A stretch of DNA of 52,366 nucleotides. It comes from a bacterium HR19 (GTDB lineage: Bacteria; Calescibacteriota; Calescibacteriia; Calescibacteriales; Calescibacteriaceae). How positions within the stretch are numbered: the first letter of the stretch is position 1; each line of letters opens with the position of its first letter. The stretch lies in NCBI GenBank assembly GCA_002898315.1, contig BEHV01000013.1, positions 1 to 52,366 on the forward strand, written 5' to 3'. Both the position numbers and the translations under genes were made by a program. Shown here piece by piece: positions 1 to 52,366 of the stretch. The notes under the pieces are model-generated. The model was not told the DNA's origin. It saw only the letters and a program-made list of their open reading frames with translations, and ran no database searches.

Positions 1-657
1 CATAGCTCCATACCTTCTCAAAGTATCTACAACCTGCGCTATTGCCTGAAGTTTTTGACCTATGGCGACATAAATACAATAAACAGGTGGATTAGCGTTC
101 TTCTGGTTTATTATTGTATCAACAGCGATTGTCGTCTTACCAGTTTGTCTATCACCTATTATCAGCTCTCTCTGACCTCTTCCTATTGGAATCATAGCAT
201 CTATTGCTTTTATACCTGTTTGAAGAGGTTCTCTGACCGGCTGGCGCATTATGACCCCGGGTGCCTTCAGTTCAACAAATCTCGTTTCCTCGTATGAAAT
301 TGGTCCGAGCCCGTCTAATGGCTCCCCGATAGCGTTTATGACTCTTCCTAAAACCGCTTTCCCGACAGGAACGTGAAAGAGCTTCCTCGCCCTTTTCACT
401 ATATCTCCTTCTTTTATGCCTTCTGTTGAACCCATTATTGCAATTCCTACCGACTCTTCTTCAAGGTTCAGAATTATTCCTTTTTGTCCCGATGAAAATT
501 CAACAACCTCCCCAGCCATCGCCTCCCACAGTCCATAAGCGCGAGCTATATAATCTCCGACATAGGTTACTATACCTATTTCATCAAACTTCGCTTCAAA
601 GTCAGCACTCTTTATTCTCTCCTTGATTATCTGAGACACTTCTTCAGCCCCTATCAT
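1..657 (-). CDS. atpA: F1Fo ATP synthase subunit alpha (5' part only; runs off the window)
   Basis: Regulatory and nucleotide-binding alpha subunit of the F1 head of ATP synthase, acting at the cytoplasmic face of the inner membrane. The first 219 codons are present. The N-terminal beta-barrel is followed by the P-loop GDRQTGKT at about residues 168-175, the form typical of AtpA, and by the conserved stretch around TGIKAID. The ATG at 657 follows a strong AAAGGAGG ribosome binding site with good spacing. The upstream gene on this strand is rapZ rather than atpH, the usual neighbour, so the atp operon is split or rearranged here. The frame stays open to base 1, so the C-terminal half lies outside the window. 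Confidence 0.96.
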
Positions 658-769
658 ACGAATAACCTCCTTTATTTATTAGATAATGAATAAGAAAAAG
701 AAAAGAAGTAAAAACTCAAGAATTTTGCAAAATACTTTGTTTGAAAATCTTTCATCGGGAACGGTCAAA

Positions 770-1639
770 TCAAATCACGGGGTCCTTATCTTTATCTCTG
801 TGTGTGACGATCACCTTTACCTTGCTCTCTTTTTCTATAAGCTCTTTGAGTTTTTCTGCGAAAGCTACTGACCTATGTCTTCCGCCCGTACAGCCCACAG
901 ATATTGTAGCAAAGTGCTTCCCTTCTTTCTTGAACCTCTCTATGAGAAATTTCAGCATATCTTTCATCATCTCAAGGTATTTTCTTGCGTTCTCATCTTG
1001 GAAAATATAATCTTGGACTTCTTTTTTCGTCCCATCAAACTTTTTGAGTTCCGGGTCAAAATTCGGATTTCTTATGAATCTCACATCAAAAACCATGTCT
1101 GATTCTTGGGGGATACCATATCTGAAGCCGAACGAGTAAATCTGCACAAAAAAATCCTCAGCTTTCTCGTCTCCGAAAATGCTCTTTACCTTTTCCCTGA
1201 GTTCGTGTATATTCATGTTCGTTGAATCTATCTTTATATCAGCAACCTCCTGAATGGACTGCAAGATCTCTCTTTCTTTTCTTATGGCATCTGATGTTGA
1301 AGTAGCGATGTCTGATAGAGGATGCTTTCTTCTTGTTTCTTTATATCTTCTCAGTATAGCGTCGTCGGAAGCGTCTAAAAAAACAAGATAAATTTCCGAA
1401 TCTTTCATGTCTGACTTGAGTTTTTCGCGCAGGTCCAGAAATTTTTTCACAACCTCTTTATCTTTGAAAAAAAGGCTCAGGGCGACCTTATTTATGTTCG
1501 CTTTTTGTGCAAGGTTCAAAAAATCATAAATCATCTCAACGGGTATGTTATCAACGGGATAGTATCCGATGTCTTCAAGTGATTTTAGCACTGTTGTTTT
1601 TCCCGACCCAGAAATTCCTGTTATAAAAAGAATTCTCAT
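770..1639 (-). CDS. rapZ: RNase adapter / nucleotide-binding protein RapZ (YvcJ family)
   Basis: P-loop protein of the RapZ/YvcJ family. In E. coli it guides sRNA cleavage by RNase E; in other bacteria it has nucleotide-linked regulatory roles. A Walker A motif GISGSGKT lies at residues 8-15, and the family signature GCTGGRHRSV lies near residues 249-258. The length of 289 aa matches the usual ~285. I chose the ATG at 1639 because AAAGGAGT precedes it and the P-loop then begins at residue 8 as in the family; a longer frame starts at 1690 but adds unrelated residues. It lies just upstream of atpA on the same strand. Its target here is unknown. Confidence 0.93.
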   Translation of the reverse strand: MRILFITGISGSGKTTVLKSLEDIGYYPVDNIPVEMIYDFLNLAQKANINKVALSLFFKDKEVVKKFLDLREKLKSDMKDSEIYLVFLDASDDAILRRYKETRRKHPLSDIATSTSDAIRKEREILQSIQEVADIKIDSTNMNIHELREKVKSIFGDEKAEDFFVQIYSFGFRYGIPQESDMVFDVRFIRNPNFDPELKKFDGTKKEVQDYIFQDENARKYLEMMKDMLKFLIERFKKEGKHFATISVGCTGGRHRSVAFAEKLKELIEKESKVKVIVTHRDKDKDPVI

Positions 1640-1644
1640 CAGGA

Positions 1645-1731
1645 TTACTCCTTTAAAATATAAATCGTAAGAGTTATCACCGCAACCCAAAAAATAAAGT
1701 AAGCAGATGCAATATAGGGTAAATGTTCCAT
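1645..1731 (-). CDS. Possible CcmD-like tiny membrane protein (cytochrome c maturation)
   Basis: A 28-residue frame starting MEHLPYIASAY, with one hydrophobic segment (about residues 7-24) and a short charged end. CcmD proteins are tiny single-span proteins whose N-terminus commonly reads as a Tyr/Ala-rich helix like this one. They join the CcmABC haem-handling complex. No strong ribosome binding site is visible. The gene ends 5 bases before the rapZ start, so the two could be co-transcribed. The presence of ccmH and ccmF within 7 kb supports the assignment, but the protein is so short that chance resemblance is possible. Confidence 0.4.
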   Translation of the reverse strand: MEHLPYIASAYFIFWVAVITLTIYILKE

Positions 1732-1818
1732 CACATAAAGGTTAGTAATTGGAAGAATCAATAGTGAATAATTCAGAAAAAGCGAGCAAAATTCTTCATC
1801 TGAAATGTATATCATCAT

Positions 1819-1824
1819 TAAAAT
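1819..1824 (+). promoter_or_regulatory. -10-like TAAAAT, probable leaderless start
   Basis: The hexamer TAAAAT lies 7 bases before an in-frame GTG at 1832, and no Shine-Dalgarno sequence is present. The spacing matches other candidate leaderless starts in this window and favours GTG 1832 over the upstream ATG at 1805. Confidence 0.4.
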
Positions 1825-1831
1825 TAGATTT

Positions 1832-4147
1832 GTGCAAAAGGAGAGAAAATCTCTCTTTCGTCTTATTTTAACATTCATAATCATAGCTTTCAGTTATCAG
1901 AGTTCAAAAAGCGATATTTTGTTTTTGGAGTTTCAGGGAATAAACGATTTTGCAAGTAATAAAGAAAAATACTTCCTTCAATCTCCTCCTCTACAACTGA
2001 ACCCAGACGACCCTTATTTAGAAGTAGAATATAGATGGGCTTCTGGAGACCCTTATTCTTGTTCTTCAAAGTGCTCATGGACTTTCTGCATGCTCAAAGC
2101 AAACTGCAACTACCCACTTTATGTAGAACCACAAACATTTTCTTCTCATGTGAGAGCAACACTAACTCTAAATCACATAAAAGAAATACTGCAAAAATAC
2201 GGAGGGATTTTCAGAACAGAAATCCCCGCATACATTATAAAAGAGTTCTTCCCAGAAGGTTTCACAGTTCTGAAGCAGAAACCCGAAAAAGCTTATGTTG
2301 ATGTGAAACTATGGTTAGCAAACATTATTCCAGAAGTAGGAAGAGATGAAAAATGCTCTTTTGATTATCTCGCAAAAGCAGAAATGCAGGTTCAAATAGG
2401 CATAGCTATGGGAAAAACATTTAATATCTGGACAAGTTTTCAGGTCCCTATAACAGTAGATATTCTGAGCTGGCTACCAGATGTGAGAAAAATACAGGGA
2501 GAGATGAATTTATATAGGGGTACGATGGTGATAAACTTCGGGGTTTGCAATACAAAAATAGAAAATGAGATAATTTATGAAGATATAAGCGGACTTGCGA
2601 AGATAAGCAGAGATGAATTCTACGAACGAATCAAAAAACTCACTTCATACATCATATATCTATATTTGGGAAACATAGATTACAAACCCATTGCTTTTCC
2701 AATTCTGAGCTTTTTTTCGGTGAAAATAGCAAGAGCATATCAGTCAAAATTGATTACATCTGAAAATACAGATGGAGAAAATAGCATATCACTTGAATTT
2801 GATGAAAAGCCAGCAGATGTAAAATCATCTTCGCTATCTTTCATGAAAACACCCGCAAAAATAATAAATTCAGAGAGAACCGAACTTGAAATATTAGCTA
2901 ACGACAGCGAGACAAATGAAATATCTTTCAGAGTAGATAACGGAGTGTGGAGTCCGTGGATAAAAAAGAACGAAAGAGGAACATTCAGCATATCAATAAC
3001 AAACCTCGTTCAGGGGAAGCACGAACTTCAAGTCATAGGCAGAAATATATACGGGAACATAAATGAAACACCTTTCTCAACAAGATTTTTAGTAGATAGA
3101 GAACCGCCGGATTCCCAGATAGAGCTGAAAAAATACTGGAAAAGCTTAAAAGTAAATATAAAAGCAGAAGACATATCTCAAGATAGCTCGGTAGAGGAGT
3201 TTTTATCCACAGATAATTATCTTACTGCAAACATAGTCCTGAGGCAGAACGGGAAAGAGGTTCTGAAAATAGAGAAGAGGTTCAAAAAAGAGGTGGAGAT
3301 AATTCAAGATGTGAGCGAAGGAGTATATAAAGTTTATGTATGGGTAAACGACCCGGCGGGAAACTCAACGGACATAAAAGAAGAAGAAATAATAATAGAT
3401 AAGACACCCCCAAAAATAGTAAAGATTTTCTCCCCACCACCAAAAACGAGATATGAAAATTTAAAAGTAGTGGTTCAGATGAAAGATAACTTATTTTCAT
3501 TCGGATACCTTGAGTATTTCGTAGAAGAAATAGTATCTGAAATGAGGAAGTCGTGCTTTTCGCAGTGGGGAAAGACAATATCTGTTGAGATAAATGAGCC
3601 ATTTGGAGAAGGCAGAATATATGGAGTAGAGAACGGTAAAAAATATCATCTTTGTTTTAGAGTAAGAGACCCAGCAGATAACACAAGTGAAATCTTTGAG
3701 GAAGAGTTCCAGGTTGACTTGAATCCACCAAAAATTAAAATTGTTGAATTTCCGCAAAGAGTGACATTTGAGTCAAGCGGGAAGATACTTTTGCAAGCAG
3801 AAGATGATTCTTCACCACCAGAAAAAATAAAGATTTTCTGGACATTCAGCAGAGAAGGTCAAATTCAGAACATAATAAGGAATGGTGGGAATTTACTGCT
3901 TTCATTTTCAAATCTCCCCGATGGAAGATACTCATTTTCAGCTTACGCTATGGATGAAGCAGGAAATACAAGCAAGTATTTTGAATCGGAGTTCATAGTT
4001 GACACAACCTTAAAAAAGTTAGGTGGTGGAGCGGGAACAGTATTAAGTTGCATGACATTCAATTCAAATCCATCTTCATTCGCTCCTTTTTCTGTTGTCA
4101 TTCTTTTCTTTATTCAAAGGGCGAAGAAAAAGAAGAAAAACAGCTAA
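1832..4147 (+). CDS. Secreted multi-domain Ig-like protein with putative C-terminal sorting signal
   Basis: A 771-residue exported protein with no recognised catalytic domain. A basic n-region (QKERKSLFR) and a hydrophobic stretch form a signal peptide. From about residue 350, four Ig-like or fibronectin-like modules repeat. Each ends in a strand such as VDREPP, IDKTPPK or VDLNPPK, and each contains an aspartate/asparagine-rich turn of the type DPAGN or DEAGN. The C-terminus has a Gly-rich linker, one Cys in LSCM, a short hydrophobic span and a KKKKK end, which resembles MYXO-CTERM or SYNERG-CTERM style anchors. The start was set at GTG 1832; ATG 1805 is the alternative. Its last 72 bases overlap the convergent ccmH. 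It is probably a surface or adhesive protein; the function is inferred only from architecture. Confidence 0.8.
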   Translation: MQKERKSLFRLILTFIIIAFSYQSSKSDILFLEFQGINDFASNKEKYFLQSPPLQLNPDDPYLEVEYRWASGDPYSCSSKCSWTFCMLKANCNYPLYVEPQTFSSHVRATLTLNHIKEILQKYGGIFRTEIPAYIIKEFFPEGFTVLKQKPEKAYVDVKLWLANIIPEVGRDEKCSFDYLAKAEMQVQIGIAMGKTFNIWTSFQVPITVDILSWLPDVRKIQGEMNLYRGTMVINFGVCNTKIENEIIYEDISGLAKISRDEFYERIKKLTSYIIYLYLGNIDYKPIAFPILSFFSVKIARAYQSKLITSENTDGENSISLEFDEKPADVKSSSLSFMKTPAKIINSERTELEILANDSETNEISFRVDNGVWSPWIKKNERGTFSISITNLVQGKHELQVIGRNIYGNINETPFSTRFLVDREPPDSQIELKKYWKSLKVNIKAEDISQDSSVEEFLSTDNYLTANIVLRQNGKEVLKIEKRFKKEVEIIQDVSEGVYKVYVWVNDPAGNSTDIKEEEIIIDKTPPKIVKIFSPPPKTRYENLKVVVQMKDNLFSFGYLEYFVEEIVSEMRKSCFSQWGKTISVEINEPFGEGRIYGVENGKKYHLCFRVRDPADNTSEIFEEEFQVDLNPPKIKIVEFPQRVTFESSGKILLQAEDDSSPPEKIKIFWTFSREGQIQNIIRNGGNLLLSFSNLPDGRYSFSAYAMDEAGNTSKYFESEFIVDTTLKKLGGGAGTVLSCMTFNSNPSSFAPFSVVILFFIQRAKKKKKNS

Positions 4148-4549
4148 AATTCCAACACCAAGAACCGCAAAAGGGATAAGATAGAAAAAATCAAACTTAG
4201 GTTTCAAGAGGACTTCATCACCGTATCTTTGGACGAAAAAATTTATTATCTCATCATCTGTCCAACCCTCTTTCAGCTTTTCAACTATGACCTTTTTCAT
4301 AACCTCAGCAACCTGAGAGTAAGATTCTTTTATTGGTATGTTCTGGCAGGTGGGACATCTCAAAATTTCAAAAAGGTAATCAGCCCTCTTTTTGAGTTCA
4401 GGAGTGAGAGAGTAGTTATCAAAGTAATAAGTTGTGCTATCTGAAAAAGTTTCACTTTTATTTTTATCAGCAAGAGATAACGAAGAAAAGAATAGGGGGA
4501 GAAGAAAAAAGAGAGTTAGTGCGCAGGAGAGGATTTTTATCTTATTGAT
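4076..4549 (-). CDS. ccmH: Cytochrome c maturation protein CcmH/NrfF family (start codon non-canonical)
   Basis: Membrane-anchored thioredoxin-like subunit that keeps apocytochrome CXXCH cysteines reduced and passes them to the CcmF haem lyase in the periplasm. The family signature LRCPTCQN is present, followed by a charged helical domain, a C-terminal membrane span (FFYLIPFAVLGVGILAVFLL) and a basic tail. In-frame translation upstream gives a complete signal peptide (KIKILSCALTLFFLLPLFF) that begins 10-20 bases after the tmRNA 3' end. No ATG, GTG or TTG exists in frame before the Leu of LRCP, so initiation must use ATC (4549) or ATA (4540), or the start has been lost by error. The mature domain is certain; the start is not. 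Total length is about 155 aa, normal for short CcmH. Confidence 0.85.
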   Translation of the reverse strand: MNKIKILSCALTLFFLLPLFFSSLSLADKNKSETFSDSTTYYFDNYSLTPELKKRADYLFEILRCPTCQNIPIKESYSQVAEVMKKVIVEKLKEGWTDDEIINFFVQRYGDEVLLKPKFDFFYLIPFAVLGVGILAVFLLFLRPLNKEKNDNRKRSE

Positions 4550-4556
4550 AGTTTTT

Positions 4557-4934
4557 TGGTGGAGGTGGGGGGATTTGAACCCCCGTCCGACACCGGGAGA
4601 AAGCAGGGGTTTTACCCCGCGTAGCGGAGGATAAAGTTTTAGGAGATAAATCCCCCCTCCGCGAGGGATTTTATCTCCGAGTCCGCGTTTTAATTTCTCA
4701 AGATACCCGCGGACCGAGGTATCTTGAAAAGCTCCTCTCGTTCACGCCCTCGGTTCCCGAGGAGCGAAGGAATCCGAGGACGTCTCCCCATTTTTATGCG
4801 GGGAGAACATTAGCAGCTGGAACGGCAACCTTTTTCTCCCTTTTAAGGCGGGAGAAGACCCGCGCCCTTTTTCAGGGCACTTCGGGGAAGCCCTGCTCTC
4901 CTTTTCGGTGCCGTCAAAACCCATCTTCACCCCC
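4557..4934 (-). ncRNA. ssrA: Transfer-messenger RNA (tmRNA)
   Basis: Rescues ribosomes stalled on broken mRNA by acting as alanyl-tRNA and then as a short message. The 5' end GGGGGUG (4934-4928) pairs base for base, with one G-U, with CACCUCC (4567-4561). This is followed by the discriminator A and an encoded CCA (4559-4557). The T arm has a GGGGG/CCCCC stem with loop UUCAAAU. Several GC-rich hairpins or pseudoknots lie between. The tag frame begins near GCC 4826 and reads AVPAANVLPA before UAA (4796-4794). The end LPA differs from the usual LAA. The structural stems are strikingly GC-rich against an AT-rich genome. Transcription continues directly into ccmH. Confidence 0.95.
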
Positions 4935-4943
4935 AATAAAAAT

Positions 4944-4949
4944 ATTATA
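4944..4949 (-). promoter_or_regulatory. -10 box of the tmRNA gene
   Basis: A perfect TATAAT on the minus strand ends 9 bases before the mature tmRNA 5' end. No good -35 hexamer is visible at the standard distance. Confidence 0.6.
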
Positions 4950-4987
4950 ATCACACAGAAAATTCCAGTGTCTTTCACAAAATCATA

Positions 4988-5776
4988 TCAGAGTGAAAAC
5001 CCCTTGGCGAAGTAGTGTCCCCCATCTACTATCAAAGTCACACCATTTATTGCTCTTGCAGCAGGAGATGCGAGAAATAAAACAGCCCAAGCTATATCTT
5101 CTGGCTCAGCCAAAATTCCCCCGGGTGTATCCCTTCTTATCTTCTCCCTCAAATCCTCTGTAACCCCAACATTTTTGACAAAACCTTCGGTCCATACAAC
5201 ACCGGGAGCAACCAAATTCACTCTTATTTTATACCTTCCCCATTCGGCTGCTAATGTTTTTGTCAGACCTTCAAGTCCAGCTTTCCCGGTAGCAGAAGGA
5301 AGAGCAAAGGGAGAGCCGAAAATTCCCGTAGTCGCTCCGATATTTATTATAACACCTCCGTCTCTATTTTCTCTCATGATGTGGCATGCGTATTTTGAGC
5401 ATAAAAAAGTTCCCGTCAGTATCGTCTCAATTATAGCATTCCATCCCCTCAAAGTTAGCTCCTCAGATTGTGAAAGAAAATTCGCACCGGCGTTATTCAC
5501 AAGAATGTCTAATCTCCCCTTATCTTTTGATATTGAATCAAAGAGAGCTTTAACAGAGTCCTCCTGCCTCACATTTACCTGATAGAAACTAATTTTTCTG
5601 CCTGTTTTAGATTCTATCTCCTCTGCTGTCTTTGACAGGTTTTCAATTTTTCTTGAAGCTATGATGACATCTGCACCGCACTTTGAAAATTCAGTAGCTA
5701 TCGCCTTCCCTATACCCGTACCTCCACCGGTTATAAGAACAACCTTTCCGGAGAAAGCGTCTTCACGAAAAATCAT
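4988..5776 (-). CDS. Short-chain dehydrogenase, 2,4-dienoyl-CoA reductase-like
   Basis: NAD(P)-dependent Rossmann-fold oxidoreductase of 262 aa, the standard SDR size. The cofactor motif TGGGTGIG lies at residues 16-23 and NNAG at about 94-97. The usual catalytic YxxxK is altered to SATGK: Lys165 is kept but Ser161 replaces the Tyr. This arrangement, together with the stretch AAEWG..IRVN.VAPG, resembles peroxisomal-type 2,4-dienoyl-CoA reductases, which reduce polyunsaturated acyl-CoA in beta-oxidation. The assignment to that subgroup is inference; another enoyl-type reductase is possible. It lies downstream of the cyclase-RDD gene on the same strand with an 81-base gap, and a strong ribosome binding site is not visible. 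Confidence 0.85.
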   Translation of the reverse strand: MIFREDAFSGKVVLITGGGTGIGKAIATEFSKCGADVIIASRKIENLSKTAEEIESKTGRKISFYQVNVRQEDSVKALFDSISKDKGRLDILVNNAGANFLSQSEELTLRGWNAIIETILTGTFLCSKYACHIMRENRDGGVIINIGATTGIFGSPFALPSATGKAGLEGLTKTLAAEWGRYKIRVNLVAPGVVWTEGFVKNVGVTEDLREKIRRDTPGGILAEPEDIAWAVLFLASPAARAINGVTLIVDGGHYFAKGFSL

Positions 5777-5857
5777 AACTAAATGGTGAAGCGGAAACTC
5801 AAAATTTTGTGTAATTTCTGAAATTCGCTGTCCGGCTTTTCACGGGTTTTTTACCTC

Positions 5858-7012
5858 TCAATCCATAATAACTCGTGTTCTTGCTAAAATATCTTGACCG
5901 GTTTTTCCTCTTATCAAAAAAGGTATTATTGCTCCCAAACCCAAAAATATGAAAAATATAGTTGTTAAAAATGAGCGAAGGAGAGAAGTTCCGAGGTCTA
6001 GCGGAGAGCCATCTGCTTTCTGAACTTTTATACCAAGGAGCCAACCCCCGGGCGTCTTCCCTTTCCAGAAAAACCAAAAGAGCCCAAGATAAAGAGAAAA
6101 GAAAAAGAGCTGGAATCCACCAAGATGCACATAAGATATTGAAATCTCTCTCCCGCCTATGAGAAATTTTATTTTACCTGGCTCTGCCTCAACCTTTCCC
6201 AAAGCTGTACCAAGCTTAACTTTACCCTTTTTACCCTCAAGCTCAACAACAGGGGTCTTTATGCCAAGAATTTTTTCCTCTTCACCTTGGTGCCGAGAAG
6301 CTGATTCCTTTCCCTCTTCTACTCTTTCAATGTTTTGACTACCGAGCTTGTATGTCAGGTCAGGGATAAATTTTCCTATAAGTAAGCCTGAAAGTATTCC
6401 GAAGCTACTTGCGAAGATAAGTATATCAAGATATAAAGCCAAAGCTCTTCTCCATAAAGGAGCGGGGAGGAAGTAAAGTTTCACATCTGTTGTTTCTGAA
6501 ACAGCAGAAGGTTTGCCGTTTATGAATATTTTCACAGGGTGTTCAACTCCTTTGACACTCAAAAGCGGTGTTGCTTTGAAATCTCCTTTTCCACGAGTTA
6601 TGATGTGAAAGACCGGTTCTGAAATACCTAAAAATCCTCCTTTTATAGAGTCAAGCATTCTGAAAGCAAAATTGACATGGAACCCGAAAACATCTTTCCT
6701 ATCTTCTGAAAAAATCACATCACCGACGTGCAAAAAAGCGCGTATTTTCAGACCACCAAAACTCAAAGAAGTTACTCTTTTTCCTACTTCAAGAGCGTCT
6801 TCTGATGATCTGAAAACGGTTATGGCACCATCACCCAAAAATTTCACAACCTCCCCTGAAAATTCTTTGCAGAGTTCTTTCACTTTATCTTCAAAATCTG
6901 AAACTATTTTTGAGACAACCTCTGGTCTCGCAGAAGAAGAAAAAGAAGTAAAACCTTCAATATCAATAAGAAGCAGATAATAAATTTCCCCTGTTCTCTT
7001 TTCGGTATTCAT
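5858..7012 (-). CDS. Class III adenylate/guanylate cyclase domain fused to RDD membrane domain
   Basis: A two-part protein of 384 aa. Residues 9-170 form a class III nucleotidyl cyclase homology domain: IDIEGFT with metal-ligand Asp17, FLGDGAITVF with Asp61, and NFAFRM with Asn114 and Arg118, the residues that stabilise the transition state in this family. Residues 183-384 form an RDD domain with the WRRALALYLD start, three hydrophobic spans, the GKTPGGWLLGIKV core and a KTGQDILART end. A charged insert (about residues 220-290) separates the first two spans. Cyclases convert ATP or GTP to cAMP or cGMP; which one cannot be read with confidence. The start is ATG 7012, with TTG 7015 as alternative. 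The next gene upstream is ccmF, 19 bases away. Confidence 0.85.
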   Translation of the reverse strand: MNTEKRTGEIYYLLLIDIEGFTSFSSSARPEVVSKIVSDFEDKVKELCKEFSGEVVKFLGDGAITVFRSSEDALEVGKRVTSLSFGGLKIRAFLHVGDVIFSEDRKDVFGFHVNFAFRMLDSIKGGFLGISEPVFHIITRGKGDFKATPLLSVKGVEHPVKIFINGKPSAVSETTDVKLYFLPAPLWRRALALYLDILIFASSFGILSGLLIGKFIPDLTYKLGSQNIERVEEGKESASRHQGEEEKILGIKTPVVELEGKKGKVKLGTALGKVEAEPGKIKFLIGGREISISYVHLGGFQLFFFSLYLGLFWFFWKGKTPGGWLLGIKVQKADGSPLDLGTSLLRSFLTTIFFIFLGLGAIIPFLIRGKTGQDILARTRVIMD

Positions 7013-7031
7013 CAATCAATAATTTATTAAA

Positions 7032-8876
7032 TTAATTTATTTTCATTTCAGAGTAAGGTCGATCAAAGAATGTTTTCTTCAAAAACTTTCCAATACCTGC
7101 AACAAACATCATAAAGGCACCAACCCATATAAAAGAAATAAGAGGGTTATCCCATATTTTCACAAAGACCTTATTGTTTTCAACTTTGACAAAGACGATA
7201 TAGAAATCTTTGAGTATTCCCCATTTTATTCCTGCTTCTGTCGTCGGCTCGTCCCACGTAAGATACATTCTCTTTTCTGAGCTTATCTTGAACTCACGGG
7301 AGTCATCGGAAACCTCAAAATTTGCTCTTATCCCTTCCCAGTTAGGACCTCTCACACTTTCAAGCCCCAGAAGTTTTATCTTATATTCGTAAAAAGTTAT
7401 CTCATCTTCTGGTAAGAGCGCAAATTCTCCTTCTTTGTATAGGAGCTGTGAAAAAAGGATACCCGAACTCATTATAAAAAAGCCAAGATGAGCAAGAAGG
7501 GGAAAAAACCTTCCCATCCTCACCCCATCTCTTATCCATTCAAAGAAGATAACGAAGACGCCAAACGATATTGAAAGTAATCCTATTGCTATACCAAAGC
7601 CGAATTTAAAATAAGCAATAGCTCCTACAAGAAAAGAGAGGAAAAGAGGAGGTATAAAAAATTTCAGTTTATACCTGCTATCTCCCCAAGATAAATACTG
7701 ACCAAATCCCATAACTATTATAAGAAGAAGTGAAAGGGGGGCAAAGATTTTGTTGAAAAATGGTTTCCCGAAACTTATCTTGTCTCCCGTAATTGATTCA
7801 TAAATCACAGGGAAAATAGTTCCCGTAAAGACACCAACCCACATAGAAATCAAAATCAACGACCCCAAAATAATGAAAAACTCCCGAGAGAAAAACTTCA
7901 AAGAAAATCTCTTTCTCAATTTATCTGAATTTGCAAAGAAAATATAAGAAGTGATGACAACCAAAACAGAGATGAATATAAGGAAGGAAATGCCGAGCTC
8001 GGGATTTTGTAAAAAGGAATGAACAGATATGAAAACACCCGAGCGGACAAGAAATGTTCCCGTCATAGCCATAATGAAGGTGATAGAGATGAGAATTAAG
8101 CTGAAACCACGAAGAACTCTGAATTTATCTTCCATCATAGAGATGTGCAAAAATGCGGTGAGAGTAAGCCATGGGATAAAAGACGCGTTCTCAACAGGGT
8201 CCCACGCCCAATATCCTCCCCAACCGAGTTCAGAATAAGCCCACCAACCGCCTACTATTATGCCGGCTGTCAGCCAAGCCCAGTTGAAAACCGCCCACTT
8301 CCTGTAATTTATATTCTGACCCGTGTCAAAAATCTTTCCGATATAAAGAGAAAACGGGATGACCGTTCCTGTAAGCCCCATATAAAGAAAAACGGGATGC
8401 AAAACCATACCAAAATGCTGTAAAAGAGGATTCAACTCCCTGCCGTCTTCCGGCGGAGGATAAAGAAATGAAAGAGCAGGAGATATGAAATTTGCGAGGA
8501 AGAGAAAAAAACTCAGAGTAAAAAAGCCAACCGCATAAGAGATATTGCTTTTTATATCACATATAGAAAGCTGAAAAGATAGTAAAAGTGACCAGAAAAG
8601 AATAGAACCCTCTTGTCCACCCCACAGAGCAGTTATCTTATAAATAAGCGGAAGGTGAGAATTTGAGTGTGATGAAACGAATTTTATAAAGTAGTGTCCA
8701 TTCACAAGAGATACAACGAGGTCAAAACAAGCCATAAATATAAGGAGAAGAGAAAGTTTGTTCAAACCTGAAAGTATTTTTGTATCTTTTGCTCTGAAAG
8801 AAGTGAGGAGCCCAAAAAGAGAAGTTAAAAGTGCAGAAAACAACAAAAACTGTCCGAGCTTTAAAGTAAAAAACAT
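7032..8876 (-). CDS. ccmF: Cytochrome c haem lyase subunit CcmF
   Basis: Polytopic inner-membrane protein of the haem lyase that attaches haem to apocytochrome c in the periplasm. About 14 hydrophobic spans are present. The tryptophan-rich haem-handling loop reads GWGGYWAWDPVENASF, and an earlier WGGQEGS loop is also present. A long periplasmic C-terminal domain precedes the last span, as in the family. The 614-residue length with start ATG 8876 (MFFTLKLGQ) fits; an in-frame TTG at 8921 would add 15 residues not expected in CcmF. No Shine-Dalgarno is seen. It is separated from ccmH by about 2.5 kb of unrelated genes. Confidence 0.94.
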   Translation of the reverse strand: MFFTLKLGQFLLFSALLTSLFGLLTSFRAKDTKILSGLNKLSLLLIFMACFDLVVSLVNGHYFIKFVSSHSNSHLPLIYKITALWGGQEGSILFWSLLLSFQLSICDIKSNISYAVGFFTLSFFLFLANFISPALSFLYPPPEDGRELNPLLQHFGMVLHPVFLYMGLTGTVIPFSLYIGKIFDTGQNINYRKWAVFNWAWLTAGIIVGGWWAYSELGWGGYWAWDPVENASFIPWLTLTAFLHISMMEDKFRVLRGFSLILISITFIMAMTGTFLVRSGVFISVHSFLQNPELGISFLIFISVLVVITSYIFFANSDKLRKRFSLKFFSREFFIILGSLILISMWVGVFTGTIFPVIYESITGDKISFGKPFFNKIFAPLSLLLIIVMGFGQYLSWGDSRYKLKFFIPPLFLSFLVGAIAYFKFGFGIAIGLLSISFGVFVIFFEWIRDGVRMGRFFPLLAHLGFFIMSSGILFSQLLYKEGEFALLPEDEITFYEYKIKLLGLESVRGPNWEGIRANFEVSDDSREFKISSEKRMYLTWDEPTTEAGIKWGILKDFYIVFVKVENNKVFVKIWDNPLISFIWVGAFMMFVAGIGKFLKKTFFDRPYSEMKIN

Positions 8877-8972
8877 TCTATTAAATATTTCTGAAAATAA
8901 GATAAAAATGAGTTTATTCAAAAATAAATTGAAAATCTATACTGAGGCAGAAAAATTTTTCAGGTGAAGAGT

Positions 8973-10079
8973 TTATCTCCTCAACATATCAAGCGCCAGA
9001 TTCATAAAAGAAACTGCTCTCCGAAGCGAAGAAATATCTGAATTCAAAATAACCTGTTTCAAGTTCAAAATAACAGCATCAGAAGTCATATCTGCATCTT
9101 CGTAATTTCCCTGAAGAACTTTAAGCTTTGACTTTATTATATCTCCTAAATCATTTCTCTGAGAGAGTTTTGCTATCTTCTGTCCGATAAACCCCCTTAT
9201 ATCAGATAAGTTTTTGAGGACAACTTCAAGATTTTGAGATACCATATCTGCTCCTTCCTCAAAGTCAGAAGGTATGCCAAGCTGGGCGGGTTCAAGAGAA
9301 GGTATGAAAAATCTTTCTTCATCGTTCTCACCATCTCCGAAAACTATAAGCTGTGGGTCCGCTCTTCCCTCAACCTTAACAGAAAAATCACTCGTGCCCT
9401 GAACTCTGATGCTTACTCCTAATTCTTCAAAGTCCACTATAAACGGCATATCTGATGGTTTCCCAACAACCTCTTTATTTTCTGTAAAGACGGGGGAGCC
9501 ATCTAAAAACAAAGTGGCTTGAAAATTATCCCCAACTCTATCAAATTGAATTTGAAAACTCTGATACTGCTTTATACCAAACCGGATGAAGTTAAGCCCC
9601 GATAGATTGAAATCTGTTTTTCTGAATTCAACATCACCACTTATGACCTCAACAGAAATAACAGAGTTAGAAAATCCACCTCTCCCCAGAACTTTTGAAA
9701 AAATAGTTGTTCTTCTCACAAGCTGTTCAAGAGCAGAAAGATTTTCTTTATACGCTTTTTCAAGCTCCTGAAATTCCTGATTATCTGACGATAAGCTTGC
9801 TCTATCAGAAATCATTTTTAGATTCTGGACATAGTTTGAGACCTGATTCAGAAGTTCTTCATATTTTTGAAGAACCGAGACATTTTTAGTAATGTGCTGT
9901 GATATAAAATCAAGCGTCTGAACACGCAGAGAAACAGAGTTTGCAAGAGCAATAGAAGTAGGAGAGTCGCTCTCATTTATTCTTCCCGACGATATTCTTC
10001 TTGAAACAGATTGAATATCTGATACATTTTTACGAACTTCGTTGAGTATAAAATGAGATATTGTTTTTGAAACCTTCAC
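8973..10079 (-). CDS. Flagellin / FlgL-family filament protein
   Basis: A 368-residue protein with flagellin ends. The N-terminal helices contain SRRISSGRINESDSP, matching the LSSG.RIN..DDP signature, and a heptad-rich coiled coil (residues 45-120). The C-terminal helices contain YEDADM followed by a long amphipathic helix ending LDMLRR. The variable middle (about residues 140-270) is beta-rich. Either flagellin or the hook-filament junction protein FlgL would have these ends; the adjacent FliW, a flagellin chaperone, favours flagellin. The GTG start overlaps the stop of the upstream glycosyltransferase gene (GTGA), so the two are translationally coupled. No other flagellin gene is in the window. 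Confidence 0.85.
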   Translation of the reverse strand: MKVSKTISHFILNEVRKNVSDIQSVSRRISSGRINESDSPTSIALANSVSLRVQTLDFISQHITKNVSVLQKYEELLNQVSNYVQNLKMISDRASLSSDNQEFQELEKAYKENLSALEQLVRRTTIFSKVLGRGGFSNSVISVEVISGDVEFRKTDFNLSGLNFIRFGIKQYQSFQIQFDRVGDNFQATLFLDGSPVFTENKEVVGKPSDMPFIVDFEELGVSIRVQGTSDFSVKVEGRADPQLIVFGDGENDEERFFIPSLEPAQLGIPSDFEEGADMVSQNLEVVLKNLSDIRGFIGQKIAKLSQRNDLGDIIKSKLKVLQGNYEDADMTSDAVILNLKQVILNSDISSLRRAVSFMNLALDMLRR

Positions 10080-11806
10080 TGCGAAATCACCTGAGAGGTT
10101 ATTTTCTCTATTTCTGCAACTATTTTGTCATAAACTTCTTTATCGGTTTCTTTTTCTGGTGATAGATTAAGGAGCAGTGTTGCATTCTGCAAGGCAACGG
10201 TCTTTAAAAACTTATTTGAGAATTTTTCTGATATTCTAACCCAAGCATAAGATAGGTCAGAAAATGAATCAGCAACGACCTTTACTCCCGCAATCTCACA
10301 TGCAGTAGATAAAAGTTCAACAGAAAATTTTACCTCCCCGAGTTTCAAGAATATATTCGCAAGAGCAGTGAGAGCGGTCAAGATATACACCGAATTTTCT
10401 TTTGTAGGTTGTATAACTTCAAGGTATCTTTTGAAAAGGTCAATGGTCTTTGAAAGGTCGTTGCCGTACATAAATTCAAAATGAGCGTAGTTGAATAAAA
10501 TATCGGGATTTTCGTCCTTCATCATGCTGTATGCTTTCTCGTAGTAGTTTTTTGCATCTTCTATTTTCCCCAATCTTTCGGAAGCGAAAGCGAGGTTTGA
10601 GATATGATGTGGTTCAAGCTTATCTTCAATTTTTTTGAGCGTCTCATAAATAAGTTCCCACTTTTCGCATTTTCCTGCACAATCTACAAACTCATCAAGA
10701 GCTTGCGGGACTTCAATTATATATTCAGGAGACATATTCACAAGCTGTTCAAAGTTTCTCAGAGATTCATCGTATCTTTTGAGATGATAAAGAACCCTTG
10801 CCTTACCCATAAAATATTTTCTCTTCAAAGAGTCGGGAGATATAGGTATAAGAGATACGAGAAAACCTTTTTTCCTTGCCTTTTCAAGTTCATCAAGTGC
10901 TTTTTCAAATTCACCTTTGACGAAAAATACCTCTGACTTTGCTAAATTCAAAGCTCCCTCATCAGGTCTCACTTTCTCCGCCTCTCCAAGATGATAAAGA
11001 ACCTTATCCCAATCACCAATAAATCTCCTTATATCAACACCTAACATGTGAAGGTCATAGAGCCACATATAAGCGTTCTGAGGAATAAGCGATAGAGCTT
11101 CGTCAAGCTTCCTCAAAGCATCTTCTATTCTCCCTAGCTTTGCGTATGAGAAAGCAAGGTATCTTTTTATCCAGAAAGAAGGATTGCTCTTTTCTTCTTC
11201 CTCAAGAAGTCGGATATTTCTCTGCATCTTCTGCTGCAACTTTTCGGGATCGTGGTAGCCGGTATGAGTTATTTTTATTGTCGTGTATTTTTGTTTTATT
11301 TTGAGCTTTTCTATTGAGAAGATAACCTGCTCGTGAATCCTTCCTTCAAATTTTATCTCCTCGTGTCTTGGGAACAATCTCAGCTGATACCAGTACCATG
11401 CGTCATTTCTGCTTGAAGAATCTTTGCTCTCTATAATTTTGCTTTCTATGAGGAAGTAGTAGGCGGAATCTTTTGTGGGCGGTAGGTTCTTTTTCAGCTC
11501 TATTATCTTTTCTATGTTGAAATCGTCTATCACATCATCTGCGTCAAGCCACATTATCCAATCACAAGTTGCATGTTTCAAAGATTCGTTCCTCGCAGCT
11601 GAAAAGTCATCACACCACTGGAAAAAATAAACCTTTGCTCCAAACTCACGAGCTATCTCGGGTGTTCTATCAGTGCTACCCGTATCAACAACAACTATCT
11701 CGTCTGCAAATTTTTTAGCAGATGAAAGAACGTTCGGAATGTTTTTCTCCTCGTTCCTCGCTATAATACAAACACTTATTGTGTTTCCTTTTGATGATTT
11801 AGCCAT
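10076..11806 (-). CDS. Family 2 glycosyltransferase with C-terminal TPR repeats
   Basis: A 576-residue cytoplasmic protein. Residues 8-110 form a GT-A fold: ISVCIIARNEEKNI, then VVVDTGSTDRT and the metal-binding WLDADD. From about residue 200 to 550 there are many tetratricopeptide-type helical pairs (AKLGRIEDALRKLDEAL, MSPEY, SERLGKIEDAKNYYEKAY), a layout known from SunS-like and other protein-modifying glycosyltransferases. It sits between fliW and flagellin in one tight operon (17-base gap upstream, 4-base overlap downstream). Glycosylation of flagellin is therefore a reasonable inference, with the TPR part binding the acceptor protein. The sugar donor is unknown. Confidence 0.88.
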   Translation of the reverse strand: MAKSSKGNTISVCIIARNEEKNIPNVLSSAKKFADEIVVVDTGSTDRTPEIAREFGAKVYFFQWCDDFSAARNESLKHATCDWIMWLDADDVIDDFNIEKIIELKKNLPPTKDSAYYFLIESKIIESKDSSSRNDAWYWYQLRLFPRHEEIKFEGRIHEQVIFSIEKLKIKQKYTTIKITHTGYHDPEKLQQKMQRNIRLLEEEEKSNPSFWIKRYLAFSYAKLGRIEDALRKLDEALSLIPQNAYMWLYDLHMLGVDIRRFIGDWDKVLYHLGEAEKVRPDEGALNLAKSEVFFVKGEFEKALDELEKARKKGFLVSLIPISPDSLKRKYFMGKARVLYHLKRYDESLRNFEQLVNMSPEYIIEVPQALDEFVDCAGKCEKWELIYETLKKIEDKLEPHHISNLAFASERLGKIEDAKNYYEKAYSMMKDENPDILFNYAHFEFMYGNDLSKTIDLFKRYLEVIQPTKENSVYILTALTALANIFLKLGEVKFSVELLSTACEIAGVKVVADSFSDLSYAWVRISEKFSNKFLKTVALQNATLLLNLSPEKETDKEVYDKIVAEIEKITSQVISQ

Positions 11807-11823
11807 ACTTCCCTCAACCTCCT

Positions 11824-12303
11824 TTACTTACCATGATGTATATGCTCCTTCGGTTTTTCAGGTGAAGTTTCATCTTTCTTGACCAAAAGTTCAACATCTA
11901 AAAGCTCTTCGGGACCTTCAAGTACAAGATGTTTGCCTTTTTTATTCCTTGCGTTTATTATGATTGGAGCAAGAAGGTTTGCAAAGAACTTACCGTTTTC
12001 ACACCTCAAAATAACTCTAACAGCAACATCTGCAACATCTTGAACCTCTATATCTTTCACCTCTTCGGGAGAAGAGAGGATAGAATAGTTATGAACTATA
12101 AAAGATGGATCAACAACAAAAAAAGCGAGGTTTGGATTTTCAAAAGAGTGAAGGACTTCAAGCGGAAAAGGCAAACTATCATTCACAACTTTCAGCAAGA
12201 AGAACTTTTTCTCTTCTGGGAAACCTATCAAGCCATCTGGGAAGAAAAAGACCTCATCTGGATTTATTTCAATCTGACCGAAAATTCTGGAATTGAACTG
12301 CAT
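11824..12303 (-). CDS. fliW: Flagellar assembly factor FliW
   Basis: Binds flagellin and, in many bacteria, CsrA, so that flagellin translation responds to export. The 159-residue protein has the family core FGQIEINPDEVFFFPDGLIGFPEEKKFFLL near the N-terminus, split here by no gaps, and the FFVVDP motif in the middle. A His/Lys-rich tail (KPKEHIHHGK) extends past the usual end. It is the first gene of an apparent operon with the glycosyltransferase-TPR protein and flagellin. No csrA is in the window. Upstream, the HU terminator at 12413-12440 separates it from the preceding unit. Confidence 0.93.
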   Translation of the reverse strand: MQFNSRIFGQIEINPDEVFFFPDGLIGFPEEKKFFLLKVVNDSLPFPLEVLHSFENPNLAFFVVDPSFIVHNYSILSSPEEVKDIEVQDVADVAVRVILRCENGKFFANLLAPIIINARNKKGKHLVLEGPEELLDVELLVKKDETSPEKPKEHIHHGK

Positions 12304-12412
12304 ATTTTTCTATTTTCGGAAAAAGAAGGAAAAAGTTAAGAGAGAAGATAAAAAATTTTTTCTGAATTTTCTGAAAATTTTGTTGATGGATTCAGAGAGA
12401 AAAAGAGAGAAA

Positions 12413-12440
12413 GGGAGCGGACAAGACAAAATCCGCTCCC
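12413..12440 (-). terminator. Rho-independent terminator after the HU gene
   Basis: A 9-base perfect inverted repeat (GGGAGCGGA / TCCGCTCCC) with a 10-base loop lies 31 bases past the HU stop. On the minus strand it is followed by a pyrimidine run (TTTCTCTCTTTTT). Confidence 0.75.
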
Positions 12441-12470
12441 CTGATTTTATCTGCACTTTCAAAGAGAAAA

Positions 12471-12743
12471 CTACTTCACTGCAGCTTTGAGTTTGTTTCC
12501 TGGTTTAAACCTTGGCACCCTTCCACCGGGTATGTTGATGGTCTCCCCGGTTTTTGGATTTCTGCCCTTTCTTGCTTTCCTTTTCGCAACATACCAGGTT
12601 CCGAACCCCGGCAGTGCGAGTCTATCTCCTTTTTTCAGGACCGCCTCAACTGTTGACAGGAAGGCGTCCAGTACGAGTTTTACCTGTGCCTTTGATTGCT
12701 TTGTTTTTTTTGCTATTTCATCTATAAGCTGTGCCTTGTTCAT
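12471..12743 (-). CDS. hup: HU family DNA-binding protein
   Basis: Small nucleoid protein that bends and compacts DNA as a dimer. The 90 residues cover the whole fold: N-terminal helices beginning MNKAQLIDEIAKK, then the GFGTWYV.KR.ARKGRNP.TGE beta-arm region and the closing P.FKPGN.LK helix. The start ATG 12743 has an AAAGGAGGTG ribosome binding site at ideal spacing; an upstream in-frame start at 12764 lies inside that site and is rejected. It is monocistronic, with a 357-base upstream gap and its own terminator. Confidence 0.96.
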   Translation of the reverse strand: MNKAQLIDEIAKKTKQSKAQVKLVLDAFLSTVEAVLKKGDRLALPGFGTWYVAKRKARKGRNPKTGETINIPGGRVPRFKPGNKLKAAVK

Positions 12744-13100
12744 AGTTTTTCCACCTCCTTTCATCGTTTATTTTAAATTTCTTGGTTGCGAGAGAGCATA
12801 GAAAAATCAAGGGAATTTGAGGTAAGAGCTTTTTGCGATTTTTCAAGCGGGAAATGTGGCTGATATTTTTTCTTTCTGATGCTTTATTATTCTGCGTCTC
12901 TGAAAACCTTGATAGATAAGGGTTTTCTTTTCGGTAGTTCAAGTTTCCGAAAAAACGTGGTCTGACCGTTTTATGATTTTACAAACATATTGCATTTTCA
13001 TTTATGTATTTTTTCTTTTGCATTAAGGATAAAAATTTAGGATATTTCCACCGACCTAAATAAAACCAAAAAAGGTTATATAAAATGAAGAGAAAATTTA
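12744..13100. other. 357-base intergenic region upstream of HU
   Basis: No convincing gene. It holds the HU ribosome binding site and a TAAAAT -10-like hexamer shortly before it on the minus strand. An imperfect inverted repeat at 12902-12928 (GAAAACCTT / AAGGGTTTTC) could be a weak hairpin. I do not recognise any known structured RNA. Confidence 0.5.
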
Positions 13101-13847
13101 TCATCTGCCCAGAAAAAGTCGGGAAGAAAGAATTGATGGCAGACCCGCATCTAAAATCTTCTGCGCTGCTTTGCTTATATCATACTCTACTCTAAAAACT
13201 CTGTAAATCTTCCCGTCCTCTATGAAGCCGAAAGCTGACTTCGGATTCCTGTCTCTTGGTTGTCCTACACTCCCCACATTTATCGCAACGACTTCAAAAT
13301 CGTCAAAGTTTATCTCCTCAAACTCTCCGTATAAAATACCGCTCTCACCGTTTTTCACACCAAACGAATAGGTGATATGAGCGTGTCCCGAAAAGCTCGC
13401 CTTAAACCCGCTCGCAGAAAGAAATTTCAGCGACCACAAAACCGCATCACTGCTTACAAGATAAATAAATGAGTCCGGAGAATATGGCGCCCCGTGCGAA
13501 AAGAAAAAACCATCCAATTCATAAGTCAAAGGCAGTGTCTTTATCCACTCTATATACTCATCTTTCAAAGTTTTCTTCGTCCATTCCACAGCTACCCTTG
13601 CGTGTTCCACAAAGTAATCGTCTTTTATTATTCCAGCCACCGCTGCATCGTGATTCCCGAGCAAAACAACATCGCAGTACTTCCTCACAAGCTCACAGCA
13701 CTCATTGGGGTTCGCTCCATAGCCCACAATATCTCCAAGACATACAACTTTATCGGGATTCAACTTCTCTACCTCTTTTAGAACCTCCTCCAGCGCCTCT
13801 AAATTTGAGTGTATATCTGATATGATGGCTACATTACCCGAAGACAT
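13101..13847 (-). CDS. Calcineurin-like metallophosphoesterase (YfcE/MJ0936-like)
   Basis: Binuclear-metal phosphoesterase of 248 aa. The metal ligands are visible in order: SDIHSN near the N-terminus, CLGDIVGYG about 30 residues later, LLGNHD, then FFSHGAPYS and FSGHAH. The protein lacks a signal peptide, so it acts in the cytoplasm; the substrate is unknown (cyclic nucleotides or phosphodiesters in relatives). Two adjacent ATGs exist; the second (13847) lies 6 bases after a TAAATT -10-like box, matching other leaderless candidates here, and there is no Shine-Dalgarno. With a cyclase nearby, a cyclic-nucleotide phosphodiesterase role is conceivable but unsupported. Confidence 0.88.
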   Translation of the reverse strand: MSSGNVAIISDIHSNLEALEEVLKEVEKLNPDKVVCLGDIVGYGANPNECCELVRKYCDVVLLGNHDAAVAGIIKDDYFVEHARVAVEWTKKTLKDEYIEWIKTLPLTYELDGFFFSHGAPYSPDSFIYLVSSDAVLWSLKFLSASGFKASFSGHAHITYSFGVKNGESGILYGEFEEINFDDFEVVAINVGSVGQPRDRNPKSAFGFIEDGKIYRVFRVEYDISKAAQKILDAGLPSILSSRLFLGR

Positions 13848-13853
13848 CATATA

Positions 13854-13859
13854 AATTTA
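13854..13859 (-). promoter_or_regulatory. -10-like TAAATT, probable leaderless start
   Basis: TAAATT on the minus strand lies exactly 6 bases before ATG 13847, with no ribosome binding site between. Confidence 0.45.
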
Positions 13860-13888
13860 ACATAATCTATGGAAAATAGAAAAATTCG

Positions 13889-14392
13889 TCAAAACAAACG
13901 ACCTACTTTCTCTATCCAGCTTGTATCTTCTAACTCTTCAAGAATTTCTGAAATCCTCTGGCGTAGCAGAGGGTGAATTATGTCTTCTATCTCCAAAATA
14001 GGTATAAGAATAAACTTTCTTTTATGCGCAAGAGGATGGGGGATTTTGAGCTCTTCTTCCTCCCAGATTCCGCCTTCCCAAAATATTATATCTATATCAA
14101 TTGGACGACTTGAATAAGACCTGCCAAACCTGAAAGCGTAATCTCTCCTCTCTTCTCTTCCCAAAAATTTCTCAATCCTCTTGAAAAACATAAAGAGAGT
14201 TCTCGGAGGTAAATCAGATTCCACTTTGAGACAAACATTAAGAAAAGGATAACCTTCAAACCCCCATGCTTCACTTTCATATAGAGAAGAAATTTTCTCT
14301 ACTTTGCAGACCTCTGATATAAGTTCTACTGCCTCTTTCAAATACCATAACCTCGGTTCTTCATTGCTACCCAAAGAAATCCAGTATTCCAT
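13889..14392 (-). CDS. folK: 2-amino-4-hydroxy-6-hydroxymethyldihydropteridine pyrophosphokinase
   Basis: Transfers pyrophosphate from ATP to the pterin alcohol in folate synthesis. The 167 aa match HPPK size. Motifs: SLGSNEEPR at the N-terminus, the central RPIDIDIIFW (metal-binding Asp pair) and IPHPLAHKRKFILIPI. The ATG 14392 has AGGAG just upstream. Other folate genes (folB, folP) are not adjacent. The gap to the downstream metallophosphatase is 38 bases, so co-transcription is possible. Confidence 0.93.
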   Translation of the reverse strand: MEYWISLGSNEEPRLWYLKEAVELISEVCKVEKISSLYESEAWGFEGYPFLNVCLKVESDLPPRTLFMFFKRIEKFLGREERRDYAFRFGRSYSSRPIDIDIIFWEGGIWEEEELKIPHPLAHKRKFILIPILEIEDIIHPLLRQRISEILEELEDTSWIEKVGRLF

Positions 14393-14462
14393 AACTCCTG
14401 AATAAAAATTTTAATCTGAAATTTAATGAATGAATGAAAGATAGATGAATGTGAGAAGAAGG

Positions 14463-14491
14463 GGGAGGGAAAAAACGAAAAAATCCCTCCC
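14463..14491 (-). terminator. Hairpin terminator after the TRL-like lipoprotein gene
   Basis: GGGAGGGA and TCCCTCCC form an 8-base stem with a 13-base A/T-rich loop, starting 15 bases past the stop codon. The following minus-strand sequence is pyrimidine-rich (CCCTTCTTCTC) rather than a pure T run. Confidence 0.6.
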
Positions 14492-14506
14492 TCTATACAT
14501 TATTTC

Positions 14507-14821
14507 TTACTCACCAGTGACTATAACGCAGTAAGTTCCATAGAGAAGGAGTATGTTTGTGATTTTATAGTCAATGCTTGTTATCTCTTTTATACCAGCT
14601 TTTGCTGCCGCTTCCTTTACAGACGCATCTCCGACACTTATTAAACCAAGAATATTAGAAGCACAGCTTTCACCTACTTTTGAACCTATCTTTTGATTGT
14701 GGTCGCCTGTGTGGAGTTTCAAGTCCGTATAAAAGAAACCTATTTGGAGTGGAGCTAATGCACAGCCCGAGAGGAACAGAACCCAAGAAACCAATAAACC
14801 CGCTAACCCTATCTTCTTCAT
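14507..14821 (-). CDS. TRL-like family lipoprotein
   Basis: A 104-residue small exported lipoprotein. The signal peptide (MKKIGLAGLLVSWVLF) leads to the lipobox LSGC, so acylation at Cys would anchor the mature protein in a membrane. The mature part has the TRL-family look: an early YTD segment, then GE.CA.NILGL...GD.S...A...GI..I..ID...... The function of this family is unknown. The start was set at ATG 14821 because GGAGG lies upstream; the longer frame from 14842 includes the ribosome binding site. It is monocistronic with a hairpin terminator. Confidence 0.82.
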   Translation of the reverse strand: MKKIGLAGLLVSWVLFLSGCALAPLQIGFFYTDLKLHTGDHNQKIGSKVGESCASNILGLISVGDASVKEAAAKAGIKEITSIDYKITNILLLYGTYCVIVTGE

Positions 14822-14970
14822 ATTTTCCTTACCTCCTCCCAAGTTTTTATTTATCTTACTCCAATTTTAAAAATTTTCAGCAAATTTTATTGGGAAAACA
14901 TTCTGATAAAAAGACATAAAACATAAGCAGAAAAAGATTTACGAGCGGTTTATTTTATAATTTTTATTTA

Positions 14971-14980
14971 AAGGAGGTGA
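14971..14980 (+). promoter_or_regulatory. Strong Shine-Dalgarno without a matching start codon
   Basis: AAGGAGGTGA, an excellent anti-16S match, lies 5' of the 14995-15507 membrane-protein frame, but the only nearby standard start (TTG 14982) is in a different frame that closes soon after. Confidence 0.55.
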
Positions 14981-14994
14981 TTTGAACCACATTC

Positions 14995-15507
14995 ATCTAC
15001 GACCCAATAATTTTATTTCTGCTCGGAGCATTCCTATCACGAGCTAAAAACAAAACTGTATTTGTTATTCCTCTGCTCTTTGTATTGCTTTCAGCAGGCA
15101 CATACTTTATAAACCCTGACTGGGCTTTTATGTTCTTCGTGGATTCAAGAAAATTTCCGCTCTGGAGTATATTACTCATTTTCGCCTCATACTTTCTCAT
15201 CTTCTTCCTCGCTTACTACATAGGAAAAAGAATGAGAAGAGAAACATTGATTCTGATGATGTCTTTCATCTCTCTTATTTTTGTTATTATTTTTATTTTA
15301 ACCTTTGATAGAGCTTTCTTTTGGGGAAATTACCTGAGTTTTCTCGGATTGCAGAACAAGGGATTTTTATACCTTATATTTAACTTTTTCGGGAATAAAA
15401 TCGGAAAATTTGTTCTTGTGGGCGGAGCAATCTTCTCAGCAATATCATTTGCTATATTGATAAAAGATGAAGGAATAAGAGATTTCGTCTCTCCCACCAA
15501 AAAATAA
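14995..15507 (+). CDS. Multi-span membrane protein of unknown function (start uncertain)
   Basis: I do not recognise a family. The frame has a hydrophobic protein pattern that is open from 14986: spans at DPIILFLLGAFLS, TVFVIPLLFVLLSAGTYF, PLWSILLIFASYFLIFFLAYYI, TLILMMSFISLIFVIIFILTF and FVLVGGAIFSAISFAILI, with a basic KRMRR loop and a charged C-terminus. The first standard in-frame start is TTG 15085, which would cut off the first one and a half spans and leave the ribosome binding site 100 bases away. ATC 14995 is used here as a provisional start. A frameshift near 14990 joining TTG 14982 to this frame is an alternative. It is followed by carA after 53 bases. Confidence 0.65.
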   Translation: MYDPIILFLLGAFLSRAKNKTVFVIPLLFVLLSAGTYFINPDWAFMFFVDSRKFPLWSILLIFASYFLIFFLAYYIGKRMRRETLILMMSFISLIFVIIFILTFDRAFFWGNYLSFLGLQNKGFLYLIFNFFGNKIGKFVLVGGAIFSAISFAILIKDEGIRDFVSPTKK

Positions 15508-15560
15508 CAAACTGAAAATTAAAAAAACATCTTCACCCAATACCTATAAATAAAAGTTAG

Positions 15561-16694
15561 ATGAGAGATAAAGCGGTTCTATACCTTGAAGATGGAACTC
15601 TGCTCCTTGGTAGGTCTTTTGGAGCCAAAGGAACAAGAGTTGGAGAGATAATCTTCAACACCGGAATGACCGGATACCAAGAGATACTCACAGACCCCTC
15701 TTACAAAGACCAAATAGTTGCGATGACATATGTTCATATAGGGAACTATGGTGTAAATTACGAGGACTTTGAATCAAGAAAAATATTTGTTGAGGGATTT
15801 GTGGCAAAAGAATTTGAAGAAACCCCGTCAAACTGGAGGTCTAAAAAAACCCTGAGAGAATTCCTTGAAGAAAACGGAATACCAGCTATTGATGGAGTAG
15901 ACACAAGGTATCTCACAAGGAAAATAAGAGAAAAAGGAAGTATGAAGGCAGTGATAACAACAGAATCAGCAGATACGCAGTCGCTCAGGAAAATCCTTGA
16001 AGAGTATCCGGGAATAGAAGGCAGAGACCTTGTAAAATATGTCACGTGCGAGAGACCTTATTTGTGGAGTGAGCCAAGATGGAGACATAAATCAATATCT
16101 TACCCACAGAGAAAAAAAGTGAAAGCGAAATTAGTTGTACTGGATTTTGGGGTCAAATTCAACATTTTGAGAAACCTTGCAGATATTTTCGGAGAAGTAG
16201 AAGTTTTACCGGCTTACACAACAGCAGAAGAAATTTTGAACAAGAAACCTGATGGAGTTGTTTTATCTAACGGTCCCGGGGACCCAGCTCCGCTCAAATC
16301 AATTCAGGAGAACATAAAAAAGATTGTCGGAAAGGTTCCAATATTAGCTATATGTCTTGGGCATCAGCTACTTGGACTTGCCCTTGGAGCCAAAACCTAT
16401 AAGTTAAAGTTCGGACATCACGGAATAAACCATCCCGTAAGGAACACCGAAAGAAAAAGTATAGAGATAACTTCTCAGAACCACAATTTTGCGGTTGACC
16501 CGAACACATTTCCAGAAGATGTAAAGGAAGGTTTAAAACTCACTCACATTTCACTGAACGATGGAACTTTTGAAGGTTTCAGGTCAGAAAAACTGAAGTT
16601 TATATCTGTGCAGTATCACCCAGAAGCTGGACCTGGGCCGAGCGATTCTGAATACATATTTGACGAGTTCTCAAAAATGATTGAGGGAAGTTGA
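15561..16694 (+). CDS. carA: Carbamoyl-phosphate synthase small subunit
   Basis: Glutamine amidotransferase subunit that supplies ammonia to CarB for arginine and pyrimidine synthesis. The 377 aa are full length. The N-terminal domain has LEDGTLLLGRSFG and FNTGMTGYQEILTDPSY. The class I GATase domain has LSNGPGDP, the nucleophile motif AICLGHQLLGLALG, FGHHGINHPV and the catalytic His in QYHPEAGPGPSD. There is no Shine-Dalgarno; an A/T-rich TATAAA-like stretch lies 10-16 bases before the ATG. carB is not adjacent. It converges on the hydrolase gene with only 2 bases between stops. Confidence 0.96.
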   Translation: MRDKAVLYLEDGTLLLGRSFGAKGTRVGEIIFNTGMTGYQEILTDPSYKDQIVAMTYVHIGNYGVNYEDFESRKIFVEGFVAKEFEETPSNWRSKKTLREFLEENGIPAIDGVDTRYLTRKIREKGSMKAVITTESADTQSLRKILEEYPGIEGRDLVKYVTCERPYLWSEPRWRHKSISYPQRKKVKAKLVVLDFGVKFNILRNLADIFGEVEVLPAYTTAEEILNKKPDGVVLSNGPGDPAPLKSIQENIKKIVGKVPILAICLGHQLLGLALGAKTYKLKFGHHGINHPVRNTERKSIEITSQNHNFAVDPNTFPEDVKEGLKLTHISLNDGTFEGFRSEKLKFISVQYHPEAGPGPSDSEYIFDEFSKMIEGS

Positions 16695-16696
16695 AA

Positions 16697-17674
16697 TCAC
16701 TCTGAAACAAAATGCTCTTTCAAAAATTTTTCTATTCTGAGGCAGACGAGTTCTGCATACTCTACAAGTCCCCCGTGACTACCTTTTGGAAGAATCAGAA
16801 CCTCTGAATTTTTTATTCTCTGACTCATGCGGAGCATAACATACTTTGGAGTGAAAATATCGTTTTCTCCTATTATAGCAAGTGTTGGAACATTTATTTT
16901 GTCAAGGACATCTTCTGCGGAATGTTCTTGTGCAGAAAGAGCCATCTTAAAAAACACTTCAATTCTCATCTTACGCAGGTTCTCAAAGTACTCTGTAAAA
17001 TCATCAACATGAGCGAGAAGTGGATTGAGGAAGAACAACCTTTCTGAGAGTATTCCAACAGATTTACCAAGACGGAAAGCAAATGATGTAGTCATCAAAG
17101 ATGACCATATTTTCTGAGCTCTTTTAGGATTCCTGAGGACAAGCTTTGCGGTTATTTTAAGAATCAGTTCAGACAAAGGGAAGTCAAGGAAATATTTTGC
17201 GGGATGCTCATAAGGTCCGAGAGCAGGGATAAGCCCTTTTACCATAGCGGGATAGAGTCGGAAAAATTCAAGTATAACCTGAACTCCCATTGAAAAGCCA
17301 CCGAAGACAGCGGAGTTTATTTCAGCAGCATCGCATACCGCTTTCATATCTTTTGCGCAAGCGGTCATAGAAAGGTCATCGGTTTTCGGTTGCATACTCC
17401 TCCCATGCCCCCTGTAATCCCATACAACCACTTCTGTAATTCTTGAAATGTAGTCCTCAACATATCTCCAATATCTTATTGTTGTTCCTATGCCGTTTGC
17501 AAGAACAAGCGGAGGAATGCCCTTTGCTTTCTTCTTGACCGGATATGTCTTCCTGAACCATATATGAGTTCCATCAAAAGATTGTACATAACCGCTTATA
17601 ACCTCTCTTTTCACTTTATCAGCTGATCCCAGAAAAAATCTTCTCGGTTCATAAGCTATGTCTGTTTTCAACAT
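16697..17674 (-). CDS. Alpha/beta-hydrolase fold protein
   Basis: A 325-residue cytoplasmic hydrolase. The oxyanion region (LANGIGTTIRYW), the motif WDYRGHGRS, the nucleophile elbow GGFSMGV (Ser), the acid region GENDIFTP and the catalytic GSHGG (His) appear in the right order with a cap domain between. The substrate is unknown; esterases, lactonases and haloperoxidase-like enzymes share this layout. The start was taken as ATG 17674; a TTG at 17701 would add nine hydrophobic residues. It has no neighbour in the same direction. Confidence 0.88.
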   Translation of the reverse strand: MLKTDIAYEPRRFFLGSADKVKREVISGYVQSFDGTHIWFRKTYPVKKKAKGIPPLVLANGIGTTIRYWRYVEDYISRITEVVVWDYRGHGRSMQPKTDDLSMTACAKDMKAVCDAAEINSAVFGGFSMGVQVILEFFRLYPAMVKGLIPALGPYEHPAKYFLDFPLSELILKITAKLVLRNPKRAQKIWSSLMTTSFAFRLGKSVGILSERLFFLNPLLAHVDDFTEYFENLRKMRIEVFFKMALSAQEHSAEDVLDKINVPTLAIIGENDIFTPKYVMLRMSQRIKNSEVLILPKGSHGGLVEYAELVCLRIEKFLKEHFVSE

Positions 17675-17785
17675 AAAGAAAAAAGTAAGATTGAATTTCA
17701 ATTTTACCGAAATTTTAATTTTTCGGGATTTTTTGCATAATCTGTATTGAAAAACTATATTTTGGGTTGGTAAATATTTGTTCTG

Positions 17786-18808
17786 ATGTCTTATTTCAGA
17801 GAGATAGATTTTGAAGAAGTAGAAATATCAAAGATACTTATCGGCGAGCTAGAGGAAAATCTCAAAAGCATAGCAAGAATGTTAGGAGTAAGCATATCAT
17901 CAAGAGGGACAAAAATTTTCATAAAAGGCGAAGAAAAAGAGGTAAAAATAGCAGAAGAGGTTGTAAAAGAACTTTACAGAGAGATAAAAGAGGGTTTTGC
18001 AATCTCAAAAAAAGATGTTGAGGAAAAAGTTCACGAACTCAAAAAGAAAGCAAAAGAAGAAAATAACAGCTCCGATCAAGAAGATAACTCAAAAATAGAA
18101 AGCAGAAACAGAGAAGTAATCATAACAACATATAGAGGAAAAAAAATCATACCGAAGACAGAAAATCAGTCAAAATATGTCAAGTCAATATATGAAAAAG
18201 ACCTTGTGATATGCATAGGTCCAGCGGGGACAGGAAAAACATTTCTTGCGGTTGCAGTTGCTATCTCATACCTGAAATCAGGCAAGATAAATAAAATAGT
18301 TCTCACAAGACCAGCTGTGGAAGCAGGGGAGAAAATCGGTTATCTCCCCGGTGGAATACTTGAAAAAGTAGATCCATTCATGAGACCGATTTACGATTGT
18401 CTATACGAAATTCTTGATTACAGAGAAGTCGCAAAGTTCATAGAAAGAGGAGTTATAGAAGTGATACCGATAGCTTTTATGCGCGGAAGAACTATTTCTG
18501 ACTCGTTCATAATAGTAGATGAAGCACAGAACTTAACATACGATCAGGTAAAGATGACACTCACAAGAATGGGAATAGGTTCAAAAATGGTTCTCACAGC
18601 CGATATGACTCAAATTGATGTTCAGAAATCTGGGATTTCTGAGATTGAAAAAATTCTCGGGAATGTAGAAGGAGTAAGTTTTGTCTATCTCACAGGTGAA
18701 GATATAGTAAGGCATCCGATCGTTTCAAGAATAATCAGCGCATTTGAAAATTACGAAAAGTCATCAAGAAAAGCAGAACAGGAAAGGAAGGAGAAAAATC
18801 ATATCTGA
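17786..18808 (+). CDS. phoH: PhoH family ATPase
   Basis: Cytoplasmic P-loop ATPase, often linked to RNA metabolism and phosphate stress. The 340 aa begin with an N-terminal KH-like region (residues 10-75) and a charged linker. The Walker A motif GPAGTGKT lies at 145-152 and Walker B IIVDEAQN near 240, with GRTISDSF between and the TADMTQID sensor after. The start ATG 17786 has a TATTTG hexamer 5 bases upstream and no ribosome binding site. The ybeY gene that often follows phoH is not here; the gene converges on the RimM-like gene. Confidence 0.94.
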   Translation: MSYFREIDFEEVEISKILIGELEENLKSIARMLGVSISSRGTKIFIKGEEKEVKIAEEVVKELYREIKEGFAISKKDVEEKVHELKKKAKEENNSSDQEDNSKIESRNREVIITTYRGKKIIPKTENQSKYVKSIYEKDLVICIGPAGTGKTFLAVAVAISYLKSGKINKIVLTRPAVEAGEKIGYLPGGILEKVDPFMRPIYDCLYEILDYREVAKFIERGVIEVIPIAFMRGRTISDSFIIVDEAQNLTYDQVKMTLTRMGIGSKMVLTADMTQIDVQKSGISEIEKILGNVEGVSFVYLTGEDIVRHPIVSRIISAFENYEKSSRKAEQERKEKNHI

Positions 18809-18827
18809 TAAGGTAGAACCAAAAAAT

Positions 18828-19460
18828 CTAACTTTGCTGTGCGGAAATAAAAATTTTTCTCTTCCTCAACTTCTCCGCAGAATCTAAATCATTTATAAAC
18901 ATGAATTTGACAGAAAGGTAAATATTATCTTGCATTTGCCTTAGCTTTTTTACCGCTCTTACCTCTGTGCTGTAAAAATTTCCTTTATCTCCTTCTATAT
19001 ATACCTTCAAACCCGGCACCCATATTTTCTCTTTATCTCTGGGAGATATGACTGCTACAGCTCCCTGCAATCCTCTTGGTTTAGTTATAAAACCAATCTC
19101 TTCAAGATTTTCAGGAATATCTTTTGCCTCCGGAATAAATGGAGGTATAACTCCTATTTCAATTCTTACCTTTCTTGGGAGGTCGCCTTCAAAAATATAC
19201 ACATCAGAAGAAATAAATTCTAATGCGGAGTTTTTGTCTTTTACCTTGTTGAGCTTCAGAATAAGCTCATTCTTTCTGAACCGCTTCAGAGATTTGATTC
19301 TGAACTCCTCAAGAACACCATAATTTTTTTTTATGAATATCCTTGGGGGAATACTTTGAGGGGAAATGAGTCTTTTGAGACGTAATTTAACCTTACCCTT
19401 GTTCCCATGCACATCTGAAATATAACCTATATAAATGTATTTTTTCCCGTTGAGAATCAT
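18828..19460 (-). CDS. RimM-related protein with two tandem RimM N-terminal domains
   Basis: RimM binds S19 and helps 30S maturation. This 210-aa protein has two copies of its N-terminal beta-barrel. Copy 1 covers about 9-90: IGYISDVHGNKGKVKL, then an ILKLNKVKDKNSALEF end. Copy 2 covers about 120-206: IGFITKPRGLQGAVAV, PGLKVYI, then an INDLDSAEKLRKRKIFIS end. The usual second half of RimM, a PRC-barrel, is not recognisable. The usual neighbours trmD, rplS and rpsP are absent. It may be a divergent RimM that replaced the PRC barrel by duplication, or a paralogue. The start is ATG 19460, with no strong ribosome binding site. Confidence 0.7.
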   Translation of the reverse strand: MILNGKKYIYIGYISDVHGNKGKVKLRLKRLISPQSIPPRIFIKKNYGVLEEFRIKSLKRFRKNELILKLNKVKDKNSALEFISSDVYIFEGDLPRKVRIEIGVIPPFIPEAKDIPENLEEIGFITKPRGLQGAVAVISPRDKEKIWVPGLKVYIEGDKGNFYSTEVRAVKKLRQMQDNIYLSVKFMFINDLDSAEKLRKRKIFISAQQS

Positions 19461-19531
19461 AATCTCATACCAACCTATTTAGCTTCTGCGAAGAGATCAA
19501 ATGAATTTTTTAAGTTTTATTTTTGCTGTTT

Positions 19532-19843
19532 TCATTTCTTCTTTTTCTTTATCACTTTCTTTGCTCTCTGACCAAAACTTAGGTCAAGCTCTACCGCTTT
19601 TTTCAATCCTTCTCTTAATCCCTTTTATCTTCCCTGTTGTATTCCTTGTTGAAGAGCTTTTTCGTATGCCTCTCTGAAAATCTTTATGTCAAGCAGGTTT
19701 ATCTCTCACACTTCCCATTTCATCTCTCTTTCCACCAAATAAGATAAAATTCTTGTCGGGTCTATGACTTTGCTTGAAAATGTTATACCTCCGAGTTCTG
19801 TTCTATCTTCAAAGTTCAGGTCTTGGATTAGCTTTTCATATCC
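19532..19843 (-). pseudogene. Decayed C-terminal fragment of an Rpn/PD-(D/E)XK-transposase-like gene
   Basis: One continuous minus-strand frame of about 103 codons, interrupted by TGA and TAA, reads like the end of a recombination-promoting nuclease family protein. It contains GGITFSSKVIDPTRILSYLVERE, then AYEKALQQGIQQG, KGLREGLKKAVELDL and a Lys-rich end. The repeated (E/Q)xG(I/L)xxG helix is typical of this family's C-terminal arm. No start codon or nuclease domain remains. It lies directly behind the pyrG stop. It is the only clear mobile-element-type relic in the window. Confidence 0.6.
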
Positions 19844-19860
19844 GCCATCGGCTCATAAAC

Positions 19861-21519
<1,659 letters not shown>

Positions 21520-21548
21520 TCAGAGAAGTTATCTGTTTTTTTGATTCA

Positions 21549-22082
21549 TTAGCTTTTCCTGATGTTTTTCAGAATTTTGTCTATAATCATATCCATAGTT
21601 TTGGTTTGTGAAGTTTTAGCGCAATCGCATGTTCTTTTGTTCAGATTTTCACCGCAGAACCTGCAAATTCCTCTGCAATTTTCACTGCATACCGCAAAAG
21701 GTGGGACACAGCTTTCAGCAAGTCGGAGCATATAATCATAAAAATCAAATTCTTCTCCCTCGTAAAAATCGTCATCTAAATCCTCCATTTTCAGCTCTAT
21801 TTCTTCCTCCTGCGGGAGCATACTTGAAGGTTTGAGAAAAATCTGTATGTTATCTTCTGTGTCAAATATAAATTCCTCAAGACATCTTGTGCATTCCATA
21901 AATTTTTCAACAAACATTTTTCCTTTTATCTCAACTATACCTCCACTTCTTCTTACTTCTCCGTTGAATATAGCTTTTATATCTTCGCTTTTGAACATTT
22001 TTGAAACCTTAATTCCGTCTTCGGAGATATACTTTATTCTGACCGCTCCTCTGAACAGCTCTTCTTGTGTTCTAATTATCAC
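21549..22082 (-). CDS. DUF177 (YceD-family) protein
   Basis: YceD/DUF177 proteins are linked to 23S rRNA accumulation and usually precede rpmF. This 177-aa member has the paired cysteines expected: CTRC in the middle (about residues 66-69), the acidic stretch EEEIELKMEDLDDDF, and a C-terminal zinc-ribbon-like cluster (VCSENCRGICRFCGENLN, then CDC). The start is GTG 22082, giving MIIRTQEEL. The customary downstream rpmF is absent: the next gene is pyrG. It is divergent from the sugar transferase gene with a 105-base gap. Confidence 0.85.
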   Translation of the reverse strand: MIIRTQEELFRGAVRIKYISEDGIKVSKMFKSEDIKAIFNGEVRRSGGIVEIKGKMFVEKFMECTRCLEEFIFDTEDNIQIFLKPSSMLPQEEEIELKMEDLDDDFYEGEEFDFYDYMLRLAESCVPPFAVCSENCRGICRFCGENLNKRTCDCAKTSQTKTMDMIIDKILKNIRKS

Positions 22083-22187
22083 CTATAAAACACCTCATCA
22101 AATAACTGATTTTAATTAATATTTTTTATAGATGGATTTTTTTAAAAATATACGCCTTCTATTTATTATCTCAAAATATTTTGCAAG

Positions 22188-23522
22188 ATGAATATAGATT
22201 TTAGAAGATTGTTTGAAGATTCGCTTGTAGTATCAATTTGTTGGTTTGGCTCTTTCTTTGCAAGAACTCTGCTCTCACCCATTTTCGGATACGAAATAAA
22301 TCCTCTGAAAAACTACATCATCGCTTTCCCTTTCATACTGTTCTTCTGGATTTTCACAGCAGTATACGTTGGAATATACAGGAGATATGGTATAAGGAAA
22401 GATATAAGGGGAATAGAGAAGGGATTTCAGGCATGGCTCATAAGCGCCCTTGTGTCTATGTCATTTGCTTTCCTTCTGAGAGAACTTCACCTCTCAAGGT
22501 CTGTGATAATAATATTTTCTGTCTCCTGCTTTATAGCTTTGACAGTCAAAAACTACGCATTTTCTGAAGAAGAAACGAAAAAATCATTTCTCATAGGAAG
22601 TGGTAACCTAGCGATAAGAGTTATACAAAAATTAGAAGATACGACAAACTACAAAATTGAAGGAATAATCACACAATCAAGAGAACTTATCGGAAAGAAA
22701 TTAGATAAATATGAAATAGTTGGCACACTATCTGACTTGAAAGAAATTCTGGAAAAAAGAAAACCCGATGCCATCATATTCGCAGATGAAAACCTTCCTC
22801 TATCTGCTATAATGACAATAATATCTAACACAAAGGCAAATGGCATAAAGTTTCTCGTGGCATCTCCTGGGTTTGAAGCCATAAAATACGGATTTGATGT
22901 TGAGTTCGTCGGAAATATACCACTTGTAGAACTGGGATTTGAAACAACAAATATTCTGTATGAACCTCTGAAAAGGGTCTTTGATTTTGTCGTCTCTCTT
23001 ATCTTACTCATATTACTCATTCCAGTATTTGTAGCAATAGCAATAGCTATAAAGATTGATTCAGAGGGTCCTGTTTTCTTTATCCAAGAAAGAGTAGGAA
23101 AAGACGGGAAAATATTTCGTATCATAAAATTCAGGACGATGTATAAAGATGTTCCAAAGTATTCTCTCTCTCCGAGACATAAAGGAGACCCGAGAATAAC
23201 CCGTGTCGGAAGGTTTTTGAGAAGGTGGAGCTTAGATGAACTTCCGCAACTCATAAATGTTCTGAAAGGAGATATGTCTCTTGTTGGACCAAGACCTGAA
23301 ATGCCACAGATAGTAGAAGAATACGAACCATGGCAGAGAGAAAGATTGAGAGTAAAGCCGGGAATTACCGGAATATGGCAGATATTGGGAAGAAAAGATT
23401 TACCCCTTGAAAAAAATATCCAGTACGACCTTATATATATCAAAAACAGGTCATTCCTTTTAGACCTGATAATAATCTTGAAGACAATTCCTCTCGCTAT
23501 AAAAGGGAAGGGAGCTTACTGA
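22188..23522 (+). CDS. Polyprenyl-phosphate sugar transferase (WbaP/ExoY-like)
   Basis: Inner-membrane enzyme that loads the first sugar phosphate onto undecaprenyl phosphate for exopolysaccharide or O-antigen. The 444 aa contain four N-terminal spans (residues 10-120), a CoA-binding-like Rossmann domain (GSGNLAIRVIQ) and a C-terminal bacterial sugar transferase domain. That domain starts with a reentrant helix (RVFDFVVSLILLILLIP) and has the catalytic region EGPVFFIQERVG, FRTM, SLDELPQLINVLKGDMSLVGPRPE and the end GITGIWQ. The start ATG has TATTTT 5 bases upstream and no Shine-Dalgarno. No other polysaccharide genes flank it. Confidence 0.94.
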   Translation: MNIDFRRLFEDSLVVSICWFGSFFARTLLSPIFGYEINPLKNYIIAFPFILFFWIFTAVYVGIYRRYGIRKDIRGIEKGFQAWLISALVSMSFAFLLRELHLSRSVIIIFSVSCFIALTVKNYAFSEEETKKSFLIGSGNLAIRVIQKLEDTTNYKIEGIITQSRELIGKKLDKYEIVGTLSDLKEILEKRKPDAIIFADENLPLSAIMTIISNTKANGIKFLVASPGFEAIKYGFDVEFVGNIPLVELGFETTNILYEPLKRVFDFVVSLILLILLIPVFVAIAIAIKIDSEGPVFFIQERVGKDGKIFRIIKFRTMYKDVPKYSLSPRHKGDPRITRVGRFLRRWSLDELPQLINVLKGDMSLVGPRPEMPQIVEEYEPWQRERLRVKPGITGIWQILGRKDLPLEKNIQYDLIYIKNRSFLLDLIIILKTIPLAIKGKGAY

Positions 23523-23567
23523 GATAAAAATTTAAAACAACAAAAAAATGATTAATTTTATTTGTGA

Positions 23568-24662
23568 ATGTCCCAAGAAAAGAAATTTATCTCTCTCTTC
23601 AGCTTTGACGCACTTGAAGATTTTAATATAAATGAGATCTTACCTCTTATAAAATCAACAGATTTAAAAATTCCGGGGAGAAAATGCCTCATTATAGACG
23701 ATTCACACTTTACAAGAATTGAGATAAGAAAAATATTAGAGAGAAACGAGATTTTTTCATCAGATGACATTCTTGAAGCAGATGATGGAATATCAGGGTT
23801 TAAAAAATATACCGAAAACTTGAAAAATTTAGACATCGTCTTTTGCGATATACAGATGAAAAACCTTGACGGATTGAAATTCATAAAGATGGTGAAAGAT
23901 TTTGAGAAGAAATTGGAAGAAGAAGGAGAGATAACAACTTACTTTTTCTCATCAACTATTCCAATAATAATAATGACAGGAACAGCAACAACGGAAGCGA
24001 AATTAAAAGCCCTTGAACTGGGAGCCAAAGATTTTATAATGAAACCCTCACGAGAAATAACAAAGGAGGACTTTGAAAAAGAGATAATTCTGCGATCAAA
24101 AATACACATATCTTTAAAAAGGAACATTGGAGGTTTAGCGTCTTTAAGTATAATGCTAAAACAAGCTTCAATAATAGACCCGCTTACAGGAGCATACAAC
24201 AGAAGATACCTCAATGAATTTTTGCCAGCAGAAGCATCAAGAGCGATGAGGAAAGGCACAACCCTATGCGCAGTGATCTTTGACCTTGATAACTTCAAAG
24301 AAATAAATGATAAGTTCGGACACCTTATAGGAGATGAAGTGATAAAAGATTTCTCAACAAGATTGAAAACAGTAAAACGAAAATACGATGTTTTGATAAG
24401 GTACGGTGGAGATGAATTTTTGGTGATAATGCCCGAAACAAGAGCAGATGGCGCTCAAGCCCTCTTTGAGAGATTAAAAAAAGAATACGAAAGCAATATG
24501 TTTGAACACAAAAACCTCAAAATACATATAAGCTTTTCAGCAGGTTGTTCGTTTTTCCCGACAGAAAAAATCAAAACAGAAGAGGACTTACTCCGCTATG
24601 CAGATAATGCCCTTTATGAAGCAAAAAAAAGCGGAAAATCCTGTATAAAGTTCTTGTTCTGA
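23568..24662 (+). CDS. Response regulator with GGDEF output (diguanylate cyclase)
   Basis: Two-domain signalling protein of 364 aa. The receiver domain (about 37-180) has Asp44-Asp45, phospho-acceptor Asp94 in FCDIQM, a switch Thr in IIMTG and Lys159 in FIMKPS. A linker helix leads to the GGDEF domain, with DPLTGAYNRRYL, DLDNFKEINDKFGH and the active site YGGDEF at 279-284. RKYD at 271-274, five residues before GGDEF, is a classical inhibitory I-site. So phosphorylation-controlled c-di-GMP synthesis with product inhibition is predicted. The first 36 residues are an extension of unknown role. No partner kinase is nearby. Confidence 0.94.
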   Translation: MSQEKKFISLFSFDALEDFNINEILPLIKSTDLKIPGRKCLIIDDSHFTRIEIRKILERNEIFSSDDILEADDGISGFKKYTENLKNLDIVFCDIQMKNLDGLKFIKMVKDFEKKLEEEGEITTYFFSSTIPIIIMTGTATTEAKLKALELGAKDFIMKPSREITKEDFEKEIILRSKIHISLKRNIGGLASLSIMLKQASIIDPLTGAYNRRYLNEFLPAEASRAMRKGTTLCAVIFDLDNFKEINDKFGHLIGDEVIKDFSTRLKTVKRKYDVLIRYGGDEFLVIMPETRADGAQALFERLKKEYESNMFEHKNLKIHISFSAGCSFFPTEKIKTEEDLLRYADNALYEAKKSGKSCIKFLF

Positions 24663-24676
24663 TAAATTTTAAAATT

Positions 24677-24862
24677 ATGGCAAGGTGTTTTTTCTGCGGG
24701 AAAACAACAAACTTTGGACATAATGTATCTCACGCAGGAAACAGAACTCAAAGAAAGTTCAAAGCAAACATAAAAAGAGTAAGAGCAATAGTAAATGGAG
24801 AAAAAAAGGGAGTAAAAGTATGTACAACATGCATAAAAATGGGAAGACACATAGGATTATAA
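24677..24862 (+). CDS. rpmB: 50S ribosomal protein L28
   Basis: Small subunit-interface protein of the 50S ribosome. The 61 aa are complete: MARCFFCGKTT.FGHNVSHAGN.T.RKFKANIK at the start and VCTTCIKMGR at the end. Two CxxC pairs (residues 4-7 and about 50-53) make this the zinc-binding (C+) form. It stands 14 bases after the diguanylate cyclase gene, unlinked to rpmG. The TAAATT-like A/T run before ATG replaces a ribosome binding site. Confidence 0.95.
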   Translation: MARCFFCGKTTNFGHNVSHAGNRTQRKFKANIKRVRAIVNGEKKGVKVCTTCIKMGRHIGL

Positions 24863-24979
24863 ATGTAAAAACGAAAATTCTTGAACAATCGTTCAAATTT
24901 TTCTGACAAATTACAAAATCAGTCCCCCTATAACTAACATAAACTGAAAAAATCAAGAAACAAAAAGGAGGTGAAGATT

Positions 24980-25882
24980 ATGGAAAGAAACGGAAAAGAC
25001 GAAAAACTAAAAGATAAGGTAATTATAACCTGTGCTTTGTCAGGAGCGGTAGCAAATAGAACTCAATGCCCATACATACCCTATACACCCGAAGAATACG
25101 CAGCAGAAGCTAAAAGAGCATTTGAAGCGGGTTGCACCGTCGTTCATATACACGCAAGAAGACCTGACGGAACCCCCTCATACCTCGTTGAGGACTTCAA
25201 AAACATAGTAGAAGCAATAAAAGCAGAAGTCCCAGAAATGATAATAAATTTATCAACAGGAGCAGTCGGTCTCCCACGAGAAGCAAGAATAGCTCATGTC
25301 ATAGAACTCAAACCAGATATAGCAGCTCTCAACATGGGAACGATGAACTACGCAAAGTACAGCCCGAAAAGAAAAAACTGGGTCTTCGCTTTTGAATTCA
25401 TAAACTCAATATGGGATATAGAGTATTTCATTGAGAACATGGTAAAAGTTGGAACAAAACCAGAATGCGAGTGCTTTGACCTCGGACACATAGAAACAAT
25501 CTACCCGCTTATGGATAAAGGACTGCTCAAAATCTTTCAGGTCAGCATAATACTGGGAGTAGTAGGCGGAGCATCCGCTGACCCAAGAAACCTTGTCTAC
25601 CTCTCAACAAGAGTTCCACCCGGAGCAGAATGGCAGGTCATAGGAATATCAAGAGAACAGTGGGGACTTGTAATGCAGTCGGTGCTTCTCGGAGGACACG
25701 TGAGAGTTGGATTTGAAGACAATTTCTACCTTCCTGATGGAGAAATGGCAAAGTCAAACGGAGAGCTCGTAGAAGCAGCTGCAAGAATAGTAAAAGAGGT
25801 CGGAAAAGAAATCGCATCACCAGAAGAAGCAAGAAAAATTCTGAGATTAGACGAAGCAAGGAAATTAGCTCAGTCAAACTGA
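24980..25882 (+). CDS. BKACE-family enzyme (3-keto-5-aminohexanoate cleavage protein family)
   Basis: Zinc-dependent beta-keto-acid cleavage enzyme, 300 aa. Relatives condense a beta-keto acid with acetyl-CoA to give acetoacetate and a CoA thioester, as in lysine fermentation (Kce). The zinc-binding His pair lies in VVHIHAR (56 and 58), the early Glu/Asn region is IITCALSGAVANRTQCP, and the C-terminal barrel strands ASADPRNLVYL and LLGGHVRVGFEDN are typical. Kce substrate specificity cannot be read from this; no other lysine-fermentation genes are present. ATG 24980 follows AAAGGAGGTG, one of the strongest ribosome binding sites in the window. It converges on the radical SAM gene. Confidence 0.9.
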   Translation: MERNGKDEKLKDKVIITCALSGAVANRTQCPYIPYTPEEYAAEAKRAFEAGCTVVHIHARRPDGTPSYLVEDFKNIVEAIKAEVPEMIINLSTGAVGLPREARIAHVIELKPDIAALNMGTMNYAKYSPKRKNWVFAFEFINSIWDIEYFIENMVKVGTKPECECFDLGHIETIYPLMDKGLLKIFQVSIILGVVGGASADPRNLVYLSTRVPPGAEWQVIGISREQWGLVMQSVLLGGHVRVGFEDNFYLPDGEMAKSNGELVEAAARIVKEVGKEIASPEEARKILRLDEARKLAQSN

Positions 25883-25883
25883 A

Positions 25884-26903
25884 TTAAAAGTAGTGGAGCC
25901 ACCTCACATCAAATCTGTATAATCCCGCTTCCTGCGCCCATCTTATAGCTTGCTCATACTCATCAGAGCTTATCCTACGCATAAGCTCGGGGTAGTTTTT
26001 AGGGCGTAAAGCCACAAGCCCCGCAGGGTAGTACTGGTCCATTATGTTGATGTATGTGTGCGGAGAAATCTCATAAGCGATGAATTTGACTATCTTATCT
26101 GTTCCGGCTATATTAGCTGGCATAACAAGATGCCTGACGAGCAAACCCCTCAATGCAAGTCCATTTTCATCAAATTTCAAATCTCCGACCTGCTCATACA
26201 TTTTCTTTATTATTCTCCGAGCGACATCTGGATAATCTCTTACACCGAGGTATTTCCACGAAAGTTCGCTATCCCATATTTTGAAATCTGGCATATAAAT
26301 ATCTACTATACCATCCATAAGCTCTATTGATTCTTCGGAATCGTAAGCGCTCGTGTTATAAACTATGGGTATTTTCAGTCCCATCTCAATAGCGAAAAGC
26401 AGAGCTTCAAGGATCTGTGGGACGACATGTTCTGGCGTGACCAAATTTATATTGTGGCAACCTATTTCCTGCAATCTTATCATTATTCTTGCGAGGTCTT
26501 GCGGAGAAACTTCTATACCATCTTCACCCTTCCAAGATATATCAAAGTTCTGACAGAAGACACATCGCAGGTTGCAGAACGCAAAAAATATTGTTCCTGA
26601 ACCATTCAAGCCTCTCAGGCAGTCCTCCTCTCCAAAATGCGGGAAGGCACTCGAGACCCTTGCGTATCTTCCAACCCTGCAAACTCCCACTTTTACGAAT
26701 CTGTCAATCTGGCAGTTTCTCGGACAGACCTTACAGTTTCTCAGAGATTCAATGGCTCTTTCAACTTTTTCTTGAATTTTCCATTTTCCTTCCTCTCTAA
26801 GGCGAATATATGCGGGAACAAAATCCTTTCTTTTTATCACAAACCTCTCATCTCTTATATACCACGGGGGGTTGCCGAAAGCGTATTTCTTTCGCCCTAA
26901 CAT
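25884..26903 (-). CDS. Radical SAM protein, PflX-type (COG1313)
   Basis: A 339-residue radical SAM enzyme. The 4Fe-4S motif CxxxCxxC is CNLRCVFC (Cys110, 114, 117). An N-terminal Cys cluster (CKVCPRNC, then GVCRVG at about 57-78) is typical of the putative pyruvate-formate-lyase-activating-like PflX group. The GSGTIFFAFC lead-in and the later MPDFKIWD and HLVMP motifs agree. The substrate is unknown; no glycyl-radical enzyme is nearby. ATG 26903 sits 6 bases after TAAAAT with no ribosome binding site. Confidence 0.9.
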   Translation of the reverse strand: MLGRKKYAFGNPPWYIRDERFVIKRKDFVPAYIRLREEGKWKIQEKVERAIESLRNCKVCPRNCQIDRFVKVGVCRVGRYARVSSAFPHFGEEDCLRGLNGSGTIFFAFCNLRCVFCQNFDISWKGEDGIEVSPQDLARIMIRLQEIGCHNINLVTPEHVVPQILEALLFAIEMGLKIPIVYNTSAYDSEESIELMDGIVDIYMPDFKIWDSELSWKYLGVRDYPDVARRIIKKMYEQVGDLKFDENGLALRGLLVRHLVMPANIAGTDKIVKFIAYEISPHTYINIMDQYYPAGLVALRPKNYPELMRRISSDEYEQAIRWAQEAGLYRFDVRWLHYF

Positions 26904-26909
26904 ATAATA

Positions 26910-26915
26910 ATTTTA
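26910..26915 (-). promoter_or_regulatory. -10-like TAAAAT, probable leaderless start
   Basis: TAAAAT on the minus strand lies 6 bases (TATTAT) before the ATG of the radical SAM gene. No Shine-Dalgarno. Confidence 0.5.
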
Positions 26916-26936
26916 ATCTCACGCATAATGTGTTGG

Positions 26937-27683
26937 CTAATCCTTTATGCATTTCAGGTATCCGTCGGGATTAGTTGTTATGAGTAGTTTATTTTCTATT
27001 TCTTTATCTGGAACGAACCTATCGTTTTTCTTCAAAAATTCCATCACAGCGGTTTTAGGGTTATTTCCCTTACCCCAAGGTCTATCTTTGAAGAGTTCAT
27101 CTGGCATATCTTCTATTATTGTATCAAAGACGACTATGTATGAACCCTTTGAGACAAGTGGGGAGTAAATTTCAAGTTCTTTGAGAACATGCTCGTGCGT
27201 GTGGAGAGAATCAAGACAGACAAGGACTGGCTTTCTTCCGTGAGCGAGCTCAAAAACCTCACTGGCGACTCTTTGGTCTGTAGATGAACCCTCTATCAGT
27301 TTTATTCTCCCCTTTTTATATATCGGATGCCCCATTATTTTTTCTTTGTTCCAAGGTCTTATCTCTATATCTATTCCTACAACGATTCCATCATTTCCTA
27401 TGAGTTCAAGTATTGAGCCGTAGAATATAACTCCTCCGCCGTGAGCTACTCCTGTTTCTATAATAAGGCGAGGTTTTACATTCCATATTATCTCCTGCAT
27501 CGCGATAATATCTTGGGGGAGTTGTATAAAGGGGCGACCGAGCCAGTCAAAGTTATATGAGTATTTGAATTTAGCTGATTCAGTAATAAATTCAAGAGCA
27601 AGTTTTTTAAGTTTTTCATTTTTACCGAGTTTTTCAATGTTCTCCTTTCTTTCCTCTTTGAAGATTTCAAGCGGGTGTTTCAT
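26937..27683 (-). CDS. Cephalosporin hydroxylase (CmcI)-like SAM-fold protein
   Basis: A 248-residue protein of the CmcI / rhamnosyl O-methyltransferase group. The SAM-type Rossmann motif is LIIETGVAHGGGVIFY, with a following VVGIDIEIRP acidic strand, IEGSST and LVCLDSLHTHEHV, which supplies metal-ligand-like Asp/His residues. These proteins are probably methyltransferases of sugars or small molecules, despite the name. ATG 27683 was chosen over the in-frame TTG 27716 because the family starts with HPLE.F. An upstream divergent tRNA gene lies 70 bases away. It is the only candidate polysaccharide-decorating enzyme near the sugar transferase. Confidence 0.8.
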   Translation of the reverse strand: MKHPLEIFKEERKENIEKLGKNEKLKKLALEFITESAKFKYSYNFDWLGRPFIQLPQDIIAMQEIIWNVKPRLIIETGVAHGGGVIFYGSILELIGNDGIVVGIDIEIRPWNKEKIMGHPIYKKGRIKLIEGSSTDQRVASEVFELAHGRKPVLVCLDSLHTHEHVLKELEIYSPLVSKGSYIVVFDTIIEDMPDELFKDRPWGKGNNPKTAVMEFLKKNDRFVPDKEIENKLLITTNPDGYLKCIKD

Positions 27684-27734
27684 ACAAGATACAAGAAAAA
27701 TTTTTTGATTTATCAAGAAAGTTATATTTTTTGT

Positions 27735-27740
27735 TATAAA
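27735..27740 (+). promoter_or_regulatory. -10-like TATAAA of tRNA-Gly
   Basis: TATAAA lies 13 bases before the mature tRNA 5' end, with TTATAT further upstream. Confidence 0.4.
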
Positions 27741-27753
27741 ATTTTTTATTGTT

Positions 27754-27827
27754 GCGGGCGTAGCTCAGTTGGTCAGAGCACTGCCTTGCCATGGCAGGGG
27801 TCGCGGGTTCGAGTCCCGTCGCCCGCT
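27754..27827 (+). tRNA. tRNA-Gly (anticodon GCC)
   Basis: A complete cloverleaf. The acceptor GCGGGCG pairs with CGCCCGC. The D arm is GCTC...GAGC and the anticodon stem CTGCC/GGCAG encloses TTGCCAT with anticodon GCC at 27788-27790. The T arm is GCGGG TTCGAGT CCCGT, with one mismatch-tolerant G-T end pair. The discriminator is T and CCA is not encoded (the genome reads CCC next). The stems are almost entirely G-C, in contrast to the AT-rich flanks. Confidence 0.97.
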
Positions 27828-27832
27828 CCCAC

Positions 27833-28933
27833 TTAAAAATCTCTCAAAGAATACTCACCAAAAACCTTGATGAAAATCACATTCCTCGTTATATCTGCGA
27901 AAACCTCATCTATCTCTCTCCTCACCTTCTCATTTGTCTCTATCTCAATGAAAAAGTTATATCTTCTCGTGTTTCTATCTGGACGTGAATGAATTTTTTT
28001 CATGTTTATTTTTCTTTTTGCGAGTGGTTCAAGAACTCTGAAAAGAGCTCCCGGCTCATCTTTGACAGAAAAGCAAAAAGATAACCTCATCTGAACACGA
28101 TGTGAGATTCTCCTCTTGAAAAAATCGTCATCTTTATCTTTCTTCTTTATGACGATAAATTCTGTCTTCTCCCCGTAAGAATCTTCAATGTGTTCTGCCA
28201 AAATGTTCAGACCGAAGATATGAGATAATCTTGAAGGACCTATCGCACCCCCTTCATTATCCTCTTTCGCCATTTTTGCTCCATCTGCTGTTGAGTTCGT
28301 ATATATTATCTCCACACCAGGCAGATTCTCTCTTATCCATCTTGAACACTGAGCTATCGCCTTCGGATGAGAATAAATCCTCCTTATCTTATTCTTATCT
28401 TGAATTGAAGATAGAAAAGAGAAAGAAACAGGTATAGAAATTTGATGAACTATCTTGACGTTGTGGTCTATAAGAAGGTCAAGGGTTTCACCAACTATAC
28501 CATCTCTTGAATTTTCAAGTGGAACAACCCCATAATCACATTCTCCGAGTTCAGAATATAAAAAAACATCCTTTAATGTTTGATAACTTATATATGCTGA
28601 TGAATTTCCAAAGACCTTCTGAGCAGCTTCCCACGAGAAGCTCCCCTCAGGTCCGAGATACCCTATTTTCAGTTCTTTCCATATCTTTCTCGTCCCCGAA
28701 AATATCTCAACAAAAATATTCTTTGCGGAATCTTTTGGGAAAGAACTGACCTTTTCCTGTATGTATTTTAATTTTTCATCCTCGCGAAGGGAGTCAAATA
28801 TCTCCAGTCCTTCTCTTTTTTTTATTTCGTAAATCTTTCTTGCAAGGTCGGCTCGCTTTTCTATAAGCTCCAATATCTTATCATCTATCTCATCTATCTT
28901 CTTCCTCAAAACTTCTAATCTATCTGAACTCAT
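27833..28933 (-). CDS. pheA: Bifunctional chorismate mutase / prephenate dehydratase
   Basis: Catalyses the two steps from chorismate to phenylpyruvate in phenylalanine synthesis. The 366 aa show three domains. Chorismate mutase (about 5-90) has LRKKIDEIDDKILELIEKRADLARKI. Prephenate dehydratase (about 92-270) has GYLGPEGSFSWEAA, VVPLENSRDGIVGETLDLL and NSTADGAKMA. The ACT domain (about 285-360) has KDEPGALFRVLEPLAKRKINMKKIHSRP, which normally binds phenylalanine for feedback control. It converges on the tRNA-Gly gene with 5 bases between. tyrA lies 6 kb away, not in an operon. Confidence 0.97.
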   Translation of the reverse strand: MSSDRLEVLRKKIDEIDDKILELIEKRADLARKIYEIKKREGLEIFDSLREDEKLKYIQEKVSSFPKDSAKNIFVEIFSGTRKIWKELKIGYLGPEGSFSWEAAQKVFGNSSAYISYQTLKDVFLYSELGECDYGVVPLENSRDGIVGETLDLLIDHNVKIVHQISIPVSFSFLSSIQDKNKIRRIYSHPKAIAQCSRWIRENLPGVEIIYTNSTADGAKMAKEDNEGGAIGPSRLSHIFGLNILAEHIEDSYGEKTEFIVIKKKDKDDDFFKRRISHRVQMRLSFCFSVKDEPGALFRVLEPLAKRKINMKKIHSRPDRNTRRYNFFIEIETNEKVRREIDEVFADITRNVIFIKVFGEYSLRDF

Positions 28934-28963
28934 ACAAAATACATTAATTTTTAGCCGTGAAAT

Positions 28964-30601
28964 TTACTTTTTTGGAACAGATTCAAGAAGATTGCCAAGG
29001 GAGAAAGAAACTTTCCCACCTGATGATGTTTCCTTTAATACCGCTTTGTTCTCACTCAAAATTATGACATCAAAATTTTTATCAAATCCTATGACCTCTG
29101 CCTTTACTGTCTCCCCCTTTGAATAGCTTGATATCTTCCCTGAAAGCTCATTTGATGGTATAACTCCTTTTAATTTTTTACCATTATAATCAAACTCAAT
29201 CCAGAGGAATTTATCTCCTTTAAAAGGAGCAGAAACGACTTTCCCCTCAACAATTTTTCCGTTTATATCTTTGAGTATCTTGAAAAATTCTTCTCTTTCT
29301 GCTTTTCTTTTGCTGACTATCACGCTTCTTCCCTTTACTGAAATCACCTTCACATCTATTTCTTGACCTTTCTGGAGTTGTATCTTATCATCAACGAACC
29401 ACGATAGCTCACCTTTTGGGAGTATTGCGGAGACCTTAGTTTCTGCCTCATCAACGATAACCTCAACCTCATAGACTTTGCCTTTATCTTCAACAACTAT
29501 CGCCTTTCTCAACTTATCTGGTTCTTTCTCAAGGACCTCGTATGGATTAGGAAGAATTTTTCGCAAGCTCAAAGTAACTCTCTTTTCTTCACGAGATATA
29601 TTTATTATGGAGGCGGAAATTTTTTGCCCTATCTTGAATTTTTCTTTGAGGTCTGCTCCATCCCACCCTGCTTCAGACCTCGGGAGGAGCGCTTCTATTT
29701 CACTCTCCCCAACCTTTATCTTAACGAATACACCAAAGTTTTTTATATCTGAAACTTCTCCCTCAACAACATCTCCAACTTTGTAATTTTTCTCCATTTC
29801 CTCCCACGGGTCGGCTTTGAGATGTTTCAAACTTGCTCTTATATATGGTTCTGTTTCAAGGATTTTGACCTTCACTTCTTGTCCTTTTTGAAGTTTATCT
29901 TTACAACTTTCAACTCTTCCCCAATCCACATCATCTCTCAAAATTCTTCCTCTTATTCCTCCACCGAAATCTATTTCCGCGTATAGGGCGGTAACTCTCA
30001 CTATTTTTCCTTCAAGAACCGCTCCGGGTTTTAGCTTTTCAAGAACTCTTTTTCTCTCCTCTTCCTTCAAGATGTTAAGGTAATCTTTTCTTGAAAGAAT
30101 AAACCTCCCGTCTTGGGTTATCTCTTTGACCATGAACTCGTAGAATCCATTTACCTTTATATCTTCTGCAAGTGAAAAAGGACAGTATGCGATATAACTT
30201 CCTATACCTAATCCTGAAAAATCACCTATATCAACTTCGTAAAATCCTTTGTTTTTCCCCACTACTACACCAACGATGGACCTTCTCTCCGAGATAATTC
30301 TTTCAACATATTCTCTTATTTTTCTTTCTTTTGCTTCTTTGTAAGATAATCTGTAAAGACCGTCTTCGGAGCTCCTTCCTAAAAATACCGCCTCTATAAT
30401 TTCACCTTTTTTTAATTTCTCCTTGTCTATCTCTGATTTTTTGATTTTACCTTCTGTTTTCAGACCAAGCTCAACTATAACAAAGTTATCTAATATATCT
30501 ATTATCTTACACTTGACAATCTCTCCTTTTTTGGGTTGTATATCTTGAAAGAGAAGATATTTCTCAATTTCTTTTGCTATATCTATTTTTTCGCTTTGCA
30601 T
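28964..30601 (-). CDS. rpsA: 30S ribosomal protein S1
   Basis: RNA-binding protein that helps recruit mRNA to the 30S subunit. The 545 aa hold about six S1/OB-fold repeats. Good examples are KKGEIVKCKIIDILDNFVIVELGLKTEGKI (residues 20-50), LKPGAVLEGKIVRVTALYAEIDFGG and YKVGDVVEGEVSDIKNFGVFVKI, each followed by a VKILE or ITLSLR strand. The fifth and sixth repeats are more divergent. There is no Shine-Dalgarno; TAGATT lies 6 bases before ATG 30601, which again fits leaderless initiation. S1 itself is not needed for leaderless mRNAs. Confidence 0.95.
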   Translation of the reverse strand: MQSEKIDIAKEIEKYLLFQDIQPKKGEIVKCKIIDILDNFVIVELGLKTEGKIKKSEIDKEKLKKGEIIEAVFLGRSSEDGLYRLSYKEAKERKIREYVERIISERRSIVGVVVGKNKGFYEVDIGDFSGLGIGSYIAYCPFSLAEDIKVNGFYEFMVKEITQDGRFILSRKDYLNILKEEERKRVLEKLKPGAVLEGKIVRVTALYAEIDFGGGIRGRILRDDVDWGRVESCKDKLQKGQEVKVKILETEPYIRASLKHLKADPWEEMEKNYKVGDVVEGEVSDIKNFGVFVKIKVGESEIEALLPRSEAGWDGADLKEKFKIGQKISASIINISREEKRVTLSLRKILPNPYEVLEKEPDKLRKAIVVEDKGKVYEVEVIVDEAETKVSAILPKGELSWFVDDKIQLQKGQEIDVKVISVKGRSVIVSKRKAEREEFFKILKDINGKIVEGKVVSAPFKGDKFLWIEFDYNGKKLKGVIPSNELSGKISSYSKGETVKAEVIGFDKNFDVIILSENKAVLKETSSGGKVSFSLGNLLESVPKK

Positions 30602-30730
30602 TCTTTCAATCTAAAAATTCAAGTTTAAAATCAAAAAATAAGCAGAAATTCAAATCCACGTATAATTTTCATCTGGTCTAATCCATATTAACTTCGGAAA
30701 AAACATTTTTTTATTTTTCAAAAAAATTCT

Positions 30731-31690
30731 CTATATTACTCTTTTTATCTGAATCACTCCTTTTCTTATTTCTCCTATTGCTATTATTCTATCTTCCTCA
30801 TCACAGAGTATAACTTTTTCTCCGTTACTTCCTTGGACCTTGAACTTCGGTGGGGTACCGTTCTTCACTCTCTGAATATCCTGACCTCTTATCACTATTT
30901 TACGTCTATCAAGAATATCTGGGGTTATTTTTCTGACAAGTTTCAAAATTTGTTCTCTGTCAAGTTTCTTTATGGTCTCAAGAGGAACAGCATCTTTTTC
31001 AGAAAACACTCCACATCTTGTCCTTCTCAAAGAATATAAAGTCCCTCCGACTTTTTTGCCATCTATCTGAATTTTTTCTCCTATGTCTCTTGCCAAAGCT
31101 CTAACATACATTCCAGACGAAGCGAGGATTTTCAATTTGACATAAGGCAGATTAACCGATAAAACCTCAATACTGTATATAGTGACCTTTGATGGCGGGA
31201 GCTCAATTAATTTTCCTTCTCTCGCCCATTCATAAAGATGCTTTCCCATGTATCTTTTTGCGGAGTAATATGGCGGGACCTGCTCTATAACTCCTTCAAA
31301 GGACTTTATAACATCTAAGACATCTTTGAGAGGGATTTTTTTTATTTTTTCTGGTTCATCAAATTCGTAAAGGGTTTTTCCTGTTATATCATCTGTATCT
31401 GTTCTTTTTCCAAGAAGAATTTGTGCAATGTATTCTCTATCTGTATCGGTTATGTATGGTATAAATTTCGTTCCTTTTCCTATCGCAACTGGCAGGACTC
31501 CTTCTGCAAAAGGGTCAATTGTTCCTATGTGTCCAACTTTGACTTTGAGCTTTCTCTTTATAATGTTGTCAACATAAGCTGATGTTTTTCCTGCTGGCTT
31601 ATCTACAACGATTATTCCTGAAATCTCCTCTTGATTTAAAGGGGAATCTTTTCTTTCAAGACCTCCTCTGGATATTTCTTCATAATTCAT
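30731..31690 (-). CDS. truB: tRNA pseudouridine-55 synthase
   Basis: Makes pseudouridine in the T loop of tRNA. The 319 aa contain [15 protein letters not shown], the catalytic motif [23 protein letters not shown] with Asp59, and TREYIA.I-type strands ([18 protein letters not shown]). RRTRCG closes the catalytic domain, followed by a C-terminal PUA-like domain ([16 protein letters not shown]). ATG 31690 overlaps the rplT stop as ATGA, so translation is coupled to L20. The first 20 residues are an extra N-terminal extension. Association with rplT instead of rbfA is unusual. Confidence 0.95.
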
Positions 31691-32040
31691 AAGATTGCTC
31701 TTTTAACCTCATCACATATTCTTTTGAAAGTTTCGGTATCTGAAAAAGCTATTTGTGAAAGGACTTTTCTGTTCAGGTCTATGCCGAGTTTTTTCAAGCC
31801 GTAAATGAATTTTGAGTATGTCAGACCATTTTGTCTCACCGCTGCGTTTATTCTTGCTATCCATAATCTCCTGAAATTCCTCTTTTTTATCTTCCTGCCG
31901 GTGTAAGAGTGATGTAAAGCTCTTATGACATATTGAGTTGCTATTTTTGTAGCTCTTGATTGAGCCCCGTAATAACCTTTTGCGAACTTCAAAATCTTCT
32001 TCCTTCTCTTCCTTCGTGGGACTACAAACTTAATCCTCAT
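31687..32040 (-). CDS. rplT: 50S ribosomal protein L20
   Basis: Early 50S assembly protein that binds 23S rRNA. The 117 aa are standard: a basic N-terminal tail ([17 protein letters not shown]), [33 protein letters not shown] and [26 protein letters not shown] 32040 follows GGAGGAG. The leader has a small hairpin at 32060-32076 (AAAACT/AGTTTT around a 5-base loop) directly before the ribosome binding site; a role in autoregulation is possible but unproven. The usual infC and rpmI genes do not precede it. Confidence 0.97.
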
Positions 32041-32146
32041 TTGTTCTCTCCTCCGTTGAAAAACTGCAGAAGTTTTATTTATTTATTCACATCATTTGGG
32101 AAAAAAGGGTTTTTCAAAAATCTATTTGCCAAGGTTCGCTTTCTTC

Positions 32147-34315
32147 TCACATCATAAACTTTATTCCGAAACTGCTTGAAACAAGTTTTGACAACTTTGG
32201 AAGGAGTTTTTTATCAATCCTTCCTCCGAAAATTTCGTTGTATTTTTCAGATTTCTGCAATACAGATGACTTATCTACACCGTAAAGGATATCCATATAG
32301 ATAACGACAACAACAAGTTTTTTGTAAGGGTCAAGTTTATCAAAGACCTCTTTACTTATTCCGACTGTTTCGGCTATTCTTGAAGCGGTCTCGGAAGGTA
32401 TAGACGAGAAAAGAGAGTAGATAGAATCAAGGTCCGAAGGAGAAAAACCTAACTTTCTCATGATAGCTGGATTTATTGTAGCTGTAAGTATATTGAGTTC
32501 ATTATACTTTTGCTTGACATCTTTATCTTCTTTGTTGGTTTTGAGGAAGTCCTCTGCGAGCTTTTTAGCAACATCGTACTTACCAGAATTTGAAAGGAAA
32601 CCTATATAATCAAGGAGGTAGTTCTTTTTTTCTTCTGGGGTCTTTGCTTTTTCGTAAGCGTTTTTGTACATGTTTTCTGCCACGCTCTCATATCCCTTTT
32701 TCTTTTCATATAGTTTTGCAAGCTTTATGTAAGCAGAAGGATTTTCTCTATCATATTTGATGACATTCTCATAAGCTGACATAAGGTCTTGTTCTTCGGC
32801 TTCAAGTTTTTCAAGCAAGAGTGCGTAATCATATCTTATTTTTCCATCTTTTGCAAGGTCTGAATCAAGAGTGAAAAGTTTATCGTAATATTTTTTAGCT
32901 TCTTTCAGTTGCGATTTTTCTTCTGATTTTGAAAGGGTTCTTGCAAGGAACAAAAGTGCGCTATCGGAAAACGGGTCAATTTCAAGTGCCTCTTTCAGCT
33001 CTCTTACCGCCTCCTCTACTCTCCCGGTTTGAGAGTATATATCTCCGAGGAGGACTTTGTATTTAGCCAAATTTTTTTGTAATTCTTTGTCGTATCTTAC
33101 TTCTGGTTTTGAGGATATTATGATTATTGCTCTTCTTGCTGGTTCAGTTGCTTCATCGTATTTTCCGAGTTCGTGAAGTATGAAAGCTCTTTTGTAAAAC
33201 ACGGAGTCGTCGGCTCTTTCTCCGAGTATGTCAATAGCGCGCCGAATCACTCTATCTGCCTCATCATACTTCTTCATAAGAACATAGGAATCAGAAAGTT
33301 TAATATAGGCAGTCGCGTTAGATGGAGAAAACTCTATGGCATTTTTATACATATCTGCTGCGTCTTCGTATCTTTTTTCTGATTTATATATGTCTCCCAT
33401 TGATATATATGCTTCGGCGAAAGATGGACGAACCCTGACCGCCTGCCTGAATTTGTCAAGCGCCTGAATACTCCTACCCTTTGATAAAAGAGCTAATCCC
33501 TCCTCATAGTAAGATAGAGCAACACAGAAATTATCAAGGTCTTCAAGATTTTTCATATCTGACTCCATAAGGCAGAAATATTTTCTCATAGCTTGTATTC
33601 TCTGATGCTGAGAGCAGTCGCGAGAAAGAACTCTTTGCGATATTGAGTTTATCTCATCTCTTACTTTCCTGATAAACGAGTTGTAAATACTTTTCAAGTC
33701 CGACAGAGCTATATCTCTTATCTCCGGTTCAAGAGAATTCACTTTGCTTTGAGAAGAGACATAGGAATTACAAAATTCATCTTCATTTGCTTTTGAAATG
33801 CTATCCCTTATCTCCAGATAGCTCAAAATACTCTGGGAAATTTCAGGAGTTACTTCATATGTTATTTTGCACATAAGGTCATAGCCCACTTTATCAACAT
33901 CTCCTTCCGAACAATATTTTTTTTCTTCCAGAGATTCAATGCTACCTTTGAAAACCTCTGCGGAAAAAACAAAGAGTTTATCTGACTTCATATGTATATT
34001 GAGGATATCAGAAAAATCATCTACACTAAAATCGTATTTTGCAGATATAATGAGGTTTTCCGAGAGGTTAAGGGTTTTTTCTGTTTGGGAGATAAGTTTT
34101 CCTTTTTCATCTGTAAGGCGGGCGACTGATTTGACAGGCACATTCGCCATAACAGGAGCTAACTTTTTGTAATCCGCCTCGGATATATTTTTTGGTTTTT
34201 CAAGATTCACAGATACATCAATTACAACTTTTTTTGGACCACCACAGGAAAAAAGCATAAGGGCAAAAAAATATATGCCTACTCCGATAAAGAAAGATTT
34301 TTCAGCTCCGACCAT
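32147..34315 (-). CDS. Large TPR-repeat lipoprotein
   Basis: A 722-aa exported lipoprotein. The signal peptide ends in the lipobox LFSC, giving an N-terminal lipid-modified Cys near residue 24. Residues 25-260 form a mixed alpha/beta region of no known family. Residues 265-600 have clear tetratricopeptide repeats (ALDKFRQAVRVRPSFAEAYISMGDIY, ADMYKNAIEFSPSNATAYIKLSDSY, AVRELKEALEIDPFSDSALLFLAR). The C-terminal 120 residues are helical and unrecognised. ATG 34315 has GGAGGTG upstream. It is probably a periplasm-facing scaffold of the outer membrane; no partner is identifiable. Confidence 0.85.
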   Translation of the reverse strand: MVGAEKSFFIGVGIYFFALMLFSCGGPKKVVIDVSVNLEKPKNISEADYKKLAPVMANVPVKSVARLTDEKGKLISQTEKTLNLSENLIISAKYDFSVDDFSDILNIHMKSDKLFVFSAEVFKGSIESLEEKKYCSEGDVDKVGYDLMCKITYEVTPEISQSILSYLEIRDSISKANEDEFCNSYVSSQSKVNSLEPEIRDIALSDLKSIYNSFIRKVRDEINSISQRVLSRDCSQHQRIQAMRKYFCLMESDMKNLEDLDNFCVALSYYEEGLALLSKGRSIQALDKFRQAVRVRPSFAEAYISMGDIYKSEKRYEDAADMYKNAIEFSPSNATAYIKLSDSYVLMKKYDEADRVIRRAIDILGERADDSVFYKRAFILHELGKYDEATEPARRAIIIISSKPEVRYDKELQKNLAKYKVLLGDIYSQTGRVEEAVRELKEALEIDPFSDSALLFLARTLSKSEEKSQLKEAKKYYDKLFTLDSDLAKDGKIRYDYALLLEKLEAEEQDLMSAYENVIKYDRENPSAYIKLAKLYEKKKGYESVAENMYKNAYEKAKTPEEKKNYLLDYIGFLSNSGKYDVAKKLAEDFLKTNKEDKDVKQKYNELNILTATINPAIMRKLGFSPSDLDSIYSLFSSIPSETASRIAETVGISKEVFDKLDPYKKLVVVVIYMDILYGVDKSSVLQKSEKYNEIFGGRIDKKLLPKLSKLVSSSFGIKFMM

Positions 34316-34484
34316 TTCAAAAACACCTCCTACTCAAAAAATGTAAAAAAATTTTAAAACCAGATTTAATTTAATTTTGAAATTTTCCGATAACACCGTT
34401 AAACTCCGTAGCTCATTAATTTTAACATCGGGCTCACAAAATCACAAAAAATCAAATATCAGAAAATTAAAATATAAATAAAGA

Positions 34485-34490
34485 TAATTT
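34485..34490 (+). promoter_or_regulatory. -10-like TAATTT of tyrA, leaderless GTG start
   Basis: TAATTT lies 6 bases (AATTTT) before GTG 34497; there is no ribosome binding site. Confidence 0.5.
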
Positions 34491-34496
34491 AATTTT

Positions 34497-35300
34497 GTGC
34501 GAACGGTATGCGTTATAGGACTCGGGCAAATAGGTGGTTCACTGGCGTGGGCTCTATCTGAAAAGAAAAACAGAGTAATCGGAATTTCCCGCAGAAAAGA
34601 GACAGTAGAAAAAGCAGAAAAGATGGGAATAATATCAAAAGGATTCACAGAAATAACAAAAGAAGCACTAAAAGAAAGCGATATAGTAATACTATCAACT
34701 CATCTTGGACTATACTCCGAGATACTGAAAAAAATAAGGGGTTTTGAAGGAGTGGTATCAGATATCGGAAGTGTAAAGAGCAAATTCGCTAAAATATGCG
34801 AAAAATACAGGTTCAGATTTGCAGGGGCTCATCCGATAGCGGGAACAGAAAAGAGCGGATTAGAAAGCGCTAACCCACAAATGTTTGAAAACAAAATATG
34901 CATAATATCCGGCTGGTCAGACGAAACCTCAAAAAGAATAATCTCTCAAATTTGGAAAGATGTTGGCTCAAAGGTTATATACCTTGAACCAGATGAACAC
35001 GATGAGCTCCTGGCTTTTTTATCTCATCTCCCACATGCAATAGCTTTTTCGGTAGTCCAGGCATCTTTCAAAGCAAGAATGAAAAATAAAGAAGTGATGG
35101 GAGGAAGTTTCAAAGACATAACAAGGGTTGTCACAAGTCCAGCAGAGATGTGGGCTGACATATTTGCAGAAAACTCAAAATTTGTCTCAAAATCAATAAG
35201 CAGGTTCATATCAGAAATAAAGAAACTTCAAAAGCTCATAATGTCAAAAGATAGAGAAAAAATCCTCCGGTATATTCTGGAATCAAAAGAGAAAATTTAA
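34497..35300 (+). CDS. tyrA: Prephenate dehydrogenase
   Basis: NAD(P)-dependent oxidative decarboxylation of prephenate to 4-hydroxyphenylpyruvate for tyrosine. The 267 aa have the Rossmann motif GLGQIGGS (from residue 8), STHLGLYSEIL, VSDIGSVKS and the catalytic His in GAHPIAGTEKSG. The later HDELLAFLSHLPHAIAFSV matches the dimer domain. It has no ACT or chorismate mutase domain. GTG 34497 is the only start that gives the full nucleotide-binding strand. It is a single gene between two lipoprotein genes. Confidence 0.95.
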   Translation: MRTVCVIGLGQIGGSLAWALSEKKNRVIGISRRKETVEKAEKMGIISKGFTEITKEALKESDIVILSTHLGLYSEILKKIRGFEGVVSDIGSVKSKFAKICEKYRFRFAGAHPIAGTEKSGLESANPQMFENKICIISGWSDETSKRIISQIWKDVGSKVIYLEPDEHDELLAFLSHLPHAIAFSVVQASFKARMKNKEVMGGSFKDITRVVTSPAEMWADIFAENSKFVSKSISRFISEIKKLQKLIMSKDREKILRYILESKEKI

Positions 35301-35472
35301 TAGCAAGCAATCTACAAGAAAGTTGGAATTTGATATAAAAGCTGAACAAAATAAAAATTAAGCAGTTGCAAAAAATTAGATGTAAATTAATAAAGCGTTT
35401 AAGAGAAAAGAAAACAAAAAATGAAATCAAAAAGATATTAAAATTAAATAGAGGAAAAATTTAAGTATCAGA

Positions 35473-37470
35473 ATGAGAGCAAAAAATACAAAGACGAAAG
35501 AAAGAAATTCTACCATAGGAGGTCACTCCGAAATCAAGAACAAACCGAAAATAAACACAGCTTATATATCAATTCCAATCTTTTTCCTGAGCATATTATT
35601 TCTTCTTTATTTTTCTTTGATTTCAGGTTGTAAGGGAACAGGAAAAAAAGAAGAAAAAGCTCTGAAAGAATTCACCTTCAACATATACTACACAAAAAGA
35701 ATAACAGAGATAAACTGTTTTTCAGTTCAGATGATAAAGTTTTCAGAACTCAAACCTTTTATAGTATTAACAGGGTTCTTCAAGGCAGACCTATCTAAAC
35801 AAGACACCGCAGAGATAAACAACCTTGAATTCCAAGAGAAAGAAGGAGAATGGAGAAAAGCAGAGAATAAAGATATAAAAATCAAGATAACGCAGAACAA
35901 ACTCGTTGTATATGTCAAAGCACAACTAAATGATGACAAAAAAACATATCTTGAACTGAGAGGTTTCAAAACCGACCCGACTTCCTCATGCGAGAGCATA
36001 TATCAGGATTTCAGAAAAAATGGATTCTCCGACAAAAATGTAGCAATAGGCAGGTCAAAAATATTCTATCCTTCAAGAACCACTGAAATAAACGGAATAC
36101 TTTCGCTCGTCTTCCTGTCTGATGAGTTCCCCTATGGTTTAACATTGAAAAGAGCATTTCCAGTAGTTACCGAGTTATATCAAGATATAGATAATGGAAT
36201 TTCACAGTACCTGATATGCGGTGGCATTGATACCGAGAAAAAAACAGTCCTTCGGACATGTGAGATATTTGATACAGAAAAGATAGAGCTTTCTGATTTT
36301 ATTCCGATGAACTTCCCAAGAGTTTTCGCAAGTGCAATAAAACTGAAAGATGGAAAAATAGTTATATCAGGAGGGTTAGACAAAAATTTCAAACCAATAC
36401 CATACTTTGAGATACTCTTCCCAGAATTCAACCTCTTCCTTAAAATCACAAGTTCTATACCAAGATTTCTTCACTACACATTCTCAACAGAAAAAAACAT
36501 AGGCATATTAGGTGGAGTAGGAGAAGGTGGAGAATGGAAAAGAGAGATTGAGGTATTCCCACTCAGCTCAACAGAAGAGGAAAGAGTCATAAAGAATTTA
36601 TATATTCTTGATAATGCCGGAAAATTTGGCTCATGCTTTGCAGAAAACCAAAACTACATATACATAATAGGTGGAGTAAACTCAAATAAAATACTCAGAT
36701 TAAAAAAAGAAAGAATTGATGTCGGAACGATTGAAGCAGATGAATATCAAATTGACAGCTTAAATTTCTCTCCCGATAATTCACAGGAAAGAATTCAAAG
36801 CATAGGTCAGTGCCAAGCTATAACTTTTGGAGATAGAGTCCTTGTGGCAGGAAATCTCGGTTTCATATTCCTCTTCACAGTAGATAATGATGGATTAAAA
36901 ATACTATACTCAAGAAAAATACCTGGAAACTACACCAAAAAATTGGAAAACGGAGATGAAGAGATTCAGGTCAAAAAGAAAAAAGGATTTACATTTCAAA
37001 AATTATCTTTCAGAAAAGCTGTAATATTTGGTGGAGTAGATTACATAAAAAAACAGACCAATAATACAACCGAAACAAAAATTGAACCCTCAAAAGATAT
37101 ATACCTCATAGATACATTTCAGCTGACGAAAGAAGAAGGATTTAAGGAGTTCTCTTCTTTATACCCAAGGCAAGGAGGAACAGCTTTCCTACTTCAAGAT
37201 GAATACCTTGCGATTTTAGGAGGCACAGAAGAAGGGAAAGCGGAAATAATCTTTGTAGGAGAAATGAAATATCCATCTGCGATTACGGAGTTGCAAGGTC
37301 AGGGGCAAGGATTTCCCGAAGGAAGCACGGGAGGAAGTTTTCAGGGAAGTGTTTCTGCTCCTCTGATTTTCCGTGAAAAAAAACTCAAAAAAGGTTTCCC
37401 TCAAAAAATAGAGACAGTAAATTTGCACATAAAAGACATTCTGGAATTTATTAAAAAATTAGATAAATAG
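35473..37470 (+). CDS. Lipoprotein with Kelch-like beta-propeller
   Basis: A 665-aa lipoprotein. An unusually long N-terminal region (about 30 polar residues) precedes a hydrophobic span and the lipobox LISGC near residue 53. From about residue 240, motifs of Kelch blades recur: LICGGIDTEKKTVLRTCEIFD, IVISGGLDK, IGILGGVGEGG, IYIIGGVNSNK, VIFGGVDYI and LAILGGTEEG. At least six blades suggest a propeller facing the periplasm or outside. A Gly/Gln-rich segment (ELQGQGQGFPEG) follows. The stop TAG overlaps the start of the next lipoprotein gene, so the two are probably made together. No enzyme is implied. Confidence 0.8.
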   Translation: MRAKNTKTKERNSTIGGHSEIKNKPKINTAYISIPIFFLSILFLLYFSLISGCKGTGKKEEKALKEFTFNIYYTKRITEINCFSVQMIKFSELKPFIVLTGFFKADLSKQDTAEINNLEFQEKEGEWRKAENKDIKIKITQNKLVVYVKAQLNDDKKTYLELRGFKTDPTSSCESIYQDFRKNGFSDKNVAIGRSKIFYPSRTTEINGILSLVFLSDEFPYGLTLKRAFPVVTELYQDIDNGISQYLICGGIDTEKKTVLRTCEIFDTEKIELSDFIPMNFPRVFASAIKLKDGKIVISGGLDKNFKPIPYFEILFPEFNLFLKITSSIPRFLHYTFSTEKNIGILGGVGEGGEWKREIEVFPLSSTEEERVIKNLYILDNAGKFGSCFAENQNYIYIIGGVNSNKILRLKKERIDVGTIEADEYQIDSLNFSPDNSQERIQSIGQCQAITFGDRVLVAGNLGFIFLFTVDNDGLKILYSRKIPGNYTKKLENGDEEIQVKKKKGFTFQKLSFRKAVIFGGVDYIKKQTNNTTETKIEPSKDIYLIDTFQLTKEEGFKEFSSLYPRQGGTAFLLQDEYLAILGGTEEGKAEIIFVGEMKYPSAITELQGQGQGFPEGSTGGSFQGSVSAPLIFREKKLKKGFPQKIETVNLHIKDILEFIKKLDK

Positions 37471-38651
37471 TGATGATAGCAAAGGAAAATATATCGGAGA
37501 CGAAGAGAGAAAGAGCCACAAGTTTCATTTTGAGATTTTTATTAATAATTCTGATGAGTCAGATTTTTATATCGTGCAGAGGGAAAAATAGCTCACAAGA
37601 AAACACAGCAACAAAAAACGCGAATTCAGAAATAGTTGAGATATTTCCACCGAACGGGAAAGGAGTATTTCCCGAGGAGCTAACTATTTATGTTGTTCTG
37701 AGAACTCAACCATCAATTTATGATGTAAGATTCACGGTATGGAAAGAAGGAAAACAGGTCGCCGGGACGATAAACATAAGTAAATCAGGAGATTTCTGGA
37801 AGGTAAGCTTTGAACCAACACAAAAAGAAGAAGGTTCATACATAGCTTATTTTAATTATGGATTGCAGGCGACATTCTGGACTTTCTTTGCTGAGACAAC
37901 GTCTCAAATCCCTGAATTTGAAAAAACCCATTTCCCCCCCGACGATGAGAAGAATTTTCCAGTAGAGGGAACCATCTTTGTTTCCTTTGAGAAACTCATA
38001 AATCCTTTTTCAGTTGATGAAGATACAGTGAATCTGATAAAAAGAGGTGTGGCGGGAGATGAAAATGTATCAGCTGATATATCGTATTATCCTAACCACA
38101 TAATTATATCGTCAGGGAAAAGAGAGAGCTCTTCAAACTATAAGGTTTCTATAACAGGAGTAGTTCCTCTACTCTCTGGCAATCCATCTTTTTCAATTTT
38201 AGATGATAGTTTTGGATTCAGAACAGTTGATATAGAAAAGCCATATATTACGGGTTGCTTACCGAGTTTCTGCTCAACAAAATCAGGCTGTGCGGTAGTT
38301 CAAGGGTCAATCTCACAAATAGAAATAGATTTTAATGAAAACGAAGAGATAGATGTTCAATCTGCTATTGAAAACATTCAGTTTTATCTCAACACAATAT
38401 CTGAAAAGAACCAAAAAATGAAATTCAAGAGAATCTACAAATACTTTGATAAATTAGAGCTGATCTATCAAGATCAGAGCATATACACACCCGAGTGGGA
38501 GCTTTATATCTACCCGAACAAGGTTTTTGTAAATCTAAAAGACCTGATCTCTGCTCCGTCTGAAATAGCGGTATATATTCTGCCACAGTTTCAGGATTCA
38601 TCGGGGAACAAAATAAACGAATTTATAAGCTGGTGCATAACCATAGAATAA
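37470..38651 (+). CDS. Lipoprotein with bacterial Ig-like (Big_5-type) domains
   Basis: A 393-aa (or 392-aa) lipoprotein beginning at GTG 37470 or ATG 37473, overlapping the upstream stop. The hydrophobic signal ends in the lipobox FISC. Two Ig-like modules appear: one beginning IFPPNGKGVFPEELTIYV and one beginning THFPPDDEKNFPVEGTIFVSF, with NYKVSITG and DDSFGFRT strands typical of SbsA-like Ig folds. A Cys pair (CLPSFC, then SGC) may form a disulfide. Coupling to the Kelch-like lipoprotein suggests a shared surface complex; the role is unknown. Confidence 0.8.
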   Translation: MMIAKENISETKRERATSFILRFLLIILMSQIFISCRGKNSSQENTATKNANSEIVEIFPPNGKGVFPEELTIYVVLRTQPSIYDVRFTVWKEGKQVAGTINISKSGDFWKVSFEPTQKEEGSYIAYFNYGLQATFWTFFAETTSQIPEFEKTHFPPDDEKNFPVEGTIFVSFEKLINPFSVDEDTVNLIKRGVAGDENVSADISYYPNHIIISSGKRESSSNYKVSITGVVPLLSGNPSFSILDDSFGFRTVDIEKPYITGCLPSFCSTKSGCAVVQGSISQIEIDFNENEEIDVQSAIENIQFYLNTISEKNQKMKFKRIYKYFDKLELIYQDQSIYTPEWELYIYPNKVFVNLKDLISAPSEIAVYILPQFQDSSGNKINEFISWCITIE

Positions 38652-38656
38652 AGAAA

Positions 38657-38938
38657 CTATAATTTTCTCTCCTCTTCATCTATAATTCTCATAATTTCCA
38701 TCAGAGTTTTTATTTTTATCTTATCTTCCTTTGTCTTTTTATCTTTTTCTTCCAGCTCATCAATCATTTTTGATATTCTGAGCTTTATTCTTGAAACAAC
38801 CGTTCTTTCATTCAATCTGAGAAAATTGATAAGTTTTTCAATCGCTGACTCAAAGATTGACGGGTCTACTTTAAAATTTCTCAAAAACTTAGATACAAAC
38901 TCAAAAATCTTCTCAATATCATCTACAGATAATCTCAT
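38657..38938 (-). CDS. Small helical protein of unknown function
   Basis: I do not recognise it. The 93 aa are almost entirely charged and amphipathic helix (residues 60-93 read as a coiled coil: ELEEKDKKTKEDKIKIKTLMEIMRIIDEEERKL), with no signal peptide. The amino-acid use is like that of the neighbouring proteins, which supports a real gene. It converges on the Ig-like lipoprotein with 5 bases between stops. ATG 38938 overlaps the end of a hydrophobic 63-codon frame (ATGA). Confidence 0.6.
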   Translation of the reverse strand: MRLSVDDIEKIFEFVSKFLRNFKVDPSIFESAIEKLINFLRLNERTVVSRIKLRISKMIDELEEKDKKTKEDKIKIKTLMEIMRIIDEEERKL

Positions 38939-39126
38939 AAGAAGTGAAAAAAGTTAAGAAGAAACTTAAAGATTATAGTTTCTGGGGAAAAATTTCCTGA
39001 AAAAATAACGGAGATTAAAAAGAACAGAAATAAAGCAAAACAAAATAAAACGAAAATAAAAAGTAAAATATTTTTGATATTGAGTTTTGTAGAAAGATAT
39101 ATAAAATATGATAATAATTTCAACAA
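38935..39126 (-). CDS. Possible small one-span membrane protein
   Basis: A 63-codon frame with a TTG start that overlaps the hisD start region. Residues 18-43 are hydrophobic (NILLFIFVLFCFALFLFFLISVIF). Its TGA overlaps the ATG of the next frame, a coupling-type arrangement. T-rich DNA readily gives such hydrophobic frames by chance, and no ATG or ribosome binding site is present. Confidence 0.25.
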   Translation of the reverse strand: MLKLLSYFIYLSTKLNIKNILLFIFVLFCFALFLFFLISVIFSGNFSPETIIFKFLLNFFHFL

Positions 39127-40469
39127 GAGACGATAGTTTTCCAGAGGTTTTCACAAGAATCCTGAGGAGAAATATCTCTCCTGATTCTTCGGTAGAAGAC
39201 AGAGTAAGGAAGATAATCATAGACATAAGAGAGAGGAAAGACGAAGCGCTTTTGGAATATACGAAAAAATTTGATGGATGGAACCCTCAATCTCCCGAAG
39301 ATCTCATAATGACCAAAAAAGAAATAGCGGAAGCAGAAAAGTACATCTCAAAAGAAGATAAAAAAGCAATAGAAATAGCAGCAAAAAGAATAGAAAAATA
39401 TCATAAAACAACTTTTCCGGGAAACATAATATACAGAGAAAGAGGAGCGAAAATAGAGAGGATTGTCATACCGTTAGAGTCAGTTGGAATATACTGTCCC
39501 GGGGGAAAAGCCGGCTATCCCTCAACAGTTCTTATGACCGCGATTCCGGCAATAGTAGCAGGAGTGAAGAACATTTATCTTGCAACACCAGCAGTTCAGG
39601 GAAAAATCAACCCGTACACCGTCTTCACAGCAAATGTTTTAGGTATAGATAAAATATTCAAGATAGGTGGAGCACAGGCGATCGCCGCACTTGCTTTCGG
39701 AACAAAAATAGTCCCACCAGTAGATAAAATCGCCGGTCCAGGAAATATTTATGTGGCGACAGCAAAAAGATTGGTTCAGGGAGCATGTGGAATAGATATA
39801 ATAGCAGGACCATCTGAACTTGTGGCTATATGTGATGGTTCTGTATATCCTCTCATACCCGCAATAGATATAATAGCTCAGGCGGAACACGACGAAAGAG
39901 CGATGTGTGTTGTAGTGTGCCATATAGAACCATATCTCAATCAAGTTAAAAACATGATATACTTTCTTATGAAGATAATGCCAAGAAGAGATATAATTGA
40001 AGAGGCGTTCAGATCACAAAGTGCTCTTATAGTGACAAGAAATCTTGAAGAATCAATTGAGATAGTAAATAGGATTGCTCCCGAGCACGTAGGAGTACTT
40101 ACAAAAAATCCAATTGAAGTTGCAAGAAAAATAAAAAATGCCGGAACAATTTTTGTCGGAAAGAATTCTCCACCTGCGATAGGTGATTACATAGCCGGTC
40201 CAAGCCATGTTTTGCCAACAGGGGGAACAGCAAGATTTGCCTCCGGTCTATCTGTAGATGATTTTGTCAAAAGAACAAACATAATATTCTTCACAAAAAG
40301 AAGAATGATAGAGATTTCAGAACACGCTGTAAGACTCGCAAAAATGGAAGGATTATTTGGACACGCATTCTCAATAGAGAAAAGATATATGACTTCTATC
40401 AAGTCGCTCGATTATGTGCTGAACATGTATGAAAACGAAACAAAGAATCAAAAAGGTAGCAAAAGATAA
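39108..40469 (+). CDS. hisD: Histidinol dehydrogenase
   Basis: Performs the last two oxidations of histidine synthesis, from histidinol to histidine, with NAD and zinc. The 453 aa are complete: ESVGIYCPGGKAGYPSTVLMTAIPA, KIGGAQAIAALAFGT, KIAGPGNIYVATAKRLVQG, IDIIAGPSEL and the zinc and catalytic region AQAEHDERA, then APEHVGVLTK and GDYIAGPSHVLPTGGTARF. ATG follows TATATAAAAT with no ribosome binding site. It is unlinked to the other his genes; only hisB is in the window, 12 kb away. It is followed 23 bases later by a PilN-like gene. Confidence 0.97.
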   Translation: MIIISTRDDSFPEVFTRILRRNISPDSSVEDRVRKIIIDIRERKDEALLEYTKKFDGWNPQSPEDLIMTKKEIAEAEKYISKEDKKAIEIAAKRIEKYHKTTFPGNIIYRERGAKIERIVIPLESVGIYCPGGKAGYPSTVLMTAIPAIVAGVKNIYLATPAVQGKINPYTVFTANVLGIDKIFKIGGAQAIAALAFGTKIVPPVDKIAGPGNIYVATAKRLVQGACGIDIIAGPSELVAICDGSVYPLIPAIDIIAQAEHDERAMCVVVCHIEPYLNQVKNMIYFLMKIMPRRDIIEEAFRSQSALIVTRNLEESIEIVNRIAPEHVGVLTKNPIEVARKIKNAGTIFVGKNSPPAIGDYIAGPSHVLPTGGTARFASGLSVDDFVKRTNIIFFTKRRMIEISEHAVRLAKMEGLFGHAFSIEKRYMTSIKSLDYVLNMYENETKNQKGSKR

Positions 40470-40492
40470 AAGAGTAAAAAATTTTCTTTTAT

Positions 40493-41083
40493 ATGAAGAA
40501 GATTCAGCTTGACAGAATCTCAAATGAAACAAAAAAATTTGCTAAAATAAATCTTCTTATCTTTTTTGCGTGTCTGCTTTTCTATCTCTCTGTAAAAATA
40601 ACAACAGAAAGAAAATACAAACCATCAATAGAGAAGCTGGAAAAAGAAATTTCAGGAAACAAAATTGATGTAGAGATAAAAGAGATGAGGAATAAACTCA
40701 GGTTTTTTCAGGAAAGCTACGCAAAATGGGAAGAGAGCAAAAAAATATCTGAAAACATACTGCTCTTGCTTTTGAGAATATCAAAAGTAATATCAAAAAG
40801 CGTCAAGCTAGATGAAATCGAAATAGTCCCAGAAGACGGAAAAATAAACTTTATAATAAAAGGGAACGGAAAAGAAATACAAAATGTAATTAACTTCTCA
40901 AAAAGATTGAACAAAAAAAGAGGTGAATTCAGAGTCAATTCAGAAATAATAAAACTTGACAGGGAAGGAGGAAGCAATAAGTTCATAATAAAAGGGAATG
41001 CCTTCTCCTACGATAAAGGGAAAAGTACTGAAAATAAAGGAGAAGGTGAAAATGGAAAAAAAGCAGAATCAGAGGAGGAATAG
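40493..41083 (+). CDS. One-span membrane protein, PilN/GspL-like topology
   Basis: A 196-aa protein with a short basic cytoplasmic N-terminus, one span (residues 21-37, INLLIFFACLLFYLSV), a coiled coil (about 45-90) and a small alpha/beta domain (95-165: ILLLLLRISKVISKSVKLDEIEIVPEDGKINFIIKGNGKEIQNVINFSKRL). The last part matches the pattern of type IV pilus PilN: a helix pair, then a strand with a G after IKG. The C-terminal tail is Glu/Lys-rich. No other pilus gene is nearby, so the assignment is tentative; an isolated assembly or scaffold factor is possible. Confidence 0.5.
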   Translation: MKKIQLDRISNETKKFAKINLLIFFACLLFYLSVKITTERKYKPSIEKLEKEISGNKIDVEIKEMRNKLRFFQESYAKWEESKKISENILLLLLRISKVISKSVKLDEIEIVPEDGKINFIIKGNGKEIQNVINFSKRLNKKRGEFRVNSEIIKLDREGGSNKFIIKGNAFSYDKGKSTENKGEGENGKKAESEEE

Positions 41084-41088
41084 AAACT

Positions 41089-42381
41089 TCAGATAATACG
41101 GAAAGCCATCTTTCCCGGAAAAGACAGATTTCCTTTCTGTTCAATATATATCAACCTGTTATACTTTGCAGTTCTTTCAGACCTTGAAAGCGAGCCCGTC
41201 TTTATCTGACAGGAATTTGATGCAATCGCAAGATCTGCGATAAAAGTATCCTCCGTATCTCCTGACCTGTGCGAGATTATAGTTGAATAACCGAAGACCT
41301 TTGCGGTATTTATAACCCGAAATGTTTCTGAAAGAGTTCCTATTTGATTTACCTTAACTAAAATAGCATTTGCTATCCCTTCTTTTATTCCATTTGAGAA
41401 GATTTCAGGATTTGTCACGAAAACATCATCTCCGACAACCTGAACTCCCTTTGCTTTAAGTGCGGGAGTTATTCTTTTCCATCCTTCCCAATCATCTTCT
41501 GAAAGTGGGTCTTCAACAGATATTATTGGATACTTTGAGCATATACCGATGATGTAATCTATAAACTCATCTGTTGAGAGCTCTTTCTTCTCTCTTTTGA
41601 GAATGTAAAGTTTTCTTTTTGAATCGTAGAAAGATGAAGATGCGACATCAAGAGCGAAGAAAATCTGTTCGCCGGGCTTATATCCTGCTTTTTCGGTCGC
41701 CTTGAGCAGAAGTTCAAGTGGAGCGATATTATTGGGGAAAAGAGGTGCGAAACCACCTTCATCTCCAACAAGAGGCAAACTTCCACCTTCAACTATTATT
41801 TTTTTTAGAGTGTGAAAAATCTCGCTCGCACTTCTTATGGCTTCTTCAAATGAGTCAAATCCAGCAGGGACTATCATATACTCTTGAAAATCAACATTCC
41901 AGCCCGCGTGTTCTCCGCCGTTTATGATGTTTGAAAGAGGAACAGGAAGAAAACGAGCGATTTTACCCCCGAGGTATTCATATAGTTCAAGTCCAAAAGT
42001 ATCAGCAGCAGCTTTGGCGCACGCTACTGACACACCCAAAATCGCATTAGCTCCAAGAAATGATTTGTTCTTCGTTCTATCTATGTCAAGAAGGATTCTA
42101 TCTATTCTCTCCTGCTCATCAGCTGGTATGCCTAAAATATGGGGAGCGATCTTTTTTTCTATATTTTCAATGGCTTTCTTCACACCTTTCCCCCCAAATC
42201 TGCTATCTCCATCTCTCAACTCAAGTGCCTCTCTTTTTCCTTTTGATGCTCCCGAAGGTACAATAAATAATCCTTTTCCACCTCCTTCTGTAATGACTTC
42301 TACCGCAACTGTTGGATTTCCTCTTGAATCAAGAAACTCAAAGGCGCTGACCTTACTTATTTTCGTTGAACCTTTTGGCAT
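41089..42381 (-). CDS. eno: Enolase
   Basis: Glycolytic conversion of 2-phosphoglycerate to phosphoenolpyruvate; often also in the RNA degradosome. The 430 aa are full length. Motifs: SRGNPTVAVEV near the start, NGGEHAGWNVDFQEYMIVP, LVGDEGGFAP, ISVEDPLSEDDW, GDDVFVTN, the signature ILVKVNQIGTLSET and SHRSGDTED.FIADLA. The ATG 42381 (MPKGSTKI) is preferred over TTG 42426, which would add 15 residues. It converges on the PilN-like gene with 5 bases between. Confidence 0.98.
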   Translation of the reverse strand: MPKGSTKISKVSAFEFLDSRGNPTVAVEVITEGGGKGLFIVPSGASKGKREALELRDGDSRFGGKGVKKAIENIEKKIAPHILGIPADEQERIDRILLDIDRTKNKSFLGANAILGVSVACAKAAADTFGLELYEYLGGKIARFLPVPLSNIINGGEHAGWNVDFQEYMIVPAGFDSFEEAIRSASEIFHTLKKIIVEGGSLPLVGDEGGFAPLFPNNIAPLELLLKATEKAGYKPGEQIFFALDVASSSFYDSKRKLYILKREKKELSTDEFIDYIIGICSKYPIISVEDPLSEDDWEGWKRITPALKAKGVQVVGDDVFVTNPEIFSNGIKEGIANAILVKVNQIGTLSETFRVINTAKVFGYSTIISHRSGDTEDTFIADLAIASNSCQIKTGSLSRSERTAKYNRLIYIEQKGNLSFPGKMAFRII

Positions 42382-42486
42382 AATAAAAACTTTTTCACTC
42401 CTGATGATGAATTTAGTGTTTGTCAATTATTCTTCAAGTGAAGGATTTTTATGCAAAAAATTATTAATAATTTATTTACCTGAACA

Positions 42487-43698
42487 ATGAAAGGGTGTGG
42501 GGACATAAATTTTTGGCGCACAAAAAAAGCTATCTTAATGCTTCTATCTTTTGTAATTTTGTTTTCTCTTGAGTCATGCGCGAAGAAAGTCCCAAAAGAA
42601 GTGCCAAAAGCAGAAGAGAAGAAAGAAGAAGAAATTGACAAGAAGGTAAAAGAGAAGGAAGAAATAGTAGAAAGAGCAAAGAAATTAACATTCAAGGAAG
42701 CAAAAGCTGTTCTTGTTCCAGACCCGTATGTTATGTTCGGATTAGCTCTGAGAAAAGAAAGAGAAGGAGAAATTGAAGAGGCGGAGAAATTTTACGAATA
42801 CACAATAGAACTCAAACCATCTATGGCAGAAGCGTGGGTTAATTTAGCCGAAATCAAAAAGAAAAAAGGAAACATAGATGAAGCGATAAAGGTACTTGAA
42901 GAAGGATTGAAAATAGTAAGAGAAGACCCGAAAATATGGGCATCTCTTTCTCTCATCTACCTTGAAAGTGGGGAAAAGAAAAAATCAGAAGAGGTGATTC
43001 AAAACGCTATATCACAGGTCGGAATGAAAAAAGAGGTAGCAATGGCTATGGGATACTCATTTTTACAAAATCAAAGATATAACCTTGCCCTTTTCGTCTT
43101 TGACGAACTCTCTAAAAAGTATCCAGACGACTCCGACATATACTTTTTCAAAGGTGAAATATATATGAGAACAAAAAACTGGCAAAATGCAATTTATGAA
43201 TTTGAGAAGGGCTTGAAAATCAAAAAAGACCCGATAGCTCTTACAAAACTCGGAATATGCTATCTTAATCTTAACGCGGTGGAACAGGCGGAATCATCAC
43301 TACAATCTGCCATAAAAATTGACCCAAAAATAAAAGAAGCATACTCAAACCTCGGTATAATATACAAAAGAAAAGGAAACTTTGAGAAAGCAGAGGAAAT
43401 GTATAAAAAAGCCCTTGAAATCTCTCCCGACCCAAATATAATATACAACCTCGCAAATTTATATGAAACTATGGCTTCATACTATCAGATGTCAGCTCAA
43501 AAATCTATTGAATACATGAGATTGGCTATCAAAAATCTCACAGAATACCTGAACTTTGTAAATAACGAGAAGGAAAAGGAATTTATTCAAAAGAGAATTG
43601 AAAAGATTGAAAAAGCCGAACAAAAAATGCAAGAAAAACTTCAAAAGGAAATTAAAAAGCTTGAAAGTTCAAAAGAGGAAAACAAAAGCTCAAAATGA
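42487..43698 (+). CDS. TPR-repeat lipoprotein
   Basis: A 403-aa lipoprotein. The signal segment (residues 14-28) ends in the lipobox LESC, followed by a Lys/Glu/Pro-rich linker. About eight tetratricopeptide repeats cover residues 80-360 (AEKFYEYTIELKPSMAEAWVNLAEIKKKKG, AIYEFEKGLKIKKDPIALTKLGICYL, AEEMYKKALEISPDPNIIYNLANLYE), and a charged coiled-coil tail closes it. Similar in design to the 722-aa TPR lipoprotein but not obviously its duplicate. Probably a periplasmic scaffold. It starts 105 bases from the divergent enolase gene and lacks a ribosome binding site. Confidence 0.88.
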   Translation: MKGCGDINFWRTKKAILMLLSFVILFSLESCAKKVPKEVPKAEEKKEEEIDKKVKEKEEIVERAKKLTFKEAKAVLVPDPYVMFGLALRKEREGEIEEAEKFYEYTIELKPSMAEAWVNLAEIKKKKGNIDEAIKVLEEGLKIVREDPKIWASLSLIYLESGEKKKSEEVIQNAISQVGMKKEVAMAMGYSFLQNQRYNLALFVFDELSKKYPDDSDIYFFKGEIYMRTKNWQNAIYEFEKGLKIKKDPIALTKLGICYLNLNAVEQAESSLQSAIKIDPKIKEAYSNLGIIYKRKGNFEKAEEMYKKALEISPDPNIIYNLANLYETMASYYQMSAQKSIEYMRLAIKNLTEYLNFVNNEKEKEFIQKRIEKIEKAEQKMQEKLQKEIKKLESSKEENKSSK

Positions 43699-43723
43699 AA
43701 AATCAATAAAAGAGATAAATCTC

Positions 43724-46081
43724 TCAACTCTGCCTTACCGCTCTGACCTCAACTCCCATACTTTCAAGATTGAAAATTATTTTGTTGAGTATCTTATTTA
43801 TTTCCTCAGAACTCATAGGTTTTTCTTGTTTTATAAGAAAACGAGCGGAAAAACTCTTTCTTCCTCTTTCTGACCAAACATCAAAAACAAAAACATCAAG
43901 AACATTTTCAACAAAAAAAGCGGTCTTCAATTCATCCCATGTCTTGCCTTCGGGAACAAAGAAAGAAATATCTCTTTGAAGTATGGGAAGATCAGAATAG
44001 AATTTTCCAATCTCAAAATGCTCAAATATATCTGGAACAGCAGAGAAGTCAATTTCACAGATGAGAATCTCTGCGGGAATTTTTTTATCAATTATACTGC
44101 CTAAAAACCCTACTTCTCTTTCTCCGCTTCTGATGATGAAGGAGAAGGAAAAATTATCTCTGTATTTTTCGGTGCTTTTTGAGAAAGAGCAATTTGGAAG
44201 AATAATCTCCACTATTCCCTTGATGTCAAATATATCTGCTTTTATCTTCGGCAGGTTCCAAAAAATCGGAAAAGAATACCCAGAAATTCCGAAAGATAAA
44301 ACTTCTTTTTCAACATCAGGTTCAGGAAAAACATTATCAATCTCAAAAACCCTTACATTTTCCCATCCTCTCCTCAATGACGCAACAACGGTTTCGTAAA
44401 TTTTCTCCCACAGGTTTGCAGAAAGATATGCAAGTTCTCTATCCATAGGATTTGCTATCTTTATCTTTCCAGATTTTGAGAAAGGATATGTTTTGACTTC
44501 AAAAAAACCGAGGTTAGAAAAAAGATACTTTATACTCTCTCTTATTCTTCTTCTGCTGATACTTTCTTCATCTTCCAAAAAGAAAGAAGGTATGGAAGGA
44601 AGGGAAAGAGGGATTTTATCATAGCCCTGAATTCTTGCGACTTCTTCTGCTATATCTTCTTTGATGTTTATATCGTTTCTCCACAGAGGAGGAGAGCAAA
44701 CGATTTTTTTGCCTGATAAAATCTCGGTTTTTATGTAGAGTTTTTTAAGCGCATCTGATACATCTTCAGCAGAAAAGTTTGTTCCGAGATAATCGTTCAG
44801 AAAATCAAGAGTAAGCTCAATATTTTTTTTCTTAAACTTTTCAGAGTCAGCATAAAGGTCAAATCCACAGAAATCAAATCCGTAATCTTCAAAGAGCTTT
44901 TTTATTCTCAAAGCAGAAATGAAGACCATAGAAGGGTCAACTCTTCTTGAGAATCTATAAGATGATTCTGTTTCTATGCCGAGTTTTTTTGATGTTCTTC
45001 TTATGCTCCACGGAGCAAAAAAAGCGCTTTCAAGGAGAATTCTGCGAGCAGAAGGCGAATGAGATGAGTTCTCACCACCTATGATTCCTGCTATGGCAAC
45101 AGGATTCTTCTCATCAGAAATCACAAGGTCATCTCGAGTGAGTTCTCTTTCTTTTCCATCAAGACAGAGAATTTTTTCACCATCATAAGCCGTTCTAACA
45201 GATATTTTTCCTTGAATTTTATCAAGGTCAAAGACATGTGTTGGCTGTCCAAGTTCAAAAAGAACATAATTTGTCGCATCAACTACGGGGTTTATAGGTC
45301 TCGCTCCGCAGAGGTAAAGCCGAGAAATAATTTTCGGAGGAGAAATATGTCTTTTGAGATTTCCTTCAAAAATAAGACCAGCATAAATAAAACACCTTGA
45401 ACCATCTACATAAGATATAATTTCAAATTTTTTCCCTTCGTTTTGAGATATGAAAAAGTTCAAAAGTTTTTCAAAGTCGTAAAAAAGTTCTTGCGGTAAA
45501 GAGTATAAAAACTGAAATTTTCTCCCAAGTATTGCTGAAATCTCTCTTGCTACTCCAATAATAGAGAGAAGGTCTCCCCGGTTTGGGGTCACCGATATAT
45601 CAAAAACATAGTCGGGGAGGTCAAAAATTTCACTTGCTTTTTTTCCGACTTCAACATCATCTGGAAGTTCAAGAAGCTTATCTTCTTCTCCACCCGGGAA
45701 ACCCACTTCGGCTGGCGAAAGTAGCATACCATAGGATACAAAATTTTTTATTTTTTTCAGTCCTATTTCGATCACTTCTTGCCCTCTTTTAACTTTTGCT
45801 CCGGGGGGACACCACAGAAATTTTCCAGGCTTCACATTAGGAGCACCAGAGGCAACTTCGTATCTACCTTCTCCGTCGTATATGACACAAATAGGTAATC
45901 TTATTCCTTCAATTTTTTTCACCTCTAAAACTTCAACAACTTTGTAGTTTTCAGAAAATGCGCCAACCTTTTGAACTGATTCCACCTCAACTCCTGAAAA
46001 AGTGAGTTTTTCTGCTATATCATCTTGATGAACTCCATGTATATCTACAAAATCTGCAATCCATTTTAAAGGGAACTTCAT
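43724..46081 (-). CDS. pheT: Phenylalanyl-tRNA synthetase beta subunit
   Basis: Non-catalytic editing and tRNA-binding subunit of PheRS. The 785 aa carry all expected domains: an N-terminal EMAP-type tRNA-binding domain (about 40-150, ASGAPNVKPGKFLWCPPGAKVKRG), the B3/B4 editing domain (about 210-370, with RPINPVVDATNYVLFELGQPTH), B5 (about 400-470), a core domain with AEEVARIQGYDKIP, and the FDX-ACB anticodon domain (about 695-785, PILQRDISFFVPEG). pheS is not adjacent. It starts 5 bases after the DUF35 gene stop, apparently co-transcribed with the thiolase cluster. Confidence 0.97.
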   Translation of the reverse strand: MKFPLKWIADFVDIHGVHQDDIAEKLTFSGVEVESVQKVGAFSENYKVVEVLEVKKIEGIRLPICVIYDGEGRYEVASGAPNVKPGKFLWCPPGAKVKRGQEVIEIGLKKIKNFVSYGMLLSPAEVGFPGGEEDKLLELPDDVEVGKKASEIFDLPDYVFDISVTPNRGDLLSIIGVAREISAILGRKFQFLYSLPQELFYDFEKLLNFFISQNEGKKFEIISYVDGSRCFIYAGLIFEGNLKRHISPPKIISRLYLCGARPINPVVDATNYVLFELGQPTHVFDLDKIQGKISVRTAYDGEKILCLDGKERELTRDDLVISDEKNPVAIAGIIGGENSSHSPSARRILLESAFFAPWSIRRTSKKLGIETESSYRFSRRVDPSMVFISALRIKKLFEDYGFDFCGFDLYADSEKFKKKNIELTLDFLNDYLGTNFSAEDVSDALKKLYIKTEILSGKKIVCSPPLWRNDINIKEDIAEEVARIQGYDKIPLSLPSIPSFFLEDEESISRRRIRESIKYLFSNLGFFEVKTYPFSKSGKIKIANPMDRELAYLSANLWEKIYETVVASLRRGWENVRVFEIDNVFPEPDVEKEVLSFGISGYSFPIFWNLPKIKADIFDIKGIVEIILPNCSFSKSTEKYRDNFSFSFIIRSGEREVGFLGSIIDKKIPAEILICEIDFSAVPDIFEHFEIGKFYSDLPILQRDISFFVPEGKTWDELKTAFFVENVLDVFVFDVWSERGRKSFSARFLIKQEKPMSSEEINKILNKIIFNLESMGVEVRAVRQS

Positions 46082-46086
46082 AATCG

Positions 46087-46539
46087 TTAGAATTTTTCAA
46101 TATCTATATCTGTTATATCGCCTTTTTTCTCCTTTTGCCTTTTCGGAAGTATTTTTACCCTATCTCCAAGGTATATATCTAACCTCTTTGAATTGATAAT
46201 AAAAGATGTATCTGCTCTTGGTATTTTCAATACTATGATAGAAAATGGGGGTGATAGGGGAAAATCTTCGGGATATGGATAATGGACAACGGTTTGGGAT
46301 AGCACTTTGGCAGAATTAGGCAGTGATACAAGGTCAGAAGGTTTCAATCTTGTGGAGCAATATGGACAATATGGTGGGGGTGGGAGAATGACTTTCCTGC
46401 ATTTTTTACACACAGCAGCAGAAATCTTGTCTTTTTTGAGGTCGGAATAGAATTTTTGTTCAACATCAGAAAGGTCTTCTTCGTAGTCAATCACTATCCT
46501 GTGTGTTTCTACGCTTTTATGTTTTCTATCTTTTCTCAT
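46087..46539 (-). CDS. DUF35 zinc-ribbon / OB-fold acyl-CoA-associated protein
   Basis: Small partner protein of thiolase-type enzymes. The 150 aa have the zinc ribbon CKKCRKVILPPPPYCPYC (about 39-56) and a following OB fold (TVVHYPYPEDFPLSPPFSIIVLKI). In archaea, DUF35 proteins bridge acetoacetyl-CoA thiolase and HMG-CoA synthase and channel the CoA intermediate; in bacteria, they pair with SCP2-type thiolases. Here it directly follows a thiolase-fold gene. ATG 46539 has a GGAGGTAAGGAG ribosome binding site. The downstream gene is pheT. Confidence 0.88.
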   Translation of the reverse strand: MRKDRKHKSVETHRIVIDYEEDLSDVEQKFYSDLKKDKISAAVCKKCRKVILPPPPYCPYCSTRLKPSDLVSLPNSAKVLSQTVVHYPYPEDFPLSPPFSIIVLKIPRADTSFIINSKRLDIYLGDRVKILPKRQKEKKGDITDIDIEKF

Positions 46540-46557
46540 CTCCTTACCTCCGAAAAA

Positions 46558-47604
46558 TCACTTTACTTTTTCAACTATGACAACAGATGAATGAGAGAAA
46601 TCTCTTGTGGAGAGAGAGATAGCACAGCCCATAGAACCTTTTTTCTTTTCTTTCAGGAAACGAACTACTTCAAATAATCTCGCAAAAGAAGATGTGGGCG
46701 GAGAGCAGGAAAAGAAGACACCGCCAGATTGATTAACACGCTCATCTGAGAGATAAGCTCCCGAAAGACCTATTGATTGAGCTATAACTTCGGCAAGAGG
46801 TAAAACGAAATCATATACCTCATAAACAGATATATCTTCTGGGGAGATTTTAAGTGTATCAAAGGCATCTTTCATCAAACTTCTTATGACATTTATATTA
46901 TCTTTCTCATCATCAAAAACCAACGTTCTTTCTCCAACGAAGTTAATTTTAAGCTCTTTTTTCTTCGCTATATCCCCTGATGATATTATAGCAACTCCCG
47001 CTCCATCTAAAAATTTTGGAATCTTTGAAAAATCTTGGCTTTTTTGTTCAACATGGTAAAAAGGATTATTTTTAGCCCTTGATAGAGCGGAGCTATATAT
47101 ATCTTTCATAACTTTTTCTGTCAGATTTTTCTTGGAGTGTTCTTTGATAAATTCACTTATATTCTGCACCACATCAGCAAACACTATATCTGCTATCTCA
47201 TCTATGTTTTTCAGGTTAATTTTATTTGCAGATATAACGCAGACCCTTGAAAAAAGCCCGGATTTTACAAGGTCAAATGTTTTGACAACAGCACAAAGTC
47301 CCCCCGCATCTTCACAGTTGACTTCAAAAAAATTCTTATGCATACCGAAAGAAGAAGGTATAACATATCTCATATATTCTGGGATTCCGAAAAGCCCGCC
47401 CATAGAGTTCGCAACAACAAACGCTTCAATATCATCTGGCTTTATCTTTATTTCAGATATAAGAGAATCAAATATTTCTCTTACGAGGTCAAGAATATTT
47501 TTCTTCGTTCTCTCAAATTTAGATATTTTTATTCCCTCTATGAATGCCTCTACTGGTTTTTCAGATACCCTTATTCTTCCAGCATATCTTTTTCTGATAG
47601 CCAT
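46558..47604 (-). CDS. Thiolase-fold protein with replaced catalytic residues
   Basis: A 348-aa member of the thiolase superfamily (SCP2-thiolase-like). The fold motifs are kept: EVNCEDAGGLCA where thiolases have the nucleophile, VYEVYDFVLPLAEVIAQSIGL where they have the EI.EAFA helix, and VNQSGGVFF. However, aligning VN.vCgSG places Asp99 at the nucleophilic Cys (Cys97 and Cys104 are near), the GHP His motif reads CSP (300-302), and the C-terminal CxGGG is missing. It is thus probably a scaffold or non-canonical enzyme. It forms one cluster with a canonical thiolase upstream and DUF35 downstream (18-base gap). ATG 47604 has no strong ribosome binding site. Confidence 0.75.
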   Translation of the reverse strand: MAIRKRYAGRIRVSEKPVEAFIEGIKISKFERTKKNILDLVREIFDSLISEIKIKPDDIEAFVVANSMGGLFGIPEYMRYVIPSSFGMHKNFFEVNCEDAGGLCAVVKTFDLVKSGLFSRVCVISANKINLKNIDEIADIVFADVVQNISEFIKEHSKKNLTEKVMKDIYSSALSRAKNNPFYHVEQKSQDFSKIPKFLDGAGVAIISSGDIAKKKELKINFVGERTLVFDDEKDNINVIRSLMKDAFDTLKISPEDISVYEVYDFVLPLAEVIAQSIGLSGAYLSDERVNQSGGVFFSCSPPTSSFARLFEVVRFLKEKKKGSMGCAISLSTRDFSHSSVVIVEKVK

Positions 47605-47693
47605 ATTCGTTCTTACTTTTTATTTCAGTTCAATCATTAAAACTTCGGTAAAATAGAAATATAGGGATTTTTCTATGAAAAAGCAAGCAAATT

Positions 47694-48869
47694 TCAGACC
47701 GCAAGCTCCACTACCATTGAAATTCCCATTCCACCACCTATGCATAGTGTTGCCAGACCTCTTTTAGCTTTCAATCTCACCATACTCCATATAAGTGTGG
47801 TGAGTATTCTTGCTCCTGATGCACCTATGGGATGTCCGAGAGCTATCGCCCCACCGTTTATGTTAACAGATGACCAATCAAACCCGAGCGCCTTTCCGTC
47901 TGCGAGAGTTTGAGAAGCGAATGCCTCATTTATCTCAATAAGGTCTATATCTTTTATTTTCAGGTTAAGCTTTTCAAGGAGCTTACTTGTAGAAAATATT
48001 GGAGCAAAGAATATCTCTCTTGGGGGAACAGCTGCGACAGCCCAATCAACTATTCTTGCAAGAGGTTTTGCTCCTCTTTTCTCTACTTCGTCTTCTGACA
48101 TCAGCAAAACAGCAGATGCCCCGTCATTCAGAGACGAAGAATTTCCAGCGGTAACAGAGCCATCTTTTTTAAAAGCGGGTTTGAGCTTTGATAACTTTTC
48201 AAGGTCTGTATCCTGACGCGGTGTCTCATCTCTATCTAAAACTTGCCCCTTGCCCAAATCTATGGGAACAATTTCATTTCTGAAAAAACCCTCAATCGTG
48301 GCTCTGACCGCCTTTTTATGACTCTCGTAAGCAAACCTATCTTGTTCCTCACGAGTTATATTTGCTTTTTCAGCGGTATACTCTGCGAGCTCTCCCATGT
48401 GTCTGTTCTCAAAAGCGCACCATAGCCCGTCGTAAATCATGTGGTCTTGCACAATCATATTTCCAAACTTACTACCTCTTCTCACATCTGGTGGAATAAG
48501 GAAAGGAGCGTTAGACATAGATTCCATTCCGCCTGCTATAATCATATTTGCTCTTCCGAGAGCTATTTTTTCGGCACCGTGTATTACTGCTTTCAGAGCA
48601 GAGCCACAGACCTTATTTATTGTTTCAGCGGGGACTTCCGGAGCAACGCCACCAAAAATTGCTGCCTGCCTTGCCGGTCCTTGACCGACCCCAGCTTGAA
48701 GGACATTTCCCATTATGACCTCGTCTATCTCATTTCCCGAAAGTTTATTTCTTTGCAAAAGAGCAGATATAACTTTTGCCCCCAGTTCAGACGCCTTGAA
48801 TTTACTCAAAGAACCCTGGAATCTCCCCATAGGTGTTCTCACAGCATCAACTATATAAACCCTTTTCAT
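47694..48869 (-). CDS. Acetyl-CoA acetyltransferase (thiolase)
   Basis: Reversible condensation or cleavage of acetoacetyl-CoA or 3-ketoacyl-CoA. The 391 aa include the nucleophile in INKVCGSALKAV (Cys88), EINEAFASQTLA, the His motif GGAIALGHPIGASGAR (His346) and the second Cys in LCIGGGMG (Cys376). All catalytic residues are intact. ATG 48869 follows AAAGGAGGTCC. It heads a minus-strand cluster: thiolase, degenerate thiolase, DUF35, pheT. Biosynthetic or degradative direction cannot be decided; the dienoyl-CoA reductase-like SDR at 4988 is compatible with beta-oxidation. Confidence 0.96.
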   Translation of the reverse strand: MKRVYIVDAVRTPMGRFQGSLSKFKASELGAKVISALLQRNKLSGNEIDEVIMGNVLQAGVGQGPARQAAIFGGVAPEVPAETINKVCGSALKAVIHGAEKIALGRANMIIAGGMESMSNAPFLIPPDVRRGSKFGNMIVQDHMIYDGLWCAFENRHMGELAEYTAEKANITREEQDRFAYESHKKAVRATIEGFFRNEIVPIDLGKGQVLDRDETPRQDTDLEKLSKLKPAFKKDGSVTAGNSSSLNDGASAVLLMSEDEVEKRGAKPLARIVDWAVAAVPPREIFFAPIFSTSKLLEKLNLKIKDIDLIEINEAFASQTLADGKALGFDWSSVNINGGAIALGHPIGASGARILTTLIWSMVRLKAKRGLATLCIGGGMGISMVVELAV

Positions 48870-49102
48870 ATCTCTGGACCTCCTTTGTTTTATACTATTG
48901 CATTCTAAGAATATATCATAGGCAGTTTTATTTTTCCGTATTTTTAGATTTAAAATTAAAATGTCAGGTGCAAAATGATGAAAAGATTACTTGAAAGATG
49001 TGGGAAATAAACGAAAAAAACGGCTATGAGTTCAAAAACAAAATTTTCTGAAAATTTTGAAAAAATCTATTTTTTTCTAATCATTAAGCTCATAACTTTT
49101 AT

Positions 49103-49115
49103 GGGCAACCCCGAG
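49103..49115 (+). repeat. Left arm of a 13-base inverted repeat around a small secreted-protein gene
   Basis: GGGCAACCCCGAG lies in the 5' leader, 48 bases before ATG 49164. Its exact reverse complement is at 49404-49416. Confidence 0.7.
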
Positions 49116-49163
49116 TTTAATCTTCATTCTCATAAAAAAATAAAGAAAGGAGGTGAAACAGAC

Positions 49164-49382
49164 ATGGTTAAAAAGCTATTAAGCATAGCAGTATTGGCTT
49201 CTTTCATATCTGTGCCAGCTATAACTATGGCACAGCAGCAGCAACAACCTGCTGGACAGCCTGCTCCACAGCAGGAGCAGAAACAAGAAGAACAGAAAAA
49301 AGAAGAAAAACACGAAAAGAAAGCAAAGAAAAAGCACGAACACAAGAAAGAAGAGAAAAAAGAAGAGCAAAAGCAGCAGTAA
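49164..49382 (+). CDS. Small secreted Gln/Glu/Lys/His-rich protein
   Basis: A 72-aa protein of no recognised family. The signal peptide is clear (KK n-region, LLSIAVLASFISVPAI, cleavage after TMA). The mature 48 residues are low complexity: QQQQQP.GQPAPQQEQ followed by alternating EEKHEKKAKKKHEHKKEEKK blocks, so likely disordered with metal- or surface-binding potential. ATG 49164 has AAAGGAGGTG at ideal spacing; a longer frame from 49026 is rejected because of this. The gene and its leader are enclosed by a perfect 13-base inverted repeat. Confidence 0.8.
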   Translation: MVKKLLSIAVLASFISVPAITMAQQQQQPAGQPAPQQEQKQEEQKKEEKHEKKAKKKHEHKKEEKKEEQKQQ

Positions 49383-49403
49383 AAACTTAATTAATTAAAC
49401 AAA

Positions 49404-49416
49404 GCTCGGGGTTGCC
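49404..49416 (+). repeat. Right arm of the 13-base inverted repeat
   Basis: CTCGGGGTTGCCC is 21 bases past the stop codon and followed by TTTCTCT. It could act as the 3' half of a transcript-closing or terminator-like stem with 49103-49115. Confidence 0.7.
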
Positions 49417-49429
49417 CTTTCTCTGTCAT

Positions 49430-49795
49430 CTACTTATTTTTGTCTTTCTGATTCTTTGCTTTCTCTGACTTGGATGTGTGGATTTTAGTTGAAAACCTCT
49501 TGAAAATCGGAGTTTCAAGAGAGAAGACCTGAATATCTGAAACAAGGTTTTCGCCGAGAATCTCCTTATTTATCTTTTCCAATATCATATTTTTCTGGTT
49601 CAGAAGGAAATTTTTAAGGGTTGAGTCGTACGTAGATATTTTAAGGACTCCTTTTCTTATTTTTAGGGAATTGAATTTTCTGCGTCCCCCTATTTTTGAC
49701 CAGCTCTGTGATATTTTGAACTCAGCCCATAATTCTTTATCATAATCTTTCAGAAAATCTGAAATAGCAGAAGATAAAGGGAGAATCTTCTTCAT
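49430..49795 (-). CDS. DUF721 / DciA-like protein
   Basis: A 121-aa protein of the DUF721 family, whose member DciA loads replicative helicase DnaB in most bacteria. The family pattern is visible: a helical start, W..I.G......L.I..G.L.I......L..FL...K..IL..IN (here WSKIGGRRKFNSLKIRKGVLKISTYDSTLKNFLLNQKNMILEKINKEI), and an S.IQV end strand. The Lys/Ser-rich tail (about 100-121) would be disordered, as in DciA. ATG 49795 lies 7 bases after TAATTT and shares a 65-base intergenic region with the CNB-FliG gene. Confidence 0.7.
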   Translation of the reverse strand: MKKILPLSSAISDFLKDYDKELWAEFKISQSWSKIGGRRKFNSLKIRKGVLKISTYDSTLKNFLLNQKNMILEKINKEILGENLVSDIQVFSLETPIFKRFSTKIHTSKSEKAKNQKDKNK

Positions 49796-49802
49796 ACAAT
49801 TA

Positions 49803-49808
49803 AAATTA
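49803..49808 (-). promoter_or_regulatory. -10-like TAATTT, leaderless start of the DUF721 gene
   Basis: TAATTT on the minus strand is 7 bases before ATG 49795. No Shine-Dalgarno. Confidence 0.45.
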
Positions 49809-49848
49809 TCTTTGAAACAAAAATCAAGTTTTTTATAAAAAAGATTAT

Positions 49849-49854
49849 TAAATT
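49849..49854 (+). promoter_or_regulatory. -10-like TAAATT, leaderless start of the CNB-FliG gene
   Basis: TAAATT lies 6 bases (TCAGGT) before ATG 49861. No ribosome binding site. Confidence 0.5.
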
Positions 49855-49860
49855 TCAGGT

Positions 49861-50583
49861 ATGAAAAAGACAGATAAGGGGACGCTGATATATCAGAAGG
49901 GAGAGACGATAATCAGAGAAGGTGAAAAAGAAAAGACAATATACTTTCTTGTTTCGGGTAAGGTAGGAATATACAAGGGTAAAAAACTTGTAAGCACAAT
50001 TGATAAGCCGAACTCTCCGATAGGTGAAATAAGCGCTATACTTGAAACTCCGAGAACAGCAACATGCATAGCACTTGAAGAAAGCGAACTTGTCGCATAT
50101 AAAGGTGGAATAGATGAGATAATATCAAAGTATCCTAAAACCATAAAGGCAATCATAAAGAGCCTTGCCGAAAGAGTTGCGAGATCGACCGAAGAACTCG
50201 GAAATGCTCAATCGGAAACTCAAAACTTTCAACCGAGCTTTGAAGCAAACTCTCAAAAAACGCAAAAACAAGAACTGGAAAATGAAGAAGTAAAAATTGA
50301 AAATTTCTCAGTAATATCAGAAATTCCAGATGAGCATCTTCAAAAATTCATTTCTACTCTTACAGAAAAGGAACTTGCGATAATCCTTACCAACTCATCT
50401 GATAAAATAAAAGGCAGAATAGAAAAATACATTTCAAAGAGAAAAATGGAGTCGCTAAAAGACCTTATGATTTTCTATTCAAAAAATGGTTTATCTAAGG
50501 CAGAAATTGAAGTATTGCATAGAAAAATAGAAGAAATAGCAGAAGCAATAAGAGAAGCAGAAAATAAATCCGCTCAAAAGTAA
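49861..50583 (+). CDS. Cyclic-nucleotide-binding domain fused to a FliG C-terminal-like domain
   Basis: A 240-aa cytoplasmic protein. Residues 5-105 form a CNB (CRP-type) barrel with the phosphate-binding cassette GEIS (55-58) and PRTAT (64-68, Arg65), so ligand binding looks intact. A polar linker covers 112-145. Residues 150-232 resemble FliG_C, the torque-generating domain of the flagellar rotor: IPDEHLQKFISTLTEKELA, SDKIKGRIEKYISKRKMESLK, then LSKAEIEVLHRKIEEIAEAI. Against E. coli FliG as I remember it, the 264-299 region aligns without gaps: Arg281 is kept (Arg194) and Asp288 is kept (Asp201), but Lys264, Asp289 and Arg297 are Thr, Leu and Gly. The FliG N and middle domains are absent. 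It may be a nucleotide-controlled regulator of the motor switch. Confidence 0.7.
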   Translation: MKKTDKGTLIYQKGETIIREGEKEKTIYFLVSGKVGIYKGKKLVSTIDKPNSPIGEISAILETPRTATCIALEESELVAYKGGIDEIISKYPKTIKAIIKSLAERVARSTEELGNAQSETQNFQPSFEANSQKTQKQELENEEVKIENFSVISEIPDEHLQKFISTLTEKELAIILTNSSDKIKGRIEKYISKRKMESLKDLMIFYSKNGLSKAEIEVLHRKIEEIAEAIREAENKSAQK

Positions 50584-50702
50584 ATTTTTAAATCATCAAA
50601 TCAAAACCATTTATCTGCCACATTTTAGAAATTCCTGAAACCATACGAAGAATTCAGGAAATGTAAAAAAGCAAGCTCAACACATTAAAATTATTTAGGG
50701 TA

Positions 50703-51674
50703 ATGATGGTGAAAAATGAAAAGTTAAAAAGCATACTTCAATTCAATAAATATTTTTCATTACCAGAGAATATAAGTAAGTACCGCTCGGAATTTTCAAA
50801 ACATCTTCCGCTATTCATAGACAGAATAAAAATCCTGAAGAAAATAAACGAAAAACTTAAAGATGGAGAAAAAAGGTATCAAATAGAAGGAGATATAGAT
50901 TTCTTAAAAAGAATATCGGAAAAGACATTTGACAAAGATTTGAAAAGACATATTGAGCATACAGTGAATTTTCTTGAAAACCTCAAAAGACAAAAGAACA
51001 ATCTTTCAGAATGCAGTTGCAAGAAAAAAGAGTTTCAAAACCTCCACGAAATAGAAGAAGAAGTAAAGGAAAACTATGAGCCAGAAAAATTATGTAGATA
51101 TATAAATGAAACGCTCAAGGTGGTAATCTCAGACCTCATAAAAGGATTTGAAAGTCAAATAGCGAAGTTGAAAAAAGACGCTCTAACTCACGCATGGATA
51201 AGAATATGCCTACACGATGACCTGAAAAACATAGTAAAAAATTTAGAAGTCAACAGAAAAGAGAAAAATACCAAAAATAAAAAATTATTCATCGCCATAA
51301 TAGATTCTGATAAGCTGAAACAGATAAACGATAGGTTCGGGCATTCAGCTGGTGATATAGTGATAGAAAAAATTTCAGAAATCATAAGAAAGTCCATAAG
51401 AAAATCTGGGAGGGTATATAGATATGGCGGAGATGAATTTGTTCTTATAATAGAAGCAAAAGATGAGAACGAATTTTTGAAAGTGTGTGAGAAAATAAGA
51501 GAAAAGATAGGTAAGACAAAAATAAAATTAGATAATGGCGAGTATGTAAATACTACGGTAAGTATAGGAGCAACCAGAATCAAGAGCAAAAACATCAAAA
51601 ACCTTCTCAAAACAATAGATAGAAACCTTTACAGAGCGAAAAAGATGGGAGGGAACAGAGTGATTTTCTCATAA
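50703..51674 (+). CDS. Diguanylate cyclase (GGDEF) with helical N-terminal sensor region
   Basis: A 323-aa cytoplasmic protein. Residues 1-155 are helical and charged with a CSC pair (104-106); no known sensor fold is seen. The GGDEF domain begins DALTHAWIR at about 159, has Asp201 in AIIDSDKLKQINDRFGHSAGD and the intact active site YGGDEF (241-246). The place of the inhibitory I-site reads RKSG rather than RxxD, so product inhibition through that site is unlikely, in contrast with the 23568 protein. The start is ATG 50703, or 50706, with TATTTA 5 bases upstream. It follows the CNB-FliG gene on the same strand. Confidence 0.9.
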   Translation: MMVKNEKLKSILQFNKYFSLPENISKYRSEFSKHLPLFIDRIKILKKINEKLKDGEKRYQIEGDIDFLKRISEKTFDKDLKRHIEHTVNFLENLKRQKNNLSECSCKKKEFQNLHEIEEEVKENYEPEKLCRYINETLKVVISDLIKGFESQIAKLKKDALTHAWIRICLHDDLKNIVKNLEVNRKEKNTKNKKLFIAIIDSDKLKQINDRFGHSAGDIVIEKISEIIRKSIRKSGRVYRYGGDEFVLIIEAKDENEFLKVCEKIREKIGKTKIKLDNGEYVNTTVSIGATRIKSKNIKNLLKTIDRNLYRAKKMGGNRVIFS

Positions 51675-51688
51675 ATTTCGTGGAACTC

Positions 51689-51793
51689 TCAAAACACCTG
51701 CTCTACCGATAAGAATATCACAGGAGGGGTTCCAGGAATATCTAAACCGGAAAATCCCGGCTCCCAATACACAATTACCTGACTAAAATTCAA
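51689..51793 (-). CDS. Possible short frame after hisB (doubtful)
   Basis: A 34-codon frame whose TTG overlaps the hisB stop (TTGA). The translation (for example YWEPGFSGLDIPGTPP) is not low complexity, but nothing supports expression. The same stretch contains an imperfect hairpin (AGCCGGG/CCGGTT) that could be a hisB terminator. Confidence 0.15.
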   Translation of the reverse strand: MNFSQVIVYWEPGFSGLDIPGTPPVIFLSVEQVF

Positions 51794-52362
51794 ATGTATC
51801 CCTTTGTAGATGAGATTCTACCTAAATTTCTTTTTCTGGTAGCTTTTTTGAAAGATAGAGCAGCGGCTTTGAAAGCTGCTTCAACAATATGATGAGAGTT
51901 CATACCTCTTTCTACTGTGCAGTGAATCGTAAATCCACCCCCCCTTGCTACCCCATCAAAAAATATAAACAAAATATTGCCGTAGAACGACTCACGAATA
52001 AGATGAGCGTTATGGAGAAAAAAATATGGTCTGCCAGAAATATCTAAAACGAACTCGCATAAAGATTCGTCAAGTGGAACTTTGGAGTCCGCAAACCTTT
52101 CTATATCATCTCCACAAGCATCACGAATAGCTTTACCAAAACAAAGTCCAATCTCCTCAACAAGGTGATGATCATCTATGTGCGTATCTCCCTTCGCCCT
52201 AATCTCAATATCAAAAAGAGAAAACTCAGAAAAAACCTCAAGCATGTGGTCCAAAAAACCAATGGTGGTTGAAATGTTCCTCTTACCTTCACCGTCTAAA
52301 TTGACCAATAAATAAACCTCCGCTTCACGAGTCACCTTCTCAACCTTTCCAATCCTTGACAT
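51790..52362 (-). CDS. hisB: Imidazoleglycerol-phosphate dehydratase
   Basis: Sixth step of histidine synthesis, a manganese enzyme. The 190 aa are complete: TTIGFLDHMLEVFSEFS, GDTHIDDHHLVEEIGLCFGKAI with the metal-binding DDHH, then FFDGVARGGGFTIHC and GMNSHHIVEAAFKAAALSFKKA, ending STKGYI. No phosphatase domain is fused. ATG 52362 lies 4 bases from the window end, so its promoter is not visible. Not next to hisD or other his genes in this window. Confidence 0.96.
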   Translation of the reverse strand: MSRIGKVEKVTREAEVYLLVNLDGEGKRNISTTIGFLDHMLEVFSEFSLFDIEIRAKGDTHIDDHHLVEEIGLCFGKAIRDACGDDIERFADSKVPLDESLCEFVLDISGRPYFFLHNAHLIRESFYGNILFIFFDGVARGGGFTIHCTVERGMNSHHIVEAAFKAAALSFKKATRKRNLGRISSTKGYI

Positions 52363-52366
52363 AAAC

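Follow-up and report, generated by a model that had tools for sequence, protein, structure and literature searches.

To our knowledge, direct control of the flagellar motor by a second messenger is known for c-di-GMP and PilZ proteins, and transcription is regarded as the main route of cAMP and cGMP action. A gene in the window (the whole analyzed stretch of 52,366 nucleotides, from a genome of the hot-spring lineage Candidatus Calescibacterium) raises the question of whether a cyclic nucleotide could also reach the motor directly. The initial annotation had read it as a cyclic-nucleotide sensor joined to a FliG_C-like domain and had proposed a decoy rotor domain acting as a clutch or brake. 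The gene occupies positions 49861 to 50583 of the forward strand, to which all coordinates refer unless stated otherwise, and encodes 240 amino acids in one uninterrupted reading frame, with the ATG at 49861 and the stop codon ending at 50583. A promoter and terminator scan returned nothing better than shuffled sequences did, and no phage match was obtained (PHROG matches were weak, best E 0.015).

The N-terminal part was assigned to the cyclic-nucleotide-binding (CNB) domains by Pfam (cNMP_binding, PF00027; residues 11–79, positions 49891 to 50097; E 5e-15, 55.7 bits at a cut-off of 27.5). A sequence search of solved structures with this part returned CNBs of PKG, PKA, SthK and CRP type, and VIA alignment of the model with CNB structures reached Z-scores of up to 9.6. 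The phosphate-binding cassette (residues 53–69, PIGEISAILETPRTATC; positions 50017 to 50067) reads G55-E56-I-S-A-I-L-E-T-P-R65-T66-A67 and is intact, as had first been claimed, with E56 and R65 invariant in the five homologues of the family. T66, the threonine following the cassette arginine, is of the residue type found in cGMP-preferring kinases, and we therefore name the ligand as cAMP or cGMP without choosing between them. The protein shares the CNB fold and the intact cassette with CRP/FNR and SthK/PKG-type proteins, and SthK and CRP-type proteins are among its structural neighbors. In contrast to these, it carries no DNA-binding HTH, channel or kinase, and its output part is FliG_C. Pfam gave no match to an HTH DNA-binding domain, and none to PilZ or PilZNR at E ≤ 10. 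The sensor is followed by a helix (residues 92–114, positions 50134 to 50202; DSSP on the model, low confidence), which by analogy with CRP/SthK-type CNBs may serve as a dimerization or hinge helix, and by a variable, probably disordered tether (approximately residues 115–147, positions 50203 to 50301; pLDDT below 50 at residues 104–146), the length of which differs among genera.

For the C-terminal half (residues 148–235, positions 50302 to 50565), sequence and predicted fold together support an assignment as a FliG_C domain. The Pfam profile FliG_C (PF01706) matched residues 135–232 with E 2.8e-7 and 31.2 bits, above the curated cut-off of 23.3. The FliG equivalog TIGR00207 reached 16.0 bits at a cut-off of 226.7, so the protein is not a full-length FliG, and FliG_N, FliG_M and MgtE_N gave no Pfam match at E ≤ 10, in agreement with the initial statement that the N-terminal and middle domains of FliG are missing. 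When the C-terminal 100 residues were searched by sequence against solved structures, Thermotoga maritima FliG_C came first (1qc7, E 6e-4), and HHalign against 23 canonical FliGs aligned the domain with their C-terminal domain over 84 columns with a probability of 77% and E 2e-5.

The full-length AlphaFold2 model, built from five sequences, had a mean pLDDT of 66.7, a value lowered by the tether, with approximately 69–89 per block in the C-terminal domain. CNB structures filled the Foldseek lists of this full-length model, and a separate prediction and search were therefore made for the C-terminal domain. Modeled alone from four sequences, the C-terminal 100 residues reached a pLDDT of 86.6 and a pTM of 0.74. 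The first 17 Foldseek matches of this model in the PDB were FliG chains (probability 0.98–1.00, query TM of at most 0.73). VIA-align placed it on T. maritima FliG_C with Z 11.1–11.2 and an rmsd of 2–3 Å across 86–90 residues (for 1qc7_B, Z 11.1 and rmsd 2.3–2.8 Å across 86–88 residues); a Z of about 11 can be reached by chance for helical bundles. The assignment nevertheless holds, because sequence family, ranking of the matches and distance from unrelated folds all point the same way: FliG_M-type structures scored 8.2–9.2, FliG_N 8.0, MgtE 5.9 and unrelated folds at most 3.8. MgtE_N, FliG_M and FliG_N were rejected as identities of this half, as none appeared in the Pfam list and FliG_C fits the fold better. 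Another family or another fold, the outcomes named beforehand as speaking against the FliG_C reading, did not emerge from either Pfam or the predicted structure.

The family comprises five genomes of 82–86% completeness, which makes absence calls soft; the window's own assembly (G000) has 1.88 Mb and is 82% complete. The fusion is present in all five, each of which also encodes a canonical FliG. One copy, in a C. nevadense-type genome, is cut by a contig end, and four are complete, with identities to the window copy of 81, 58 and 47–48%. Between G000 and the family genome G002, the CNB gave dN 0.043 and dS 0.635 (dN/dS approximately 0.07), the FliG_C half dN 0.090 and dS 0.322 (approximately 0.28), and the freely diverging tether dN 0.49 and a saturated dS of 2.5. 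Between genera, conservation is strong in the CNB, much lower and intermediate in the FliG_C half, and absent in the tether. On these dN and dS values, purifying selection maintains the frame and the FliG_C half, though less tightly than it does the sensor. A chance fusion is excluded, since the gene is kept across three genera and a profile built from the family alone recovers the C-termini of canonical FliGs, in frames of approximately 345 amino acids, in other genomes.

Whether such a domain could meet a stator depends on its charged residues. MotA and MotB are encoded as an adjacent pair in the window's genome, and this MotA carries RREGVKAIE (an RREGxxAIE motif), which we take to fit the R90...E98 register of E. 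coli MotA. In E. coli FliG, the residues that matter most are R281, D288 and D289, with K264 and R297 secondary; the R281–MotA E98 pair serves torque and the D289–MotA R90 pair stator assembly (PMC6079164, PMC7564593). The equivalent of the torque helix (residues 193–209, positions 50437 to 50487) retains R281 as R194 and D288 as D201 in every alignment, and neither varies among the four complete homologues. K264 is replaced by T178, D289 by L202 (Leu or Ile across the family), and R297 by G210 in some alignments and S212 in others, a mapping identical in its kept and lost residues to that first given. The gap-free alignment to FliG that had also been described holds through the torque helix, which is directly followed by a two-residue insertion close to where the last helix begins. 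Thus, the domain has the fold and the R281 and D288 positions of FliG, but differs from it in lacking FliG_N, FliG_M, the MFxF hinge, K264, D289 and R297. With R281 and D288 kept and D289 lost, the head would retain the torque-type contact without the main docking contact, a pattern that would suit partial contact with the stator better than a complete docking surface like that of FliG. This argument is only suggestive, because the torque helix, with 6 invariant positions out of 17, does not exceed the remainder of the domain (21 of 71) in conservation. The residue pattern might be expected of a weak competitor, but also of a domain that is moving towards a different function.

The genome also encodes candidate partners and a possible ligand source for such a protein. 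A complete canonical FliG of 382 amino acids lies on another contig, flagellar genes have been reported for this phylum (PMC4791363), and one of three PilZ proteins combines PilZNR with PilZ and is YcgR-like. Two class III cyclases, a 1103-amino-acid zinc-ribbon/cyclase/AAA/TPR protein and an RDD-domain protein (positions 5858 to 7015), both retain, by eye, the Asp residues that bind metal as well as the Asn...Arg pair; the two cyclases could supply the ligand of the CNB. The class III cyclase noted earlier in the window was confirmed, whereas the mention of flagellin genes was slightly generous: the candidate at positions 8973 to 10079 scored 19.0 with Flagellin_N, below the cut-off of 26.6. 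The window further contains FliW (positions 11824 to 12303).

Approximately 120 nucleotides downstream of the fusion gene, G000 and G002 carry a GGDEF diguanylate cyclase of 323 amino acids (in the window at positions 50703 to 51674, Pfam 7.3e-31), a full-length orthologue of which was found only in this pair. It is possibly co-transcribed with the fusion gene in this genus, and its position may link cyclic-nucleotide and c-di-GMP signaling. In G003 and G004, the downstream gene encodes an unrelated protein of 265–271 amino acids that starts with a hydrophobic segment and matches nothing in Pfam (L054:6782-7597, 271 amino acids; relatives L138 and L139); G002 has this protein at another locus, and no copy of it was found in G000. 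A conserved operon around the fusion was rejected, as the neighbors differ among genera, and no conserved flagellar neighbor was found in G000, G002, G003 or G004. Such a missing operon is weak evidence, because the flagellar genes are scattered in the window's genome, where fliG sits amid non-flagellar genes and motAB are scattered too. Divergently from the fusion gene, on the reverse strand at positions 49430 to 49795, lies a DciA-like protein (23.1 bits, cut-off 24).

Outside the family, the family profile found no full-length fusion among 447 genomes, of which 386 were sampled domain-wide and 61 came from a single additional phylum. When 84,980 species genomes were scanned with a pattern seeded by two CNB motifs, and hence limited in reach to close relatives, the full-length matches were of Calescibacterium type only, the other loci being CNBs alone. 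The best-scoring standalone CNBs beyond the family lie in unrelated housekeeping neighborhoods. FliG_C searches of 60 and 163 genomes yielded many non-canonical FliG_C proteins; none of the approximately 27 that were read has a CNB, and nothing relevant to a CNB–FliG protein was found in the open-licence papers searched. The combination of CNB and FliG_C is a new domain architecture, for a kind of function that is already known.

The non-canonical proteins of other phyla, short forms or FliF-like/FliG composites, also carry FliG_C without being full-length FliG; unlike the fusion, none of those examined has a CNB. Three short FliG_C proteins of 148–175 amino acids without FliG_N (L035:3406-3930, L036:5437-5958, L142:543-986) come from three unrelated genomes and are possibly further rotor-domain decoys. 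Four others (L155:3-2222, L149:607-2121, L144:1261-2919, L157:1340-3001) combine N-terminal parts that look FliF-like by eye with FliG_M and FliG_C; in L155, the FliF Pfam match is near the cut-off and TPR repeats stand at the end. Three large proteins (L145:222-1775, L146:1357-2796, L147:1481-3025) end in FliG_C-like domains, and their genome, G136, also has a canonical FliG. A 397-amino-acid protein (L148:1322-2512, G141:C19) has FliG_C at residues 66–149, which is all that Pfam confirms; the part after it resembles by eye the cytoplasmic region of MotA (AxREGLxALExxLEELPHPLLxRGxRLALDG), and the protein is a possible rotor–stator fusion.

Our best reading of the Calescibacterium protein, by analogy, is a cyclic-nucleotide-gated motor effector that resembles YcgR in action and is unrelated to it in sequence. 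YcgR is a precedent for the site of action, because its C-terminal helix attaches to those MotA residues with which the FliG torque helix is in contact, and its other domain has been proposed to touch FliG (PMC12713396). Like YcgR and similar c-di-GMP effectors, the fusion is a small soluble protein that pairs a messenger domain with a part presumed capable of reaching the MotA–FliG interface; YcgR acts on motor output, and the fusion presumably does the same. They differ in sensor (PilZNR–PilZ in YcgR, CNB in the fusion), in ligand class and in the contact part, which in the fusion is FliG_C. The N-terminal CNB would bind cAMP or cGMP, and the FliG_C head on its flexible tether would copy the stator-facing part of the rotor. 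Upon binding, the head may be freed, or two heads may be joined via the post-CNB helix. As the tether is not conserved, a rigid lever is disfavored, and control by availability or avidity, for instance through dimerization by this helix, is favored. The freed head would contact its presumed partner, the cytoplasmic loop of MotA, near Glu98, and compete there with the real FliG, leading to lower torque or to stator release, that is, to a brake or a clutch. We give a soluble effector whose head competes at the MotA–FliG interface upon cyclic-nucleotide binding somewhat less than an even chance. Held more tentatively is the narrower proposal of a cAMP/cGMP-gated clutch or brake, in which a decoy rotor torque domain is shown to the stator in parallel to and independently of c-di-GMP and YcgR.

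A FliG_C domain alone is no proof of motor action, because domains of this type occur in many odd proteins. The fold could have been recruited for protein–protein interaction in general, within a protein that responds to cyclic nucleotides and is unrelated to the motor, as the lack of a motor-gene neighborhood, the loss of three of five stator-facing charges, the FliG_C relatives in unusual proteins elsewhere and the ordinary conservation of the torque helix would allow. Yet canonical FliG accompanies the fusion in every family genome, the R281 and D288 equivalents were kept in all complete copies while other charges changed, and Pfam gave no match to non-motor ARM-like families; we consider this explanation unlikely, while giving it real weight.

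Action on the rotor side appears more doubtful. Here, the head would bind FliM or a neighboring FliG in the C-ring and bias the switch or change the C-ring composition upon cyclic-nucleotide binding. FliG_C normally packs on other C-ring parts, effectors such as YcgR touch both rotor and stator (PMC12713396), and the loss of D289, which serves stator assembly (PMC6079164), weakens a pure stator-docking model, but the ring-building middle domain of FliG and the MFxF hinge are absent from the fusion. If the C-terminal half were the decaying relic of a duplicated FliG, joined to a CNB that alone is functional, its faster divergence and smaller number of invariant positions would be explained, but this is very improbable given the dN/dS of the FliG_C half, the frame intact in three genera and the complete, confidently predicted fold.

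Returning to the messenger-gated motor effector, the fusion is probably a new form of motor-directed second-messenger effector. If this is true, the stripped FliG_C head, with R281 and D288 present and D289 absent, would allow a clean test of the rotor residues that suffice for stator engagement, and the chimera of a sensor and a rotor domain would represent a second, structurally independent route of direct messenger control of the motor.
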